DNA from: Phytohabitans rumicis
GTDB lineage: Bacteria > Actinomycetota > Actinomycetes > Mycobacteriales > Micromonosporaceae
Direction of reading: 5' to 3'
NCBI RefSeq assembly: GCF_011764445.1
Contig: NZ_BLPG01000001.1
Span: 8,919,316-8,983,315 of the forward strand
DNA length: 64,000 nt
In this document: piece by piece, positions 1-64,000 of the stretch
Layout: every line of letters begins with the position of its first letter
Numbering within the stretch: the stretch's first letter is position 1
Notes under the pieces: generated by a model
Databases searched by the model: none
Told to the model about the DNA's origin: nothing
Seen by the model: only the letters and a program-made list of their open reading frames with translations
Translations under genes and position numbers: made by a program

Positions 1-780
1 CGCCGTGTTCACGCCGACGACCTGGCCGCGGGCGTTCACCAGCGGGCCGCCGGAGTTGCCGGGGTTGATGGACGCGTCGGTCTGCACGGCGCTCTGCCGT
101 GCCGAGTTGCCCAGCCGTACCTGCCGATCCACGGCGCTGACGATGCCGGCCGTGACGCTGCCGGACAGGCCGAGCGGCGAGCCGACCGCCAGCACCGGCT
201 CGCCCACCTTCAGGTCGGCGCTGCGGCCCAGCGTGAGCGGGCGCAGCGTGGTCAGGTCACCGCTCACCTTGATCACCGCGATGTCCGTACGCGACACGCG
301 GCCGACCAGGCGGGCGGTGCGTTCCCGGCCGTCCTGTCCCACGACGGTGATGTCGCCGCCGGCCAGCACGACGTGGCTGTTGGTCATGATGTGGCCCTGG
401 TCGTCCATGACGAAGCCGGAGCCGGTGGCGGCCTCGTCGTCGCTGACCACCTCGATGGACACCACGCCGGCGAGGGCCTGTTCGGCGGCGTTGACCAGGG
501 CGTCCGGCACCGCGGTGTTGGCGGCGACGTTGCGGGTCTGCAGGCCGGGCGCGTTGGCCCACAGCGACGCGTACCAGCCGGCGGCGCCGCCGGTGCCGGC
601 GGACACCACGGCCACGACCAGGCCGGCCACCAGAAGGCGCGGGCCGCGCCCGCGCGGCCGTTGCGGCGGCGGCGAGTCCCACACCGTCCCCGGGGGCAGG
701 TCGGCCCGGTGTCTCGGGTACGACCGCGGCGGCGCGAACTGTGGGCCCTCCAGATCCCGCAGTCCCAGCGGTGATGTCAT
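1..780 (-). CDS. HtrA/DegP-like trypsin-family serine protease, membrane anchored (C-terminus beyond window)
   Basis: The reading frame runs open from an ATG at 780 to base 1, giving 260 codons of a longer gene. A proline-rich cytoplasmic N-terminus is followed by one membrane segment (about residues 48-70) and a chymotrypsin-fold protease domain. The catalytic triad is visible as His136 (NSHVV), Asp166 (RTDIAVIKV) and Ser243 (GNSGGPL). Members of this S1C family degrade or refold misfolded exported proteins, and the domain here should lie outside the membrane. A C-terminal PDZ domain is expected but would lie outside the window. The frame was read by hand on the minus strand. Confidence 0.93.
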   Translation of the reverse strand, partial: MTSPLGLRDLEGPQFAPPRSYPRHRADLPPGTVWDSPPPQRPRGRGPRLLVAGLVVAVVSAGTGGAAGWYASLWANAPGLQTRNVAANTAVPDALVNAAEQALAGVVSIEVVSDDEAATGSGFVMDDQGHIMTNSHVVLAGGDITVVGQDGRERTARLVGRVSRTDIAVIKVSGDLTTLRPLTLGRSADLKVGEPVLAVGSPLGLSGSVTAGIVSAVDRQVRLGNSARQSAVQTDASINPGNSGGPLVNARGQVVGVNTA

Positions 781-919
781 GGCCCCTCCAGCGTCCCGGT
801 CCGTCGCGTAACCGTTGGTACGGATGTTGGGCCCGTTTGGCTGAGTGAAACGCAAAAGAGATTTTCAACGCAGATCAACTACGGTAGGTCCGCACACCGT
901 TTCAGGTCGTTGGGGACCG

Positions 920-1546
920 ATGGACGTGGCACGCATGATTTACGTGTTCGATGCCTACTGTGCGTGGTCGTACGGCTTCGCACAGACCATGGTGGACATT
1001 GCCACCCTGCATCCAGGCATCGAGGTCGAGGTGGTGTCCGGCGGACTGTACGTCGGCCAGGGGCGGGTGCCGATCCGCCAGCTCCGCGACGTACGGGCCA
1101 CGAACCGGCGGATCAGCGACCTCACCGGTGTCTGGTTCGGCGACGGGTACGAGCGGTTGACCGCCGATGGTTCGTTCGTGATGAACTCCGTCGCCGCCGC
1201 CCGCGGGTTCGCCGCTTTGCGCCGGGCCGCGCCGGAGCGGGCGGTCGAGCTGTCGGCCGCCCTGCACGAGGCGTTCTTTGTGGACGGTATGAGCCTGGCC
1301 GAGCCGTCCACGCACAAGCGGATCGCGGTGTCGTACGGCCTGGACGCGGACGCCGTGGTGGCCGGGTTCGACCACCCGTGGTCGCTCGGCGTGGCGCAGG
1401 ACGACTTCGCGAAGGTACGCGAGATGGGCGTGCGGGCGTTCCCGACGCTGCTGGTGCAGGTGGGCGACCGGATGGTGCCGGTGATGGTCGGCGCGGCAAC
1501 GGCCCAGCAGGTCGAGGAGCGGCTCGGCGTCTTCCTGCGCGGCTGA
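920..1546 (+). CDS. DsbA-family thioredoxin-fold protein
   Basis: 208 residues with a DsbA/FrnE-like pattern: beta strand, then YCAWSYGF at residues 13-20, and a cis-proline loop FPTLLVQVG near the C-terminus. The family consensus is CPWCYG, so only the first cysteine (Cys14) of the CxxC pair remains. This argues against simple disulfide exchange and for a monothiol or glutathione-S-transferase-kappa-like role (inference). No signal peptide is seen, so it is probably cytoplasmic. ATG 920 is preferred because sequence upstream is not family-like; ATG 935 is an alternative. It is convergent with the pectinesterase, with a perfect palindrome between them. Confidence 0.8.
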   Translation: MDVARMIYVFDAYCAWSYGFAQTMVDIATLHPGIEVEVVSGGLYVGQGRVPIRQLRDVRATNRRISDLTGVWFGDGYERLTADGSFVMNSVAAARGFAALRRAAPERAVELSAALHEAFFVDGMSLAEPSTHKRIAVSYGLDADAVVAGFDHPWSLGVAQDDFAKVREMGVRAFPTLLVQVGDRMVPVMVGAATAQQVEERLGVFLRG

Positions 1547-1547
1547 C

Positions 1548-1601
1548 GTGATCAGGGCGTCCTTCAAGTCGTCCGGACGACTTGAAGGACGCCCTGATCA
1601 C
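1548..1601. terminator. Perfect 27-bp inverted repeat with no loop, likely bidirectional terminator
   Basis: The arms 1548-1574 and 1575-1601 are exact reverse complements that meet without a spacer. The element begins one base after the DsbA-like stop codon and ends just before the convergent pectinesterase stop. There is no U-tract. Transcription termination in both directions is inferred from position. Confidence 0.7.
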
Positions 1602-1606
1602 GGGGA

Positions 1607-2656
1607 CTAGCGCTCGGGGTGCCAACCGTCCACGCCGGACAGATAGGTGCGCGGGGTCAGCGTGGCGGCTTCGGCGGCGGTCAACTGTGGACGGTCGGCG
1701 CTGGGCACGGCGCCGGCCCCGCGGTTGCGGTACTCGGCGTACCGGGCGTCGCGCCAGGACCAGGTGCCGAAGTCGGTCCACGGTGCGGCGGCGATGACGT
1801 GTGCGCCCAGTGTGGACTCCCGGATGAGGGTCTGCGCGATGGCGTTCGGGTCCTGGCTGGGGTGCCATGGCCGGCCGAGGTAGACGGTGCCGGCCGGGGC
1901 GTCACCGGTGAAGGTGCAGTGGGTGAACAGCAGCCCGTACGGGTTGGCGATGCTGGTGCTGGCCGCCGTGACGTACCCGTTGTTGGTGGTCGATCCGCGG
2001 TCGAGCGAGTGGATGCGGCAGCGGTCGAAGACCGCGGTCGCCCGGCCGAAGATGAAGTCGACGTCGCCCTCGACGTAGCACTTGCGCAGGTAGACCCGCG
2101 CCGGTGTGGCGGCGTCCGGGCTGTTGACGTAGAGCGTGTCCTGGTTGCCGAGGAAGCGCACGTTGTCGAAGACCAGCCGGTCCGCGCGGGTGAGCACCGC
2201 GACCGCCTGCTTGCCGCTGATCTCGGGGTGGGCGGCCTCGTCGAAGCTGTTCGCGAACGTGAGGTTGCGCGCCTGGAAGTCGTGGCCGTCGATGGTGACC
2301 GAGGCGCTGCCGGAGGTGCCCCAGGTGCCGCCGTCCGGCTTGGGGGTGCCGTTGGCGCGGTCGTCGACGATGACCACCTGGGTCGGGTCGGCGCCCTGGC
2401 CGCGGAAGAAGACGTACGGCTTGGTGGCGGGGACGATCACCTGGCCGTGGTAGACACCCGGCTTGATCTTGATGGTGAACGTGCTGGCGTTGCCCGCCGG
2501 TACGGCGTCGACGGCCGCCTGGACGGTCGTGAAGTCCCCGCTGCCGTCTGCGGCGACCGTCACATGCGGGCCCGGCCAGGCCACTGCCGCACCGCCGCCC
2601 GCGCCCGCCGCGACCACGGCGAACACGCCCGCGAACACCGCCGTCATCGCCCGCAT
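1607..2656 (-). CDS. Secreted pectinesterase (carbohydrate esterase family 8)
   Basis: 349 residues with an N-terminal signal peptide (MRAMTAVFAGVFAVV... ending near AWPGP). It hydrolyses methyl esters of homogalacturonan, exposing it to lyases. CE8 motifs are visible: GSGDFTTVQAAVDAVP near the start, the GxYxE-like GVYHGQV, the active-site region GKQAVAVL / FLGNQDTLY, the catalytic-Asp motif VDFIFGRATAVF, and the C-terminal YLGRPWH. ATG 2656 is chosen over the upstream ATG 2704 because a GGGAGG ribosome binding site precedes it and the signal peptide starts there. A LacI-type operator and promoter lie directly upstream. Probably works with the pectate lyase at 13800. Confidence 0.95.
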   Translation of the reverse strand: MRAMTAVFAGVFAVVAAGAGGGAAVAWPGPHVTVAADGSGDFTTVQAAVDAVPAGNASTFTIKIKPGVYHGQVIVPATKPYVFFRGQGADPTQVVIVDDRANGTPKPDGGTWGTSGSASVTIDGHDFQARNLTFANSFDEAAHPEISGKQAVAVLTRADRLVFDNVRFLGNQDTLYVNSPDAATPARVYLRKCYVEGDVDFIFGRATAVFDRCRIHSLDRGSTTNNGYVTAASTSIANPYGLLFTHCTFTGDAPAGTVYLGRPWHPSQDPNAIAQTLIRESTLGAHVIAAAPWTDFGTWSWRDARYAEYRNRGAGAVPSADRPQLTAAEAATLTPRTYLSGVDGWHPER

Positions 2657-2676
2657 AAATGGCCTCCCGCTGCTGA

Positions 2677-2728
2677 GGAAAGGGCTTTCCAGTGGGAAAA
2701 CCATAGATGTCTATAGGTGGCCCGTCAA
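2677..2728 (-). promoter_or_regulatory. Pectinesterase promoter and LacI-type operator
   Basis: On the minus strand a -35 TTGACG (2728-2723) and -10 TATGGT (2705-2700) are separated by exactly 17 bp. The palindrome GGAAAGCCCTTTCC (2690-2677) follows at the expected transcription start. It differs by one base from the perfect operator before the pectate lyase gene. Repression by a LacI-family sugar regulator is inferred; the regulator gene is not in this window. Confidence 0.7.
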
Positions 2729-2912
2729 CTAGGCGGAAAATTGGCTGGGATGTGAACAGAAGGGGCCCATGTGATCTGTGGGACAGAAGTTCCGACAGAA
2801 TTATGGACACGCGGCGTCCAATAAACTACTTTGCCCAGGGGGCAGCGGAAGCGACACGTACTGCGCGGCCTGCCGGAACGATTCACTGGGCATGCGGGCG
2901 AGGTGGTGCGCG

Positions 2913-4727
2913 ATGGGGAGGCACGCACGGCTCGACGTGGTTGACGTCGGCACGGTCGCCGCCGCGCGCGGCGGGGACAAGCGGTCGCTGGACGACCTGG
3001 TCGCCGAGCACCTGCCGCTGGTCTACAACATCGTCGGCCGGGCCCTGGACGGCCACCCCGACGTGGACGACGTGGTGCAGGAGACGATGCTGCGGGTCGT
3101 CCGCAAGCTGGACAGCCTGCGCGACTCCAGCCGGTTCCGGTCCTGGCTGGTGGCGATCGCGATGCAGCAGATCCGGGCCCGGGCGAGGGCGCGGCAGGAG
3201 ATGTTCGCCCGCAGCGGGCTGGAGGAGGCCGGCGACCTCGCCGACCCGTCCGCCGACTTCGTCGACCTCACGATCACCGAGCTCGGCCTGACCGGGCAGC
3301 GCAAGGAGGTCGCCGAGGCCACCCGGTGGCTCGACCCGGACGACCGGCGGCTGTTGACGCTGTGGTGGCAGGAGGCCGCGGGCGAGCTGACCCGCGACGA
3401 GCTCGCCGCCGCGCTGAAGATCAGCACGCCGCACGCCGCCGTCCGCGTCCAGCGGATGAAGACCCAGTTGCAGTCCGCCCGGGTCGTGGTGCGGGCGCTG
3501 TGGTCGGACCGGCACTGCACCGACCTGATCGACATGCTGGAGGGCTGGGACGCCAAGCCCAGCACGCTGTGGCGCAAGCGCCTGGTCCGGCACACGAAAG
3601 CCTGCCGCGAGTGCGGCCGGCACTGGGCCGACCTGGTCCCCGCCGAGCGCCTGTTAGCCGGCATCTCGCTCCTGCCGATCCCGATCGAGCTGGCCGCCCG
3701 CCTCGGCGACACCGCGCAGGGCCTCGTCGTCGCGGACGCCACCGCGGACGGGCTGAGCGGCGGTGCCGACGCGCCGGACGGGGAGGGCTGGCTCGGTCAG
3801 GCCCGCGACCAGCTCGCCCAGCGGCCCGGGGCCCGCGCCGCCCTGTACGCCGGCGCCGTGGTCCTCGCGATCGGCGGCGTCTACCTGCTCGTACCCGATG
3901 GTCCGGCCGACCCGCCGGGCGCCGCCGCGCCGCCGGTGGCCACCAGTGCCGCCGCGGAGCCGTCGCCGAGCGCCGCGGACAGCGGGCGCGGCGCGCGCGC
4001 CCAGCTTCCCGAGGAACGCGCACCGGTGCCGGTCGACGTGGCGCCGAAGCCCGGGTACGGCAGCAATGTGGACGGTCCGGACCCCGCGCCACCCGCGGAC
4101 AGGAAGCCCGGGGCACTGCCGCGGCGGCCCGAGGGCGCACGCGTCCAGCCGGTGGGCGGCTCGTACTGGCAGCCGTACCCGGGGCAGCCGATGATGCTGC
4201 AACAGCGCGGGCAGAAGGTGACCCTGCGGGGCCAGGGCTACTTCCACGTCGGCTGGGCGGTCGCGTACTACAACTGCGGCGGCGAGATCGCGATGCCGAC
4301 GTGGACCGGGCTGAAGGGCAAGCTCTTCCACGCCGGGTCCGGCGGCGGTCGCCGCATGGACGACGGCATGCCCGGCACCACCACGCCGGGGTACACCTGG
4401 ATGGGCCGGCCGGGCAGCGACCCGGCCCGGCTGCCATCCGGCGCCCAGCAGATGTGGCAGGCGGAGTTCTACTACCTGGACGGCGAGGTGACCCTGCACC
4501 ACAACGAGCGCAGCGGCACCTCCGCCGACTACGACCTGACCGTCACGCCGACGACGTGGAGCGGGGTGACCCAGGACCTGCGCCAGGGGCCCGACTACCA
4601 GCGCGGCGCCATCCGGTACGGGCACGTGCGGGACACCGGTTCCGACGGCGCGCCGGTGCCCCAGTACCTGACCAGGTCGACGCCGGCCGACCCGAGCCGG
4701 GTGCCGCAGCGGTCGATGGTGACCTAG
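2913..4727 (+). CDS. ECF-type sigma factor fused to ZAS-like anti-sigma, membrane and exported C-terminal domain
   Basis: 604 residues. Residues about 30-100 match sigma region 2 (HLPLVYNIVGRALDGHPDVDDVVQ and RFRSWLVAIAMQQ). Residues about 140-195 match region 4 (LDPDDRRLLTLWW, ELAAALKISTPHAAVRVQRMK). They are followed by an H-x3-C-x2-C motif (His227, Cys231, Cys234) as in zinc-binding anti-sigma domains, a single membrane segment (about 309-328) and a proline-rich linker. The C-terminal domain of about 180 residues is unrecognised and rich in Trp, Tyr and Gly. The protein thus appears to carry sensor, anchor, anti-sigma and sigma in one chain. ATG 2913 follows GAGGTGG; the ATG at 2892 is possible. 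The stop TAG lies inside a long inverted repeat. Confidence 0.85.
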   Translation: MGRHARLDVVDVGTVAAARGGDKRSLDDLVAEHLPLVYNIVGRALDGHPDVDDVVQETMLRVVRKLDSLRDSSRFRSWLVAIAMQQIRARARARQEMFARSGLEEAGDLADPSADFVDLTITELGLTGQRKEVAEATRWLDPDDRRLLTLWWQEAAGELTRDELAAALKISTPHAAVRVQRMKTQLQSARVVVRALWSDRHCTDLIDMLEGWDAKPSTLWRKRLVRHTKACRECGRHWADLVPAERLLAGISLLPIPIELAARLGDTAQGLVVADATADGLSGGADAPDGEGWLGQARDQLAQRPGARAALYAGAVVLAIGGVYLLVPDGPADPPGAAAPPVATSAAAEPSPSAADSGRGARAQLPEERAPVPVDVAPKPGYGSNVDGPDPAPPADRKPGALPRRPEGARVQPVGGSYWQPYPGQPMMLQQRGQKVTLRGQGYFHVGWAVAYYNCGGEIAMPTWTGLKGKLFHAGSGGGRRMDDGMPGTTTPGYTWMGRPGSDPARLPSGAQQMWQAEFYYLDGEVTLHHNERSGTSADYDLTVTPTTWSGVTQDLRQGPDYQRGAIRYGHVRDTGSDGAPVPQYLTRSTPADPSRVPQRSMVT

Positions 4728-4892
4728 GGCCCGTTTTATAAGGGCTGGCCGGCCTGCGGCGGACCCAGACGACGACCGGCGGCACCGGTCGAAAGGCCGC
4801 ATACAACACCGGTATGCGACCTTCCGCCCGGCTTGCCGGATCGCCGCCTGGGCCTCGCCTCGGCTCGACCGACCCTTATAAAACGGGCCCTA
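4725..4892. repeat. 168-bp element with perfect 20-bp terminal inverted repeats
   Basis: Arms 4725-4744 and 4873-4892 are exact reverse complements, each beginning TAGGGCCCGTTTTATAAGGG. The left arm supplies the TAG stop of the sigma factor and the right arm supplies the TAG stop of the convergent TetR gene. The 128-bp centre contains a smaller hairpin (CGCATAC / GTATGCG near 4799-4820). It could be a bidirectional terminator or a non-autonomous MITE-like insertion. No target duplication was recognised and no second copy was seen in this window. Confidence 0.8.
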
Positions 4893-5525
4893 GCTCGCGG
4901 TGCCGGCGTCGGCGGTGCGCAGGCCGTGCAGGACCATGTCGACGATCTGGTTGACGTACACCTCGGTGCGGTAGGCGACGTCTTCGTCCGGCGCGGGCGG
5001 GGCCATCGACACCTGGACGGTCGCGACCCCGAAGAGCGTGCCGAGCACCAGCGCGGGGGAGGTCGACGCGGGCAGCTCGCCGCGGGCCGCCGCCGACCGG
5101 ACCATGTCCTCGACCATCTTCACGCTGCCGAACAGGTAGAAGTTTTGCAGCTCGGCGAACAGGTCGGGGTAGGTGCGGGCGTCCAGCCACAGCCGCATGA
5201 TCGCCAGGCCCGCCCAGCCCCAGTACATGCGGAAGACGTACCGGGCCATCGCCTTGAGGTCTTCGCGCAGGTCGCCGGTGTGGGTCCAGCCGCGGAACGG
5301 CTCGAGCCGGTCGCGCATCGCGGCCAGCAGCAGCTCGCGCTTGTCGCGCCAGCGCAAGTAGACCGACGCCTTTCCGACACCGGAACGGCGGGCCACCTCG
5401 TCGAGGGTGAAGCCGGCCCAGCCCTTCTCGGCGAAGACCAGGACGACGACGCTGTAGACCCGCGCCTCCATCTCGGGGTCGCGGGGGCGGCCGCGCTGCC
5501 GCCGTAGGGCCCCCGAATCGTCCAC
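4890..5525 (-). CDS. TetR-family transcriptional regulator
   Basis: 211 residues. The N-terminal helix-turn-helix is typical of TetR (FTLDEVARRSGVGKASVYLRW, residues about 39-59, followed by KRELLLAAM). The C-terminal ligand-binding half is all-helical and poorly conserved, so the ligand and targets are unknown. The start is GTG 5525. It diverges from the GGDEF/EAL gene across a 474-bp gap, which could hold its operator. Its 3' end overlaps the terminal inverted repeat. Confidence 0.92.
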   Translation of the reverse strand: MDDSGALRRQRGRPRDPEMEARVYSVVVLVFAEKGWAGFTLDEVARRSGVGKASVYLRWRDKRELLLAAMRDRLEPFRGWTHTGDLREDLKAMARYVFRMYWGWAGLAIMRLWLDARTYPDLFAELQNFYLFGSVKMVEDMVRSAAARGELPASTSPALVLGTLFGVATVQVSMAPPAPDEDVAYRTEVYVNQIVDMVLHGLRTADAGTAS

Positions 5526-5999
5526 CGCGCGAGCTTATCCGGCGCCCGAAGCGCAGGTCGCACCGGCTATGGGTCCGATGTGCCCCGGCCCGCGCAGGTA
5601 GGCGTCCACATGGGGTCGAACCGCGTCGATGCGGTGATGTCCGCCATGATTCCGCCGGTGAGACGTGCGCATCAGCGTTGAACCACTGATGCCGGTGGTG
5701 CGTGAGCTGGGTAAAGTGCCGATCCGACGGTTGCGGAGCGTTCCGAGAAAGGGACGCAACGTAACAACACCGCCGGAATAGGCTTAGTCTGCTCTAAAAG
5801 ACGTTTTCAGCTTCCAATCCGGCATGACTGCTCCTTACCGTGTCCCGGGGTTGTACGGGAAGGAGGGGCGGTCATGACGCGCGGATGGGACTGGGACTAA
5901 GTGCGGTGAGAGGGTGTCGATCTCACTCTGCGCTGCGGTAGCCTGACCGGATGTCGACCGGTCGATGGAAACGCTCCACAGTGGAGAGAGCAGGTTGGC
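5526..5999. other. 474-bp intergenic region between TetR and GGDEF/EAL genes
   Basis: This divergent promoter region has lower GC than its flanks, with stretches such as GCTCTAAAAGACG near 5790. The only coding signal found is the 8-codon ORF at 5874. No recognisable riboswitch or long palindrome was found. Confidence 0.5.
5874..5900 (+). CDS. Possible 8-codon leader peptide MTRGWDWD
   Basis: An ATG is preceded by a strong GGAAGGAGGGG ribosome binding site about 4-8 bases away. The frame reads Met-Thr-Arg-Gly-Trp-Asp-Trp-Asp then TAA, about 100 bases upstream of the GGDEF/EAL start. The good ribosome binding site and paired Trp codons suggest a regulatory upstream ORF. This is inferred from sequence alone; chance cannot be excluded at this length. 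Confidence 0.35.
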   Translation: MTRGWDWD

Positions 6000-8471
6000 G
6001 TGCGCAAGGGTGAGACCGGGCAGCTACGGCTGTTGACCGGTCTCGTCCTGCTTCTGGCCATCGGTTGCCTCGCGTGGGCCCTCGCCCACCTCTCCCCGCC
6101 GTCCCGGACCGAGATCCCGTACCTGGTGGTGGCCCTCGGCCTGATCGCCGTCGGCGTCGGCTGCTCCGCGCCGGTGCGCATCCGCACCGAGACGCGCCTG
6201 ACCTCCATCACCGCCGCGGTGCTCATCGCGGCCCTGATCCTGCCGCCCGCCTGGGTGATCGTCTGCACCGCGTCCGCCGCGGCCGTCACCCGCGCCGCGT
6301 TCCGCCGGCGCAGCGCCACCTGGGTACACAAGGCCCTGCACAACACCGGCAAGGACGTCCTCGCCGCGGCCGCCGCGACCGGCGCGGTCGCCATCGCCGG
6401 CGTCCACCCGGCCCCCACCGGCACCGACCTCCTTCGCGAGTGGACCGCGTACGCGTTGGCCCTGCTGCTGGCGGCGGTGGCGTACACCGTCGTCGAGGAG
6501 GTGCTGACCGGCACGACCCTGTCCCTTGCCACCGGCCGCACGTGGGGCCAGGTGACGCGCACCGACTGGGACGTCCGGGCCGGCATCAACGCGGCCAGCT
6601 TTCTGCTCGCGGCCGGGGCCATCCCGCTGGCCGTCATCGACCCGTGGCTGATGATCGTGATCCCGCCGGCGCTGCTCGTGCTGTACCTCGTCTACATGCA
6701 CCGGCTGCACCTGCGCGCCGAGCGGCACACCTGGGAGCAGCTCGCCGCCGCCACCGACGCGCTCAACGACGTCGACCTCAAGGGCGTGCTGCACACCGCC
6801 GCCCAGGGCGCGGTCGCGCTCTTCAACGCCCGCCAGGCGCAGGTCGAGCTGTGGGACGCGGAGCCGCCGCGGGTGGTCCGGGCCGGCGCCGGCAAGATCG
6901 TCTACGACGGCCCCGCGGCCGACGCCCCGCCGCCGGCCGCCCTCACCGCGAGCCGGGTGCTCGGCGGCCGGGACGGCGCCGCGATCGGCGTCCTGCGGCT
7001 GGCCCTGCCGCCCGCCGCCGGCCTGAGCGGCCGGGAGGAGAGCACGCTGCGCGCGTACGCCGCGTCGCTCACCACGGCGGTGCACAACGCGCGGGCGTAC
7101 GAGTGCCTCGCCGACCAGGCCGACCGGCACGCCCGCGACGCCCGGATCGACCCGCTCACCGGGCTGGCCAACCGCCGCCAGCTGCTCGACCTCATCGCGG
7201 CCGGGCAGCAGCCGCCCACCAGTGGCACCACGGCGCTGGCGCTGGTCGACCTCAACCGCTTCAAGGAGGTCAACGACACGCTCGGCCACGCCCTCGGCGA
7301 CCAGCTCCTGGTCGAGGTCGGCGGCCGGCTGCGGGCGGCCGCCACCGCGGCGAAGGCCGCCGTGGCCCGGCTCGGCGGCGACGAGTTCGCGATCCTGCTC
7401 AGCAACCTGCCCGCCCCGGCGACCGCGCTGCACCGGGCCCGGCGGATCCTCGACTGCCTGCGCGAGCCGGTCGGTCTCGCCGGCATGCAGGTCACCGTGC
7501 AGGCGAGCGCCGGCATCGCGCTGGCCAGCCCCGGCATGAGCGCGGGCGAGCTGCTGCGCCGGGCCGACGTCGCGATGTACCAGGCCAAGCGCGCCGGGAT
7601 GGCCATCGTGGACTACCAGCAGGGCCGGGACACCGCCGACCACCGCCGGCTCTCGCTCGGTGGCGAGCTGGCCCGGGCCGTGGCCGGTGGCGAGTTCACC
7701 GTCGACTTCCAGCCGATCGTCGACCTCGGCAGCGGCGAGGCGGTCGGTGCGCAGGCGCTGCCCCGGTGGCGGCATCCCCGGCACGGCGACCTGCCGCCGG
7801 AGCTGTGGCGGCCGCTGGTCGAGCGGTCCGACCTGTTCGGCGCGTTCACCGCCGGGGTGCTGCGGCAGGCCCTCGCCGGGCTGCGCCAGTGGCGGGCGGC
7901 CGGGTTCGAGCTGGCCCTCGCGCTGAACGTGTCCCCGCACAGCCTCCTCGACCCGACGTTCTCCGGGCTGGTCCTGACCGAGCTGCGCGCGCACCGGATC
8001 GAGCCGGCGGCCCTGGTGCTGGAGCTCGCCGAGACCACCTCGGTCGGGCAGCTCCAGACGGTCGGCGAGGTGCTCGCCGGGCTGCGTGCCGCCGGCGTAC
8101 GGTTCGCCCTGGCCGACTTCGGCACCGGCCACTCCTCGCTGGCGGTGGTGTCCGAGGTGCCCGTCCACGAGCTGAAGATCGACCAGACGTTCGTGGCCGC
8201 GATGCGCGCCTCCGCGCAGGCGGCGGCCGCGGTGCGGTCCACAGTGGAGCTTGGCCGCTCGCTCGGGCTGGACGTGGTCGCCGAGGGCGTGGAGACCGCC
8301 GAGCAGCGGCGGGCGCTGTGGGAGCTCGGGTGCACGGCGGGGCAGGGCCAGCTGTTCGGCCCGCCGTCCGGCGCCGACGAGCTGCTCGCCGCGCTGCGAG
8401 CCGGCGCGCTCGCGCCGCCGCTGCACCTTGGCGCGCGGGTGATCGCGATGCGCCACCGCCCGACCGCGTGA
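6000..8471 (+). CDS. Membrane GGDEF-EAL protein (diguanylate cyclase with degenerate EAL domain)
   Basis: 823 residues from GTG 6000. Several membrane helices occupy roughly residues 1-215, followed by a GAF-like region (about 240-370), a GGDEF domain and an EAL domain. The GGDEF signature is intact (residues 459-463), so c-di-GMP synthesis is plausible. No RxxD inhibitory site is visible before it. The EAL motif reads QAL (Gln585 replaces the metal-binding Glu) and the conserved DDFGTG reads ADFGTG (Ala705). ELAETT, KIDQTFV and VAEGVET remain. Phosphodiesterase activity is therefore doubtful and the domain may only bind c-di-GMP. Convergent with the TPP enzyme gene. Confidence 0.92.
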   Translation: MRKGETGQLRLLTGLVLLLAIGCLAWALAHLSPPSRTEIPYLVVALGLIAVGVGCSAPVRIRTETRLTSITAAVLIAALILPPAWVIVCTASAAAVTRAAFRRRSATWVHKALHNTGKDVLAAAAATGAVAIAGVHPAPTGTDLLREWTAYALALLLAAVAYTVVEEVLTGTTLSLATGRTWGQVTRTDWDVRAGINAASFLLAAGAIPLAVIDPWLMIVIPPALLVLYLVYMHRLHLRAERHTWEQLAAATDALNDVDLKGVLHTAAQGAVALFNARQAQVELWDAEPPRVVRAGAGKIVYDGPAADAPPPAALTASRVLGGRDGAAIGVLRLALPPAAGLSGREESTLRAYAASLTTAVHNARAYECLADQADRHARDARIDPLTGLANRRQLLDLIAAGQQPPTSGTTALALVDLNRFKEVNDTLGHALGDQLLVEVGGRLRAAATAAKAAVARLGGDEFAILLSNLPAPATALHRARRILDCLREPVGLAGMQVTVQASAGIALASPGMSAGELLRRADVAMYQAKRAGMAIVDYQQGRDTADHRRLSLGGELARAVAGGEFTVDFQPIVDLGSGEAVGAQALPRWRHPRHGDLPPELWRPLVERSDLFGAFTAGVLRQALAGLRQWRAAGFELALALNVSPHSLLDPTFSGLVLTELRAHRIEPAALVLELAETTSVGQLQTVGEVLAGLRAAGVRFALADFGTGHSSLAVVSEVPVHELKIDQTFVAAMRASAQAAAAVRSTVELGRSLGLDVVAEGVETAEQRRALWELGCTAGQGQLFGPPSGADELLAALRAGALAPPLHLGARVIAMRHRPTA

Positions 8472-8531
8472 GTGCAAGGAAGGGCCCCTTGCTATGCAAA
8501 AAGCGATAGCAAGGGGCCCTTCCTTGCACTC
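8470..8531. terminator. 62-bp perfect palindrome, family B copy 1, between convergent genes
   Basis: 26-bp arms (8470-8495 and 8506-8531) enclose a 10-base loop GCAAAAAGCG. The stop TGA of the GGDEF/EAL gene lies partly in the left arm. Related copies with the same loop are at 56189-56240 and 61162-61217. Bidirectional termination is inferred. Confidence 0.8.
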
Positions 8532-8533
8532 GC

Positions 8534-10159
8534 TCAGTGGCCGCGGAACGCCTCCTCCAGCCACCATGAGCCGCGGGCGGAGACCACCTTCGCGTCGACC
8601 ACGAGCGGGCGCTCCCGCGGCCCGTCCAGCCAGGCCCGCACGCCGTCCAGGTCGCCGCGCCCGCGTACGGTCAGGCCGGCGCAGCCGTACCCGCGGGCGA
8701 TCGCCGCGAGGTCGGCGTCCGGAAACGTGACGGTGTCCAGCGGGTGCCCGTCCGGGCCGAAGTGGTGCACCTCGGCGCCGTACGCCGCGTCGTCGTACAC
8801 CACCACGAGCAGCGGCGCGCCGAGGCGTACCGCGGTGGTCAGCTCCGCGGCGGACATGAGGAAGCCGCCGTCGCCCAGCGCCGCGACGGTGAGCCGGTCC
8901 GGCCGGGCGACCGCCGCGCCGAGCGCGGAGGCCAGCCCCAGCCCGATCGACTGGAACGCCTGCGTGAAGCAGAACCCGGCGGCGTCCGGCACGGACAGGA
9001 ACATCGACGGGTACCCCATGAAGTTGCCCGAGTCGACGACCACCGTGCGCTCGGCGGGCAGCAGGTCGTCCAGCGCGACGCTGAGCGTGCGCGGGTCGAT
9101 CCGGCCGGCCCCGCTCTCGTCCACGTAGGACACGTCGCGCCAGCGCCCCTCGGCGGCGATGCGGGCGCGTAGCTCGGGGGTGCGCCAGCCGGGCGCCGGT
9201 GCCAGGGCCGCGGCGCACGCCTGGGCCACCGCGACCACGTCGCCGCGTACCGCCACGTCCACCGGCCGGTTGACGCCCAGCGCCGCCGGATCCCGGTCGA
9301 CCTGGGCCACGACCGCGTCCGGCGGGATCAGCTGGCCGTGCCGGGTGGTCCACATGTTCAGCGTGCTGCCCCAGGCCACCACCAGGTCCGCGCCGGAGAT
9401 CAGCTCGGCGGCCAGGGGCGTGGCGAACCCGCCGGACACGTCGACGTACCAGGGGTCGCCGGCGAACAGGCCCTTGGCGGCGGCCGACACGGCCAGCAGG
9501 GCGCCGCACCGGTCGGCCAGCGCGGTGAGGGCGGCCCGCGCCGGCTCACCCCGGCGGCTCGCGCCCCGGCCGGCGATGAAGACCGGCCGCCGCGCCGCCG
9601 CGAGCGCGTCCACAAGGGATGCCACGGGAGGCGCGGGCTCCTCAGCGGGCGCCGCCACTGCCACCGCCGTGAGTGCCGCCGGCTCACCCTGCACGTCCAG
9701 CGGCAGACCGAGAACGACGGTGCGGCCGGCCCGGCAGGCCCACGCCGCGTCGTCCGCCGCGGTCGCGGCGCCCACCCGGCGGAACTCCGCGCCCACCGAC
9801 GCGGCGAGCCCGGGCAGGTCGATGAAGAAGTTCGAGCGCGGGCTGGTCGCCTCCGGGGCCAGCACCACCAGCGGGGTACGGCTCTTGGCCGCCTCGGCGA
9901 CGCCGGTGAGCGCGTTCGTCACGCCGGGTCCCTGGTGCACGGAGAGCGCGGCGAGCCGGCCGGAGACGCGGGCGTACCCGTCCGCCATGCTGGCCGCCCC
10001 GCCCTCGTGCGCGGCCGGCACGTACCGGGCGCCGGCCGCCACGAGCGCGTTCGTGACGTGGAAGTTGCCGCTGCCCACGACGCCGAACACGTGCTTGACG
10101 CCGTGCGCGGCCAGCGACCTGCCGACGACCTCGGCGACTTTCATGCTCTCTCGATTCAT
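8534..10159 (-). CDS. Thiamine-pyrophosphate enzyme, acetolactate-synthase-like
   Basis: 541 residues with the three-domain TPP layout: N-terminal Pyr domain with the catalytic Glu in AAHEGGAASMADGYAR, a central domain, and a C-terminal PP domain with the cofactor motif GDGGFLMSAAEL...VVVYDDAAYG. Family members perform decarboxylation or carboligation of 2-keto acids; the substrate here is unknown. ATG 10159 overlaps the stop of the upstream cyclase gene (ATGA), indicating translational coupling. An ATG five codons in (10144) is an alternative. The pairing with a metal-dependent cyclase suggests a small catabolic operon acting on a cyclic or amide substrate (inference). Confidence 0.88.
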   Translation of the reverse strand: MNRESMKVAEVVGRSLAAHGVKHVFGVVGSGNFHVTNALVAAGARYVPAAHEGGAASMADGYARVSGRLAALSVHQGPGVTNALTGVAEAAKSRTPLVVLAPEATSPRSNFFIDLPGLAASVGAEFRRVGAATAADDAAWACRAGRTVVLGLPLDVQGEPAALTAVAVAAPAEEPAPPVASLVDALAAARRPVFIAGRGASRRGEPARAALTALADRCGALLAVSAAAKGLFAGDPWYVDVSGGFATPLAAELISGADLVVAWGSTLNMWTTRHGQLIPPDAVVAQVDRDPAALGVNRPVDVAVRGDVVAVAQACAAALAPAPGWRTPELRARIAAEGRWRDVSYVDESGAGRIDPRTLSVALDDLLPAERTVVVDSGNFMGYPSMFLSVPDAAGFCFTQAFQSIGLGLASALGAAVARPDRLTVAALGDGGFLMSAAELTTAVRLGAPLLVVVYDDAAYGAEVHHFGPDGHPLDTVTFPDADLAAIARGYGCAGLTVRGRGDLDGVRAWLDGPRERPLVVDAKVVSARGSWWLEEAFRGH

Positions 10160-10923
10160 GCTCTCTCGACGAGGGCCAGGACTCGCGCCGGGCTGCCCGA
10201 GCCGCCCACGATGGGCAGTGGCGAGGCGATGAGGACCGCGCCGGTCGGTGGCAGGGCGGCCAGGTTCTGCAGCTGGGTCAGGCCGTACTTGCCGGCGCCG
10301 AGCAGGTACGAGTGGCACGGGAACGGCGGGTCGAACGAGTGTGCCGTGCCCGCGTCGGTGCCCACCGTCTCCACGCCGACGCCGAGCAGCGAGGTCTCCT
10401 CGGCGAGCCACTTGGCGCAGGCCACCGAGATGCCCGGCGTGTGGCCGCCGTTGAGGTACGCCGCGTCGTCGTCGCCGCGCGCGTCCCAGCCGGTGCGCAG
10501 CAGCAGCCAGCCGCCCTTCGGCAGCCCGCTGGGGTAGTCCTCCTGCCAGGCCAGGACGTGCTCGATCTCCAGCAGGAAGTCCGGGTCGGACTTGGCCTGC
10601 GCGCTGAAGTCCAGCACCACGGCGGGCGCGACCAGCTGGCGCGGCGGCACCTGGGACACGTCGGCCTTGTCCTGACCGGTGACCCAGTGGATCGGGGCGT
10701 CGAAGTGGGTGCCGGTGTGCTCGCCGGTGGAGATGTTGTTCCAGTACCAGGCCGGGCCGGCGGCGTCGTAGCGGCTGATCTGGCTCAGCGCGAAGCGGTT
10801 CGTCTGCCCGAAGGGCTCGGGCAGGGTCAGGATCGGCGTCCGCGAGGACAGGGGAGCGGTCAGGTCAACGACCTCGACACCGCCCGAGGCGATCGCGGCG
10901 GCGAGGTCCGTCAGGAGCGTCAT
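10156..10923 (-). CDS. Cyclase-family metal-dependent hydrolase (kynurenine formamidase-like)
   Basis: 255 residues with the family metal-binding signature HTGTHFDAPIHW at about residues 70-81 (HxGTHxDxPxH), and downstream KADVSQVPPRQLVAPAVVLDFS and the GWDARG region. Members (PF04199) include arylformamidases and polyketide or isatin hydrolases. First gene of a two-gene operon with the TPP enzyme, overlapping it by 4 bases, and divergent from ohrR. No signal peptide. Confidence 0.9.
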   Translation of the reverse strand: MTLLTDLAAAIASGGVEVVDLTAPLSSRTPILTLPEPFGQTNRFALSQISRYDAAGPAWYWNNISTGEHTGTHFDAPIHWVTGQDKADVSQVPPRQLVAPAVVLDFSAQAKSDPDFLLEIEHVLAWQEDYPSGLPKGGWLLLRTGWDARGDDDAAYLNGGHTPGISVACAKWLAEETSLLGVGVETVGTDAGTAHSFDPPFPCHSYLLGAGKYGLTQLQNLAALPPTGAVLIASPLPIVGGSGSPARVLALVERA

Positions 10924-10966
10924 GCGGCGACGCTACCGCCTCCTGTCGGGCCCGTCACACCCACTT

Positions 10967-10982
10967 CGATTGTGTGCAATCG
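10967..10982. promoter_or_regulatory. Probable OhrR operator
   Basis: CGATTGTGTGCAATCG is an inverted repeat (CGATTG/CAATCG) with a 4-base centre, and a related half-site GTTGTGCAC follows immediately. It lies 24 bases before the ohrR start, in the divergent gap with the cyclase gene. OhrR proteins are known to repress ohr and themselves through AT-containing palindromes. Assignment to OhrR is by position. Confidence 0.65.
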
Positions 10983-11005
10983 AGTTGTGCACTACCGTTC
11001 TGGGT

Positions 11006-11443
11006 GTGGACGAAGAGCTGCTCCTGCGCCGGCAGGTGTGTTTCGCGCTGTACTCCGCCTCCCGGGCGGCGACCGCGCTCTACCGTCCGCTGCTGGACGA
11101 GCTCGGCCTGACGTACCCGCAATATCTGGTGCTCCTGCTGCTCTGGGAGCGCGACGGGCGGACGGTGAAGGAGCTGGGCGACGAGCTGGACCTGGATTCC
11201 GGGACGCTGTCGCCGCTGCTCAAGCGCCTGGAAGCCGCGGGGCTCGTGACACGCCGGCGGTTCGCCGGCGACGAGCGCGTCGTCGAGATCGCTCTCACCG
11301 CCGCGGGTACGGCGTTGCGCCGCCGCGCGCGGAAGGTGCCCGCCGCACTGGGGACCGCCACCGGACTGTCCACAGCGGAGCTGTCCACATTGCACCGGAC
11401 GTTGACCGAGCTGGCCGGCGTGCTGCGCACGGCCGCCCACTGA
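11006..11443 (+). CDS. ohrR: OhrR, organic hydroperoxide-sensing MarR-family repressor
   Basis: 145 residues from GTG 11006. The N-terminus carries the redox-sensing cysteine in QVCFALYSASRA (Cys12), then YRPLLDELGLTYPQYLVLL, which is diagnostic of OhrR within MarR. A winged-helix domain follows (VKELGDELDLDSGTLSPLLKRL, wing RRRFAGDERVVEI). Oxidation of the cysteine by organic peroxides releases DNA in characterised homologues. A second cysteine near the C-terminus is absent, so this is a one-Cys type. Immediately upstream of ohr. Confidence 0.95.
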   Translation: MDEELLLRRQVCFALYSASRAATALYRPLLDELGLTYPQYLVLLLLWERDGRTVKELGDELDLDSGTLSPLLKRLEAAGLVTRRRFAGDERVVEIALTAAGTALRRRARKVPAALGTATGLSTAELSTLHRTLTELAGVLRTAAH

Positions 11444-11467
11444 CCCCCTAGAAGGGACGATCCCCCC

Positions 11468-11884
11468 ATGCAGGTGCTCTACACCGCCGAGGCCGTCGCG
11501 ACCGGCGATGGCCGCAACGGCCACACCCGCACCACGGACGGGCTGCTGGAGGCCGACCTGGCCGTGCCGAAGTCGATGGGCGGCCCGGGTGGCGCCACCA
11601 ACCCCGAGCAGCTCTTCGCCGCCGGCTACGCGGCCTGCTTCCACTCCGCGCTGAAGCTGGTCGCCCGGCAGGCCAAAGTGGACGCCACCGGCTCGACGGT
11701 GACCGCCCGGGTCGGCATCGGCCCGACCGACGGCGGCGGGTTCGGTCTCACGGCCGCGCTGACCGTGGCGATGCCGGCGGTCGAGCGGGCGATCGCCCTG
11801 GACGTCGTGGAAAAGGCGCACCAGGTCTGCCCGTACTCCAACGCCACCCGCGGCAACATCGACGTGACGCTGGCGGTCGCCTGA
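11468..11884 (+). CDS. ohr: Organic hydroperoxide resistance protein Ohr (OsmC family)
   Basis: 138 residues, the usual Ohr length. Peroxidatic Cys57 lies in YAACFHSAL and resolving Cys121 in [11 protein letters not shown], both canonical. It reduces fatty-acid and other organic hydroperoxides using lipoylated partners. It lies 24 bases after ohrR with a GAAGGGA ribosome binding site, and overlaps the next gene by one base (TGATG), so transcription as ohrR-ohr-MDR is likely. Confidence 0.96.
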
Positions 11885-12896
11885 TGGCCGGCCTGATCGG
11901 TAGGCAGATTCAGCTGGCGTCGCGCCCGGGTGCCGGCTGGCCGACGCCGGAGCACTTCCGGCTCGTCGAGGTGCCGGTGCCCGACCTGGGCGCCGGGCAG
12001 GTGCTGGTGCGCAACACGGCGATGTCGGTCGACCCGTACATGCGCAACCGCATGAACGACGTGAAGTCGTACGTGCCGCCGTTCCAGATCGACGCCCCGC
12101 TCGACGGCGCCGCGGTCGGCGAGGTCGTCGCGTCGCAGTCGCCCGACCGCAAGGTGGGCGACATCGTGGCGCACGGCCTGGGCTGGCGCGACTACGCGGT
12201 GCTGGACGCCGCGCAGACCAAGGTGTTGGACACCGCGATCGCGCCGGCGACCGCGTACCTCGGCGCGCTCGGCGGGATCGGGCTCACCGCGCAGGTCGGG
12301 CTCGTGGAGATCGCCCAGCTGAAGCCGGGCGAGACGGTCTTCGTGTCCGGGGCGGCGGGCGCGGTCGGCAGCCTCGCCGGGCAGATCGCCAAGCTGCGCG
12401 GCGCGGGCCGGGTCATCGGCAGCGCCGGCTCCCCGGCCAAGGTGGCGTATCTGCGGGAGTTGGGCTTCGACGCGGCGTTCGACTACCACGACGGGCCGAT
12501 CCGGGACCGGCTGCGCGAGGCGGCGCCGGACGGCATCGACGTCTACTTCGACAACGTCGGCGGCGAGCAACTGGAGGCGGCCCTCGGGGCGCTGCACGTG
12601 CACGGCCGGGTGGCGCTGTGCGGCGCGGTCGCGCAGTACAACGCGACCGAGCCGACCCCGGCGCCGCGCAACCTTGCGCTGGCCATCACCAAGCAGCTGA
12701 CGCTGCGCGGGTTCATCGTCACGTCGTACAGGCATCTGGCGGCGGAGTTCACCGCCGAGCTGGCCGGCTGGCTGCGCGACGGCACGGTCCGCTTCGACGA
12801 GACCATTGTGGACGGTCTGGAGAACGCGCCGGCCGCGTTCCTCGGCATGCTGCGCGGGAGAACGTCGGCAAGATGCTGGTACGGATAGAGAGTTAG
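11884..12896 (+). CDS. NADP-dependent MDR oxidoreductase (alkenal/curcumin reductase type), apparent frameshift at C-terminus
   Basis: The ATG overlaps the ohr stop. The protein matches the zinc-free leukotriene B4 dehydrogenase/CurA group: [12 protein letters not shown] near residue 47, nucleotide-binding [20 protein letters not shown], and [14 protein letters not shown]. These reduce reactive alkenals, which fits an ohr operon dealing with lipid peroxidation (inference). The frame as read stops at 12888 with an abnormal tail. Adding one G at the GGG run 12856-12858 restores the family C-terminus ([12 protein letters not shown]) and a stop at 12896, giving 337 residues. The lesion is probably a sequencing artefact. 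Confidence 0.88.
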
Positions 12897-13561
12897 TCGC
12901 AGGGCGTGCCGTTGACGGCGCACGCGCTCGGGTCGTTGTCCTGCCCCCACCGCTCGAACTGGAACCGCAACGGCACCGACGAGCGGGCCGGCACCTCGAC
13001 CCCACTGGTGAAGACGTACGCGGGCCCCAGGCGCTGAAGCGTCGCCTGGGGCGCCCCTTCGACCCAGAACGTGTGCAGCCGCCCCACGTTCGTGGGGAAC
13101 TGCAGCCGGACCGTCCAATCCCGGCCGCTGCCCGAGGAGTTGGTGACCAACACCTCGGCGATGAACGAGTCGCCGTACGAGTTGAGGACCCGGTAGTCGC
13201 CGGTCACGGCGGGCGGCGCGGGCGGCGCCTGCGTGGTCGGCGGCTTCGCCGTGGTACGCCGGGCGACCGGCGAGCGCGACGGGGACGGCTTGGGGGACGC
13301 GCTCGGCGACGGGCTGGGCGTCGTGGTCCCCGGGATGTCGGCGGGCACCGGTGGCGGTTCGTACGCGGGCGGTGTCCACGCGTAGTTGATGGATGCGCGC
13401 GGCCGGACCTCGTCGTCTTCCCGCGCCTCGCCCGGGGTCAAAGTGACCGCCGCGAAAAGCGTCAACGCCACGGCGACGCCCAGCGCGGCCGGTGCCCACA
13501 GGACGAGGACCTCGGAGTTGCTGGGCTTCCCGAAGGGCCGGAAGTCGGGCCGGGTGCGCAC
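12893..13561 (-). CDS. Membrane-anchored protein with CBM2-like domain
   Basis: 222 residues from GTG 13561, preceded by GGGGAGA. A short cytoplasmic start, one membrane helix (VLVLWAPAALGVAVALTLFAAV), a proline/serine/threonine-rich linker, then a domain of about 100 residues resembling carbohydrate-binding module family 2 (YRVLNSYGDSFIAEVLVTN, DWTVRLQFP, conserved Trp and a C-terminal Cys pair). No catalytic domain is present. It may bind polysaccharide at the cell surface. Convergent with the MDR gene, overlapping its repaired 3' end by 4 bases. Confidence 0.75.
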   Translation of the reverse strand: MRTRPDFRPFGKPSNSEVLVLWAPAALGVAVALTLFAAVTLTPGEAREDDEVRPRASINYAWTPPAYEPPPVPADIPGTTTPSPSPSASPKPSPSRSPVARRTTAKPPTTQAPPAPPAVTGDYRVLNSYGDSFIAEVLVTNSSGSGRDWTVRLQFPTNVGRLHTFWVEGAPQATLQRLGPAYVFTSGVEVPARSSVPLRFQFERWGQDNDPSACAVNGTPCD

Positions 13562-13645
13562 TCACTCTCCCCATGAACCTTTTTCAGGTATCTGCACTGC
13601 GCGGGACAGCGTAACGCGATCTACAACGGGCAGGGAATCCCCTCG

Positions 13646-13695
13646 TTGACATGATTTATGTGAGTCGATACTCTATCGACGGGAAAGCGCTTTCC
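13646..13695 (+). promoter_or_regulatory. Pectate lyase promoter and LacI-type operator
   Basis: A consensus -35 TTGACA (13646-13651), 17-bp spacer and -10 TACTCT (13669-13674) are followed by the perfect palindrome GGAAAGCGCTTTCC (13682-13695), centred about 14 bases after the -10. The arrangement is the same as at the pectinesterase gene, implying repression of both by one LacI-family regulator (inference). Confidence 0.8.
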
Positions 13696-13799
13696 GCCGC
13701 TTCCCCGACCACCGGGCTCCCACCGGGCCGCACTCACCGGGTGCCGTTCTGCCACGGCGCCGACCGGATGCGACTCACCGTCCTATGGGAGGTTTCCCC

Positions 13800-14783
13800 A
13801 TGACGCAACACCAAGCCGACCCGTCCGACCGGCACCGGTCACGCCGCTGGCGCGGACCGCTCATCGGCGTAGCGGCCCTCGCGCTCGCCGGCGCCGGCGT
13901 ACTCGTCGCGATGCCCAACGCGTCCGCCGCCACGTTCAACCTGCAAGGCTGGGCCACGCAGGGCGGCGGCACCAGCGGCGGCGGCAGCGCCTCGCCGGTC
14001 ACCGTCACCACCGCCTCCGCGCTGATCAGCAACATGCAGGCCAGCGGCTCGCGGGTTATCCGCGTGTCCGGCACGATCGCGATCAGCGGCATGCAGAAGG
14101 TGGCCGCCAACAAGACCATCATCGGGGTGGGCAGCGGTGCCGCCATCACCGGCGGCGGTCTCAACGTGGCCAGCGTCAGCAACGTCATCATCCGGAACAT
14201 CAACTTCCGGAGCTGGGGCGACGACGCCATCAACGTGCAGTACTCGACCCGCGTCTGGATCGACCACAACAACTTCAGCAGCGGGTACGACGGGGCGGTC
14301 GACGTCAAGCGCGCGTCCGACTTCGTCACGGTGTCGTGGAACCGGTTCTTCAACCACGACAAGACCGCGCTGCTCGGTCACTCCGACAGCAACGGCGGCG
14401 AGGACCGGGGTCACCTGCGGGTGACGTACAACAACAACTACTTCGACGGCAGCAACCAGCGACACCCGCGGGTGCGCTTCGGCAACCCCGTGCACGTGTT
14501 CAACAACTACTACCGCAGCATCGGCAGCTACGGCGTCGCGTCCACCTGCGAGGCCGGCGTCCTCGTCGAGGGCAACTACTTCGAGAACGTCTCGGACCCG
14601 TTCCACCGTGGAGAGGGCAGCTCGCCGGCCGGGTCGCTGGTGGCCCGCAACAACCACTTCGTCAACTCCGGCAGCGGGCAGACGGGTGGCAGCGTCGCCG
14701 GCATCCCGTACTCGTACTCGATGGATGCCGCGAGCACCGTGAAGAACACGGTCATCAACGGAGCCGGCACCGGCAAGATCTGA
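13800..14783 (+). CDS. Secreted pectate lyase (polysaccharide lyase family 1)
   Basis: 327 residues with a basic N-terminus and signal peptide ending near NASA-ATFN. It cleaves de-esterified polygalacturonate by beta-elimination using calcium. PL1 parallel-beta-helix motifs are clear: IIGVGSGAAITGGGL, WIDHNNF, the calcium-site and core motif DGAVDVKRASDFVTVSWNRF, and RHPRVRFG with the catalytic arginine. ATG 13800 is chosen for the GGGAGG site 8 bases upstream. A strong terminator follows. Functionally linked to the pectinesterase by enzyme pathway and operator. Confidence 0.96.
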   Translation: MTQHQADPSDRHRSRRWRGPLIGVAALALAGAGVLVAMPNASAATFNLQGWATQGGGTSGGGSASPVTVTTASALISNMQASGSRVIRVSGTIAISGMQKVAANKTIIGVGSGAAITGGGLNVASVSNVIIRNINFRSWGDDAINVQYSTRVWIDHNNFSSGYDGAVDVKRASDFVTVSWNRFFNHDKTALLGHSDSNGGEDRGHLRVTYNNNYFDGSNQRHPRVRFGNPVHVFNNYYRSIGSYGVASTCEAGVLVEGNYFENVSDPFHRGEGSSPAGSLVARNNHFVNSGSGQTGGSVAGIPYSYSMDAASTVKNTVINGAGTGKI

Positions 14784-14799
14784 TGCGTTTCCGATGAAG

Positions 14800-14831
14800 A
14801 AAGGGCGGCGGGCGTTGGCCCGCCGCCCTTT
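14800..14831 (+). terminator. Rho-independent-type hairpin after pectate lyase
   Basis: 14-bp perfect stem (AAAGGGCGGCGGGC pairing with GCCCGCCGCCCTTT) with a 4-base loop GTTG, beginning 17 bases after the stop codon. Confidence 0.85.
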
Positions 14832-14874
14832 GCGGGTAGCCTCCGCGGGGTCGTCAGACTCACGGGGAGGATGA

Positions 14875-15855
14875 ATGTCCATGGGCATCAGCAGGCGCGT
14901 AGCCATCGGAGCGGGCGCCGCAGTGGCGTCCCTGGCGGTGGCCCGGCCGGCGTCGGCGGCCGCACCGGCTACCGGACCGGACGCGATCCGGCACTGCTAC
15001 GAGCGGCAGAAGACCAAGGCCGGCGGGCACTGGCACTCGCACGTCGCCGCCGTCGACGCGACCGGCGCGTTGCAGACGGTGATCGAGGACGACATCGACT
15101 TCGTCATCAGCGGCGCCAGCGTGCAGAAGCTCTTCGTCGCGATGACGGTCCTGGACAAGGTGGACCGTGGCGAGCTGAGCCTCGGGCAGAAGCTGGACCT
15201 GCCGGGCAGCATCATCCTCGGCGGCAGCGGCATCTACCACCTGCATGGCGTGTGGGGTGACGACATCACCATCGCCAACTTCCTCACCGCGATGCTGCTG
15301 GTCTCCGACAACACCGCGGTACGCATGTGCGGGCGCGTCGTGCCGGCGCTGGAGATTAACCAAATCCTGGCCGCCAAGGGGTTCACGTACACGCGGGTGG
15401 AGCCGGTGGCCAACCCGAACCGCTTCTTCCTCGGCGTGACCACCCCGCGCGAGACGCACGACCTGCTGTGGCGGCTGGCCAACAAGACGCTGCTGTCGCC
15501 GGCGTCGTGTGACTTCCTGCTGCGGATCACCCGCTGGATCAACGGCTACCACGACGGGATCCGGCGCAACATGTCGTCCGCCGAGCGCAGCCGGATCGCC
15601 ATCAAGTACGGCGCCGACGGCGATCGGCGGCACGAGGTCGGCATCATGTTCGGCGCGGATGGGGCGCCCGCGCTGACGTTTGCGTTCTTCGCCGGGGGTC
15701 TGTCCGATGTGAACAACTACGGCGCCACCCAGCCGGCGGTGCAGGCGCATTCCGTACTGGGCCGGATGCTGTTCGACTCCATTGCCACGGCGACAGTCCC
15801 GGCAGCGACCGCCCGCCAGACCGTAACCCCCTTCCACGCCGTAGACGGCGGCTGA
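14875..15855 (+). CDS. Exported serine hydrolase of the class A beta-lactamase fold
   Basis: 326 residues with a twin-arginine-like signal (SRRVAIGAGAAVASLAVARP). Active-site elements of the beta-lactamase/DD-peptidase fold are visible: SxxK as SVQK (GASVQKLFVAMTV), SDN (LLVSDNTAV), and a KxG element as IKYGAD rather than KTG. The substitution makes beta-lactam hydrolysis uncertain; such PF13354 proteins include peptidoglycan-related hydrolases of unknown substrate. Preceded by GGGGAGG. ATG 14881 is an alternative start. Confidence 0.85.
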   Translation: MSMGISRRVAIGAGAAVASLAVARPASAAAPATGPDAIRHCYERQKTKAGGHWHSHVAAVDATGALQTVIEDDIDFVISGASVQKLFVAMTVLDKVDRGELSLGQKLDLPGSIILGGSGIYHLHGVWGDDITIANFLTAMLLVSDNTAVRMCGRVVPALEINQILAAKGFTYTRVEPVANPNRFFLGVTTPRETHDLLWRLANKTLLSPASCDFLLRITRWINGYHDGIRRNMSSAERSRIAIKYGADGDRRHEVGIMFGADGAPALTFAFFAGGLSDVNNYGATQPAVQAHSVLGRMLFDSIATATVPAATARQTVTPFHAVDGG

Positions 15856-15901
15856 CCCCCACGCTCCTCCTCCGCGCCTCGCCGCCTCTGCGCGCCTCTG
15901 C

Positions 15902-15982
15902 GCGTCGATCAAGGGCATATGGTCGTGGTTTGATCTCTTTTCCACGACCGTTTGCCCTTGATCCGCGTGGAAGTCCTTGATC
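15902..15982. repeat. Dispersed palindrome family A, copy 1
   Basis: Inverted repeat built on GTCGATCAAGGGCA...TGCCCTTGATC with inner arms GGTCGTGG/CCACGACC, followed by the satellite site GTCCTTGATCGGCG. It lies downstream of the serine hydrolase gene. Other copies: 18009-18091, 28986-29051, 48582-48685, 48796-48918. Confidence 0.85.
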
Positions 15983-16003
15983 GGCGGCGAGGTCCGCTTG
16001 CTG

Positions 16004-16163
16004 GCAGCGGACTTGGTGGGGCAGGGCGGGATCTTGCGTCCGGACGTGTCCGACATAACCGGGCCCAAGATCCCGGTGTGCCCCACCAAGTCGAGCGGCC
16101 GAATCGATCTAGGAAGAATCGTGGGTATCGAGTCCGGTTTATACCCACGATTCTTCCTAGATC
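16004..16163. repeat. Two consecutive long hairpins at the IS insertion point
   Basis: The first pairs GACTTGGTGGGGCA and GGGATCTTG near 16007-16037 with CAAGATCCC and TGCCCCACCAAGTC near 16070-16093. The second has perfect 23-bp arms 16106-16128 and 16141-16163 with a 12-base loop. The IS element interrupted the outer edge of the second stem. No coding content was recognised. Confidence 0.75.
16154..16163. repeat. Left target-site duplication of IS4-family element
   Basis: TTCCTAGATC, identical to 17680-17689, directly abuts the left terminal inverted repeat. A length of 10 bp suits the IS4 family. Confidence 0.9.
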
Positions 16164-17679
16164 CAATGCCGCTCAGTTAAGGCGTGGTGTGGCGTCGTCA
16201 AGGGCTCTGGGGCACGAGGATGTCGATGCTGATCGTGGCCTGGTAGGTCTTCCGGTCGATGTTGGGGCCTTTGGCGTTGTACTTGGAGATCGCTCGTTTG
16301 ACGATCCGCGGGGCGCGCCTGGTCCGACGCTCGGGCATGAGGTTGGCTAGGACTCGCCGGCCGATCGCGCCGACCAGGTCGATCACCGCGCCGGTGATGG
16401 CGTTCGCCGCCTGCACGACCAGGTCACGCGCCGCGCTCAAGGCGGTAGTGAAGCAGGCCCGGTCGGGGTCAAGGTCGGGCTGGGTGTCGGTGGCGTCGGC
16501 CATGGCCAGGCGGATGGCCTGGTAGGTCACCAGCAGGGCGTAGACCTCCTGGCGGACCCCGGCCGGGGTCCTGGCTCGTAGTACCCGCCCGCCCAGGATC
16601 GTCGATTTCAGTTCCAGGAACGCTGTTTCGACCTCCCACCGTTCGTGGTAGAGCCGGACCAGGTCGAACGCCGGATAGTGGTGGTGCTCAATCAGCGTGG
16701 TGACGAGGCGGTACATGGTCGTGGCACGCCCGGCCGTGGTCTGCACGTGGATTTGACACTCCACCACGCGGACCCGCAGTTGGCCGATCACCGATAGGTA
16801 TGAGCCGTCCGGCAGCCGCTGTATCACCGGCAGTTTCCGGTTGTCCTTGACCCGCACCACCAGGTATGCCCTGGCCTGCGCGATCGCCTCGATCAGGTCC
16901 GCCGCCCCAAAGGCCCGGTCCAACAGCACGACCATCGACGGACGCAGGCTGGCCACCAACCGTTTGGCGTAGGGCATCTCCCCCACCCCGGTGGGCCCGA
17001 AGATCGCGTCGATGACGGTCCGGGTTCCGCAGCACACCAACACCAGCAGCCGCAGCTTCGGATAGCCCGACCCGCCATGGTTGCAGCGATGCGGGGTGTA
17101 CTCGGCCAGATTCGCCGCGCTGGCCGGGACAGCCGCGCTGGTCCCGTCTATAGCGCAGACCAGCAGCCCTCGCCACCACCGCCCACGGGTACGCGGCGCC
17201 GGACCCGGTCCCCGCACCAGGTCGAACAAGGCCCGCAAAGGAGCCGGTCCCATGCGTTGGCGGGCCTGGGCCAGCACACCCGAGGTCGGGTTCGCCACCG
17301 GCACACCGTCCAGGGCCGCTACCAGCTTGTCCCAGACCTGCCGGTAGCCCACCTCGGCGAACAACGCGCCGGCTAACAGCAGGTAGACCACAACCCGGGC
17401 TGGTACCTCACGCACACGGGACTTACCCAGACCGGCCTCCGCCAACGCGGCATCGACCATCTCGAACGGCACATGCTGCGTCAACTCCCCAACGTGCCCT
17501 GGGGCGAACACACCCGCAGCGACCTTGATCATCCGGCGGGTGACAAAATACGTGGACAGCGAGGCTCCCTACAGATCATGACCGTCTTGTGAGGACAGCC
17601 ATGTCTACCGGAGCCTCGCTGCCCGTCTACCCCGGCCCCATCAACAACGCCCGGCCAGACCCTTAACTGAGCGGCATTG
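16164..17679 (-). mobile_element. IS4-family insertion sequence, complete
   Basis: 1516 bp bounded by perfect 19-bp terminal inverted repeats (CAATGCCGCTCAGTTAAGG at 16164-16182 and its complement at 17661-17679) and 10-bp direct target duplications. It encodes one full-length transposase on the minus strand. Intact ends, intact duplication and an uninterrupted transposase point to a recent, possibly active insertion. It inserted at the base of a palindrome. Confidence 0.95.
16198..17532 (-). CDS. IS4-family DDE transposase
   Basis: 444 residues. The DDE catalytic residues are Asp129 (CAIDGT), Asp205 (VLLDRAFGA) and Glu302. The last lies in a perfect IS4 signature Y(2)R(3)E(6)K formed by Tyr295, Arg298, Glu302 and Lys309. 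An N-terminal domain (FEMVDAALAEAG...) and a C-terminal basic region (PERRTRRAPRIVKRAISKYN) match the IS4 layout. It catalyses cut-and-paste transposition of the flanking element. The frame is complete with no lesion. Confidence 0.96.
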   Translation of the reverse strand: MIKVAAGVFAPGHVGELTQHVPFEMVDAALAEAGLGKSRVREVPARVVVYLLLAGALFAEVGYRQVWDKLVAALDGVPVANPTSGVLAQARQRMGPAPLRALFDLVRGPGPAPRTRGRWWRGLLVCAIDGTSAAVPASAANLAEYTPHRCNHGGSGYPKLRLLVLVCCGTRTVIDAIFGPTGVGEMPYAKRLVASLRPSMVVLLDRAFGAADLIEAIAQARAYLVVRVKDNRKLPVIQRLPDGSYLSVIGQLRVRVVECQIHVQTTAGRATTMYRLVTTLIEHHHYPAFDLVRLYHERWEVETAFLELKSTILGGRVLRARTPAGVRQEVYALLVTYQAIRLAMADATDTQPDLDPDRACFTTALSAARDLVVQAANAITGAVIDLVGAIGRRVLANLMPERRTRRAPRIVKRAISKYNAKGPNIDRKTYQATISIDILVPQSP

Positions 17680-17689
17680 TTCCTAGATC
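17680..17689. repeat. Right target-site duplication of IS4-family element
   Basis: TTCCTAGATC, the same 10 bases as at 16154-16163. Joining the two flanks restores a longer perfect stem in the interrupted hairpin. Confidence 0.9.
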
Positions 17690-18324
17690 GACGCCAGTCT
17701 GCGGTGATCATGGGGTTAGCGTCGGGGAGAGCGCTTACTCGGACGCTAACTTCATGATCACCGCAGAAGTCGGGGCTACCGGCCGAGCTGTACCGAGGTC
17801 CCTTACTGCCTGGCCTTGAGGGCGCCATCATGGGCGACCTCAGCGGTATAAGGGTCGCCCAACTCGGGTCCGCGCCCCCAAGAGGGCAGCCCTACTCAGG
17901 GGTAACCCCCGCGCGCACCCGACACTGCCCACGTCCTCGCCGGGCGGCTCCCGCGAGGCGGCGCACGAGGTCAGGCCGAGGGGTGCAAGCCCTCACCGCA
18001 GCCTGTCGTCGATCAAGGACTTCTGCGTCGATCAAGGGCAAATGGTCGTGGAAAAGAGATCAAAGCACGACCGTTTGCCCTTGATCGACGGGTAGGGGGC
18101 GGGGGCGGGCGGAATAGGGGAGCCCTACTCGCGACGGATCGCCCAACAGGGGTCCCCCGCTCGGGCGGGAAAGCGCTGCCCGCGCTCCCTGCGGAGGGTC
18201 CGGGCGGTGGGCTGCGGGCAGCCGGTCGGAGATTCTTTGCTCCGGGATGTCGATTGCGGGCGTCTTCGCCGTCGTCAGGATGAGAGGTGGCCGGTACGCG
18301 GCTGCCGAGAGCGTAGGAGACGTC
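17690..18324. other. Non-coding region rich in palindromes
   Basis: About 635 bp without a supportable gene. It contains a hairpin at 17699-17766 (CTGCGGTGATCATG pairing with CATGATCACCGCAG), a family A palindrome at 18009-18091, and at 18113-18156 a half copy resembling the right arm of the large hairpin at 49327-49440. Short frames here have no family resemblance or ribosome binding site. Confidence 0.6.
18009..18091. repeat. Dispersed palindrome family A, copy 2
   Basis: Satellite GATCAAGGACTT is followed by GTCGATCAAGGGCAAA...GGTCGTG and its complement CACGACCGTTTGCCCTTGATCGAC. Same structure as the copies at 15902, 28986, 48582 and 48796. Confidence 0.85.
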
Positions 18325-18681
18325 ATGCGCTACATGTTGTTGATCTACGGCGAGGAGCCGACCGGCGCGCCTGACCCGGCCGAGGCCGAGCAGGTCATGA
18401 ACGACTACTGGGCGTACTCGACGGCCGTCGCCGAGGCGGGGGTGCAGCGGGCCGGCGACGCGCTGGAGCCCAGCACGACCGCCACCACGGTGCGGCTCAA
18501 GGACGGCGAGCGGGTCGTCACGGACGGTCCGTTCGCGGAGACCCGGGAGGTCCTGGGCGGGTTCTACCTGATCGACGTGCCGGATCTGGACGCGGCGATC
18601 GAGTGGGCGGCCCGGTGCCCGGGCGCGAAGTACGGCTCGGTCGAGGTCCGGCCGATCATGGAGTTCGACACGGCGGGTTAG
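18325..18681 (+). CDS. YCII/DGPF-domain protein paired with ECF42 sigma factor
   Basis: 118 residues, the usual length of this family. It starts [11 protein letters not shown] and carries the hallmark [33 protein letters not shown], close to the DGPF consensus. ATG 18325 is preceded by TAGGAGACGTC. The next gene, nine bases on, is an ECF42 sigma factor. In actinobacteria YCII-domain genes accompany ECF42, and the C-terminal extension of the sigma factor rather than an anti-sigma factor is thought to control activity. The small protein's reaction is unknown. Confidence 0.93.
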
Positions 18682-18689
18682 GAGCCTGG

Positions 18690-19943
18690 GTGAACGGGGC
18701 GGCCGACTCGGTCGAGGCGGTTTTCCGGGAGGAGTGGGGCCGCCTGCTGGCGGCGCTGGTCCGTACCCTCGGCGACCTTGACCTCGCCGAGGAGGTCGCC
18801 TCCGACGCGGTGGCCACCGCGCTGCAGCGGTGGCCTCGCGACGGGGTTCCCGCGCGCCCGGCGGCGTGGCTGCTGACGGTGGCCCGCCACCGGGCGGTGG
18901 ACATCCTGCGCAAGGACAAAAGGCTCGCGACCCGGCTGGCGCTGCTCCAGGCGGACGCCGACCGGCCGGAGCCGCCCCGCCCGCCCCCGGACCCGGACTG
19001 GGGCGACGCCGACGACGAGCCGGATGAGCGGCTGCGGCTCTTCTTCACCTGCTGCCACCCGGCGCTCGGGCTGGAGGCGCAGACCGCGCTGACGCTGTCC
19101 TGCCTGGCCGGCCTCACCACCCAGGAGGTGGCCCGGTCGTTCCTGGTGCCGACGGCGACCATGGCGCAGCGGCTGGTCCGGGCCAAGCGCAAGATCCGCG
19201 ATGCCCGCATCCCGTTCCGCGTGCCGGACGCCGCCGAGCTGCCCAACCGGCTGCCGGCCGTCCTGCGGGTCGTCTACCTGATCTTCACCGAGGGGTACGC
19301 GGCCACCAGCGGGTCGGCGCTGACCCGGGCGGACCTGGTGGACGAGGCGATCCGGTTGGGCCGCATCCTGCGCCGGCTGCTGCCCGAGCAGCGCGAGGTC
19401 GCCGGCCTGCTGGCACTGATGCTGCTGGTCGACGCCCGGCGCGCGGCGCGGGTCGACGCCCGCGGGCAGCTCGTGCTCCTCGACGACCAGGACCGGGGGC
19501 GGTGGGACCGCGACAAGATCGAGGAGGGCCGCCGCCTGGTGGTCGCCGCCCTGACCGGCGGGCGCCCCGGCGGGTACGCCCTACAGGCGGCCATCGCCGC
19601 GGTGCACGACGAGGCCGCCACCGTCGCCACCACCGACTGGCCGCAGATCGTCGCGCTCTACGCGGTGCTGCGCTCGATCGCCCCGTCGCCGCTGGTCGAG
19701 CTCAACCGCGCGGTGGCTCTGTCCATGGTGGACGGACCCGCGACCGGCCTCGCCCTGCTCGACGAGTTGGTGGACGACCGGCGGCTGGCCGGCTACCACC
19801 TGTTGCCGGCCGCCCGCGCCGACCTGCTGCGCCGGCTCGGCCGCCGGGACGAGGCCGTGGAGGCGTACCGGCAGGCCCTCGAACTGGTCGGCAACGAGCC
19901 GGAGCGCAGGTTTCTGGAGCGCCGCCTCAGCGAATTGAGCTGA
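18690..19943 (+). CDS. ECF42-group RNA polymerase sigma factor with C-terminal regulatory domain
   Basis: 417 residues from GTG 18690. Sigma region 2 ([38 protein letters not shown]), the ECF42 segment [17 protein letters not shown], sigma region 4 ([33 protein letters not shown]) and a long helical C-terminal domain with TPR-like repeats ending [29 protein letters not shown]. The length and TCCHPAL motif are characteristic of ECF42. It directs transcription of target genes, commonly including its YCII partner. Convergent with the LLM gene, overlapping it by 17 bases. Confidence 0.95.
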
Positions 19944-20796
19944 GCCGCGGCGCGATCCGCTCGGCGACCGCCTCGACGAACTCGACCGGGTGCCGGTCGG
20001 GCAGCACCTGGATCTCGCTGACGCCCAGCTTCGCGTACGCCTCGGCCTCGGTGAGCAGGCCGTCCACGTCCGCCAGCACCGGGGCGCTGACCATCACGGT
20101 CTTCTCGATCGCGTCGTAGTCCCGGCCCTCGTTGGCGCAGTGCGCCCGCAGGACGTCCAGCTTGTGCGCCACCCGGTCCACGCCGGCGAAGAGGTTGCAG
20201 GCGTCGGCGTACCGGGCGACCAGCAGCAGCGTCTTGCGCTCGCCGCCGCCACCGATCAGGATCTCCGGCCGCCGCCCACCCAGCGGTGCCGGTACGCACA
20301 GCGTCTCGGCCAGCCGGTAGTACCGCCCCTCGTACGGGCCGTTGTCGTCGCTCCACATCTGCCGGCAGATCTGGATCGTCTCCTCCAGCCGCTCGAACCG
20401 CTCGCGCACCGGCACCACGGGCACGCCGAGTCCGCGCTGCTCCCGCTCGTACCAGGAGGCGCCGACGCCGAGCTGGGCCCGCCCGCCGGACAGTACGTCG
20501 AGGGTGGTGACGATCTTCGCGAGCAGGCCGGGATGCCGGTACGTCACGCCGGTGACCAGCACGCCGAGGGTCATCCGGGTGGTCAGCGCGGCGACGTACC
20601 CCAGCGTGGTGTAGCCCTCCAGCATGGGCTCGTCGGCGGCGCTCAGCCGGGTCTGCATCTGGAAGTAGTGGTCCATCACGCTGAACGAGGCGATCCCGGC
20701 CTCGTCGGCGATCCGGGCGGTCTGGGCCAGCGTCGGCGCGATCCGTGCGGGGTCGGCGGGGGTCGTGTAGTTCCAGTAGTGCAAGCCAAGCTTCAC
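19927..20796 (-). CDS. F420-dependent LLM-class oxidoreductase
   Basis: 289 residues from GTG 20796. Luciferase-like TIM-barrel motifs: [71 protein letters not shown], and [24 protein letters not shown]. The pattern fits the actinobacterial F420-dependent TIGR03560-like subgroup. It transfers hydride between F420 and an unknown substrate. Divergent from the DNA polymerase gene with a 35-bp gap. Confidence 0.9.
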
Positions 20797-20831
20797 GGGC
20801 CACCAGCCTACGTCGGCCGTATGGTGATCGG

Positions 20832-21869
20832 GTGGGCCCGTGGTGGCTGCTGCACGTCGACCTCGATCAGTTCGTCGCCGCGGTCGAGGTGCTGCGCCGC
20901 CCCGAGTTGCGCGGCCGGCCGGTGGTCGTCGGCGGCGACGGGGACCCGACCCGGGCCCGCCAGGTGGTGGCGACGGCGTCGTACGAGGCGCGGGCGTTCG
21001 GCGTGCGGTCCGGGATGCCGCTGCGCGCGGCGTTCCGCCGCTGTCCGGAGGCGGTGTTCCTGCCGTCGGACCCGCCGGTGTACGAGGCGGCGTCCGCGCG
21101 GGTCATGGCCACGCTGCGATCCTTTCCGGTACGCGTCGAGGTGTGGGGCTGGGACGAGGCGTTCGTGGGCGCCGAGGTGGCCGACCCGTGGGCGCTGGCC
21201 GCCGACCTGCGGCGCGCGGTGCTGGACAAGACCGGGTTGAGCTGCGCCATCGGGATCGGCGACAACAAGACCACCGCGAAGATCGCGGCCCGGTTCGGCA
21301 AGCCGGGCGGCATCTACGAGCTGACCGCCGGGAACTGGATGGCCGTGATGGGTGAACGGCCGGCCGGCGAGCTGTGGGGGATCGGCCCGAAGACGGCCGC
21401 CAAGCTCACCGAGCTGGGCCTGCACACCGTCGCCGACCTGGCGACCGCCGACGCCGACGCGCTGCGGGCGCGGTTCGGGCCGCGGCAGGGAGCGTGGCTG
21501 CTGGTGCTCGCCCGCGGCCTGGGGGACACCGAGATCGTGACCGAGCCATGGATCGCTCGGTCCCGTAGCCGCGAAACGACGTACCCCCGTGATCTGACCG
21601 ATCGCGAAGAGATCGCCGCCGGCGTCGCTGTGCTGGCGCGGGAATTGGGCGCCGAGATCGTCGGCGCCGGACGCCGGGTGACGCACGTGGCGGTCAAGGT
21701 GCGTTTCGCCTCGTTTTATACCCCCACCCGGGTGATGAAATTGCGCGACGGTCCGACGACCGATGTCGCGGTGATCGAGCGGGCGGCGCTGATCGTATTG
21801 GAGAAATTCCGGCTCGACCGGCCGGTGCGGCTGCTCGGGGTGCGCGTCGACCTGGCCATGGACGATTAG
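20832..21869 (+). CDS. dinB: Y-family DNA polymerase, DinB2-like (Pol IV type)
   Basis: 345 residues from GTG 20832. Palm residues are in LLHVDLDQF (Asp10, Asp12) and EVWGWDEAFVG. The fingers motif is ATASYEARAFGVRSGMPL, the HhH motif is ELWGIGPKTAAKLTELGL, and a little-finger domain ends the protein. It copies damaged templates with low fidelity. The residue after Phe14, the steric-gate position that excludes ribonucleotides (Phe13 in E. coli DinB), is Val15. Mycobacterial DinB2 has leucine here and readily uses rNTPs, so this protein may too (inference). No C-terminal beta-clamp motif was recognised. Alone, not in an imuAB-type operon. Confidence 0.93.
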   Translation: MGPWWLLHVDLDQFVAAVEVLRRPELRGRPVVVGGDGDPTRARQVVATASYEARAFGVRSGMPLRAAFRRCPEAVFLPSDPPVYEAASARVMATLRSFPVRVEVWGWDEAFVGAEVADPWALAADLRRAVLDKTGLSCAIGIGDNKTTAKIAARFGKPGGIYELTAGNWMAVMGERPAGELWGIGPKTAAKLTELGLHTVADLATADADALRARFGPRQGAWLLVLARGLGDTEIVTEPWIARSRSRETTYPRDLTDREEIAAGVAVLARELGAEIVGAGRRVTHVAVKVRFASFYTPTRVMKLRDGPTTDVAVIERAALIVLEKFRLDRPVRLLGVRVDLAMDD

Positions 21870-21920
21870 TAGATATCAACGGTGGCTATATACTCCGGGA
21901 TCAAGAACGGAGTCGCGGCG

Positions 21921-24829
21921 ATGATGTATCGAATCTTGGGTCGGCTGATCATTGGCGCCGGTCCCGGAATAGATCTCCCCCGGGGCACCGGTTGTCGATC
22001 TTAGCGTTTCTGATGATCAACGCCAATGATCGGATTCCGACCGGTGAATTGCTGCGGGTTGCCTGGGGCAAAACAGATGTAGACGAGACGCAGTTATACA
22101 AATGCGTATCAAAGCTGCGGGGACTGCTGGCCACCATTGGTCGCGGCGACGATATCGTGACGCACTCCGGTTACGGGTACGAGCTCCGGGTCGCGCCGGA
22201 CGACCTGGACAGCCTGCTGTTCGAGCGGCTCCTGCGGGAGGCGGAGGCCGCCGTCGGCAACGGCACCGACGACGAGGCGCGGCTGCTGCGCGAGGCGCTG
22301 GCGCTCTGGCGCGGCCCGCACCCGCTGGACGGCATTCCCGGCGACTTCCCGCCCGGACTCGGCGACGATCTCCGGCGGCGCCGCAAGCGGGCCGTCGTCC
22401 GGCTGGCCGAGATCGAGCTCGGGCGGGGGCGGTACGAGTCGGTCGTCGCGGACCTCCAGGCGCTGACCCGGAACGACCCGACCGACGCCCGCCTGTGCCA
22501 GCTGCTGATGTTCGGGCTGTTCCGGTTGGGTCACGCGACCGAGGCGCTGGCCGCGTACGACCGGTACGCGGCGGCGCTGGAGCACGAGGCGGCCGCCCCG
22601 CCCGATCCGCGGCTGCGCCGGCTGCGGTACGCGGTCGCCAGCAACGACGAGCGGGCTGCCACCGAGCACGCGGGGGTGAACGCGCCGCGGCGGTGGCCGC
22701 TGCCCCGGCAGGGCGCGGTGCCCCGGCAGCTCCCGATGGACGCCGCCGACCTCGTCGGCCGGGACCGGCAGGTCTCCGAGGCGGGCCGGCTGCTGCGCCA
22801 GGGAACGGCGGGGGCGCCGCCGGTCGTCGTGCTGACCGGACCGGGCGGCATCGGCAAGACCGCCCTCGCGGTCCGGGTCGGCCACGCCGTCCGGCAGCGG
22901 TACCCGGACGGCCAGGTGTACGTCGAGCTGCGCGGCACCGGCACCGAACCGGCCGTGACCGACGAGGTGCTGGCGCAGGTCCTGCGCGCGTTCGGCATCG
23001 TCGACGTGCCGGAGTCGGCGGACGAGCGGCGCGGGCTGTACCGGACCCTGCTCGGCGACAAGCGGGTGCTGCTGGTGCTGGACGACGCCCGCGACGAGGC
23101 CCAGATCCGCGACCTCATGCCCGGCAACCCCGGGTGCGGGGTGCTGGTCACCGCGCGGCACCGGCTGCCGGACATCGCCGGCGCGCACCACCTGCCCAGC
23201 CTGGAGCCGCTGGCGCCGCCCCAGGCCGCCGAGCTCTTCCGGCGCATCGTGCGCCGTTCGGCGGTGGATCCGCTGACCGAGCCGGCCGCCACGCGTACCA
23301 TCGTCGAGCTCTGCGCCGGCCTGCCGCTGGCGATCTGCGTGGCCGCGGCGCTGCGGGCCAGCGACCCGGACCGCAGCGCCGCGGAGCTCGCGGAGCGCCT
23401 GGCCGACGAGAAGCTCGGCGCGCTCGTGTACGGCGACCGCAGCGTGGCGCGCAGCATCGGCGCCGGCTTCGAGCGGCTCGACGAGGACGCCCAGCTGCTC
23501 TTCGTCGGCCTGGGGTTGGTGCGGGTGGTCGACGTCGGCGTCTGGACGGCGGCCGCGATCCTGGCCGGCCGGGGCGCCGACCCGGTGGCGGCGCTGGACC
23601 GGCTCGCGGCGTGCGGGCTGCTGCAGCCGGCCACCGTCGGGCGGTTCCGGCTGCACGACCTGACCCGCCAGTACGCGCGGGCCCGCGCCGAGCGGCACAT
23701 CCTGGCCGCGGCCGAGCGCCAGGCGCTGGCCGAGCGGGTCTACGGCGCCCTGCTGACGCTGTGCCGGCGCGCGCACCGGGCCACGTACGGCGGGGACTTC
23801 GAGGTGGTCCACGGCGACACCCCGGACTGGCTCGCGCCGCGCGCGCTGCTGGCCGACGTCGACGCGGCGCCCTCCGAGTGGTACGAGCGGGAGCGGCAGA
23901 ACATCCGGGCCGCGGTGCGCCACACGGCCGACCTCGGCCTGGCGGAGCTGTGCTGGGACCTGGCCATCTCGACGCACGAGTTCTACAACGTGCGGGCGTA
24001 CCTGGACGAGTGGCACGCCACCCACCGGTGCGCCCTGGACGCCTGCCGGCGGGTGGGCAACGTGCGCGGCGAGGCGGCGATGACGGCGATCCTGGGCCAG
24101 CCGGCGCTGCTCGCCAGCGGCCGTCCGGGCGTGGCCGGGCCGCGCGAGCTGGCGTCCGCCGCGGCGGCGTTCGAGCGGTGCGGCGACGCGCACGGGCAGG
24201 CTATCGCGCTGCGTACGCTGGCCAACGCGCTGCGCCGGCGGGGCCGGTTCGCCGACGCCATCCAGACGTTCCGGCGCGCCCTGGAGCTGTACGAGGAGAG
24301 CGGCGACACGGTCGGCGCCTGGCAGTCGCTGCGGTACATCGGGCAGACCCACCTCGACCTGGGGGACAACGAGGAGGCGCTGCGGGTGCTGACCGCCGCC
24401 GCCGAGATCGCCCGGCCGTCGGGGCAGCCGCGCCTGCTGGCCCAGACCGCGTACTGGCTCGGCCGGGTGCACCTGGCCCGCCGCGATGTGTCGCCGGCGG
24501 TGGCGCAGTTCCAGTACGTCTTCGCCGCGGCCGGCGACGCCGACGGCATCGGCCGGGCGTACGCCCTGCACGGGCTCGGCGACGCGGCCCGGCTCGCGGG
24601 CGACGGCGAGCTGGCCGCCCGCCACCTGGAGTCGGCCCTGGAGCTGGCCCGGCGCGGCCACGACGCGGTGCTGGAGGGGCGGATCCACCAGTCGCTGGCC
24701 GAGCTGCACCAGGCCAACGGCCGTGGCCGGGAGGCGACCCAGGAGCTGGACCAGGCGGTGTCGTGCTTCGACAGCGGCAACGCGCTCTTCCTGCAGAATC
24801 AGGTGCTGGAGGCGCTCGGTTCGTCGTAG
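21921..24829 (+). CDS. AfsR/SARP-type regulator: winged helix, BTAD, NB-ARC ATPase, TPR; apparent frameshift near start
   Basis: 969 residues if one C is added to the run at 21977-21981. The DNA-binding start MMYRILGRLIIGAGPGIDL in one frame then continues as PPGHRLSILAFLMINANDR in the other, matching the family. As read, translation would have to begin at TTG 21992 and lose the first strand. Domains: winged helix (about 1-95), BTAD (about 100-245), NB-ARC with Walker A GPGGIGKTAL and Walker B VLLVLDDARDEAQ (about 270-560), then TPR repeats. Such proteins activate secondary-metabolite or stress genes. Two TTA leucine codons (22001-22003, 22094-22096) suggest control by a bldA-type tRNA. The first 200 bases are markedly less GC-rich than the rest. 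Confidence 0.88.
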
Positions 24830-25524
24830 TCCACTGTCGACCTCAGCATCGGCGGGTAGAGCGTCGTGGCCGGCCCCCGGCGGTACAGGGCCGCCGGCCG
24901 GCCCACCTCGGAGGTCCGTTTGGCGTCGAGGGGGACGAGAAAGCCCGCGGTCTTGGTCACCTTCCGGTGGAAGTTGCGGGTGTCGACGGGCATGCCCCAG
25001 ACGACCTCGTACACGGTGCGCAGTTCGCCGATCGTGAACGCGTCGGCGCAGAATGCCGTGGCGAGCGTGGTGTACTCCAGCGCCTGGCGGGCCCGTTCGA
25101 GGCAGGTGCGCAGGATGTCGTTGTGATCGAAGGCGAGCGTTCCCAGCGCCTGGTCCACCGGCTGCCAACACGCCCCGCTCGCGTCGGAGCCGGCCACCGG
25201 CAGCGGCAGGTCGGGCGCGATCGCCAGGTAGGCGACCGTCACGACCCGGCCGCGCGGATCCCGCCCGGGGGTGCCGAAGACGGCGACCTGCTCCAGGTGC
25301 AGCGCCGTGCCGTCCAGCCCGGTCTCCTCGGCCAACTCCCGGGCGGCCGCCGCGTCCGGGTCCTCGTCCTCGCGTACGAAACCGCCGGGCAGCGCCCATC
25401 GCCCCCGGTACGGCTCGTTGCCGCGCTGGACGAGCAGGACCTGTAGCTGCCCGTCGCGCACCGTCAGGATCGCCAGGTCCGCCGTCAGGCGCAGGGTGGC
25501 GTGGTCGCGGGGTCGAGCGGTCAT
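24799..25524 (-). CDS. Nudix hydrolase with C-terminal winged helix (NrtR-like)
   Basis: 241 residues. The Nudix box is complete: GFVREDEDPDAAAARELAEETGL contains Gx5Ex7REUXEEXGU. An N-terminal beta-rich Nudix domain is followed by about 80 residues resembling the winged helix of the ADP-ribose-sensing repressor NrtR (FTIGELRTVYEVVWGMPVDTRNFHRKVTKTAGFLVP). It may be an NAD-metabolism regulator or an ADP-ribose pyrophosphatase. The intact Nudix box permits catalysis. Convergent with and overlapping the SARP gene by 31 bases. Confidence 0.87.
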   Translation of the reverse strand: MTARPRDHATLRLTADLAILTVRDGQLQVLLVQRGNEPYRGRWALPGGFVREDEDPDAAAARELAEETGLDGTALHLEQVAVFGTPGRDPRGRVVTVAYLAIAPDLPLPVAGSDASGACWQPVDQALGTLAFDHNDILRTCLERARQALEYTTLATAFCADAFTIGELRTVYEVVWGMPVDTRNFHRKVTKTAGFLVPLDAKRTSEVGRPAALYRRGPATTLYPPMLRSTVDYDEPSASST

Positions 25525-25543
25525 GGTCGACAGCCTACCTAAA

Positions 25544-25556
25544 TGTCACCTTGACA
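25544..25556. promoter_or_regulatory. Inverted repeat TGTCACCTTGACA, candidate autoregulatory operator
   Basis: TGTCA and TGACA arms are separated by 3 bases, 20 bases upstream of the Nudix/NrtR-like start. A related sequence, TGTCTAAGTGAC, follows at about 25579-25590. NrtR proteins commonly bind palindromes before their own gene. Assignment is by position only. Confidence 0.45.
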
Positions 25557-25717
25557 CAAACAGCCGGCAGGGCTTAATGTCTAAGTGACGTAAAGTCCGG
25601 CCGAGGAAGCCCGCAACTGCCCGGGGCCCGCACGCCGTACGACTCGGGCAGTGCGGCGGGGCGCCGTGCAGGGCGCCACCGTCATCCGCCGGCGGGCGAC
25701 GGCCCACCGACCGGTTC

Positions 25718-25741
25718 GCTCGCGTCCCCGGGGACGCGAGC
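25718..25741. repeat. 24-bp perfect palindrome upstream of the small secreted peptide
   Basis: GCTCGCGTCCCC followed directly by its complement GGGGACGCGAGC, about 80 bases upstream of the 47-residue peptide ORF. It could be an operator or an mRNA hairpin in the leader. Confidence 0.5.
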
Positions 25742-25820
25742 CGGAGCGTCTCGGTCCGCGGCCGAGGTCTCGGCTCCTCGCGTACGGCAATCACGGTTTC
25801 TGCTTGAGAGGACAACGATC

Positions 25821-25964
25821 ATGCGCGCCTTTTTCCGGAACACCCTGCTCTGTCTCGCCATCGCGGTAGGCGTCCCCGCCGCCGCGGGAATGGCCTTCGG
25901 GGCCGCACCCGCGTACGCCGAGTGCCCGCAGGGCACCAACTGGGACGGCACCACCTGCAAATGA
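25821..25964 (+). CDS. Small secreted peptide, 47 residues with Cys pair
   Basis: An ATG preceded by GAGAGGACAACGATC opens a 48-codon frame. The N-terminus is a convincing signal peptide (MRAFFRNTLLCLAIAV...) with a likely cut after AYA. The predicted mature peptide is only ECPQGTNWDGTTCK, 14 residues bounded by two cysteines that could form a disulfide ring. No family is recognised, although CPxGTxWDGxxC resembles a chitin-binding-type or small secreted actinobacterial motif. Function unknown. Confidence 0.7.
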   Translation: MRAFFRNTLLCLAIAVGVPAAAGMAFGAAPAYAECPQGTNWDGTTCK

Positions 25965-26116
25965 GCTGATCGGTAGCTCAGCGGCAGGAATCCGGTAGGT
26001 GGGTGAGCGACACTGACGTCAGGTTCCCATCCTGCCTGGGTCCGGGCGGGTCGCACGTGCGGCCCGCCCGGCTCGTGTCCGGCGTCGACTCCCCATCCCA
26101 CCTCCGGAGGGACAAG

Positions 26117-26911
26117 ATGCAACGATTCCGGGAGTTCGAGATCGACCTCAACCGGCGCTCCAGGGTCCTGCTCCTGGTCGCCACCGCGAGTGAGCGGGAG
26201 GCCGTCTTCGCCGCGGCAAAGGCCGTCACCGGCAGCGAGCCGACCAAGCGGTTCCTGCCCCACCACACCGTGTACGAGCTGGGCCTGATCGGCGACGCCG
26301 AGGTGCTGCTGGCGCAGACCCAGCCGGGCGCGGTCGGCCCCGGCGCGGCCGCGATCACCGCGTCGGCGCTCATCTCCCGCCTGGGCCCGGATTTTCTGGT
26401 GGTGACCGGCATCTGCTTCGGGCTGCGGGAGGCCGAACAGCGCCTCGGCGACGTCATCGTGTGCCGCCAGCTGCGCGCGATCGACCACCGGAAGGAGATC
26501 GACCCCGACGACGGCGGGCCGAGGATCGTGCTCATCCGCGGCGACTTCGTCTCCTCCTCGGTGACGCTCTTCGACCGCTTCCGCTCGGCGGAGGTGGGCT
26601 GGACCGCCACGAAGGTCCACTACGGCACCCTGCTGTCCTCCAGCGCCCTGGTCGACTCGCGGGAGCTGCGCGCCGACCTGCGCCGGCTCGACCCGGAGGC
26701 GTCCGGGGGCGAGATGGAGGGAGCCGGGGTGTACGCCGCCGCGGCCCCGGAGAAGGTGGACTGGATCGTGGTCAAGGGAATCTCCGACTGGGGGTACGAC
26801 AAGGACGACGCCGCGCAGGAGGCCGCCGCGGGAAACGCCGCCGCGTTCGTCATCGGCACGATCCGCAGCGGCGCGCTCGACGAGCGGGCGTCCCGCGCGA
26901 GTCTGGGCTGA
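26117..26911 (+). CDS. Nucleoside phosphorylase-superfamily protein (MTA/SAH nucleosidase-like)
   Basis: 264 residues from ATG 26117, which has a GGAGGGA ribosome binding site. Motifs of the PNP/UDP phosphorylase fold: VLLLVATASEREAV, the purine-binding region VVTGICFGLREAEQRLGDVIV, the ribose-binding GGEMEGAGVYAAA and GISDWGYDKDD. These enzymes cleave N-glycosidic bonds of purine nucleosides or adenosylated thioethers. The sequence resembles PNP domains fused to NACHT/NB-ARC-type proteins in actinobacteria, but here stands alone. Substrate unknown. Confidence 0.85.
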   Translation: MQRFREFEIDLNRRSRVLLLVATASEREAVFAAAKAVTGSEPTKRFLPHHTVYELGLIGDAEVLLAQTQPGAVGPGAAAITASALISRLGPDFLVVTGICFGLREAEQRLGDVIVCRQLRAIDHRKEIDPDDGGPRIVLIRGDFVSSSVTLFDRFRSAEVGWTATKVHYGTLLSSSALVDSRELRADLRRLDPEASGGEMEGAGVYAAAAPEKVDWIVVKGISDWGYDKDDAAQEAAAGNAAAFVIGTIRSGALDERASRASLG

Positions 26912-26920
26912 CGATGCGGA

Positions 26921-27907
26921 TCAGTCGCGGTAGCGCGCGGCCGGCGGCTGCGGCACCGGGCCCACGCCGCCGAACCAGCGGCGGTAGCTGGTGCGCCAGC
27001 TCCCGTCGGCGCGCATCTCGTCCAGCACGGCGTTGACGAAGCGTACGAGGTCGGCGTCGTCGCGGGGCATGGCGATGCCGGCCGGGTCGTCGGTGATCCG
27101 GTCACCGACGATCGTGGTGTTGGGGTCCTGCGCGGCGAGCGTGGCCAGCAGCGTGTCGATGCTGGAGATCGCGTCGACCTGGCCCTGCTGGAGCAGGACG
27201 AGGCAGTCCACCAGCAGGTCGGTCGCCACGGCGATCGGGCGGGACGCGGCGCGCTGGATGTTGGGGATGCTGCTGCTGCCGTTGGTCGCGCAGATCTTGC
27301 GGCCGCCCAGGTCGGCCAGCCCGTTGATGCCGGAGCCGGCGCGCACCAGCAGGCGCTGGCCGGACGACAGGTACTCGGTGGAGAACGCGACCTGCTGCCA
27401 TCGCTCGCAGGTCATCGTCATCGTGCGGATCACCATGTGCACGTCGCCCCGCTCCAACACCGGTACGCGTTCGGCCGTGGAGATGGCCCGGAACTGCACC
27501 GCGTCCGGGTCGCCGAAGATGGCGGCCGCGATCCGCCGGGCGATGTCGATCTCGAAGCCGACCAGCCGGCCGTCCTGGTCCCGGTAGCTGAACAGGTACG
27601 CGTCCTGGTCGATGCCGACGATGAGCCGCCCGCCCCGGAAGATGCCCTCCATCGTGGACCCGGACGGCATGCGGCGCGGCGCCGGCAGCGATCCGCCGGG
27701 GCGCAGGCTGGCCCGCCGGTCGCAGGCGTCCGCCGCCGGCCCGGACGCCGCCGCACTTGCCTGCGGCGCCGGATCTCGTACGCCGAGCGGCTGCGGCGCG
27801 GCGATCGGGTCCACCCCGCGGCCCGCCGAGGGCGTGGCGCCCTGTCCGCAGCCGGCGACGACGAGGACAGCGGCGAGGAGGAGACCCCGTAGGCGTGCGT
27901 CGACCAT
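26921..27907 (-). CDS. Lipoprotein, amino-acid ABC-type solute-binding protein (SBP family 3)
   Basis: 328 residues with a lipoprotein signal MVDARLRGLLLAAVLVVAGC (lipobox VAGC, Cys20). The bacterial family 3 binding fold follows: GRLIVGIDQDAYLFSYRDQDGRLVGFEIDIARRIA, VHMVIRTMTMTCERWQQVAFSTEY, GRKICATNGSSSIPNI and ITDDPAGIAMPRDD. This resembles actinobacterial glutamate/glutamine-binding proteins that accompany PknG-like signalling or GluABCD transporters. No permease or ATPase gene is adjacent. Convergent with the nucleoside phosphorylase gene and divergent from ubiA-like. Confidence 0.88.
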   Translation of the reverse strand: MVDARLRGLLLAAVLVVAGCGQGATPSAGRGVDPIAAPQPLGVRDPAPQASAAASGPAADACDRRASLRPGGSLPAPRRMPSGSTMEGIFRGGRLIVGIDQDAYLFSYRDQDGRLVGFEIDIARRIAAAIFGDPDAVQFRAISTAERVPVLERGDVHMVIRTMTMTCERWQQVAFSTEYLSSGQRLLVRAGSGINGLADLGGRKICATNGSSSIPNIQRAASRPIAVATDLLVDCLVLLQQGQVDAISSIDTLLATLAAQDPNTTIVGDRITDDPAGIAMPRDDADLVRFVNAVLDEMRADGSWRTSYRRWFGGVGPVPQPPAARYRD

Positions 27908-27998
27908 GCCGGCATCGTTGCATCCTCCCTCTACTGGGGGAGGCGGTTGGCTCCCGCTGGGGAGGCCCCGGCACCCGGCGTTTTCATAGCGTCGAGGC

Positions 27999-28913
27999 AT
28001 GGTTGACGTTGCCGTGACCGCCGAGCCGCTGGCCCGGGCGGCGGTGCTGGTTCGGTTCACCCGGCCGTGGTTCTGGCCGCTCGGCTGGGCCGGGGCGTAC
28101 CTGGGGGCGGTGCTGGCCACCCGGACCTGGCTGCCGCCCGCGCACGCCGTACCCGAATCGCTGGCCGCCATGGTGGTCCTCGGCCCGCTGGTGTGGGGCG
28201 CGGTGCTCGCCGTCAACGACCGGTACGACCTGCCGAGCGACCGGCGCAACCCGCGCAAGGCCACCGCGCCGCTGGTGACCGGTGAGGTGACCGAGGCCGA
28301 CCTGACCCGGTGGGGCCGGCTCTTCGCGGTCGTGGCGATGGCGGTGGCCCTGGCGGTCGGGCCGGCGTTCACCGCCGGGACGGGCGCGGTGCTGCTGCTG
28401 GGCTGGCTCTACAGCGCCCCACCGGTACGGCTCAAGGCCCGCCCGGGCGCCGACGTGGCCGTCAACGCCGTCGTGGTGGGCGTGCTGGGACCGCTGGCGG
28501 GATGGTCCCTGTACCGGCCGGTCGGCGACTTCCCGCCCGTCATGGTCGCGCTGGGCCTGCTGCTGGCCGCCGCCCTGTACCTGCCCACCACGGTCATGGA
28601 CCTGGACGCCGACCGCGGCGCCGGTGACGCGACCGCCGCCGTACGCTGGCGGCCGCGCCTGTGCTACCGCCTCGGCGTGACACTGTGGACCGCCGCGATC
28701 GCACTGTGGCTGGCCTGCTGCCACCTGGAGCTGCTGGTTCCGGGCCAGGCGTCGCCGACCCAGGACCTGATGGCGCCAGTCCTGCTGGCCGGGTACGCCG
28801 TGCTGGCCCGCCGGCCGTCCATCCCACGCATGGCGGTCGTGTCGCTGCTGTTCGCACTGCCAGCCGCCGACTTCCTCTCCACCTGCGTAGCCACCACCCC
28901 CACCCCGCCCTAA
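27999..28913 (+). CDS. UbiA-family prenyltransferase
   Basis: 304 residues with about 8-9 predicted membrane helices. Both aspartate-rich motifs of the family are present: NDRYDLPSDRRNPRK (NDxxDxxxD type, about residue 70) and MDLDADRGAGD (about residue 202). They bind the Mg-diphosphate of a polyprenyl donor. Acceptors include quinone precursors, chlorophyll and decaprenyl-phosphate sugars; the acceptor here cannot be told. It lies just before the pterin-like cluster but reads toward ribA, with a palindrome between. Confidence 0.9.
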   Translation: MVDVAVTAEPLARAAVLVRFTRPWFWPLGWAGAYLGAVLATRTWLPPAHAVPESLAAMVVLGPLVWGAVLAVNDRYDLPSDRRNPRKATAPLVTGEVTEADLTRWGRLFAVVAMAVALAVGPAFTAGTGAVLLLGWLYSAPPVRLKARPGADVAVNAVVVGVLGPLAGWSLYRPVGDFPPVMVALGLLLAAALYLPTTVMDLDADRGAGDATAAVRWRPRLCYRLGVTLWTAAIALWLACCHLELLVPGQASPTQDLMAPVLLAGYAVLARRPSIPRMAVVSLLFALPAADFLSTCVATTPTPP

Positions 28914-28985
28914 CGCCCTCCGCCCTCCGCCCTCCGCCGGGCGTCCTCCCCGTCGATGCTGGGCGTCGTCCCCCGACGCCCCTCC

Positions 28986-29051
28986 CGTCGATCAAGGGCA
29001 TACGGTCGTGGTTTAGAGATCAAAGCACGACCATTTGCCCTTGATCGACGG
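28986..29051. repeat. Dispersed palindrome family A, copy 3 (encodes RibA tail)
   Basis: GTCGATCAAGGGCATACGGTCGTG and its near complement CACGACCATTTGCCCTTGATCGAC lie between the convergent ubiA-like and ribA-like genes. Read on the minus strand, the right arm and loop encode the last residues of the GTP cyclohydrolase (SIKGKWSCFDL, stop at 29013-29015). Confidence 0.85.
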
Positions 29052-29738
29052 GGACGGGGCGCGCGGCGGGGCGGGAGAGCGAGGGCTACTCGCGGCGGGG
29101 AGGGGGATGGGGAGGTCGAGGGTGTGGGCCGAGTGGGTGGCTTTGGTGGCGAGGTAGCGGGCGTTCGCGGCGGACAGGTGCACCTCCGTCGGGACGACCT
29201 CGCTCACCTCCACGCCCAACCGGCTCAGTTGTGCGCTTTTGTCCGGGTTGTTGCTGAGCAACGCCACCCGGTCGGCGCCCAACGCCAGCAGCATCTGGGC
29301 CGCCACCGTGTAGTCGCGCTCGTCCTCGCCGTGCCCGAGCGCCAGGTTCGCCTCGTACGTGTCGAGCCCCGTGTCCTGCAGCGCGTACGCGTCGACCTTG
29401 GCGTACAGGCCGATGCCCCGGCCCTCCTGGCGCAGGTAGAGCAGGAACCCACCCGCGTCGGTGATCCGCTCCACCGCCTCGCGCAACTGTGGACCGCAGT
29501 CGCAGCGCTGGCTGCCGAACACGTCCCCGGTCAGGCATTCGCTGTGCGGCCGGACGAGGGGCAGCGCGGTCCGCCAGTCGCCGAGGCCGAGGGCCAGGTG
29601 TTCCTTGCCGTCCGCGAGCCCGTCGAAGGTGAAGACGCGCGCGGTGGTGGCGTACCCGTCCGCGAAGCGCAGCGGCACCGTCACCTGCCGCCGGACCGTG
29701 GCCGGCGCCAGGCGGACCTCGGGTGGCGATTGGGTCAT
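29013..29738 (-). CDS. GTP cyclohydrolase II (RibA-type), cluster copy
   Basis: 241 residues from ATG 29738. It converts GTP to 2,5-diamino-6-ribosylamino-pyrimidinone phosphate and formate. Zinc ligands are in HSECLTGDVFGSQRCDCG, and the catalytic region is RQEGRGIGLYAKVDAYALQD. The tyrosine equivalent to E. coli RibA Tyr105 is kept, as in true GCH II. No DHBP-synthase domain is fused. It diverges from a RibD-type reductase rather than sitting in a rib operon, so it probably feeds a specialised pteridine or pyrimidine pathway. The last 11 or so residues are encoded by a dispersed palindrome and are unlikely to matter. Confidence 0.92.
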   Translation of the reverse strand: MTQSPPEVRLAPATVRRQVTVPLRFADGYATTARVFTFDGLADGKEHLALGLGDWRTALPLVRPHSECLTGDVFGSQRCDCGPQLREAVERITDAGGFLLYLRQEGRGIGLYAKVDAYALQDTGLDTYEANLALGHGEDERDYTVAAQMLLALGADRVALLSNNPDKSAQLSRLGVEVSEVVPTEVHLSAANARYLATKATHSAHTLDLPIPLPAASSPRSPAPPRAPSPSIKGKWSCFDL

Positions 29739-29760
29739 CGGCTCTCCCTGTACGTTCATA

Positions 29761-29793
29761 ACTCTCCGAGCAGACCAGACACTCTCCGAGCAG
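29761..29793. promoter_or_regulatory. Tandem direct repeats in the ribA-ribD_C divergent promoter region
   Basis: ACTCTCCGAGCAG occurs at 29761-29773 and again at 29781-29793. The 20-base period places both copies on the same DNA face. They are centred in the 88-bp gap between divergent starts, suggesting a shared operator. The regulator is unknown. Confidence 0.6.
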
Positions 29794-29826
29794 GCCAACT
29801 GTCCCGACGGCAAGGAGGCGCCAGCC

Positions 29827-30516
29827 GTGGTCGAGCGACCGTACATCCTGCTCAGTTGCGGCATGTCGATCGACGGCTATCTTGACACCGCGGCGGGGAC
29901 ACGGTTGCTACTGTCCAATGACGCCGACTTTGACCGAGTTGATGCCGTACGTGCCGGATGCGACGCGATCCTGGTCGGGGCGACCACGGTACGCCGGGAC
30001 AACCCGCGGCTGCTCGTGCGTTCCACCACCCGCCGGGAGGAACGGGTGGCGCGAGGGCTTCCGCCGACGCCGGTGAAGGTGACCGTGACCGGGCGCGGCG
30101 AGCTGGACCCGGCCGCGGAGTTCTTCGTGGCCGGCGACGTCGACAAGCTGGTCTACTGCGCGAGCCCGGCGGTGGCGGCGGCGCGCGAGCGGCTCGGTGC
30201 GGTGGCGACGGTGGTGGATGGCGGCGACCCCGTGGATCTGTGCCTGGTGGTGGCGGATCTTCATGCCCGCGGGGTGGGGCGGCTGATGGTCGAGGGCGGC
30301 GGGGCGATACACACCCAGTTCCTCACCGGGGGCCTGGCCGACGAGTTGCACCTGGTCATCGCCCCGTTCTTCGTCGGCGACTCCCAGGCGCCGCGGTTCG
30401 TGCGCGACGGCACCTTCCCGTGGGGGCCGGACCGCCGGGCGGTCCTGGCCGAGGTACGCCAGATCGGCGACGTGGTGCTGCTCCGGTACGCCCTGTCGGA
30501 GCGTTTCGAGAGCTGA
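29827..30516 (+). CDS. RibD C-terminal-type pyrimidine reductase (DHFR-like fold)
   Basis: 229 residues from GTG 29827, preceded by AAGGAGG. Motifs of the RibD_C reductase: SCGMSIDGYLDTA, DAVRAGCDAILVGATTVRRDNPRL and GRLMVEGGGAIHTQFLTGGLADELHL. It uses NADPH to reduce the ribosyl side chain of the GTP cyclohydrolase II product. The deaminase domain of RibD is absent. With the adjacent ribA-like gene it could make a diamino-ribitylamino-pyrimidinone, as in archaeal or fungal flavin routes. Convergent with the flippase-like gene, whose frame reads 256 bases into its 3' half. Confidence 0.9.
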   Translation: MVERPYILLSCGMSIDGYLDTAAGTRLLLSNDADFDRVDAVRAGCDAILVGATTVRRDNPRLLVRSTTRREERVARGLPPTPVKVTVTGRGELDPAAEFFVAGDVDKLVYCASPAVAAARERLGAVATVVDGGDPVDLCLVVADLHARGVGRLMVEGGGAIHTQFLTGGLADELHLVIAPFFVGDSQAPRFVRDGTFPWGPDRRAVLAEVRQIGDVVLLRYALSERFES

Positions 30517-31454
30517 ACGAACCAGCGCACCACCAGCACGCCCGCGCCCGGCAGCGCCGCCGCGAAGGTGAGCACCCCGTACACCACCGCGACCGTCAGG
30601 CCCAGGCTGGCGCTCATCCCGGCCGCCGCGAACGCCCACGCGGTGACGCCCTCCCGCGGTCCCCAGCCGCCCACGTTCAGCGGCAGCATCATCGACAGCA
30701 GCGCCAGCATCAGCAGCGGCACGAGTTGGGGGAGCGGCACCGAGGCCCCGGCGGCCCGCGCCGCGACCACGAACGTGGCCAGGTGGCCGACCAGCACGAG
30801 CGCGGAGGCGAGCACGATTCCCGGCCATCTTCCGCGCGCCAGCAGCCCGCGCCGCACGTCGGAGCCGGCGGTACGCAGGGCGCGGGTCCACCGCGAGGCG
30901 CCCCGCCGCAGCAGCGCCCACCCGCCGGCCACGGCGGCCAGCCCGAGCGCCGCGAGCACGGCCAGCGCCGCCCCGGGGACCTCGACGAGACGGGTTCCCG
31001 ACACGACCAGCACGCCTACCCCGAGGGCGACCACCACGGCCTGTCCCGCGGAGCGTTCCAGGACCACGGCCCGCACGCCCCGGCCCACGTCGCCGGTGTC
31101 CTTGCCGTGCCGCACCGCCCGGTGTACGTCGCCGACGATGCCCCCGGGTAGCGCCGCGTTGAGGAAGAGCGCGCGGTACGAGTCCGCGACCGCGCTGCCC
31201 AGCGGGAGCCGGATCCCCAGGCCGCGAGCCACGATGCACCACCGCCACGCGCTCAGCACCGTGGTCGCCAGGCCGATCCCGCAGGCCACCAGCAGCGTGC
31301 CGCCGTCGATCACCCGCAGCCCGTCCCGGAGCGCGCCGGTGCCCAGCCGCCACACCAGTAGCGCGAGGATGCCCGCCCCGCCGAGCAGCTTTACCCAGGC
31401 CCACACCGTCCGCCTCACGGGAACACATACGGTGACGAGCCCATTTGGGTTCAT
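30261..31454 (-). CDS. Lysylphosphatidylglycerol-synthase-TM/UPF0104-type membrane protein (flippase-like)
   Basis: 397 residues. About eight membrane helices fill residues 1-320, with family patterns LGGAGILALLVWRLGTGALRD, ALFLNAALPGGIVGDVHRAVRHGKD, RAVVLERSAGQ and LPLNVGGWGPREGVTAWAF. Related proteins translocate or attach groups to lipids at the inner membrane. The ATG overlaps the methyltransferase stop (ATGA). No stop is met at the expected end near residue 315, so a basic tail of about 80 residues is encoded antisense to the RibD_C gene. Last gene of a five-gene minus-strand operon. Confidence 0.82.
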   Translation of the reverse strand: MNPNGLVTVCVPVRRTVWAWVKLLGGAGILALLVWRLGTGALRDGLRVIDGGTLLVACGIGLATTVLSAWRWCIVARGLGIRLPLGSAVADSYRALFLNAALPGGIVGDVHRAVRHGKDTGDVGRGVRAVVLERSAGQAVVVALGVGVLVVSGTRLVEVPGAALAVLAALGLAAVAGGWALLRRGASRWTRALRTAGSDVRRGLLARGRWPGIVLASALVLVGHLATFVVAARAAGASVPLPQLVPLLMLALLSMMLPLNVGGWGPREGVTAWAFAAAGMSASLGLTVAVVYGVLTFAAALPGAGVLVVRWFVQLSKRSDRAYRSSTTSPIWRTSARTARRSGPHGKVPSRTNRGAWESPTKNGAMTRCNSSARPPVRNWVCIAPPPSTISRPTPRA

Positions 31455-32221
31455 TCGAAGTTGGCCAGCAGGTCGCTGTGGTGCACGACGGCCGCGAATC
31501 CGTCCGCGAGCCGGCGCGAAAGATACGCCGCCGCCGCCGGCCCGGCCAGTTCCGGACGCTGCTCGACGGCGGCGCCGACCCATCCGCGCAGCCACTCGGC
31601 CGCGAGGTCGGCCCGTGCGGGGCCGAGCCGCCACGGGCTCGGCGCCACCCGCACGGCCATGCCGAGCCGGGTGAACGCCGCGGCCGCCGCGTCGACCGCG
31701 TCGGGGCCGAGCAGGTCCCGCCCGCCGGTGCGGCGGCGCTGGTGCTCGTTGAACGCCGCCTCGATCGACGCGTCCAGCGGGTCGGCCGGGGTGAGTTCCA
31801 CGCGGCCGGTCACGGAGATGGTCAGCAGCGCGGGGCACCCCGCGCCCGCGCACGCCTCGACCAGCCGGTCCAGCTCCGCACGGGTGAGCAGGTCCAGCAG
31901 CGCGGACGCGGTGACCAGGTCGGCGCCGGCGAGGTCGGTGGCGGTCAGCCGGGTGACGTCCGCCTGCCGGGTCTCCACCGAGACGCCGGCGGGCAGGCCG
32001 GCCGCGGCGAGGGCGAGCAGGTCCGGGTCCGCGTCGTACAGCACCCAGTGCTGCGGGCCGGGCAGCCGGCCGGCGAGCCAGCGCCCCATCGAGCCGGTGC
32101 CGCAGCCCAGGTCGCGGATCACCTTCGGTGCCGCGCCGAGCAGGGGTTCGAGCAGCGAAAGCGCGCGGGCGTCGGCGTCGGCCGGTTCCCGCAGCGCCAG
32201 CCAGGTCGGGCTGAACGCCAT
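31451..32221 (-). CDS. Class I SAM-dependent methyltransferase
   Basis: 256 residues. The SAM-binding motif I is VIRDLGCGTGSMGRWLAGRL (about residues 33-52), followed by the acidic motif HWVLYDADPDLL, ADVTRLTATDLAGADLVTASALLDLLT, and a downstream LLTISVTGRVEL strand. Methyl acceptor unknown. Start and stop overlap both neighbours, so it is translated within the PTPS-GT4-flippase operon. The product probably methylates an intermediate of that cluster (inference). Confidence 0.88.
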   Translation of the reverse strand: MAFSPTWLALREPADADARALSLLEPLLGAAPKVIRDLGCGTGSMGRWLAGRLPGPQHWVLYDADPDLLALAAAGLPAGVSVETRQADVTRLTATDLAGADLVTASALLDLLTRAELDRLVEACAGAGCPALLTISVTGRVELTPADPLDASIEAAFNEHQRRRTGGRDLLGPDAVDAAAAAFTRLGMAVRVAPSPWRLGPARADLAAEWLRGWVGAAVEQRPELAGPAAAAYLSRRLADGFAAVVHHSDLLANFE

Positions 32222-33237
32222 CAGATCATTCCCACCACGTCGGTCACCGCGCGGGCGGTGACATCCCAACCGGTCAAGGTCTCGCGCCGGGCGCGCGCGG
32301 CGGCCCGCAGGCGCTCCCGGGTGTCCGGCTCGCCGAGCCAGCGCCGCAGCGCCCCGGCCAGCGCCGCCACGTCGCCCGGCGGCACCAGCAGCCCCGGCAC
32401 CGCGCCGCTGGGCGCGTGCCCCAGCGCCTCCGGCACCCCGCCCACGGCCGTGGCCAGCACCGGCACGCCGCGGGCCAGGGCCTCGGTCACCACCATCCCG
32501 TACGTCTCCGCGTGCGACGCCAGCACCAGCAGGTCGGCGGCGGCGTAGCGGGCGTCCAGGTCGGCGCCGACCTGCGCGCCCTCGAACCGCACCCGCCCGT
32601 CCAGCCCGTGCGCGGCTACCAGCCGGTCCAGCCGGTCCGGGTCGCCGGCGCCGGCGCACAGGCACTCCCAGGGCCACTCGGCGACCTTCGCCAGCGCCGC
32701 GACCAGCACGTCGTGCCCCTTGCGCGGGGTCAGGGCGGCGACGCACAACAAGCGCCTGCCGTCCGGCGTACCCGATGCGAGTGATGCGCGGTCGGCTCCC
32801 GGCGCGGCCACGTGGACCCGTGCGGGCGCCAGCCCGTGGTGCTCGACCAGCCGGCGCGCGGTCGTGGCGCTGGTCGCGACGACGGCCGCCGCGGCCCGCA
32901 GCGTGGCCCGCTCCCGGGCGTCCAGCTCCGCGGCCTCGCCGGGGGTCAGGCCGGTCTCGTCGGCGAGCGGCAGGTGCACCAGCACGGCCAGGCGCAGCCT
33001 GGCCGCCGCCGGCACGACCACCTCGGGCGCCGCGCACGCCACCAGGCCATCCACGAAGACAGCAGATCCATCTGGTACGCCAAGCAACGCACCGGCCAGC
33101 GCGGATCGTTCGGCATCCCCCGCCCAGGGCCAGTCCCCGGGCACGAAGACCTCGCGCACACCGAGCTCCTGGCACACCCGCCGGTTGTAGTTGGTGCCCC
33201 CGCTCGGGCCGCTCAGCTCCGGTGCAACGAACCTCAC
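32221..33237 (-). CDS. Glycosyltransferase family 4-type
   Basis: 338 residues from GTG 33237, overlapping the PTPS stop (GTGA). GT-B fold, shorter than usual in the N-terminal half. The acceptor side begins [19 protein letters not shown]. The donor domain has [68 protein letters not shown] (E-x7-E nucleotide-sugar site) and [13 protein letters not shown]. Donor and acceptor are unknown. It probably glycosylates the cluster product or its lipid carrier. Confidence 0.9.
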
Positions 33238-33632
33238 AGCCCGCGCTCGTAGGAGGCCCAGGCGATGTGCGACTCGTGCAGGGTGACCGTGATGCCGGTC
33301 AGGCCGCGGGCGCCCTCGCCGAGGTCGCCGGCGTGCACCCGGTCGGCGAGGCGGTCCGCGATGACCTTGGCGAGGGCCTCCGTCGACGTGTTGACCCCGG
33401 CGAACTCCGGCTCGTCGTCGAGGTTGCGGTAGTTGAGCTCGGCCAGCACGCCGCCCAGCTCCGCGGACGCCTTGCCGATGTCGACGACGATGTTGTCGGC
33501 GTCCAGTTCGGGTCGGCGGAATGTCGCGTCCACGACAAAGGTCGCCCCGTGCAAGCGCTGGGCGGGGCCGAAAACCTCGCCGCGGAAGCTGTGAGCGACC
33601 ATGATGTGGTCACGGACGGTGATGCTGAACAA
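33234..33632 (-). CDS. 6-pyruvoyl-tetrahydropterin synthase/QueD homologue
   Basis: 132 residues if translation starts at TTG 33632. This keeps the first strand [15 protein letters not shown] and follows GGAGA. The T-fold pterin-binding family is recognised by the zinc histidines in VAHSF and [13 protein letters not shown], the acidic NLDDEPEF and [15 protein letters not shown], and the C-terminal [14 protein letters not shown]. Family members act on dihydroneopterin triphosphate, giving pyruvoyl-, carboxy- or related tetrahydropterins. No queuosine genes (queE, queC, queF) are near, so a different pterin-like substrate is likely. Lies 5 bases after the dehydrogenase gene. Confidence 0.88.
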
Positions 33633-33637
33633 GGGCG

Positions 33638-34615
33638 TCAGTCTCCATATCTCACGACGTGGCACAGGGCCGGCAGGTCGCCGCCGGCCAGCCGGGGCAG
33701 CACCTCGGGCAGGTCGTCGAAGTCGCACTCGCCGCTGATCAGCGCGTCGAACGCCGGGTCGGCGAGCAACTCCAGGGCTAGGGCCAGCCGGTCGGCGAAG
33801 CTGCGCCGGCCCCGCTGCGCCGGCGACACCGTACCCACCTGGCTGCCGCGTACGACCAGCCGGCGGGAGTGGAAGTGCTCACCCAGCGGCACGCTGACCC
33901 GGCGGTCGCCGTACCAGCTCAGCTCGACGACGGTGCCCTCCGGGGCGAGCAGCTCCAGCGACCGGGCCAGCCCCGCCTCGGTGGCGCTGGCGTGGACGAC
34001 CAGGTCGCGCTCGCCGTCCGCGTCGCCGGGCAGCGCGAAGTCGACGCCGAGCGCCGTCGCCACCTCCGCCCGCCCGGGGTCGACGTCGACGAGCTGCACC
34101 CGTACGCCGGGGAAGCGGGCCAGCAGGGCGGCCACGCAGCTGCCGACCATGCCGGCTCCGACCACCGCGACCCGGTCGCCGACCAGGGGAGCGGCGTCCC
34201 AGAGGGCGTTCACGGCGGTCTCCACGGTGCCGGCGAGCACGGCCCGGCGAGCCGGTACGGAGTCCGGCACGGTGGTGACCGCGGTGGCCGGCACGGCGTA
34301 CCGCGTCTGGTGCGGGTACAGGCAGAAGACGGTCCGGCCGAGCAGCGCCGGCGGGCCCTCCTCGACCACGCCGACGTTGAGGTAGCCGTACTTCACCGGG
34401 CCCGGAAAGTCGCCCTCCTGAAAGGGGGCGCGCATCGCCGAGTGCTGGCTCGCCGGCACGCCGCCGCGGAACACGAGCGTCTCGGTGCCCCGGCTCACGC
34501 CCGAGTACAGAGTCCGTACGAGCACCTGGTCGGGGCCGTGCCGGGCGACCGTGACCGGGCGGATCTCGCCGTGACCGGGAGTGCGGAGCCAGAACGCGCG
34601 GTCACGCAGCGTCAT
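33638..34615 (-). CDS. MDR-family (zinc-type) alcohol dehydrogenase, cluster member
   Basis: 325 residues from ATG 34615. N-terminal GroES-like domain ([21 protein letters not shown]) and Rossmann domain ([39 protein letters not shown]). The pattern [12 protein letters not shown] is typical of dehydrogenases next to PTPS genes in streptomycetes (recalled, not searched). The classical structural-zinc cysteines are not obvious, so zinc dependence is uncertain. First gene of the minus-strand operon; divergent from the CDP-alcohol phosphatidyltransferase. Confidence 0.87.
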
Positions 34616-34726
34616 TGGCGTCCTTCCTCAAACCCGGCTGAACCGAAATCGCCTGTCGACCGTTCAACAGGTGAGCTGCGGTTAACCATACGCGGCGACG
34701 GGAACGGCTAAGACGACTGCGGAGGA

Positions 34727-35453
34727 ATGTTGACTGTCAGCGATCGCCCCATCGCCACACCCTCGGTGGACGGACCGACGGTGGGCATGGCGGTCCAGTT
34801 CGTCCTGCTGGGGGCCCTCGCCGCCGGAGTGGGCCTGGGCGCCGCCGGATGGCTCGCCGGAACGGCGTACGCCGGCGTCACCTGGGTCGTGCTGAGCCGC
34901 GCCATGCGCCGGTCCGGCATGAGCCTGCTCGGTCCGGCCAACCAGGTGACCCTCGCCCGCGCGACGCTGGTCGGGGTGTGACGGCGCTGACGGCCGACTC
35001 ACTCCGCGGGGCGGTGCCGATCGCGGCCCTGGTCACCCTGGCGGCCGTCGCGCTGGCGCTGGACGCGGTCGACGGGCAGGTCGCCCGGCGTACCGGCTCC
35101 ACGTCGGTGCTCGGCGCGCGCTTCGACATGGAGGTCGACGCCGTCCTGATCATGGTGCTGAGCGTCGTCGTCGCCGGGTCGCTGGGCCCCTGGGTGCTGG
35201 CGATCGGCGCCTTCCGGTACGTCTTCGTCGCGGCCGCCTGGGCGCTACCCTGGCTGCGCGGTTCGCTGCCCCTCGCTTCTCCCGCAAGGTGGTAGCCGCC
35301 ACCCAGGGCATAGTCCTGGTGGTAGCCGCCTCCGGCGCCCTGCCCTACCCGGCCGCACTGGCGATCGTCGCCCTATCCCTGGCGGTTCTCACCTGGTCCT
35401 TCACCCGCGACACCGTCTGGCTCTGGCACCACCGCGAGATCCGCTCCCGTTGA
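34727..35453 (+). CDS. CDP-alcohol phosphatidyltransferase, two apparent frameshifts
   Basis: Three overlapping frames give one 242-residue protein when one G is added at 34973-34976 and one C at 35269-35272. Start MLTVSDRPIA... leads to GPANQVTLARATLV, then LDAVDGQVARRTGSTSVLGARFDMEVDAV, which contains the full catalytic signature DGx2ARx8Gx3Dx3D, then RKVVAATQGIVLVVAASG and a final membrane helix. These enzymes transfer a phospho-alcohol from CDP-diacylglycerol or similar, so a lipid-linked step is implied. Both lesions repair in the same direction in G/C runs, so an intact gene is likely. The stop TGA lies in a palindrome. Confidence 0.83.
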
Positions 35454-35511
35454 TCATGAAGTTATCCGCGGAGATGATCTCCTTCGGCGCGATAGCTTCA
35501 TGATCAACGGG
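35446..35511. terminator. Palindrome holding the stop codons of two convergent genes
   Basis: Left arm CCCGTTGATCATGAAG (from 35446) pairs with CTTCATGATCAACGGG (to 35511), extending inward with one mismatch. The TGA of the CDP-alcohol phosphatidyltransferase (35451-35453) and the repaired TGA of the glycoside hydrolase (35504-35506 on the minus strand) lie at equivalent positions in the two arms. The core GATCATGAAGTT resembles the hairpin at 17699-17766. Confidence 0.75.
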
Positions 35512-37412
35512 ACGAGCGGAGGACGCGGACGCCGTATGCCGGGAGGTTGACGGTGGCGGTGGGGGTGCCGGTGTCGAGGTCCGCCAGGGGGTGCCCTCCA
35601 GGGTGACGGTCAGCGGGTCTGGGGATTGGCTGACCAGCCAGATGAACTGGGTGCCGTCGTCGCGGACCAGGCGGTCGACCAGCACGCTCGGGTCGCCGGA
35701 GCGGACCGGGGGGCGTACGCCGGCGTGGTCGGCGAGCGCGGCGTACAGGCGCCAGGTCTGCTCGGGGTTGACCTCCGGGGTGGCCGCCGCCATCGCTTCC
35801 AGGGGTAGGTGCACAGCACCAGCGCGCCCGTCCCCACCGCGCGCCGCAGCAGGGCCGGCCGGCCTTCCGCGTCGGTGGCGATCACCTCGGCGTCCACGGG
35901 GTCCACCGGCAGGTACGCGCGCTGGTGCGGGTTGCCGCCGGCGGTGAACGACAGCACGGTGCCGGCGGCCAGCGACCCGAGGTCCCGCTGGAACGTGAAC
36001 TCCACCGTGTCGGCGGTGATCCGGTCGACGATGCCGTACCGGAGCCGGTGGCGTACGCCGAACAGCGCGTTGAGCCCGGCGTACCAGGGGCCGCGCTGGT
36101 TGTCGGTGCCGCCGTGGCAGTACGAGACGTACACGGTCGCGCCGGCGTGGGCGAGGGCCTCCAGGCGGCGCCAGCCGGGGCCGGTCAGCTGCTTGGCCGA
36201 CGGCAGCAGGTAGAGCCGGCAGTCGTCGGTGATGCCGCCGCTCTCCCGGACGATCCCGGCGGGCACGCCGGCCTCGCGGGCGGTCAGGTACGCCTGCTCG
36301 ATCGCGGCCAGCGCGGCGGCCTGGTCGCCGAGGTCGGTGAACGGGTGCTCGCTGTCCACGTGGGCCGGCACCACGATGCCGACCTCGGTGTCGGCGCGCG
36401 CGCACCGCGCCAGGTCGACCGCGTCCAGCACGGTCCGGAAGTCGGCCAGTTCGCGCAGCGCGGACTTCGGCGCGCCGTTGCTGTCGGTCACCCCGAAGTG
36501 CAGCTCGAACGGGTGGTGCGAGTACGGCGGCTCGTCGATCAGGTCGTCGAAGTCGGTGTTGTTCCAGGCGACCCAGCCGGCGGAGCCGCCCAGCAGCGAG
36601 TTGTGCAGAACCTGGCGGTAGTAGTGGCCGAGGTTCTCCTCCGAGACGAAGTCGGTGGACGCGCCGAACTCCTCCAGCACCACCGGCTTGCCGGCGACCG
36701 TGGCCAGCTCGCACAGGAACGCCGTGCGCAGGTGCTGGCGGACCGGGTCGTCGCCCATCGGGTACACGTGTGGGCCGACCCAGTCGACCAGCGGGCCCAG
36801 CTCGCGCAGCCGGTAGCCGCTCGGGCTGGCGTTGGTCTCCACGGTCCACGCGCCGTCGCCGATGGACACCGGCTGGTGCGCGCCGCCGGCCCGCAGGCCC
36901 TGGATGACCAGCTGCGCCCAGGCGGTGACGGTGGGCACGGTGCCGAGGCCGCCGTACAGCGGCATCTCGTTGGACAGCAGCCAGCCGGCGACGGCGGGAT
37001 GGCTGGCGAAGCGGCGGGCCATCATCTCGGCGAACCACGCCTGCCGCCCGACCAGCCACACGTCGGCGTACAGGTCGCGGCCGTCCCGCCAGGCCGGGTC
37101 CCAGTTCTCGCCGGACATGTGCCCGACGATGAGCGTCGGCACGGTGCGCATGCCGATCGCCTCGTGCAGGTCGAGGAAGTCGGCGAACCGGTCGAGCAGC
37201 GTCTCGTCCAGGGTGTCCGGGGTGGGCATGAAGTCCGGCCAGAAGAAGAAGGACCGGGTCATCGTCAGGCCGTGGTCGGCCAGCACCTGTAGTTCCTTCG
37301 CCACGGTCTGGCCGTCGTAGCGCGGCCACATGCGTGGCCCGCCCACCCGGGACCAGAAGTTCACTCCCAGCCAGACGCGGTCGGCGGGAGGCAGCGCGAA
37401 GGCGCGACGCAT
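35504..37412 (-). CDS. Glycoside hydrolase, clan A (GH5-like) with C-terminal domains, two apparent frameshifts
   Basis: 636 residues after adding one base at each of 35802-35805 and 35587-35591. ATG 37412 follows AGAGGAG. No signal peptide, so it likely acts inside the cell. A TIM barrel runs over about residues 1-370, with FWSRVGGPRMWPRYD, the acid/base region GWLLSNEMPLYGG (Asn-Glu), HVYPMGDD, and the nucleophile-type PVVLEEFGAS. Further domains resemble a GH trimerisation-like fold and a small beta domain ending NLPAYGVRVLRSSR. The substrate is probably a beta-mannoside or beta-glucoside oligosaccharide imported by the divergent ABC transporter (inference). The repaired stop is the second stop in the palindrome. 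Confidence 0.82.
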
Positions 37413-37470
37413 GGATGGACTCCTCTGCGGCCAGGTGGTTGCGGGGGTTTGGGCAAGAGCCTTGATGACA

Positions 37471-37494
37471 TCACCGAACCGGTTCAGTGTCAAC
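37471..37494. promoter_or_regulatory. LacI-type operator between glycoside hydrolase and ABC transporter
   Basis: The core palindrome GAACCGGTTC (37476-37485) sits in a longer near-symmetric context, CACCGAACCGGTTCAGTG. Related half-sites GTTTCAGTGTC and CGGTTCAGT occur near 37539-37568. It lies in the 258-bp divergent gap, so one sugar-responsive repressor could control both directions. Confidence 0.65.
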
Positions 37495-37670
37495 GGATCT
37501 AACAAAGCTGCATCGACACTTGACGTGATCACCCGACCGTGTTTCAGTGTCGTAACTTACGCGGTTCAGTTTCCGCGCTGGGCCCATTGATCATCGACGT
37601 AGTCGCCCGAGCCGTATTGCGTGGTCGGTGTCGGCGGGGGCGAGTGCGCCCCGAGGGAGGATATACGTCA

Positions 37671-39386
37671 ATGCGGAATCGATTGCGTTATCTCGCGGCG
37701 CTCACGGTGGTGGGCCTCCTGGCGGCCTGCCAGGGAGGCGACGGCAAGTCCAACACCTCCGGTGGCCAGTACCCGCGCAACGAAACCCTCTACACCAGCG
37801 GCACCCTGTGGGGCCCGCCGACGAACTGGAACCCCCTCGTGCCCGGCGGTCTCGTCACCGGCACCGAGGGCCTGGTCTACGAGCCCCTGTTCCTCTTCGA
37901 CCCGGAGACGCTCAAGCTCGAGCCGTGGCTGGCCGAGAAGGGCGAGTGGAGCGCCGACAAGAAGCAGTACACGGTGACCCTGCGCGACGGCGTCAAGTGG
38001 GGCGACGGCAAGCCGTTCACCGCCGACGACGTGAAGTTCACCCTCGAGGTCGGCAAGGCCAAGGCCGTGCCGTACAGCAACATCTGGAACTGGGTGTCCC
38101 AGGCCGAGGCGGTGGACGCGCGCACCGTGCGGGTCACCTTCTCCGACCCCCGCGTGCAGGAGTGGGAGAACTGGCTCTACCAGCGCGCGATGCTGCCCAA
38201 GCACATCTGGGAGTCGCGCTCCGAGGCCGACCTGACCTCGCACAAGAACGAGAAGCCGGTCGGCACCGGGGCGTACGAGTACTCCACCCACGGGCAGGAC
38301 CGCATGGTCTGGAAGAAGAAGAGCGAGTGGTGGGCGACCAAGGCGCTGGGCCTGGAGGTCAAGCCCACGTACGTCGTCGACATCGTCAACTCCAGCAACG
38401 AGGTGGCGCTCGGCCTGCTCACCTCCGGCCGGCTCGACCTGAGCAACAACTTCCTGCCCGGCGTCGCCAACCTGGTCAAGGGCGACTTCCACATCAAGAC
38501 GTACTACGCCGAGCCGCCGTACATGATCCCGATCAACACGGCGATGCTGATCCCGAACACCACCAAGGCGCCGCTGAACGACGCGGCGTTCCGCAAGGCG
38601 CTGGCCCAGGCGATCGACACCAAGAAGATCGCCGAGGGCGTGTACGGCAACATCGTCAAGGCGGCCAACCCGACCGGCCTGCTGCCGTTCTTCGACCAGT
38701 ATGTCGACCAGGCCACCGTGAGCCAGTCCGGCTTCTCGTACGACACCGGCGCGGCCAAGAGCACCCTGGCCGGCGCCGGCTACCGGGACGCCAACGGCGA
38801 CGGCAAGGTCGAGGCGCCCGGCGGCAAGGCGATAGCCCTGAAGCTCATCGTCCCGTCCGGCTGGACCGACTGGATGGAGGCGGCCCGGGTGATCGCCGAG
38901 GGGGCGCAGGCGGCGGGCATCAACGTCGTCGCCGAGTTCCCGGACAGCGCGGCCGTCGACGACGCGCGCACCACCGGCAAGTTCGACCTGCTCCTGAACA
39001 ACTGGACCGAGGTCAGCAACACGCCGTGGACGTACTACAACTACATCTACCAACTCCCGGTGCAGAAGCAGCAGTTCGCGGCGAACTTCTCCCGCTACCA
39101 GAACCCGCAGGCGTGGAACCTGGTGCAGAAGCTGGCGCGCACAGCCTCCGACGACCCCGCGTACAAGACGACGATCGCCGACCTGCAGAAGGTGCATCTG
39201 GCCGAGCTGCCGGCGATCCCGCTCTGGTACAACGGCCTCTGGGCACAGTTCAACGACTCGGTCTGGACCAACTGGCCGTCCTCCGCCCAGGGCGCGCCCA
39301 AGTCGTTCCCGTGCACCTGGAACAACATCTGGGAGCTGGGCGCGGTCAAGACACTGACCCAGATCAAGCCCGTCGCGGCTAAGTAA
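37671..39386 (+). CDS. ABC transporter solute-binding lipoprotein (SBP family 5, oligosaccharide/oligopeptide)
   Basis: 571 residues with the lipoprotein signal MRNRLRYLAALTVVGLLAAC (lipobox LAAC, Cys20), then a Gly/Ser spacer. Family 5 features: ETLYTSGTLWGPPTNWNPLV, LRDGVKWGDGKPFTADDVKFTLE, GTGAYEYSTHGQDRMVWKKK and RKALAQAIDTKKIAEGVYGN. Although the family is named for peptides, members next to glycosidases bind cello- or manno-oligosaccharides, which suits this position opposite a glycoside hydrolase (inference). GGGAGG precedes the start. First gene of a five-gene operon. Confidence 0.92.
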   Translation: MRNRLRYLAALTVVGLLAACQGGDGKSNTSGGQYPRNETLYTSGTLWGPPTNWNPLVPGGLVTGTEGLVYEPLFLFDPETLKLEPWLAEKGEWSADKKQYTVTLRDGVKWGDGKPFTADDVKFTLEVGKAKAVPYSNIWNWVSQAEAVDARTVRVTFSDPRVQEWENWLYQRAMLPKHIWESRSEADLTSHKNEKPVGTGAYEYSTHGQDRMVWKKKSEWWATKALGLEVKPTYVVDIVNSSNEVALGLLTSGRLDLSNNFLPGVANLVKGDFHIKTYYAEPPYMIPINTAMLIPNTTKAPLNDAAFRKALAQAIDTKKIAEGVYGNIVKAANPTGLLPFFDQYVDQATVSQSGFSYDTGAAKSTLAGAGYRDANGDGKVEAPGGKAIALKLIVPSGWTDWMEAARVIAEGAQAAGINVVAEFPDSAAVDDARTTGKFDLLLNNWTEVSNTPWTYYNYIYQLPVQKQQFAANFSRYQNPQAWNLVQKLARTASDDPAYKTTIADLQKVHLAELPAIPLWYNGLWAQFNDSVWTNWPSSAQGAPKSFPCTWNNIWELGAVKTLTQIKPVAAK

Positions 39387-39405
39387 GGGAAAGAGGAGGG
39401 CGCGC

Positions 39406-40401
39406 GTGGGTCGGTACTTCGCCCGCAAGGTGGCGATCTACGTCCTGACGTTCTTCGTCGCCGTGACCATCAACTGGATCGTCCCCCGGTTCATGCCGGG
39501 GGACCCGGTCAGCCGGATGCTCAGCCGCCATTCGGTGTCCAACCCGGACGCCGTGGCACCGATGCTCGAGTACTACAACAGCGTCTTCGGCCTGGACGTG
39601 CCGCTGTGGCGGCAGTACGTGAACTACTGGGCCGAGCTGTTCCAGGGCAACATGGGCGTGAGCGTCTGGCTGTTTCCGGCACCGGTCACCGAGGTCATCC
39701 TGGGCGCCGTGCCGTACACGCTCGCCCTCCTCATCCCGTCGATCCTGCTCAGCTGGTACACCGGCAACAAGGTGGGCGCGCTGGCCGCGCGCCGCAAATG
39801 GCTCGACAACAGCGTGCTCCCGCTGGGGTACGCGCTGATGGCCACGCCGTACATGTGGCTGGCGATCCTGCTGGCGTGGAGCCTCGCGATCGTCGCGGGG
39901 CTCTTCCCGGTGGCCGGCGGCTACGCCTTCGACCTGCAGCCCAGTCTGTCCTGGACGTTCCTGAACAGCCTGCTGCAGCACTGGTTCCTGCCGTTCCTGT
40001 CGCTGTTTCTGGTGGCGTTCGGCGGCTGGGCCATCGGCATGCGCAACCTGATCATCTACGAGCTGGAGGCCGACTACGCGAACTACCTGGAGTCGCTGGG
40101 CGCGCCCCGCCGCCTGATCCGCCGGTACGCCTTCCGCAACGCGCTGCTGCCGCAGCTGACCGGCCTGGCCCTGCAACTGGGCGTGCTCGTCGCCGGCGCC
40201 CTGGTCACCGAGATCGTGTTCGGCTATCCCGGCCTCGGGCGGCTTATCCTGATGGCCATCCAGAACCAGGACTTCTTCCTGCTCCAGGGCGCCTTCCTCT
40301 TCATCGTCATCGGCGTACTGCTCGCCAACTTCATCATCGACATCGTGTACGTCCTGGTCGACCCGCGTACCAGGACCGGCATGCAGGGGAGCGCGGCATG
40401 A
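39406..40401 (+). CDS. ABC transporter permease, DppB/OppB type
   Basis: 331 residues from GTG 39406. Six membrane helices; N-terminus KVAIYVLTFFVAVTINWIVPRFMPGDPV is typical of DppB. The cytoplasmic EAA loop is LEADYANYLESLGAPRRLIRRYAFRNALLPQLTG, and the C-terminal helix ends VLLANFIIDIVYVLVDPRTR. It forms the membrane channel with the next gene and overlaps it by 4 bases (ATGA). Confidence 0.94.
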   Translation: MGRYFARKVAIYVLTFFVAVTINWIVPRFMPGDPVSRMLSRHSVSNPDAVAPMLEYYNSVFGLDVPLWRQYVNYWAELFQGNMGVSVWLFPAPVTEVILGAVPYTLALLIPSILLSWYTGNKVGALAARRKWLDNSVLPLGYALMATPYMWLAILLAWSLAIVAGLFPVAGGYAFDLQPSLSWTFLNSLLQHWFLPFLSLFLVAFGGWAIGMRNLIIYELEADYANYLESLGAPRRLIRRYAFRNALLPQLTGLALQLGVLVAGALVTEIVFGYPGLGRLILMAIQNQDFFLLQGAFLFIVIGVLLANFIIDIVYVLVDPRTRTGMQGSAA

Positions 40402-41267
40402 CCGACGTCGAACCCCAGGCCCGGCGAGTCCGCGAGGCGTTCGGTTTCGCGCTGCGCAACGGGAAGTTCGTCGGGGGCGCGGTGGTCGTCCTGGGCTTCC
40501 TGGGGCTCGGGCTGATCGCCCCGCTCTTCTTCGACCACGGCCATAGCGAGTACGTCGGGCCGCCCGGCGAGCCGCCGTCCGCCGACTACTGGTTCGGCAC
40601 CACCACGTTCGGGCAGGACGTGTTTCTGCAGTTCACCCACGGCATCCGGTCGACGTACCTGGTGGGCCTGCTCGGCGGCGGGATCGCCGCGGCCATCGGC
40701 ATGACGATCGGCTTCGTGGCCGGCTACCGCGGCGGCCTCGTCGACGAGATCCTCAACATGCTGACGAACATCGTGCTCGTGCTGCCCGCCCTCGCGGTGC
40801 TGATCATCCTGCACTCGTACATCGGCATCAAGAGCGTGCCGAGCCAGGCCCTGTTCATCGGGCTGTTCTCCTGGCCGTGGGTGGCGCGGGCGGTCCGCGC
40901 GCAGACGTTCTCGCTGCGGTCGCGGGACTTCGTCGACCTGGCCCGGCTCAGCGGGATGCGCTCCGGCGCGGTCATCCGCCGGGAGATCGCGCCCAACATG
41001 AGCTCCTACCTGTTCATGACGTTCATCCTGCTCTTCGGCGGGGCGGTGCTGGCGGCCGCGACGCTCGACTTCATCGGGCTCGGCCCCACCGACACCATGT
41101 CGCTCGGGCTGATGATGAACAACGCGGTGCACTGGAGCGCGTTACAGCTCGGCCTGTGGTGGTGGTTCATCCCGCCGGGGCTCGGCATCACGCTGATCGT
41201 CGGATCGCTGTTCATCATGAACGTCGGGCTCGACGAGGTGTTCAACCCGAAGCTGCGGGAGATGTAG
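40398..41267 (+). CDS. ABC transporter permease, DppC/OppC type
   Basis: 289 residues from ATG 40398, overlapping the preceding stop. Shows the DppC layout: first helix VGGAVVVLGFLGLGLIAPLFF, periplasmic PPSADYWFGTTTFGQDVF, the EAA loop SRDFVDLARLSGMRSGAVIRREIAPNM and C-terminal LNVGLDEVFNPKLREM-like ending. Partner of the upstream permease. Confidence 0.94.
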   Translation: MTDVEPQARRVREAFGFALRNGKFVGGAVVVLGFLGLGLIAPLFFDHGHSEYVGPPGEPPSADYWFGTTTFGQDVFLQFTHGIRSTYLVGLLGGGIAAAIGMTIGFVAGYRGGLVDEILNMLTNIVLVLPALAVLIILHSYIGIKSVPSQALFIGLFSWPWVARAVRAQTFSLRSRDFVDLARLSGMRSGAVIRREIAPNMSSYLFMTFILLFGGAVLAAATLDFIGLGPTDTMSLGLMMNNAVHWSALQLGLWWWFIPPGLGITLIVGSLFIMNVGLDEVFNPKLREM

Positions 41268-41269
41268 GG

Positions 41270-42220
41270 ATGGCACTGAAGGTCGACAACCTCCGGGTGT
41301 ACTACCGGACCCTGCGCGGCGACGTACGGGCGCTCGACGGCGCCACGTTCACCGTCGCCGACGGCGAGATCATGGGGCTGGCCGGCGAGTCGGGCTGCGG
41401 CAAGTCCACGTTGGGCAAGAGCCTGGTCCGGCTGGACGGCCGCATGAAGCACGTCGGCGGCACGGTCGAGCTGGACGGCCAGGTCCTGCCGATCGCGGAC
41501 GCGCAGGCGATGAACGCGTTCCGGTTCAAGACCGTCTCGGTCATCCCGCAGTACGCGATGAGCGCACTGAACCCCACCCGCAAGATCGGCAAGATGATCT
41601 CCGAGCTGCTGACCTCGCGCGGGTTCGACTACGCGGCGATCCGCCCCGAGCTGGAACGGCGGCTACGCCTGGTGGGCCTGGCCAAGGAGGTGCTCGACAA
41701 CTACCCGATCGAGCTGTCCGGCGGGATGAAGCAGCGGGTGGTCATGGTGCTGTCCACATTGCTCGATCCCCGGCTGCTCATCGCCGACGAGGTCACCTCC
41801 GCACTCGACGTGTCGACCCAGCGGGCGGTGGCCGAGGCGCTCGTGGAGTTCCGCGACCGCGGCTTCGTCACCAGCATGATCGTGGTCACCCACGACATCT
41901 CGCTGGTGTACCAGATCGCCGACACCATCATGGTCATGTACGCCGGAAAGCTCGCCGAGAAGGCCCCGGCCGAGGCGGTGGTCAACGCGCCGCTGCACCC
42001 GTACACGCAGATGCTGATCTCGTCGCTGCCCGAGGTGGGGGTGCGGCACGCCGACAAGCCGCTGACCGGCATCCCGGGCCGCCCACCGGGGCTGCTCAAA
42101 CCGCCGGCCGGCTGCCGGTTCCGGGCCCGCTGCCCGTACGCGTTCGACAAGTGCGCGCAGGAGCCACCGTTCGTGGAGGTCGACGACGAGCACTACGTGG
42201 CCTGCTGGAAGGTGGCGTAG
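41270..42220 (+). CDS. ABC transporter ATP-binding protein, DppD/OppD type
   Basis: 316 residues. Walker A GESGCGKST, signature LSGGMKQR, Walker B LLIADEVTSALD and H-loop VVTHD are complete. The C-terminal oligopeptide/dipeptide extension (HPYTQMLISSLPEV...GCRFRARCPYAFDKC) has the cysteines that bind an iron-sulfur cluster in some DppD proteins. Start two bases after the preceding stop. Confidence 0.95.
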   Translation: MALKVDNLRVYYRTLRGDVRALDGATFTVADGEIMGLAGESGCGKSTLGKSLVRLDGRMKHVGGTVELDGQVLPIADAQAMNAFRFKTVSVIPQYAMSALNPTRKIGKMISELLTSRGFDYAAIRPELERRLRLVGLAKEVLDNYPIELSGGMKQRVVMVLSTLLDPRLLIADEVTSALDVSTQRAVAEALVEFRDRGFVTSMIVVTHDISLVYQIADTIMVMYAGKLAEKAPAEAVVNAPLHPYTQMLISSLPEVGVRHADKPLTGIPGRPPGLLKPPAGCRFRARCPYAFDKCAQEPPFVEVDDEHYVACWKVA

Positions 42221-42222
42221 CG

Positions 42223-43146
42223 ATGCTGGAGCTCGACGGGGTCGGCAAGACGTACAAGGTCGGCGCGTTCGGCGGCCGCGAGATGGCCGCGCTGCGCGAC
42301 GTCAGCTTCGCCGTACGCCCCGGCGAGGTGGTCTCGCTGATCGGGGAGAGCGGCAGCGGCAAGACCACCCTCGGCCGGCTCGTGCTGCGGCTCGCCTCGG
42401 TCACCCGTGGCGCGATCCGGTTCGACGGCACCGACGTGTCCCGGCTCAGGGGCCGGCGGCTGACCGGCTACTACCGCCGGGTGCAGGGCGTCTTCCAGGA
42501 CCCGTTCAGCAGCTACAACCCCATCTTCAAGGCGGACCGGGTGCTGCACGCGATCCGCGCCGGCTTCTTCCCGGGCGTGCCGGCGGCGCGCTGGCGGGAG
42601 AAGGTGGACGCCGCCCTGGAAGCCGTCCGGCTCGACCCGGCGCAGGTGCTCAACAAGTACCCGCATCAGCTCAGCGGCGGCCAGTTGCAGCGACTGCTGA
42701 TCGCGCGGGCGCTGCTGCTGGACATCGAGCTGCTCGTCGCCGACGAGATCATCAGCATGCTGGACGCGTCGACGCGCATCGACGTACTCAATCTGCTGGC
42801 CGACCTGAAGGCCCGCGGCCTCGGGATCCTGTTCATCACGCACGACCTGTCCCTGGGCCACTACCTCAGCGACCGGGCGGTGATCCTGCGCCGCGGCGTG
42901 GTGGTCGAGACCGGGCCGGCGGACAAGGTGTTCGGCGACCCGCGGCACCCGTACACGCGGACGCTGCTGGCGTCGGTGCCGCAGCTGCACCGCAAGTGGC
43001 GCAGCCGGCCCCCTATCGACTCCGCGGATCCTTGTGCCTACCATGGGCTACGCGCCGACGGCAGTTGCGAGGCCGACGGGAAGGTGCCGGCGCTGGCCAG
43101 CGTGGATGGCGACCATCTCGTGGGGTGCGCGCGGCTTGGTCAGTAA
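42223..43146 (+). CDS. ABC transporter ATP-binding protein, DppF/OppF type
   Basis: 307 residues. Walker A GESGSGKTT, Q-loop VFQDPFSSYNP, signature LSGGQLQR, and H-loop FITHD are present. Walker B reads LLVADEIISMLD, one residue off the usual EPTSALD form but with the catalytic Glu kept. It forms the ATPase heterodimer with the preceding gene. Last gene of the operon; hairpins follow. Confidence 0.95.
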   Translation: MLELDGVGKTYKVGAFGGREMAALRDVSFAVRPGEVVSLIGESGSGKTTLGRLVLRLASVTRGAIRFDGTDVSRLRGRRLTGYYRRVQGVFQDPFSSYNPIFKADRVLHAIRAGFFPGVPAARWREKVDAALEAVRLDPAQVLNKYPHQLSGGQLQRLLIARALLLDIELLVADEIISMLDASTRIDVLNLLADLKARGLGILFITHDLSLGHYLSDRAVILRRGVVVETGPADKVFGDPRHPYTRTLLASVPQLHRKWRSRPPIDSADPCAYHGLRADGSCEADGKVPALASVDGDHLVGCARLGQ

Positions 43147-43151
43147 CCCTT

Positions 43152-43218
43152 GGGGGTCCTGCGGAGATCGTGGGAGCGGTCCCACAATCTGGATCGAATC
43201 CATCGATCCAGGAGGACC
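43152..43218. terminator. Hairpins after the ABC operon and in the peroxidase leader
   Basis: An inner stem GATCGTGGGA/TCCCACAATC and GGATCGA/TCGATCC lies within outer arms GGGTCCT (43152) and AGGACCC (near 43212). The outer right arm overlaps the ribosome binding site of the peroxidase gene, so it could terminate the ABC operon or hide the start of the next gene. Confidence 0.5.
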
Positions 43219-43221
43219 CTC

Positions 43222-44805
43222 ATGGGTGCACGACGACGAGGTCGTCACGAGTCCACCTCAGCAAGTTCAGTCAGCCGCCGCGGGTTTATCACCCGGGTGG
43301 GCGCCACCGCGGCCGGCGCCGTCGCGATCGGGGCGGCCCCCGCGGCCATCGGCGCCCACGAGGCGTACGCCGCCACCCCGGCCGACCGGTTCGGCCGCAT
43401 GTTCCCCGACCTGCCCCCCTTCATCCCCGCCGACGACCGGCGCCGGGCCGCGCTCATCGACATCGGCAAGCCCGGCGGCATCTTGGACGCCAAGGACCCG
43501 CTCGCCGAGGGTCCGGTCCGGCTCATCACCAACCCGGAGCTGAGCCCCAACAACCGCGACAACTCCGACGGCACCACCATCCACATGACCGCCGGGGTCA
43601 CGTTCTTCGGCCAGTTCCTCGACCACGACATGACGTTCGACACCGCCTCGCCGCTGGGCATCCCGACCACGCCGGAGTCGTCGCCGAACAGCCGTACGCC
43701 GTCGTTCGACCTGGACACCGTGTACGGCGGCGGCCCGGTCGCCTCACCCGCCCTCTACGAGTCCGACCGGGTCAAGCTGCGCATCGAGTCCAACGGACTG
43801 TTCGAGGACCTGCCGCGCAGCAGCAACGGGACGGCGATCATCGGGGACCCGCGCAACGACGAGAACGCGATCATCGCCGGGTTCCAGTCCGCGTTCATCC
43901 TGGCCCACAACCGGATCGTCGACGAGCTGCGGGCCCAGGGCGTACCGGCGGCGCAGCAGTTCGCCCAGGCGCGGCGGACCCTCACCTGGCACTACCACTG
44001 GATCATCCTGAAGGAGTTCCTGCCGACCATCGTCGGGCAGTCGATGGTCAACACCATCCTCAGCGGGGGCCGCCGCTGGTTCCGCCCCGACCCCAACCCG
44101 GCGTTCATCCCGGTCGAATTCCAGATCGCGTACCGCTTCGGGCACAGCATGATCCGGCCGTCGTACCGGCTGAACCTCGCCGGCAACGCGGACGGCACGC
44201 CGTTCTTCGGGTTCATCTTCGACCCGGCCGGCGAGGGCCAGGCCGACCCGGTCGACCTGCGCGGCGGGGCGCGGGCGCGCCGGCGGTTCGTGGGCTGGCA
44301 GACGTTCTTCGACTTCGGCGGCGCGCAGACCACCCACGTACGGCCGAACAAGCGGATCGACACGAAGATCTCCACGCCGCTGTTCCACCTGCCGCTCGGC
44401 GCGATCGCGAGCGGCGACCCGCCGACCTCGCTGGCCACCCGGAACCTGCTGCGCACCCTGACCTGGGGAGTGCCCGCCGGGCAGCGCATCGCCCAGAACA
44501 TGGGCAACCCGATGCTGCACCTGCAGGAGCTGGCCGACTACGGAGTGGCCCTGGAGAACCAGACCCCGCTCTGGTACTACGTGCTCGCCGAGGCCGAGCG
44601 CCTCGCCAACGGCGTCACCCTCGGCCCGACCGGCGGCCGGATCATCGGCGAGGTCTTCATCGGCCTGCTGCAACTCGACCCCAACGGCTACCTGCGCGTC
44701 CAGCCCGGCTGGACGCCCACCCTGCCCGCCGTCACCCCCGGCACGTTCAAGATGACCGACCTGCTGCGCTGGGCGCGGGTGGACCCGGCCAGCCGCGGGC
44801 AATGA
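43222..44805 (+). CDS. Exported animal-type heme peroxidase (An_peroxidase family)
   Basis: 527 residues with a twin-arginine signal (SVSRRGFITRVGATAAGAVAIG, residues about 16-37), so it is probably exported folded with its heme. The distal histidine is in TFFGQFLDHDMTFD and the proximal histidine in IAYRFGHSMIRPSYRL, with the catalytic-arginine region between. Bacterial members of this myeloperoxidase/peroxinectin superfamily oxidise halides or phenolics; the substrate here is unknown. GGAGGA precedes ATG 43222. Confidence 0.93.
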   Translation: MGARRRGRHESTSASSVSRRGFITRVGATAAGAVAIGAAPAAIGAHEAYAATPADRFGRMFPDLPPFIPADDRRRAALIDIGKPGGILDAKDPLAEGPVRLITNPELSPNNRDNSDGTTIHMTAGVTFFGQFLDHDMTFDTASPLGIPTTPESSPNSRTPSFDLDTVYGGGPVASPALYESDRVKLRIESNGLFEDLPRSSNGTAIIGDPRNDENAIIAGFQSAFILAHNRIVDELRAQGVPAAQQFAQARRTLTWHYHWIILKEFLPTIVGQSMVNTILSGGRRWFRPDPNPAFIPVEFQIAYRFGHSMIRPSYRLNLAGNADGTPFFGFIFDPAGEGQADPVDLRGGARARRRFVGWQTFFDFGGAQTTHVRPNKRIDTKISTPLFHLPLGAIASGDPPTSLATRNLLRTLTWGVPAGQRIAQNMGNPMLHLQELADYGVALENQTPLWYYVLAEAERLANGVTLGPTGGRIIGEVFIGLLQLDPNGYLRVQPGWTPTLPAVTPGTFKMTDLLRWARVDPASRGQ

Positions 44806-44860
44806 GTACACTCATCGGCCGGTAGGTACCAAGATCGGTCGATATCCACGGGGTTGTGGT

Positions 44861-46797
44861 TTGAGCACCAAGTTGGACGCCGACCTGGGCACGTTCCAGG
44901 TCGGCGTCGACTTCGGCACGTCGAACACGGTGGCCATGCTGAGGTGGCCGGACGGGCGCGCACGGCCGGTGCTCTTCGACGGTGCCCCGCTGCTGCCGTC
45001 GGCCGTCTTCGCGGACCCGTCCGGCGAACTGTTCGTCGGGCGGGACGCGGTCAACGCGGCGATGTCCTATCCGGAGGGCTTCGAGCCGTACCCGAAACGC
45101 CGGATCGACGAGGGGGTGCTGCTGCTCGGGGCCGCCGAGGTGCCGGTGAGCGAGGCGATCGCCGCGGTACTGCGCCGCGTCGTCGAGGAGACGCGGCGGG
45201 TCGCCGGCCGGTGGCCGGGCGAGGTCGTCCTGACGTACCCGGCGTCGTGGGCCGCGCGGCGGCGCGGCGTGCTGCTGGACGCGGCGGCCCGCGCCGGGAT
45301 CGCCGGCCCGACCCTGGTCCCCGAGCCGCTGGCGGCCGCGTTCCACTTCGCGGAGCTGCTCGGCGCCCGCGTCCCGGACGGCGGCCACCTGCTGGTGTAC
45401 GACTTCGGCGCGGGCACGTTCGACGCGTCGGTGGTGCGGCGCACGCCCGAGGGGTTCGCGGTGGTGGCCTCCGAAGGGCTCGGCGACACCGGCGGCCTCG
45501 ACGTGGACGCCGCGCTCGTGGCGCACCTCGGTGCCGTCTACGGCGGCCGCGACCCGGGAGCCTGGCGCCGGCTGGAATCGCCGGCCGAACCGGCCGACCG
45601 GCGGCGGCACCGGCAGCTTTGGGACGGCGTCCGGGCGGCCAAGGAGGCACTGTCCCGCACCGGGACCGCGTTGGTGCACGTACCGGTCCTGGAGCAGGAC
45701 GCCCCGATCGCCCGCGAGCAGCTCGAACAGCTGGCCCGGCCGGTCGTGGACCGGTCCGTGACGGTGGCGCGCGGCGCGCTGCTCGACGCCGGCGTCGACC
45801 TGCCGCAGCTGGCCGGCGTGATCCTGGTCGGCGGCGCCAGCCGGATGCCCATCGTGGCGACCCAGCTGCACCGCGCGCTCGGCATCGCGCCGACCGTCCT
45901 CGAGCAGCCCGAGCTGGTGGTGGCCGAGGGCAGCCTGCGCGCGGCCTTCTCTGCGGCCTCCGTCGGTGCCGCGGCCACCGTCGTCATGGATCGGGTACGC
46001 GCCGCGGCACCGCTCCCGGCCGTGGACGCCAAGCCGGGCCGGCGCCGGCGGGTCGTGCTGGCGGTGGCCGGCGGGACCGCGGCTGTCGTGCTGGCCGTCA
46101 CCGGCGTCGTCGTCGGCAAGGGCCTGCTGTCGGACGGGGACCGCGGCGGCCGGCTGGCCGGGGACGGGGCCGGTGAGCGCTCGGCGGCCTTCGTCGACGC
46201 GGCCGGCACCGGCCAGGCCGGGACCGTGTCACCGGGCGGCACCGCGACCGGGGCGGCGGCCACCGGGCCGAGCGGCACCGCCGGCCCGACCGGGGCGGCC
46301 GGGCGCCCGGGACGGCGACCACCACCCGGGCCGGCAGCACGCCGACGAAGGCGACCGTGGAACAGACCATCGCCCCGCGCAACCGGACCGACGACGAGGA
46401 CCTGGTCTCCGAGTCCGTCGGGGTGCGTATGACCCGCAAGTCCGGGAGCGGGACGGTGCCGGAGGTCCGGTTCAGCACGTCCATCAAGGGCCGCAACGGC
46501 TTTCCCGCGTACGCCGGCGCCAGCATGACCCTGGAAAACGTCTTCGACTACGACACGGTGTCGTCGAAGGTGCGGTACGTGATCGAGACGTACGAGTGCG
46601 GCGGCGGGCTGGTCGAGCAGAAGGACACCGGCGTGATCGAGAAGGCGTCCTCGCAGAACAGCTTCACCATCGACATCGACGGCTACTCGGGCGAGTTCTA
46701 CGTCAAGTCGAAGCTGCAGGTGATGGAGTACACCCTGGACGGTGCGGTCTGGAGCGGGCAGACCCAGACGGCGACGAGCCCGTGCATCACGCTGTGA
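44861..46797 (+). CDS. Membrane-anchored Hsp70-like protein with exported C-terminal domain, apparent frameshift
   Basis: 645 residues after adding one G at 46309-46311; start TTG 44861. Residues 1-370 form a DnaK-like actin-fold ATPase: phosphate-1 VGVDFGTSNTVAML, phosphate-2 LLVYDFGAGTFDASVV and adenosine motif GVILVGGASRMPIV. The Hsp70 substrate-binding domain is missing. Instead there is one membrane helix (VVLAVAGGTAAVVLAVTGVVVG), a Gly/Thr/Pro-rich linker where the frame breaks, and about 140 unrecognised residues with two cysteines (TYECGGG, SPCITL). The exterior domain may sense or present a ligand to the cytoplasmic ATPase (inference). Confidence 0.82.
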
Positions 46798-46828
46798 CGC
46801 ACGGGCTCGCCGGTGGTGTGGCGGCGGG

Positions 46829-48324
46829 TCAGCCGACGTGCACCATCGCTCGGGCCTCCTCGGTGGCGCCGGCCGCGGTGTCCTGCTTGGTGTTGCGGAC
46901 CAACAGGAAGACGATCAGCGTGGAGGCGGCGATCAGCACCGCGCTCACCGTGAACGCCACGTTGTAGCCGTGCACCACGCCCAGCGGCGCGGACTGCGGG
47001 CCGTGGTCCGTGACGTACGAGGCCAACGCCGTGGTGAAGACGGTGTTGAGCACCGCGACGCCGAGCGAGCCGCCGACCTGCTGGGTGGTGTTGACCATCG
47101 CGCTGGCGACGCCGGCGTCGTGCTCGTCCACGCCGGTCAGCGAGGTGTTGCCCAGCGGCACGAAGACCAGGGCCATGCCGACCGCCATGATGACCAGGGC
47201 CGGCAGGATCAGCGTCAGGTACGACGAGTCGATCCGCAGCTGGGTCAGCCAGATCATGCCTGCCGTGGCCAGCAGGCCGCCGACCGTCATCATGCCGCGC
47301 GGACCCACCTTGGGCAGCAGCCCGCTCGCCACGATCGCGGTGATGATGAGCGCGAACGAGAACGGCAGGTACGCGATGCCGCTCTTGATCGGCGAGTACT
47401 GCAGGGTGCCCTGGAAGTAGTACGTCATGAACAGGAACATGCCCATCATGCCGGCGCCGAGCAGCACCGAGGTCAGGAACGAGCCACCCCGGTTGCGGTG
47501 CAGCACCACCCGCAGCGGCAGCAGCGGGTGCGACGAGCGGGCCTCGAACACCACGAACCCGACCAGCAGGATCGCGGCGACCGCGAAGAAGCCCAGCGTG
47601 ATCCCGGCGGACCAGCCGTCCTCGGCCGCCTTCGTGAACGCGTACACCAGCGCGACCAGCCCACCGGTGGCCAGCACCGCGCCCGGGATGTCGTACTTGG
47701 TGTTGCCGTGCGCCTTGCTCTCCCGCACGATCGGCAGTGCCAGGGCCACCGCGATCAGCGCGATCGGGATGTTGACCAGCAGCGTCCAGCGCCAGCTCGT
47801 GTACTCGGTGAGCAGGCCGCCCAGGATCAGGCCGATCGCCGCGCCGACACCGGAGATCGCGCCGAACACGCCGAACGCCTTGGCCCGGTCCTTGACGTCC
47901 GTGAAGGTCACCGTGATGAGCGACAACGCGGCCGGCGCGAGGAGCGCACCGAACGCCCCCTGCAGGCCACGCGCGGCGAAGAGCGTGCCCGCGTTGGTGG
48001 CGATGCCGCCGAGCGCCGAGGCGCCGGCGAAGCCGACCAGGCCGATCAGGAAGACCTTCTTACGCCCGACGTAGTCGGCGATCCGGCCGCCGAGCAGCAG
48101 CAGGCCGCCGAAGGTCAGCGTGTACGCCGTGACGATCCACTGCCGGTTGGCGTCGGAGATCTCCAACGCCTCCTGCGCCCGGGCATCGCGATGTTGACGA
48201 TGGTGGCGTCGAGCACGACCATGAGCTGGGCGATGGCGATGACGACGAGCGCCAGCCAGCGCTTGGGGTCGACGTCGGCCGCGCCCCCCGCGACCGGCGT
48301 CGCCGCGGCGGTGTCTTGTGACAT
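46829..48324 (-). CDS. MFS drug exporter, DHA2/EmrB-QacA type (14 helices), apparent frameshift
   Basis: 498 residues once one base is added at the CCCGGG junction 48178-48183. This joins the start MSQDTAAATPVAGG...LMVVLDATIVNIAMP with AQEALEISDANRQWIVTAYTL. Motif A GGRIADYVGRKKVFLIG and motif C GAISGVGAAIGLILGGLLT are present. It is predicted to expel hydrophobic compounds by proton antiport. No regulator gene is adjacent. Convergent with the Hsp70-like gene. Without the repair, only a 445-residue form lacking the first helix would be made. Confidence 0.88.
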
Positions 48325-48581
48325 CTCAATGCCTTTCGGTGAGGTCCCCCGTGCCGGCCCACCAGTGGGAACTGCCGGCACCTTCTGGCTCTGGTGAAGA
48401 TAAAGATCCGGTGCGACAGAATCCGTACCAATTACCGGTAAAGGTGTCGCTGATCACAGCCGGCCGGCCGGTAGGTACCGCCCACCCACCACAATGGACA
48501 GACTTCCCCGCGCCGCGCGGCACCCCGCCCCGCCCCGCGCTGCACCCCGCGCCGGCGCCGTCCCGCAGCGCGCGGGCGTGC

Positions 48582-48685
48582 GCCGATCAAGGACATAGCC
48601 GTCGATCAAGGGCAAAGGGTCGTGCTTTGATCTCCGATCCACGACCGTTTGCCCTTGATCGACGGGAAAGTCCTTGATCGGCGCG
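48582..48685. repeat. Dispersed palindrome family A, copy 4
   Basis: GATCAAGGAC satellite, core GTCGATCAAGGGCAAA...GGTCGTG with complement CACGACCGTTTGCCCTTGATCGAC, then satellite GTCCTTGATC. Outer and inner symmetry are both preserved, so the whole 104 bp can fold. Confidence 0.85.
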
Positions 48686-48795
48686 TAGGGCCCGCGGTAG
48701 CCCTGCGGCGGGGCGGGGCTACCGCGCGGGCCTCGTACTCCTCGGCGTGCGAGGCGCGGTGCGGCGCCCGGGTGTGCCCGCCTGGGGTGCCGCGG

Positions 48796-48918
48796 CGTCG
48801 ATCAGCCCTTGCCCGTCGATCAGCCCCTGCCCGTCGATCAAGGGCGAACGGTCGTGCTTTGATCTCCGATCCACGACCCTTTGCCCTTGATCGACGCAGG
48901 AGTCCTTGATCGACGGGC
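48796..48918. repeat. Dispersed palindrome family A, copy 5, with tandem GTCGATCA units
   Basis: Two short tandem units GTCGATCAGCCCxTGCCC precede the core GTCGATCAAGGGCGAACGG...TTTGCCCTTGATCGAC, and GTCCTTGATCGACGGG follows. The internal duplication suggests recombination or slippage within the element. Confidence 0.8.
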
Positions 48919-48991
48919 GGCGCGCCGGGCGGGCTGCGGTGCGGCGCACGGCACGACGTGCGGCCACGCCGGGCGGTGCGTGGGTGGTGGG

Positions 48992-49267
48992 TCAGGCGCG
49001 GAGGTGGGCTCGCCGGTGGGTGTGTTGTTCGATGTCGCCAGCCGCCGCGTCCAGCAGTTGGTGGGCGAGATCGGACAAAGCACGGGAAACGGCCAGTTCG
49101 TCGCCGATCGCGGGCACCTCGGGATCGACCGGGTTGCGCCGCGCCGTGCCGATGCCGGCCAGGCCCACCCGGTCCTGCGACTCCAGCCGGGCCTCCGCGC
49201 GCGTACGCCGCTCGTCGCCCTGCTCGTCGATGAAGATATCCACGGTCCACCGCTTCGCGAGAGCCAT
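48992..49267 (-). CDS. DUF1876 (dsRBD-like) small protein
   Basis: 91 residues starting MALAKRWTVDIFIDEQGDERRTRAEARL, with RVGLAGIGTARRNPVDPEVPAIGDELAVSRALSDLAHQLL, the actinobacterial DUF1876 pattern. ATG 49267 follows AGGAGGTGG. Family function is unknown; the fold is predicted alpha-beta and resembles double-stranded RNA-binding domains. It stands alone between two palindrome-rich gaps. Confidence 0.88.
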   Translation of the reverse strand: MALAKRWTVDIFIDEQGDERRTRAEARLESQDRVGLAGIGTARRNPVDPEVPAIGDELAVSRALSDLAHQLLDAAAGDIEQHTHRRAHLRA

Positions 49268-49326
49268 GGGGACCACCTCCTGGAGCACTCATCCTTAGCG
49301 TCGCCCTTCCCGGCCGGTAGCGCCAG

Positions 49327-49440
49327 CCCTTCGTGGGGGACCCCCGTTGGGCGTCCGGCCGTGAGGAGGGCTCCCCTGTACACGCCTGGGCAGGTATAGG
49401 GGAGCCCTGCTCACGTCGCAACGCCCCACAGGGGACCCCT
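49327..49440. repeat. Large imperfect hairpin, family D
   Basis: Arms of about 42 bp begin GGGGACCCCCGTTGGGCG and end in GAGGGCTCCCCT; the complement starts AGGGGAGCCCTGCTCACG and ends CAGGGGACCCC. They enclose a 20-bp centre. A half copy lies at 18113-18156. It sits between the DUF1876 start and the M1 peptidase stop. Confidence 0.65.
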
Positions 49441-49461
49441 ACCGGGACCGCGTGCGCCGGC

Positions 49462-50784
49462 TCAGGCGGTGAGGGCGGGCAGCGCCGCGCGGTGCAGCCA
49501 GGTCGCGAAGAACTCGCCCAGCGGCCGGCCCGCGTGCTGCTCCGCCAGCGCGGTGAACGCCGGCGTCGTCACCGTGCCGTGCCGGTGCTCGGCGACCCAC
49601 GCCCGCAGCAGCCGGAAGAACCGCTCGTCGCCGACCTCGCGGCGCAGCGAGTGCAGGGTCAGCGCGCCGCGCTTGTAGAGGCGCTCGTCGAACATCCGTG
49701 CCACGCCCGGGTCGGCGATCCGCAGGTCAGCCGGCCGGGCGGCCAGCCGCGCGTGCCACATCCGGGCGAGCGCCTCCGCCGGTGCCCCGCCCGACGCGCC
49801 GGACCACAGCCACTCCGCGTACGTCGCGAACCCCTCGTTGAGCCAGATGTGCCGCCAGTCGGCCACCGACAGGCTGTTGCCGAACCACTGGTGCGCCAGC
49901 TCGTGCACGACCAGCCGCTCGTGCGTGCGCCGGCCGTCCACGTGGTTCGCGCCGAAGATCGACATGCCCTGCGCCTCGATCGGATCGTCCAGGTCGTCGT
50001 CCGTGACCACGACCGTGTACTCCCCGAACGGGTACGGGCCGAAGAAGCGCTGCAGGGCCTGCATCATCTCGCCCTGGCGCCCGAAGTCGTACGCGAACCG
50101 GCGGCGCAACCGCGTCGGCAGCGCCGCCCGCTGCGGCGGCCCCCCGGCGTCCAGGTCGATCCGCTCGTACCGTCCTATCTGGACACTCACCAGGTAGGTC
50201 GGGGTCGGCTCCGGCAGATCGTAGACCCAGGCCGTCGTGCTCGCGCTCCGCCGGCGCTCCACCAGCCTTCCGGTGGCGATGACGGAGTACGGCGTGGCCG
50301 TGCTCACCGCGATCCGGTAGCTGGCCTTGTCCGACGGCTGGTCGTTGCAGGGAAACCAGGACGGCGCGCCCACCGGCTGGCTGGCCACCAGGACGCCGTC
50401 CGACAGTTCGTCCCACCCGATGTCGCCCCACCGTCCGTCGACCGGCCGGGGGCGGCCGGCGTACCGCACCTCCACCCGGAACTCCGCCTCGGCCGGGATC
50501 GCCGCCGCCGGCCGGACGTGCAGCTTGCGGCCCTCGTGCGCGAACTTCGCCGGCGCGCCGTCCACGAGTACCTGGCCGACCCGCATCCCGGCCAGGTCGA
50601 GGCTGAACCGGGACAGCCCGTGCGTCGCCAGCGCGGTGATGGTGGCGGACCCGGCGAGCCGGTTCGTGGTGATCCGGTAGTCCAGGTCCAGGTCGTAGTG
50701 GATGGCCCGGTAGCCGCCGTTGCCGTGCTGAGGAAGGTACGAGTCTCCGGACCGGTCCGCACCCGGCCTGGCGGCTTCCCTCAT
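49462..50784 (-). CDS. M1-family zinc aminopeptidase-like metallopeptidase
   Basis: 440 residues. The zinc site HELAHQWFGN...WLNEGFATYAEW (HExxHx18E, about residues 290-315) and the upstream DDPIEAQGMSIFGANH region correspond to the M1 core. The N-terminal beta domain includes YDLDLDYRITTNRLAGSATITA. No signal peptide; only the two N-terminal domains of longer M1 enzymes are present. The ATG overlaps the repaired stop of the NRPS gene (ATGA), so the two are translationally coupled. Similar NRPS-M1 pairs are familiar from other actinobacteria (recalled). It may trim or release the NRPS product. Confidence 0.92.
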   Translation of the reverse strand: MREAARPGADRSGDSYLPQHGNGGYRAIHYDLDLDYRITTNRLAGSATITALATHGLSRFSLDLAGMRVGQVLVDGAPAKFAHEGRKLHVRPAAAIPAEAEFRVEVRYAGRPRPVDGRWGDIGWDELSDGVLVASQPVGAPSWFPCNDQPSDKASYRIAVSTATPYSVIATGRLVERRRSASTTAWVYDLPEPTPTYLVSVQIGRYERIDLDAGGPPQRAALPTRLRRRFAYDFGRQGEMMQALQRFFGPYPFGEYTVVVTDDDLDDPIEAQGMSIFGANHVDGRRTHERLVVHELAHQWFGNSLSVADWRHIWLNEGFATYAEWLWSGASGGAPAEALARMWHARLAARPADLRIADPGVARMFDERLYKRGALTLHSLRREVGDERFFRLLRAWVAEHRHGTVTTPAFTALAEQHAGRPLGEFFATWLHRAALPALTA

Positions 50785-53700
50785 TCCCCGGCTGCCGGTC
50801 CAAGCCGGACCGGTCGCTGCGCGCCCAGCTCCGGCTTGGACCGGCCCCGGGGCTCTGCTGGCTGGCTCGCTGCGCTCGCTTCGGCCCCGGCTGCCGGTCC
50901 AAGCCGGGCCGGTCGCTGCGCGCCCAGTTCCGGCTTGGACCGGCCCCGGGGCTCTGCTGGCTGGCTCGCTGCGCTCGCTTCGGCCCCGGCTGCCGGTCCA
51001 AGCCGGGCCGGTCGCTGCGCGCCCAGTTCCGGCTTGGACCGGCCCCGGGGCTCTGCTGGCTGGCTCGCTGCGCTCGCTTCGGCCCCGGCTGCCGGTCCAA
51101 GCCGGGCCGGTCGCTGCGCGCCCAGCTCCGGCTTGGACCGGCCCCGGGCTCTGCTGGCTGGCTCGCTGCGCTCGCTTCGGCCCCGGCTGCCGGTCCAAGC
51201 CGGGCCGGTCGCTGCGCGCCCAGCTCCGGCTTGGACCGGCCCCGGGGCCAGGCCGCGATGGGGTTGCCCAGCCAGCGGGAGTCTGCCGGCACGGTGTCGC
51301 CCCGGGTGACCAGGGAGCCGGGCCCGACCGTCGTACGGGCGCCGATGCTCGCGCCGGGCAGCACGATGCCGTGCGGGCCCAGCGTCGCGCCGGGCGCCAG
51401 CGTGACCTCGTCCATACTCATGATCCGATCGTGGAACAGGTGGGTCTGCACGACGCAGCCGCGGTTGATGGTGGCTCCGTCGCCGATGCGGACCAGGTCC
51501 GACTCCGGCAGCCAGTACGTCTCCAGCCATACTCCACGGCCGATCTTGGCGCCCATCGTACGCAGCCATCCGGTGAGCACGGGAGTGCCGGTGGCCGCAC
51601 CGATCAGCCACGGCACGGCGAGCACCTCCACGAACGTGTCCGCCAGCTCGTTGCGCCACACGAACGAGTCCCACAGCGGCCGGTCGGTGGCCCGGAACCG
51701 CCCCACCAGCGCCCACTTCACGGCGGTCGCCGTCGCGGCGGCCAGCACGCCCGCGCCCAGCAGCACCGCGCCGGCCAGCGCCCCCGCCGCCACCGGCCCG
51801 AACGCGTTCCACAGCGTGACGAGCGCGGCCAGTACGAGTACGGCGAGCACCGCGCCGCAGGCCACCGGCACCAGCCGGCACAGCTCGACCAGGGCCCGGG
51901 CGACCTTCAGCCGTACCGGCGGGTCGAACGTCCGGCTGCTGTCCGCCTCCTCCGGCGAGCGGCGCAGCGGCATGGGCGGCATGCCCAGCCAGGACGAGCC
52001 CTTCTTCGCCTTCCGCGGTGCGGAGGACAGCACGCCCACCAGCCCGCGCTTGGGCACCGAGTGACCGGGCGCGGCCATCCCCGAGTTGCCGAGGAACGCC
52101 TGCTTGCCGATCCGGGCCGGGGCCGCGTGCAGCCAGCCGTGCCCGAGCTCGTAGGTGGCCACCATCGTGTCGTCGGCCAGGAACGCGCCGTCGGCCACCG
52201 TGGTCATCTTTGGCAGGGCGAGCACGGTGGACACCTCGACGTCCCGGCCCACCTTCGCGCCGAGCAGCCGCAGCCACACCGGCGTGAGCAGGCTGGCGTA
52301 CAAGGGGAAGAGCCCGACCCGGGCCATGCCCATCAGCCGTTCGGTCGCCCAGATCTGCCACGCGATCCGGCCGTGCACCGGGTGGTAGCCGGCGTGCAGG
52401 CCCACGCTCAGCGCCCGCACCGCGCCGAGCACCAGCGCCGCGTACGCGGCGAGGTACGCCAGGGCGGCCAGCGGCGCGGCGAGCAGGGCGGCGGTCACCG
52501 CGGCGCCCACGGTCGCGGTGCCGTGCACCGCGTACGCCAGCACCGCCACGCCTGGTAGCGCCGCCACCGCCGGCAGCACACCCAGCAGGACCGAGGTGAC
52601 GCCGTACGCCGTGGCCCACCGCCGGGACCGGGGCGCCCGCTCCTCCGGCCAGGCGTGCGCGCTCCGGCCGGCCCGGGTGGCCGGCGAGCCGACCCAGCGC
52701 TGTCCCTGCGGCACCGTCCCGCGCACCGTCGAGCCCGGCCCGATCTCCGCGCCCTTGCCCACCCGTACGCCCGGCAGCAGCGTGCTGCGCGCGCCGATCC
52801 GCGCGCCGGCGCCGATCCGGATCTGTCCAATGTGTACGACGTCGCCGTCGACCCAGTACCCGGACAGGTCGACCTCGGGCTCCACGGCCGCGCCCCGGCC
52901 GAGCCGCAGCATGCCGGTGACCGGCGGGGCCGAGTGCAGGTCGACGTCCGGCCCGATCTGGGCGCCCAGCGCACGCGCGTACCGGGTCATCCAGGACGCC
53001 CCGGCGACGCTGGTGGCGCCGCTCAGCTCGGCGAGGCGTTCCGCCGTCCAGAGCCGCAGGTGGACCGCGCCGCCGCGCGGATAGCGACCGGGACGGACGC
53101 CGCGCAGCAGTAGCCGCGCCCCGCCGGCGGCGATGGCGATCCGGCCGACCGGGCTGAAGAGCACCAGCCAGCCCAGCGCCACCCACCACCAGGAGACCAC
53201 CGGCGCCCACGGCGTGCCGAGGAGCTCGGCCGCCGCGGCCAGGACGGTCAGCCAGCGCAGCCCGACGACCGTCATCAGCGGCACCATGAGCAGCGTCTGG
53301 ATCACGCCAGCGCGCCGCGGGGTGGGTGCGACCTCGCGTTTGGTGGTGGTGGCCGCGCCCCGCGTCTCCAGCACCGCGGCCAGCTGCCCGAGCCTCGGGT
53401 GCTGGTAGAGGTCGCCGACGGAGACCTGCGGGAAGCGGGCCCGGATCCACGCGACGAGCTGCGCGGCGGCGAGGCTGCCGCCGCCGTTGCTGAAGAAGTC
53501 CGCGTCCGGGGCGGTGACGCGTACGCCGAGGACCTCGGCCCAGCCGTCGGCCAGCCACGCCTCGGTCGCGGACAGCTCCGCCGGCGCGGTGTCCGCCGCC
53601 TCCGTGTCGGGCAGCGGCCAGGGCAGCGCGGCCCGGTCCACCTTTCCGGAGGTCCGGGTGGGCAGCGCCTCGACGACCGCCAGCCGGGGGACCAGCGCGG

Positions 53701-55072
53701 CGGGCAGCTGCTCGCGCAGCCGGGCGAGCGCCGCGGCCGGGTCGAACGGTGCGCCTTCGCGCACGGCCACGTAGCCGACCAGGATCTGATTGCCCGATCC
53801 GGTACGGCGCACCGCCGCCGCGGCGCCCGCGACGTCCGGCAGGGCCTGCAGTGCGGCGTCCACCTCGCCCAGCTCGATCCGGCGGCCGCCGAGCTTGACC
53901 TGCTCGTCGTTGCGGCCCACGAAGATCAGCCCCGCGGGGTCGGCGCGGACCACGTCGCCGCTGCGGTAGGCGCGGTCCCAGCCGAGCGACGGCAGCGGCG
54001 CGAACCGCTCGGCGTCCTTGTCGGCGTCCAGGTAGCGGGCCAGTCCCACGCCGCCGATGACCAGCTCGCCGGTGTCGCCCATCGGCACCGGTTCGCCGTC
54101 CGCGTCGACCACCGCCAGCTCCCAGCCGGCCAGCGGCAGCCCGATCCGCACCGGGCCCTCGCCGGTCAGCTGGGCGGCGCACGCCACGACGGTGGCCTCG
54201 GTCGGCCCGTACGTGTTCCAGACCTCGCGCCCGTCCACGGCGAGCCGCTCCGCCAGTTCCGGCGGGCACGCCTCGCCCCCGAAGATCAGCAGCCGTACGT
54301 CGTCCAGCGCCTCCGCGGGCCACAGCGCGGCCAGGGTCGGCACCGTCGACACGACGGTGATGCGCTGGTCGGCCAGCCACGGGCCGAGGTCGACGCCGCT
54401 GCGGACGAGGGACCGCGCCGCCGGCACCAGGCAGGCGCCGTGCCGCCAGGCCAGCCACATCTCCTCGCAGGACGCGTCGAACGCCACCGACAGCCCGGCC
54501 AGCACCCGGTCGCCCGGCCCGATGGGCGCGTTCTTGAGGAAGAGCCGCGCCTCCGCGTCCACGAACGCCGCCGCGGACGCGTGGCTGACCGCGACGCCCT
54601 TCGGCCGGCCGGTGGAGCCGGAGGTGAAGATGATCCACGCGTCGTCGTACGGCCGCGGCTCGTTGCCGGCAGCGTGGATGGTGAGCGCGCCGCCGTCGCC
54701 GAGCACCGCGCACACGCCGGCCTCCGCGAAGACCAGCGCGGCCCGCTCGTCCGGATCGTCGGCGTCCACGGGTACGTACGCCGCGCCGGCCGCGAGAACC
54801 CCGAGGATCGCGGTGTACAGCTCGGCCGTACCCGAAGAGATCCTGATCCCGACGCGGTCGCCGGCGCCGATGCCCGCGGCGGCAAGCTTTTCGGACTGCG
54901 CCTCGACCTCGGCGGCCAGCCGGCGGTAGTCGTACACCTCGGTGCCGTCGTCGAGTGCGGGCGCGTCTGGATAGCGGGCGACCGTCGCGGCGAAGATGTC
55001 CAGCAGCGTGCGGCGGTCGGGGGCGCGTTCCGTTGCGTACACAGCGGCGGGCAGCACAGGGGTGAGGGTCAT
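50781..55072 (-). CDS. Membrane NRPS of the Pls/PosA type (A-PCP-membrane/hexapeptide domains) with 33-residue repeat tail; one apparent frameshift
   Basis: 1430 residues when one G is restored at 51146-51148. ATG 55072 follows AGGAAGG. The adenylation domain (about 1-510) has IIFTSGSTGRPKGV, NTYGPTEATVVA, YRSGDVV, GRNDEQVKLGGRRIELGEVDAAL and SGKVDRAALP. A carrier domain follows with phosphopantetheine Ser533 in FFSNGGGSLAAAQ. The C-terminal 700 residues alternate membrane helices with left-handed beta-helix repeats (WVDGDVVHIGQIRIGAGARIGARS and similar), as in epsilon-poly-lysine synthetase. There is no condensation or thioesterase domain. Likely product: a short amino-acid homopolymer. After VPADSRWLGNPIAAWP the tandem repeat tail follows. 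In the repaired frame the TGA overlaps the M1 peptidase ATG. Confidence 0.88.
50786..51245 (-). repeat. 99-bp tandem repeat, about 4.6 copies, within the NRPS C-terminus
   Basis: Units start at 50786, 50885, 50984, 51083 and 51181. The period is 99 bases except for the fourth unit, which has 98 because CCCCGGGGCTCT reads CCCCGGGCTCT. Each unit also contains an internal palindrome (GGTCCAAGCCGG...CCGGCTTGGACC). At 99 bases the repeat keeps frame and encodes a 33-residue motif beginning RSKPELGAQRPARLGPAAGA. Confidence 0.95.
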
Positions 55073-55189
55073 CGCGCACCTTCCTGGACGGACGCCATCG
55101 GGGCGCGCGTGCCAACCGTCCAGGGTACGGGACCTGACGAGCAGGTAACGGCCGAACGACAGCTTCGTGTCCGCCGCCACAACGCGTCC

Positions 55190-56176
55190 CTATGGTGCGG
55201 GGTAGAGGCCGCGTTCCCGTGCGGCCAGCCGGGTCAGGCCCAGCAACGCGTTCATGTACGGGGTGGCGACGCCAGCGGCAGCGCCGATTTCGCGTACGAC
55301 GGTGACCATGGCGTCCAGTTCCAGCGGCCGTCCGGCCTCCGCGTCCTGCAGCATCGACGTCTTGAACGCGCCGAGCCGGCGGGTCACGGCGTTCCGGTCG
55401 GCGGCGGTCTGCGCGATCGGGCAGCCGATCCGTTCGCCGATGGCCGCCGCTTCGCCCATCACGGCGCGGATGAACCCGTCGACGAGGTCGTCGTCCAGGA
55501 TCCGGTCGGCGGTCGCCCCGGTGAGTGCCGAGATCGGGTTCATCGTCATGTTGCCCCACAGCTTGTACCAGATCTCGTTCTGGATCCGCGTGGAGACGGT
55601 GACCGCGAAGCCGGCCGGTGTCAGCAACTCGGCGAGGGCGTCCACGCGCTTGCTCGTCCCGCCGCGCGGTTCGCCGAGGATCAGGCCGTTGCCGGCGTGG
55701 TGCCGGGCCAACCCCGGCTCGACGACGCTGGCGCTGAGGTGGACGACGCAGCCGGCGAGGTTGGCGGTCGGGATCGCGGCGGCCACCGACCCGTCCGGGT
55801 CGACCGCGCGCAGCCGCAGCCCGTCGAACGGCCCGCCGATGCCGTCGAAGAACCACCACGGCACCCCGTTGATGGCCGGCACCACCACGGTGTCCGCGCC
55901 GATCAACGGTCCGAGCGCGGGGGCGAGGGCGGGCAGCGCGTGGGCCTTGACGGTCAGCACGACGACGTCCTGCTCGCCCAACTCCGCCGGGTCGTCGCTG
56001 GCCGTGACCGGCCCGGTGACGAGGCCGTCCGCCGTATGCAGCCGCCACCCGTGCGCCCGCAGCGCCGCCAACGTCCCCCCACGCGCCAGAGCTGTGGTCG
56101 TGGCGCCACCGCTAGCGGCCACCCGCCCCCCGATGACGCTCCCGACGGCGCCCGCCCCGACGATGCACACCCTCAC
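55190..56176 (-). CDS. Ketopantoate-reductase-like protein (ApbA/PanE family)
   Basis: 328 residues. N-terminal Rossmann motif VCIVGAGAVGSVIGGRVAASG binds NADP, VVLTVKAHALPAL holds the conserved lysine, and the C-terminal helical domain has EIWYKLWGNMTMNPISALTGAT and RPLELDAMVTVVREIG. PanE reduces 2-dehydropantoate for CoA synthesis, but several paralogues serve other 2-keto acids, so the substrate is not certain. Alone on the minus strand, upstream of the NRPS gene. Confidence 0.9.
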   Translation of the reverse strand: MRVCIVGAGAVGSVIGGRVAASGGATTTALARGGTLAALRAHGWRLHTADGLVTGPVTASDDPAELGEQDVVVLTVKAHALPALAPALGPLIGADTVVVPAINGVPWWFFDGIGGPFDGLRLRAVDPDGSVAAAIPTANLAGCVVHLSASVVEPGLARHHAGNGLILGEPRGGTSKRVDALAELLTPAGFAVTVSTRIQNEIWYKLWGNMTMNPISALTGATADRILDDDLVDGFIRAVMGEAAAIGERIGCPIAQTAADRNAVTRRLGAFKTSMLQDAEAGRPLELDAMVTVVREIGAAAGVATPYMNALLGLTRLAARERGLYPAP

Positions 56177-56188
56177 ACCCGCGACGTT

Positions 56189-56240
56189 AGCAAGGGACCC
56201 TTCCTATGCAGAAAGCGATAACAAGGTGCCCTTCCTTGCA
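56189..56240. repeat. Palindrome family B, copy 2, with degenerate left arm
   Basis: The right half GATAACAAGGTGCCCTTCC matches the copies at 8470 and 61162, as does the loop ATGCAGAAAGCGAT. The left arm has lost about six bases and pairs poorly. Unlike those copies it lies between tandem, not convergent, genes. Confidence 0.7.
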
Positions 56241-56241
56241 C

Positions 56242-56601
56242 TTAGAGGGCTGACACCACCAGGTAGACGGCGTAGCCGGTGATCAGGGCGGCGGTGCCGT
56301 AGCAGGTGGCGGCGATGGCGGTGCCGTGCCGCTGGAGCTGTAGTCCGTCGCGGACCGTGTGGCGCAGGCGATGCGCGGCGTGCATGAGCCCGAGCCCGGC
56401 CAGGCCCACCACGACGAGCCGGGCGAGCGGGTTGCGCAGCAGCGTGAAGATGTCGGCGTACGACGGCGGGTCCAGCCAGCCGAGCGGGAACGCGATGCCG
56501 AACAGGAAGAGCACCGCCGGCACGGTCAGGGCGGTCACCACCCCGCCGGCGCTGAACGCCAGCCACAGAAACGGCTCGGGCGAGGCGCGATCCTCTTTCA
56601 C
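56242..56601 (-). CDS. frdD: Fumarate reductase membrane subunit D
   Basis: 119 residues from GTG 56601, overlapping the frdC stop (GTGA). Three predicted membrane helices: PFLWLAFSAGGVVTALTVPAVLFLFGIAF, LARLVVVGLAGLGLMHAAHRLRHTVRD and AATCYGTAALITGYAVYLVV. The length and HAAHRLRHTVRDGLQL pattern match FrdD. With FrdC it anchors the FrdAB head and forms the quinol site. Confidence 0.9.
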   Translation of the reverse strand: MKEDRASPEPFLWLAFSAGGVVTALTVPAVLFLFGIAFPLGWLDPPSYADIFTLLRNPLARLVVVGLAGLGLMHAAHRLRHTVRDGLQLQRHGTAIAATCYGTAALITGYAVYLVVSAL

Positions 56602-56987
56602 AGCAGCCACAGGATCACCGCCGACACCAGGAACCACATCGCGTACAGCGCGCCGGCGAGGGCGGCTCCGGGGATCCGGCGGCCGCGCACCTTGAGCACC
56701 ATGGCCTGCGGCGTCACCAGGAACCAGGTGACGGTGTGGAAGACGGCCAGCGCCAGCGCGACGGCGTTGACGGCCACCATCCACGGCCGCGCGGACCAGT
56801 CCAGGAAGTCCTGGTACGACTCCGGTCCGGCGCCGACCGCGCGCACCAGCAGCAGCAGGTACACCACGAACCACACCACGGCGACGGAGGTCAGTTCGCG
56901 TACCACGAAGAGCAGGTAGGTCGGCTTGGACAGCCACCAGAACAGCGATACCCGCTGGCGGTACAGGCGTTGCCGCAACTCGGTCAT
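56598..56987 (-). CDS. frdC: Fumarate reductase membrane subunit C
   Basis: 129 residues, three membrane helices. Starts [21 protein letters not shown], then [22 protein letters not shown] and [25 protein letters not shown], as in FrdC of mycobacteria and enterobacteria. ATG 56987 overlaps the frdB stop (ATGA). Confidence 0.92.
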
Positions 56988-57724
56988 CGCGCCCACTTGG
57001 GGAGCAGGAACGCCTTCATCGCCTCGTTGGCGGCGACCAGCTTGGCGCGCTGGATGGCCCCGGCGGGGTCGACGCCCTTGGGGCAGGCCCGGGTGCACTC
57101 GCCGACGAACGTGCAGCCCCACACGCCCTCGTCGTCGGACAGCACGTCGAGCCGCTCGGCCGCGCCCTCGTCGCGGGAGTCCAGGTTGTACCGCTGGGCG
57201 AGCGCGATCGCGGCCGGGCCGATGAACGCGGAGTCCAGGCCGTACACCGGGCAGGCCGAGTAGCACAGCATGCAGTTGATGCACATGCTGTACTGCTTGT
57301 AGTCGTCCAGTTGGGACGGTGTCTGGAGGAGCTCGCTGCTGGGGTCGTCTTCCGTCTCGTCGCGGATGATCCAGGGCTGCACCGCGCCGAGCTTGTGCAT
57401 GAAGTCGGTCATCTCGATGACGAGGTCGCGGATCACCGGGAAGTTGCGCAGCGGCTCCACCAGGATCGGTCCGGGCGCGTGGTCGACCAGGAACGTGCCG
57501 CAGGACAGCTTCGGCTCGCCGTTCACGGTCATGCCGCAGCTGCCGCAGATGCCCATCCGGCACGACCAGCGGTACGACAGGGTCGGGTCGAGCTCGTCCT
57601 TGATGTAGTTGAGCGCGTCGAGGATCGCCCAGTCCTCGCGCAGCGGCACCGCGTACTCCTGGAAGGTTGGCGCGGTGTCGGTCTCCGGCTGGTAGCGGGA
57701 GACCCTCAGGGTGATTTCCGCCAT
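56984..57724 (-). CDS. frdB: Fumarate reductase iron-sulfur subunit
   Basis: 246 residues. The [2Fe-2S] ligands are in [22 protein letters not shown]. The [4Fe-4S]/[3Fe-4S] ligands are in [12 protein letters not shown] and [17 protein letters not shown]. It passes electrons from the quinol site in FrdCD to the FAD of FrdA. The start lies one base after the frdA stop. Confidence 0.96.
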
Positions 57725-57725
57725 T

Positions 57726-59471
57726 TCACCTCCCGTAGACGCGCTCGCCCGGCGGCCAGCGGGTGACGGTGACCGGCGCGTACTCGATGCGGCAGCCGCC
57801 GTCGGCCTCGCGGTGGGCCAGGGAATGGGCGAGGTACTTGACGTCGTCGCGCGCCGGGAAGTCGGTGCGCTGATGCGCGCCGCGCGACTCCTCCCGGCGC
57901 ACCGCACTGTGCACAATGGACTCCGTGATGTCGAGCATCGCGGCCAGCTCCAGCGCCGCGACCAGCTGCGTGTTGAACGTACGGCTGCTGTCGCCGAGGC
58001 CCGTGGAGGCGGCCCGCTCCTGTAGTTCGCGGAGCGTGTCGGCGGCCTTGGCCAGGGTGTCCCCGTCGCGGTAGATGCCGGCGGCGCCCTCCAGGGCATG
58101 TTGCATCGCGGCCCGGATGGTCGCGACGGACTCGCCGCCCTCGCGGGCCAGCAGCGCTTCCAGCCGGCGGGTCTCGTCGGCGGCCTGCGCGGCCACCGCG
58201 GCGCCGATCGGCGGTGCCTGGGCCGCGTACGCCGCGGCGGCCGCCCCGGCGCGGGCGCCGAAGACGAGGATCTCCGGCAGCGAGTTGGAGCCCAGCCGGT
58301 TGGCGCCGTTGATGCTGACGCAGGCGGTCTCGCCGGCCGCGTACAGGCCGGGCAGCGGGGTGGCGGCCTGTATGTCGGTGTGGACGCCGCCCATCATGTA
58401 GTGCACGACCGGCCGGACCGGGACGAGGTCGCGCACCGGGTCGATGCGCTCGTACTCCCGGCACAGCTCGCGCACCATCGGCAGCTTGGCCTCGATCTTC
58501 GCGGCCCCGAGGTGGCGCAGGTCGAGGTGCACCACCGGCCCGTACGGGCTGTCGATGGTCCGGCCCTTCGCCGCCTCGTGCACGAACGCCTGGGAGAGCC
58601 GGTCGCGCGGCCCGAGCTCCATGCTGCGCAGCACCGGGTCCGGGGTGGGCTGGCCCAGGTCGTAGTCCTGCAGGTAGCGGTAGCCGTCCTTGTTGAGCAG
58701 CCAGCCGCCCTCGGCGCGGGCCGCCTCGGTGATGAGGATGCCGGTGAACGGCAGCCCGGTGGGGTGGTACTGGACGAACTCCATGTCCTTCAGCGGCGCC
58801 CCGGCCCGGTACGCCAGGGCCATCCCGTCGCCGGTGGAGATGTTGGCGTTGGTGGTGAACGGGAAGACCTTTCCGCCGCCGCCGGTGGCGAGGACGACCG
58901 CCTTGGCGCCGATCGCCTCGATCCGCCCGGACATCAGCTCGATCGCCACCACGCCGCAGACCCGGCCGTCGTCGACGAGCAGCTTGGTGGCGTACCACTC
59001 GTCGTACCGGATCACCGGGCGGTATTTCAGCGACGTCTGGAACAGCGTGTGCAGCAGGTGGAAGCCGGTCTTGTCGGCGGCGAACCAGGTGCGCATCTTC
59101 TTCATGCCGCCGAACGCCCGCACCGCGACGTGCCCGTCCGGCGTACGGCTCCAGGGGCAGCCCCAGTGCTCCAGGCGCAGCAACTCGGCCCGCGCCTCGC
59201 GCACGAACATCTCCACCGCGTCCTGGTCGCACAGCCAGTCGCCACCGGAGATCGTGTCGTACGCGTGCTCGTCGAAGCTGTCCTCGGCGGTGATGGACGC
59301 CGCGGCCCCGCCCTCGGCGGAGACGGTGTGGCTGCGCATGGGGTAGACCTTGCTGACCACGGCGACGGACAGCCCCGGGTCGGCCTCGGCGACCGCGATC
59401 GCCGCGCGCAGGCCGGCGCCGCCCCCGCCCACGATGACGACGTCGTGCGTCGTGGCGAGGTCAGGAGGCAT
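57726..59471 (-). CDS. frdA: Fumarate reductase/succinate dehydrogenase flavoprotein subunit
   Basis: 581 residues. FAD-binding [15 protein letters not shown] at the N-terminus, covalent flavin histidine in [14 protein letters not shown], dicarboxylate-site motifs [42 protein letters not shown] and C-terminal [18 protein letters not shown]. It interconverts fumarate and succinate at the cytoplasmic face of the membrane. The FrdABCD order, with two small anchor subunits, matches the quinol:fumarate reductase type known from mycobacteria. GGAGG upstream of ATG 59471 lies inside the preceding small gene. Confidence 0.95.
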
Positions 59472-59697
59472 CGTGCAGCGGGCCGCAGTCGTCGAAGAGC
59501 ACCTTGCCGTCGTGGCGGACCGACCGCGTCTGCACGCTGCCGTCGTGGAACTGGTGCTGGATCTTGCGGCAGCCGCAGGAGTAGTACTCGTCGGTGAAGA
59601 CGAGACCGTAGTCGTCGGAGTCCCGGTAGTGGTCCCCCTCGACCATCCGGCCGCACGGCGCGCGCTCGCTGACGAAATGGATCCGGTGTCCGACCAT
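59461..59697 (-). CDS. Small Cys-containing protein of the frd operon, unrecognised
   Basis: 78 residues, [20 protein letters not shown]..., with four cysteines: one near residue 15, a CGC pair in [14 protein letters not shown], and FDDCGPLHD near the end. No membrane segment. It overlaps the start of frdA by 11 bases, so it is translated in the same operon. The cysteine and histidine content would suit a metal or cluster role linked to the reductase (inference). No family is recognised. Confidence 0.7.
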
Positions 59698-59846
59698 CGC
59701 CCGCTCCTCTGATCGATTAGGGCGGAGTCTGTCAATATGGTCCCACTCCCTGAGCGGCCGTGGAACCCTTTCGTTCCAGATCTTGAAACAGTCCGTTTCC
59801 GGACAGATGGCGTGATCAACTAGAAACCGGCCCTACCGTGGTCAGG

Positions 59847-61160
59847 ATGCGTCTCACCGTGATCGGCACCGGCTACCTCGGCGCCACCCACGCGATCTGC
59901 ATGGCGGTCCTCGGCTACGAGGTGCTGGGCGTCGACGTCGACCCGGGCAAGGTCGAGCGCCTCGGCTCCGGCGAGGTGCCGTTCTTCGAGCCCGGCCTGC
60001 CGGAACTGCTGGCCAAGGCCCTCGAATCGGGCCGCCTGCGGTTCACCACCTCGTCCGCGGAGGCGGGCGAGTTCGGCGACGTCCACTTCGTCTGCGTCGG
60101 GACGCCGCAGCGGCCCGGGTCGTACGCCGCCGACATGAGCTATGTCGACAGCGCCGTCACCGAGTTGGCCGGGCACCTGCGCCGCCGCACCCTGGTGGTC
60201 GGCAAGTCCACCGTGCCGATCGGCTCGGCCGCCCGGCTGGCCGCGCTGGTCCGCCGCCTCGCGCCGGCCGGCGACGCGGTCGAGCTGGCCTGGAACCCCG
60301 AGTTCCTGCGCGAGGGCTACGCCGTCGACGACACCATGAAACCGGACAGGCTGGTCTTCGGCGTGACATCCGCCTGGGCCGAGGAGCAGCTGCGGGCCGC
60401 GTACGCCCCGGTGCTCGCCCAGGGCGTCCCGGCCGTGGTCACCGACCCGGCCACCGCCGAGCTGGTCAAGGTCGCCGCCAACTCGTTCCTGGCCACCAAG
60501 ATCTCCTACATCAACGCCATGGCCGAGGTGTGCGAGGGGACCGGCGCGGACGTGCACGACCTCGCCGCGGCGCTGGCCTACGACAACCGGATCGGCGGCC
60601 GCTTCCTCAAGCCCGGACTGGGCTTCGGCGGCGGCTGCCTGCCCAAGGACATCCGGGCGTTCATGCACCGCGCGGAGGAACTGGGCGTCGGCCAGGCCGT
60701 CTCGTTCCTGCGCGAGGTCGACGACATCAACAAGCGCCGCCGGTCCCGGACCGTCGACCTGGTGCGCGAGCTGGTCGGTGGCGATCTTTCCGGGGTACGC
60801 GTCGCCGCGCTCGGCGCCGCGTTCAAGCCCAACTCGGACGACGTCCGCGACGCGCCGGCCCTCGACGTGGCCAGCACGTTGCAGCGCGCCGGGGCCGTGG
60901 TGCGCGTCTTCGACCCCGCCGCCATGGACAACGCCCGCCGGATCCACCCCGAGCTGACGTACGGCACCAGCACCCTCGACGTGGCCCGCGACGCCGACGT
61001 CGTGGTGCTGCTGACCGAGTGGGCCGACTTCCGCCAGATCGACCCGGCGGTCCTCGGCGACGCCGTGACCCACCGCCGCGTGGTCGACGGGAGGCACGCC
61101 CTGGACGCGGCGACGTGGCGCGCGGCCGGCTGGGAATACCGCGCCCTAGGCCGCCCCTAG
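59847..61160 (+). CDS. UDP-glucose 6-dehydrogenase
   Basis: 437 residues. NAD-binding MRLTVIGTGYLGATHAICMA, substrate-site WNPEFLREGYAVDD, catalytic Cys264 in GFGGGCLPKDIRAF, and C-terminal ALGAAFKPNSDDVRDAPALD. It oxidises UDP-glucose twice to UDP-glucuronate for surface polysaccharide. GTG 59838 is a possible earlier start; ATG 59847 is preferred for fit to the family. Convergent with the sugar kinase gene, separated by a family B palindrome. Confidence 0.95.
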   Translation: MRLTVIGTGYLGATHAICMAVLGYEVLGVDVDPGKVERLGSGEVPFFEPGLPELLAKALESGRLRFTTSSAEAGEFGDVHFVCVGTPQRPGSYAADMSYVDSAVTELAGHLRRRTLVVGKSTVPIGSAARLAALVRRLAPAGDAVELAWNPEFLREGYAVDDTMKPDRLVFGVTSAWAEEQLRAAYAPVLAQGVPAVVTDPATAELVKVAANSFLATKISYINAMAEVCEGTGADVHDLAAALAYDNRIGGRFLKPGLGFGGGCLPKDIRAFMHRAEELGVGQAVSFLREVDDINKRRRSRTVDLVRELVGGDLSGVRVAALGAAFKPNSDDVRDAPALDVASTLQRAGAVVRVFDPAAMDNARRIHPELTYGTSTLDVARDADVVVLLTEWADFRQIDPAVLGDAVTHRRVVDGRHALDAATWRAAGWEYRALGRP

Positions 61161-61161
61161 A

Positions 61162-61217
61162 TGCAAGGAAGGGCACCTTGTTATCGCTTTTTGCATAACA
61201 AGGTGCCCTTCCTTGCA
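61162..61217. terminator. Palindrome family B, copy 3, between convergent genes
   Basis: Perfect 23-bp arms (61162-61184 and 61195-61217) enclose the loop CGCTTTTTGC, the reverse complement of the loop at 8496-8505. It starts two bases after the UDP-glucose dehydrogenase stop and ends four bases before the kinase stop. Confidence 0.85.
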
Positions 61218-61220
61218 AGG

Positions 61221-62220
61221 TCAACGGAGGGCTGCGCGCAACACGCGAATCGCCGACGGTGGGGCGCCGAATGCGTCCAGGGCGAGTAGGGCGGCGCCGG
61301 TCACGGGGGCCGCGGTCAGGAACGTCAGCGCGGCGTACGGCGAATGCGCCGCGACCCCTCCTCGATGGCGTCCTGCAGCAGGCGGTGCCGGGCGGCGAGC
61401 ACCCCGCCGCCGAGCACCACCGCGTACGGGGTGTCGTGCAGGTCCAGCCGCCCGGCGGCCACCCGGACCAGGCTCACTATCTCCTCCGCCTGCCGGGCGA
61501 CGATCCGCTGGGCCACCGCGTCACCGGCGGCGGCGACCGCGAAGAGCACCAGGCTCAGCTCGTCGACCCGCGTCTTCGGGATCTGCTCGAAGTGCAGCCC
61601 GGCGGACACCTCCTCGACCGAGGCCCGGCCGAAGTGCCCGGCCACCGCCGCGGACAGCGCCGTCGCCGCGCCGCGCCCGTCCTCGCCGCGGGCTGCCCGG
61701 TACAGCGCGATCTGGCCGAGGTGCTCACCGCCGCCCCAGTCGCCGGAGATAGGCCCCAGCGACGGGAAGCGCGCCGTGCGCCCGTCGGCCGTACGCCCGA
61801 CGCAGTTGATGCCGGTGCCGCACACCACCGCGACCGCGTCCCGGGCGTCGGTGCCGGCGCGCAGCAGGGCGAACGTGTCGTTGTCGACCCGGTGCTCGCG
61901 CGCCCAGCCGGCCTCGCCGACCGCCTTGTCCAGCACCTCCACCTCGGCCGGTAGGTCCGCCCCGGCCAGGTAGACCTCGGCCCGGTCCAGCACCGCCGAC
62001 GCTGGCAGCCCGGCCACGGCGCGCGCCTCGCGGACCAGCGCGTCGATCACCGCGATGCTGCCGTCCACCCCCACGTAGTGTGGCGACGACCGCGCCCCCG
62101 CACGGACGCCAGCACCTCCCCGCTGGACGTCCCGAGCACAAGGGCGGTCTTGGTGGCCCCTCCGTCGACGGCGACGTAGAGCCCTCGCCGGTGTTGATCA
62201 GGGACCTGCTCCCTCGGCAC
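61221..62220 (-). CDS. BadF/BadG-type sugar kinase (N-acetylglucosamine kinase-like), two apparent frameshifts
   Basis: 333 residues when one base is added at 62095-62099 and one at 61355-61358. The start LYVAVDGGATKTALVLG (phosphate-1) then joins YVGVDGSIAVIDALV; the middle has VVCGTGINCVGR, GPISGDWGGGEHLGQIAL and VVLGGGVLAARH; the end becomes HSPYAALTFLTAAPVTGAALLALDAFG. The family phosphorylates amino sugars or glucose with ATP. Next to a GH4 phospho-glycosidase and sugar permease it probably serves the same sugar pathway. The only in-frame start, GTG 62220, falls inside a palindrome. Confidence 0.83.
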
Positions 62221-62255
62221 GCTGCGACACGCCCGAGACGGTCCCTGATCAACAC
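62191..62255. repeat. Palindrome overlapping the sugar kinase start
   Basis: GTGTTGATCAGGGAC (62191-62205) pairs with GTCCCTGATCAACAC (62241-62255) across a 35-bp centre. It covers the ribosome binding region and start codon of the kinase gene. Confidence 0.75.
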
Positions 62256-62279
62256 GAGGGCCGGCGCCTAGCGGCGCGC

Positions 62280-63470
62280 TCACGCGAGGACCTCGTCGGC
62301 TAGGGCGTCGGCCTGCTCGTGCTGGCCGATCAGGGGGTGGGCTAGCAGCGCCTCGTACACGCGGGAGCGTCCGCCGTGCAGGGCCGCCGCCAGCGCCAGC
62401 TCCTCGTACCCGCTGACCGCGGCGATGAGGCCGGACAGGGCGGGGCCGACGGCCTTGACCGGGCGGGGCGTGGCGCCGTCCCGGTCCACCGCGCAGGTCA
62501 CCTCGATGACCGCGTCGTCGGGCAGGAACGGCAGGGTGCCCCGGTTGCGGACGTTGACCGCGTGGTGGGCGCCGTCGCCGGACAGCAGCGAGCCGATGAG
62601 CCCGACCGCGGCCTCGGAGTAGTACGCGCCGCCGCGCTGGGCCAGCTGGGCGGGCTTTTCCGTCAAGCCCGGGTCCGCGTACAGGTCGAGCAGTTGGGCC
62701 TCGATCCGGGCCACCTCGTGCGCCCGGGTGGGCTTGCCCCGCATCTGTCGGACAACGAGATCGTGGGCGTAGAAGTAGCGCAGGTAGTACGAGGGCACGC
62801 TGCCCAGAGTGGACAGTACGGCGGTGGGCAGCTGGACCTCGGCGGCGAGCGCGTCGAGGTGGTCGCGCAGCAGCTCCGGCATCCGGTCCACACCGTCCAC
62901 ATAGGCCGAACGCTCCCAGGTGAGGTGGTTGAGCCCGACGTGGTCGAGGTCGACCGCCTCGGGCGCGACGCCCAGCAGCGCCGCGAACCGGCGCTGGAAG
63001 CCGATCGCCACGTTGCACAGCCCGACCGCCCGGTGGCCGGCGTCCAGCAGCGCCCGGGTGACGATGCCGACCGGGTTGGTGAAGTTGACGATCCAGGCGT
63101 CCGGTGCGACCCGCGACGCGACGTCGAGGACCACCGGCACCGTGCGGACGGCCTTGGCGAGCCCGCCCGCGCCGGTGGTCTCCTGGCCGACGCAGTCGCA
63201 CGCGAGCGGGAAGGTCTCGTCGTGGATCCGGGCCTGCTGCCCGCCGACGCGCAGCTGGATGACCACAATGGACGCGCCGTCCAGGCCGGCCGAAAGGTCG
63301 GTGGTCCAGGTGGTGCCCGGCAGCAGCCGCGCCGCGAACGGCCCGACCACGGCCAGCCGGTCGGCCGCCGGGTCCACCAGGCACACCTGCGCGTCCGGGA
63401 GCAGCCGCGCGAACCCGTCGATCAGCTCCGGCGTGTACGTGGACCCGCCGCCCACGACCGCGATTTTCAT
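62280..63470 (-). CDS. GH4-family NAD-dependent 6-phospho-beta-glucosidase-like glycosidase
   Basis: 396 residues. The NAD site is KIAVVGGGSTYTPELIDGF, and further GH4 motifs are GQETTGAGGLAKAVRTVPV, the metal-site CNVAIGFQRR, and the catalytic GLNHLTW with downstream SYYLRYFY. GH4 enzymes need NAD and Mn and cleave via oxidation at C3. The ATG overlaps the stop of the sugar permease gene (ATGA). Phosphorylated substrates are typical, but actinobacteria often import by ABC systems without phosphorylation, so the neighbouring kinase may supply phosphate (inference). Confidence 0.92.
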   Translation of the reverse strand: MKIAVVGGGSTYTPELIDGFARLLPDAQVCLVDPAADRLAVVGPFAARLLPGTTWTTDLSAGLDGASIVVIQLRVGGQQARIHDETFPLACDCVGQETTGAGGLAKAVRTVPVVLDVASRVAPDAWIVNFTNPVGIVTRALLDAGHRAVGLCNVAIGFQRRFAALLGVAPEAVDLDHVGLNHLTWERSAYVDGVDRMPELLRDHLDALAAEVQLPTAVLSTLGSVPSYYLRYFYAHDLVVRQMRGKPTRAHEVARIEAQLLDLYADPGLTEKPAQLAQRGGAYYSEAAVGLIGSLLSGDGAHHAVNVRNRGTLPFLPDDAVIEVTCAVDRDGATPRPVKAVGPALSGLIAAVSGYEELALAAALHGGRSRVYEALLAHPLIGQHEQADALADEVLA

Positions 63471-64000
63471 CCTTTGACCCCTGTGAGTGTCACGCCCTGC
63501 ACGAACGCCTTCTGCGCGAAGAAGAAGACGACGACGATGGGCACCATGGTGAGCAGCGTGGCCGCCGAGATCAGGTTCCACTCGACGTGGTGCAGCGAGC
63601 GGAACGAGGCCAGCCCGATGGAGAGCGTCCAGTTGGACTCGTTCTCGCTGGTGTAGAGCAGCGGGCCGTAGTAGTCGTTCCAGGCGTAGAAGAACTGGAA
63701 CATCGCGGCGGCGGCGATGCCGGGTTTGGCCATCGGCAGCACCACCCGCAGCAGCGTGCGCCATTCCCCGCAGCCGTCCACCCGGGCCGCGTCGAGGTAC
63801 TCGTCCGGGATGGTGAGCAGGAACTGGCGGAGCAGGAAGATGGAGAACGCGTCGCCGAGCAGCATCGGCAGGACCAGCGGCCAGATCGTGCCGGTGAGGC
63901 CGTAGTTCGCCCACATGAGATAGAGGGGAACAGTGGTCACCTGCGGCGGCAGCATCATCATGCAGATGATGGCCACGAAGACGCCGGTGCGGCCGCGCCA
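63467..64000 (-). CDS. Carbohydrate ABC transporter permease, MalG type (N-terminus beyond window)
   Basis: The last 177 residues of a gene that runs off the right end. The EAA loop EYLDAARVDGCGEWRTLLRVVLPMAKPGIAA and C-terminal VPIVVVFFFAQKAFVQGVTLTGVKG are typical of MalG-type inner-membrane components. Membrane helices are clear in VATICMMMLPPQVTTVPLYLM-like and FSIFLLRQFLL segments. It precedes the GH4 gene in one operon, so the imported sugar is probably its substrate. Confidence 0.93.
   Translation of the reverse strand, partial: WRGRTGVFVAIICMMMLPPQVTTVPLYLMWANYGLTGTIWPLVLPMLLGDAFSIFLLRQFLLTIPDEYLDAARVDGCGEWRTLLRVVLPMAKPGIAAAAMFQFFYAWNDYYGPLLYTSENESNWTLSIGLASFRSLHHVEWNLISAATLLTMVPIVVVFFFAQKAFVQGVTLTGVKG

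Follow-up and report, generated by a model that had tools for sequence, protein, structure and literature searches.

A gene cluster of Phytohabitans rumicis of the SCO6650–SCO6655 kind, with a probable role in making a sugar-bearing pyrimidine- or pterin-like molecule from GTP

Introduction

The closest described counterpart of the cluster examined here is SCO6650–SCO6655 of Streptomyces coelicolor. One of its genes, SCO6655, encodes what we take to be a characterised GTP cyclohydrolase II (GCH II). The role of Tyr or Met at the switch position of SCO6655 was reportedly addressed by Spoonamore and Bandarian in 2006, and the Streptomyces GCH II is said to halt at the formylated nucleotide. We know of no product of SCO6650–SCO6655 or of the cluster described below; likewise, our searches of the openly licensed literature yielded no description of a function or product, be it for the cluster, for SCO6650 or for the gene set. 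As excerpted, a study of S. coelicolor describes SCO6652 as a conserved unknown gene whose induction in the second mycelium, relative to the 16-h first mycelium, is ~20-fold at 48 h (log2 4.3) and 17-fold at 72 h (log2 4.1; PMC3610822). This gene is probably the methyltransferase of the cluster, and its induction hints at a developmental role for the latter. A review of PTPS paralogues names PTPS-I to PTPS-III; its excerpted text does not mention the cluster (PMC5041015).

We analyzed a 64,000-nucleotide stretch (the window) of the genome of P. rumicis, a soil-type actinobacterium; it carries a cluster of the same kind as SCO6650–SCO6655; its PTPS-like protein matches SCO6650 (3d7j) over the full length (4.5e-70). 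The first-pass annotation of this DNA had pointed to similar gene sets in streptomycetes, and this locus bears it out. We think it rather likely that the cluster encodes a dedicated biosynthetic pathway of this kind, in which RibA, RibD_C, a PTPS-like protein with an MDR-superfamily dehydrogenase, and a glycosyltransferase (GT) with a methyltransferase (MT) would act in turn, followed by steps at the membrane. From GTP, the gene set probably makes a pyrimidine- or pterin-like molecule that bears a sugar.

Results

Gene content and layout

By ORF and Pfam analysis, the eight genes listed in the first-pass annotation are real, except that the CDP-alcohol transferase gene is divided among three frames (Table 1). 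Five of them (MDR, PTPS, GT, MT and membrane protein) indeed form a minus-strand run whose ends touch or overlap. In the Streptomyces relatives, the genes for MDR, PTPS, GT, MT and membrane protein follow one another in this order, RibA comes next, and the CDP-alcohol transferase gene is divergent; the window shares the order MDR, altered PTPS, GT4-type GT, MT and membrane protein as well as the divergent CDP-alcohol transferase gene. In contrast to the Streptomyces form, the window's RibA has Tyr instead of Met, no creatininase gene lies in the cluster, and RibD_C is divergent from RibA, which is the sixth minus-strand gene. The membrane-protein ORF and RibD_C are convergent, and the former covers ~250 bp of the latter's 3' end.

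Table 1. Features of the cluster (positions are those of the window).
Feature	Position	Strand	Evidence or remark
Inverted repeat, 31-nt	28984..29052		RibA end of cluster; overlaps RibA stop codon
RibA, GTP cyclohydrolase II, Tyr type	29013..29738	-	Pfam PF00925, 29016-29735, E=8.9e-55
RibD_C reductase without deaminase domain	29827..30516	+	Pfam PF01872, 8.6e-40
Multi-spanning membrane protein, LPG_synthase_TM-like	30261..31446	-	Homologue in locus L059 is PF03706
Class I SAM methyltransferase	31451..32221	-	Pfam PF13649, 1.2e-10; position of SCO6652 inferred
GT4 glycosyltransferase	32221..33237	-	Pfam, 7.1e-32
PTPS-like T-fold protein, SCO6650 orthologue	33234..33632	-	Pfam PTPS, 33237-33632, 1.2e-23
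MDR-superfamily dehydrogenase	33638..34615	-	Pfam, 3.6e-7, 30.6 bits, just below cut-off 31.8
CDP-alcohol phosphatidyltransferase	34727..35453	+	Three reading frames; Pfam CDP-OH_P_transf, 34978-35295, 5.6e-10
Inverted repeat, 22-nt	35445..35512		CDP-transferase end of cluster

Other rib, queuosine and folate genes were looked for in the cluster and ten flanking genes, among which no que genes were found. A search of the window with Rfam at gathering scores returned no match and hence no riboflavin switch or other structured RNA. Flanking genes were rejected as members of the cluster: when eight of them were used as queries on 57 loci of the class, seven matched nothing, and the eighth (42151-43146, ABC-type) gave only scattered matches there, at 24–36%. 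Nine of the 12 called flanking genes were without a match, and 22001-24826, 41270-42217 and 42223-43143 reached only 27–36% among the matches listed. The same search of 57 loci led us to reject a UbiA prenyltransferase gene (27999-28913).

Conservation of the gene set

The PTPS-like protein is encoded at no fewer than 585 loci of species-representative genomes (at least 585 relatives, the best 80 of which are all actinobacterial by title) and in 100 of 150 same-family genomes; we found no described function for it. Over 138 loci examined with tblastn, its neighbors were MDR (137), GT (136), CDP-alcohol transferase (129), MT (128) and the membrane protein (126). Because the same neighbors recur so often, the grouping of these genes is not due to chance, and the set is kept far beyond close relatives; it thereby withstands the refutation test proposed in the first-pass annotation. 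In all nine fetched f58 loci, which are of another class, RibD_C, MDR, PTPS and GT form one unit, adjoined by RibA in one of them. A histidine phosphatase gene between the membrane protein and RibA genes of one locus, L164, was dropped as a candidate member, as it does not recur at that place; the query matched seven loci, the six besides L164 at 46–69 bits and ~7–10 kb from PTPS.

RibA and the creatininase swap

RibA scores 185 bits with PF00925 (cut-off, 23.3). When aligned to 2bz0, it retains the three zinc cysteines (SECLTGD...RCDCG). The Tyr codon at 29385-29387 aligns with Y105 of the Escherichia coli enzyme (AYALQD vs. RAYALQD of 2bz0), which we take to be the residue needed for deformylation.

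Comparison of loci shows that this first enzyme exists in two forms, a feature that is new here. Creatininase genes are present at none of the 21 loci with a Tyr-type RibA and, within the fetched DNA, at 95 of the 96 loci with a Met-, His-, Leu- or Gln-type RibA, a swap that amounts to only two to three phylogenetically independent contrasts, such that a sign test cannot reach 0.05. The genome of the lone exception (L072) has a creatininase gene 13.9 kb away. The relatives seem to have two interchangeable ways of producing the first intermediate. The swap would also supply a reason for the halt of the Streptomyces GCH II: its neighbor probably completes the reaction. In the light of published formamidase and GCH II work, we read it as a choice between routes that end at the same diaminopyrimidine nucleotide; in particular, the creatininase-annotated BrbF of Sinorhizobium meliloti deformylates FAPy to APy, according to the excerpted text of PMC9478397. 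The tie of the creatininase family to FAPy is not exclusive, since related proteins (54–63%) occur in 11 genomes of the class without a PTPS match (eight of these loci were fetched and had no RibA match), and pieces of creatininase genes lie outside the cluster in the window genome.

RibD_C and the supply of reductase

RibD_C stands alone according to Pfam, lacking the N-terminal deaminase domain of a bifunctional RibD. Its best NCBIfam model is TIGR01508 (126.7 bits, under the cut-off of 186.45), and its best PDB matches include 5xux, 6p8c and 2azn. The protein is nearest to APy reductases and is predicted to reduce a ribosylamino- to a ribitylamino-pyrimidine.

RibD_C is missing near 80 of the 96 non-Tyr loci; RibA, creatininase and RibD_C occur together in the other 16. 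All 28 non-Tyr genomes tested that have no neighboring RibD_C encode a reductase of the window's type elsewhere (51–71% identity), and none was found elsewhere in four non-Tyr genomes drawn from the class that have an adjacent RibD_C. A Streptomyces-type RibD_C query was run against 39 genomes (32 non-Tyr, seven without RibA nearby): four matched at the known neighboring place (77–100% identity), and the other 35 gave only 29–44% matches. The window-type reductase is found in 47 of 57 class genomes with a strong PTPS match vs. 51 of 337 without one; its presence in the latter makes the link of an in-trans reductase to the pathway one of enrichment only.

These data bear on two alternatives. 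According to the first, which we judge unlikely, it is the formylated nucleotide itself that enters the pathway, the creatininase performs some other hydrolysis, and Tyr and non-Tyr clusters have different products. The NCBIfam scores of the cluster creatininase (nearest to MftE at 142 bits, with ArfB at just 38) would fit this scheme, as would the fact that Tyr accompanies a local RibD_C while non-Tyr loci mostly have none. However, the downstream genes are common to both types, and the 16 loci that combine all three genes, the window-type RibD_C in 28 of 28 genomes and the activity of BrbF, as excerpted, argue against it.

The second alternative regards RibA and RibD_C as spare riboflavin or F420 supply genes next to an unrelated glycolipid module. 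We find this quite unlikely, given that RibA is near the cluster in 117 of 138 loci, that RibA(Tyr)-RibD_C fusions occur in three (L164, L089 and L091), that RibD_C is in line with MDR-PTPS-GT in another class and that it has no deaminase domain. On the other hand, the window genome has four GCH II genes in total, RibA and RibD_C are each absent from part of the 138 loci, the window-type reductase occurs without the cluster, and four of five congeners sampled carry a single RibA genome-wide (53–54% identical) and no dedicated one. We side with the first-pass annotation in counting RibA and RibD_C among the gene set; judged by its sequence, RibA is predicted to yield a diaminopyrimidine nucleotide.

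The PTPS-like and MDR proteins

In alignments to 2g64 and over 29 rows, the PTPS-like protein keeps the zinc ligands H14 and H28, and the third His is replaced by Ala30; relatives from the f58 loci keep HGH. The catalytic residues are replaced as well in the 2g64 alignment (Cys by Ala24, Asp-His by Asn67-Tyr68). Glu120 is invariant in 29 sequences and may be the equivalent of the PTPS glutamate that anchors the pterin edge.

Could this be a true QueD or PTPS in a queuosine/7-deazapurine or tetrahydrobiopterin pathway? The Pfam PTPS domain and QueD as the best NCBIfam match speak for it, but the latter's 35.2 bits are far below the cut-off of 89.25, three sets of residues (third zinc His, Cys, Asp-His) are replaced, the cluster and its ten flanking genes hold no que genes, and the first enzyme is GCH II, not GCH I. 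On residues and scores we thus rejected membership in either pathway, which we regard as extremely improbable.

The MDR protein was compared with what we take to be the motifs of zinc MDR alcohol dehydrogenases, i.e., the catalytic ligands Cys and His-Glu. It has SRGTE and KYGY at the expected places; these show little or no variation across 29 sequences (mean column identity of the alignment, A2, 72%) and similar in seven f58 relatives. A role as a zinc polyol dehydrogenase was rejected because the ligand motifs are missing even in those relatives. A structure model searched with Foldseek yields the fold class only. Lacking catalytic residues and zinc-ligand motifs, respectively, the PTPS-like and MDR proteins have a chemistry that is not readable from their family names.

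Sugar, methyl and lipid genes

The AlphaFold model of the GT4 protein (mean pLDDT 93.4) is closest in Foldseek to MshA (3c48, 2.6e-19), a match that gives the fold class only; its fold neighbors include the lipid and polysaccharide enzymes PimA, PimB' and HepE. GT and MT are joined in one ORF at L091. The label LPG_synthase_TM, given earlier to the membrane protein, applies to its homologue in L059 (PF03706, 4.3e-29); for the window protein itself, neither Pfam nor NCBIfam gave a family at the thresholds applied. Members of its sequence family occur in 50 of the 58 loci compared. Similarly, the CDP-alcohol phosphatidyltransferase is confirmed as to family by Pfam, not as a single ORF. Its middle part has an intact D-x2-DG-x2-AR-x8-G-x3-D-x3-D, conserved over 127 aligned loci and presumably the motif of these enzymes; three congeners (L180–L182) have long single open frames, and a fourth has a partial match.

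The frequency of the two lipid genes (129 and 126 of 138 loci) and the resemblance of the GT to PimA and PimB', among others, raise another possibility: a phospholipid or cell-envelope glycolipid pathway with CDP-alcohol and sulfatase-fold genes at its center, for which the pyrimidine genes just supply a head group. A family holding CDP-transferase/sulfatase-fold proteins is indeed found in 18 of 58 loci, albeit on weak Pfam evidence, and the window genome has a homologue (59%) of the sulfatase-fold part at another place. Yet MDR-PTPS-GT is kept without detectable lipid genes in L087, L088 and L090, which are among the most diverged actinomycete loci, and in the nine f58 loci, where tblastn queries with the CDP-transferase, membrane protein and MT had no match. 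We therefore deem a glycolipid pathway very unlikely.

Discussion

Under the pathway that we favor, as drawn from sequence and published biochemistry, the Tyr-type RibA would convert GTP to 2,5-diamino-6-ribosylamino-4(3H)-pyrimidinone 5'-phosphate (APy) in a single step; in relatives, the Met/His/Leu/Gln enzyme would halt at FAPy, and a creatininase-fold formamidase would yield the same APy. A deaminase-free RibD_C, encoded next to the cluster or at another place in the genome, would then reduce APy to its ribitylamino form. This step would depart from the riboflavin route and retain the 2-amino-4-oxo edge, which the glutamate of the PTPS fold could hold. The PTPS-like and MDR proteins may next form a pterin- or pyrimidine-type compound, to be glycosylated by the GT4 enzyme and methylated by the SAM enzyme. 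In the weakest step, the CDP-alcohol transferase and the membrane protein might attach the product to the membrane or move it across. The first-pass annotation had envisaged a lipid-linked, glycosylated and methylated pterin or pyrimidine, with the membrane protein as a putative flippase: GT and MT do belong to the same set, while the missing PTPS catalytic residues and MDR zinc motifs detract from it. We infer both the product and its lipid attachment.

A bolder version is a pterin pathway without GCH I. Here, RibD_C would reduce C1' of the ribose of RibA-derived APy and MDR would oxidise C2' (together equal to the Amadori step of GCH I). Ring closure by the PTPS-like protein would then give a dihydroneopterin-type phosphate for GT4 and MT to modify, and the CDP-alcohol transferase of Actinomycetes would link its phosphate side to lipid, giving a membrane-borne methylated pterin glycoside. 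The absence of MDR zinc-ligand motifs even in f58 relatives weakens this speculative and unlikely scheme. If the favored pathway is right, purified enzymes would allow tests of which natural substrate belongs to 3d7j, a solved but orphan structure, and of how the synthesis of a new class of GTP-derived metabolites begins.

Comparison with known systems

The archaeal start of riboflavin and F420 synthesis (ArfA, ArfB, ArfC) resembles the cluster in its deaminase-free APy reductase and, as regards non-Tyr relatives, in its separate deformylation. The cluster differs in that its first enzyme is GCH II rather than GCH III, its neighbors are PTPS, MDR and GT, and RibD_C falls below the TIGR01508 cut-off. 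As excerpted, PMC9478397 presents BrbF as a creatininase-annotated FAPy-to-APy enzyme, as is predicted for the creatininase of the non-Tyr relatives; BrbF, however, serves riboflavin synthesis, its FAPy-making partner is not identified in that paper, and the window cluster has no such gene. Finally, the tetrahydrobiopterin glycoside pathway, according to the excerpted text of PMC5683033, has a protein of the PTPS family together with an oxidoreductase and a pteridine glycosyltransferase, which act on a small pteridine, as those of the cluster may. That pathway starts from GCH I and employs a catalytic PTPS with sepiapterin reductase (PMC5041015, in its excerpted text), whereas the cluster has an altered PTPS-like protein with MDR.

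Cluster organization in the window

The first-pass annotation correctly observed an eight-gene set. Pfam placed six of the families at their positions: GTP cyclohydrolase II (GCH II; RibA), RibD_C, the methyltransferase (MT), the GT4 glycosyltransferase (GT), the PTPS-like protein, and the CDP-alcohol phosphatidyltransferase; the MDR scored slightly below its family cut-off. The window membrane protein had no Pfam match of its own, and it shares a sequence family with a member in locus L059 that is itself LPG_synthase_TM (L numbers denote loci fetched around PTPS or related genes). The window has a GC content of 72.1% and belongs to a 10.7-Mb genome in three contigs. MDR, PTPS, GT, MT, and membrane protein form a row on the minus strand; RibA lies downstream on the same strand, and RibD_C is divergent from RibA. 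An inverted repeat lies at either end of the block, one of 31 nt and the other of 22 nt. The adjoining UbiA-family prenyltransferase had no match in 57 loci of the class.

The CDP-alcohol transferase is read in three frames in this assembly. In three congeners (L180–L182) the gene is a long uninterrupted frame of 277–404 codons; in a fourth, the query matched only in part, within a 293-codon open frame. The split may be either an assembly error or a recent lesion.

Coordinates of features in the window and in fetched loci
Feature	Location	Remark
UbiA-family prenyltransferase	window, 27999-28913	adjoins cluster
CDP-alcohol phosphatidyltransferase	window, 34727-35453	
RibA (GCH II)-RibD_C fusion	L164:14040-15350	
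RibA (GCH II)-RibD_C fusion	L089:11394-12749	
RibA (GCH II)-RibD_C fusion	L091:13263-14615	
CDP-transferase/sulfatase-fold family member	L059:14321-16642	CDP-alcohol transferase domain
CDP-transferase/sulfatase-fold family member	L035:6270-7886	weak sulfatase match; LtaS-like by eye
Homologue of L035 sulfatase-like protein	L093:7343-8941	window genome, far from cluster
Creatininase-like gene	L237:7628-8334	window genome; read in two frames
Partial creatininase-like copy	L237:12812-13186	window genome; opposite strand
Second GCH II	L174:9387-10046	window genome, contig C2
Window-type RibD_C	G377:C30:4656-5324	non-Tyr genome; outside cluster
Window-type RibD_C	G377:C5:16350-17012	non-Tyr genome; outside cluster
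Aminotransferase- and sulfotransferase-like ORFs	L181:14528-16416	by eye; between membrane protein and RibD_C

Conservation and a candidate core

PTPS matches were found in 59 of the 394 genomes drawn from the class (27 of 138 genera); two weak ones were left out of further analysis, and the 56 genomes remaining besides the window's own yielded 57 loci. The window's family had the PTPS-like gene in 100 of 150 genomes (28 of 44 genera), and the genus of G182, taken as Streptomyces, had a strong match in 51 of 121 genomes and only a weak one in four more. These counts mark the gene set as widespread and patchy. At least 585 PTPS-like relatives occur among the named genomes scanned, the best 80 being from Streptomyces, Actinacidiphila, Streptacidiphilus, Amycolatopsis, Actinomadura, Pseudonocardia, Sciscionella, Saccharopolyspora, Streptomonospora, and Micromonospora. 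Across 138 loci, among them the window and two that were sampled twice, tblastn (E up to 1e-5) found as neighbors MDR (137), GT (136), CDP-alcohol transferase (129), MT (128), and membrane protein (126).

Three diverged actinomycete loci (L087, L088, and L090) had MDR, PTPS, and GT as the only cluster genes found. Outside the class but within the phylum, matches were found in 31 genomes, 18 of which supplied one fetched locus each. Nine came from family f58 (19 genomes matched), and all nine had the order RibD_C, MDR, PTPS, GT, with RibA alongside in one. The f58 PTPS has HGH but lacks the Cys, and the f58 MDR is likewise devoid of the zinc-ligand motifs. A 3.8-kb contig from family f60 (L254) held RibA, RibD_C, membrane protein, GT, and PTPS. 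The eight other loci had no MDR or GT match: six (f88, f68, and f62) have a PTPS that resembles the ordinary enzyme in carrying both Cys and HGH, two of them, from f88, with RibA and a weak RibD_C match in the same stretch, and the remaining two had no tblastn match whatsoever. Judged by these patterns, RibD_C, MDR, PTPS, and GT seem to form an ancestral core; the lipid-type genes seem to have been either added or lost.

The RibA switch residue and creatininase

The RibA residue aligned to E. coli Tyr105 was Tyr in 14 loci and Met, His, Leu, or Gln in 32 (class draw plus window); for the named loci the figures were 7 Tyr and 64 non-Tyr. Creatininase was present in the fetched DNA of 0/21 Tyr loci vs. 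95/96 non-Tyr loci (0/21 and 94/95 without the two repeated loci), and in 2 of the 21 loci that had no RibA nearby. The sole exception, L072, has a creatininase (64% identical) 13.9 kb from its PTPS gene. Among 20 further loci of the window's family, RibA was of the Tyr type in 12, unreadable in one, and not nearby in seven; a creatininase search of these 20 gave no match.

Relatedness limits the weight of this swap: the PTPS-MDR-GT tree leaves only two supported independent pairs that differ at the switch (three in all). The supported pairs run in the expected direction in nearly all random pairings, in a test that cannot reach 0.05. The most telling single case is L164 (Pseudonocardia acidicola): the clade around it has His and creatininase, yet its own RibA is of the Tyr type and fused to RibD_C, and the locus gave no creatininase match.

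According to PMC9478397, a creatininase-annotated Sinorhizobium enzyme deformylates the formylated nucleotide FAPy to the diaminopyrimidine nucleotide APy; the word coelicolor is absent from that paper's main text. We predict that the cluster creatininase deformylates FAPy. Three observations count against a simple reading. The Streptomyces cluster creatininase is closer to MftE than to ArfB (NCBIfam); a creatininase relative at 54–63% occurs in 11 class genomes that lack a PTPS match (eight of these loci were fetched and had no RibA match); and the window genome holds creatininase pieces elsewhere. The latter lie about 5 kb apart, and the surrounding 20 kb had no RibA or cluster gene match.

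Reductase supply and RibA elsewhere

The closest relatives of RibD_C are APy reductases. At our search thresholds RibD_C was found in 20 of the 21 Tyr loci, the 21st being the L164 fusion. Each of the three fusions is one ORF (437–452 aa) in or beside a PTPS-cluster locus. Near the non-Tyr loci, no RibD_C was found in 80 of 96. A Streptomyces-type query found no close copy elsewhere in the genomes searched; the window-type query found one in all 28 non-Tyr class genomes without a local RibD_C (best copy, 51–71% identity). The four non-Tyr class genomes with an adjacent Streptomyces-type RibD_C had no window type at E up to 1e-40. In a control on the same draw, the window type occurred in 47/57 genomes with a strong PTPS match vs. 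51/337 without (raw genome counts, kinship ignored); it is therefore enriched with the cluster, not confined to it. One non-Tyr genome, G377, carries two window-type copies, 71% and 63% identical.

Of 14 genomes outside the window's genus without local RibA, seven have a 70–80% identical RibA elsewhere; among five congeners, one does (83%). Congeners L180–L183 have the cluster, no RibA match inside the fetched DNA, and a single, less similar RibA each genome-wide; three retain RibD_C nearby. L181 also carries aminotransferase- and sulfotransferase-like ORFs. The window genome itself has a second GCH II of the Tyr type, which shares 84% identity with the window RibA and lies one gene away from an ORF that is deaminase-like by eye; this GCH II is possibly part of a second RibA-based pathway.

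Predicted chemistry

The interpretation in the first-pass annotation, a lipid-linked, glycosylated, and methylated pterin or pyrimidine, holds in outline, and its product stays a prediction. Judging from residues and families, GTP would be converted to APy, which would then be reduced. For the third step, all that can be established is that a T-fold protein carrying an invariant glutamate and an MDR lacking the usual zinc motifs occur together. The best NCBIfam match of this MDR is BchC (44.3 bits, far below the BchC cut-off), an enzyme that oxidises a ring-attached hydroxyethyl side chain; the predicted fold neighbors of the MDR are threonine, butanediol, and idonate dehydrogenases. The boldest reading, a redox variant of the Amadori step, is weakened by the missing zinc motifs.

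The top predicted fold match of GT is MshA, with BshA and SenB lower, all acting on small acceptors; GlgM, HepE, PimA, and PimB', whose substrates are sugars or lipids, also match. In L091, GT and MT share a single ORF. Pteridine glycosyltransferases are described for other systems (PMC5683033).

A lipid step is proposed because of the CDP-alcohol gene and a family of CDP-transferase/sulfatase-fold proteins within 10 kb of PTPS in 18/58 loci, its sulfatase match being weak (20.9 bits vs. a cut-off of 25). A homologue of the L035 member lies far from the cluster in the window genome.

Comparison with the SCO6650–SCO6655 locus

The PTPS-like protein matched PDB 3d7j (SCO6650, Streptomyces coelicolor) over its full length (4.5e-70). 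SCO6650 reportedly lacks zinc and the catalytic triad; the residue replacements in the PTPS-like protein were seen directly in our alignments. Spoonamore and Bandarian (2006) reportedly found that SCO6655 yields a formylated nucleotide owing to Met120, and that Met120Tyr brings back the normal product. In the Streptomyces-type relative L035, the row MDR-PTPS-GT-MT-membrane protein is followed by RibD_C and creatininase, both on the opposite strand, and finally by RibA. In relatives without RibD_C, six consecutive genes remain, a number consistent with the tags SCO6650 to SCO6655; SCO6655 is entered as GTP cyclohydrolase II in PMC2853524, and we infer the assignment of the intervening tags. The window cluster represents a variant form of an orphan locus that is known but unexplained. 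Neither the swap nor the RibD_C-MDR-PTPS-GT unit appears to have been reported in openly searchable papers.
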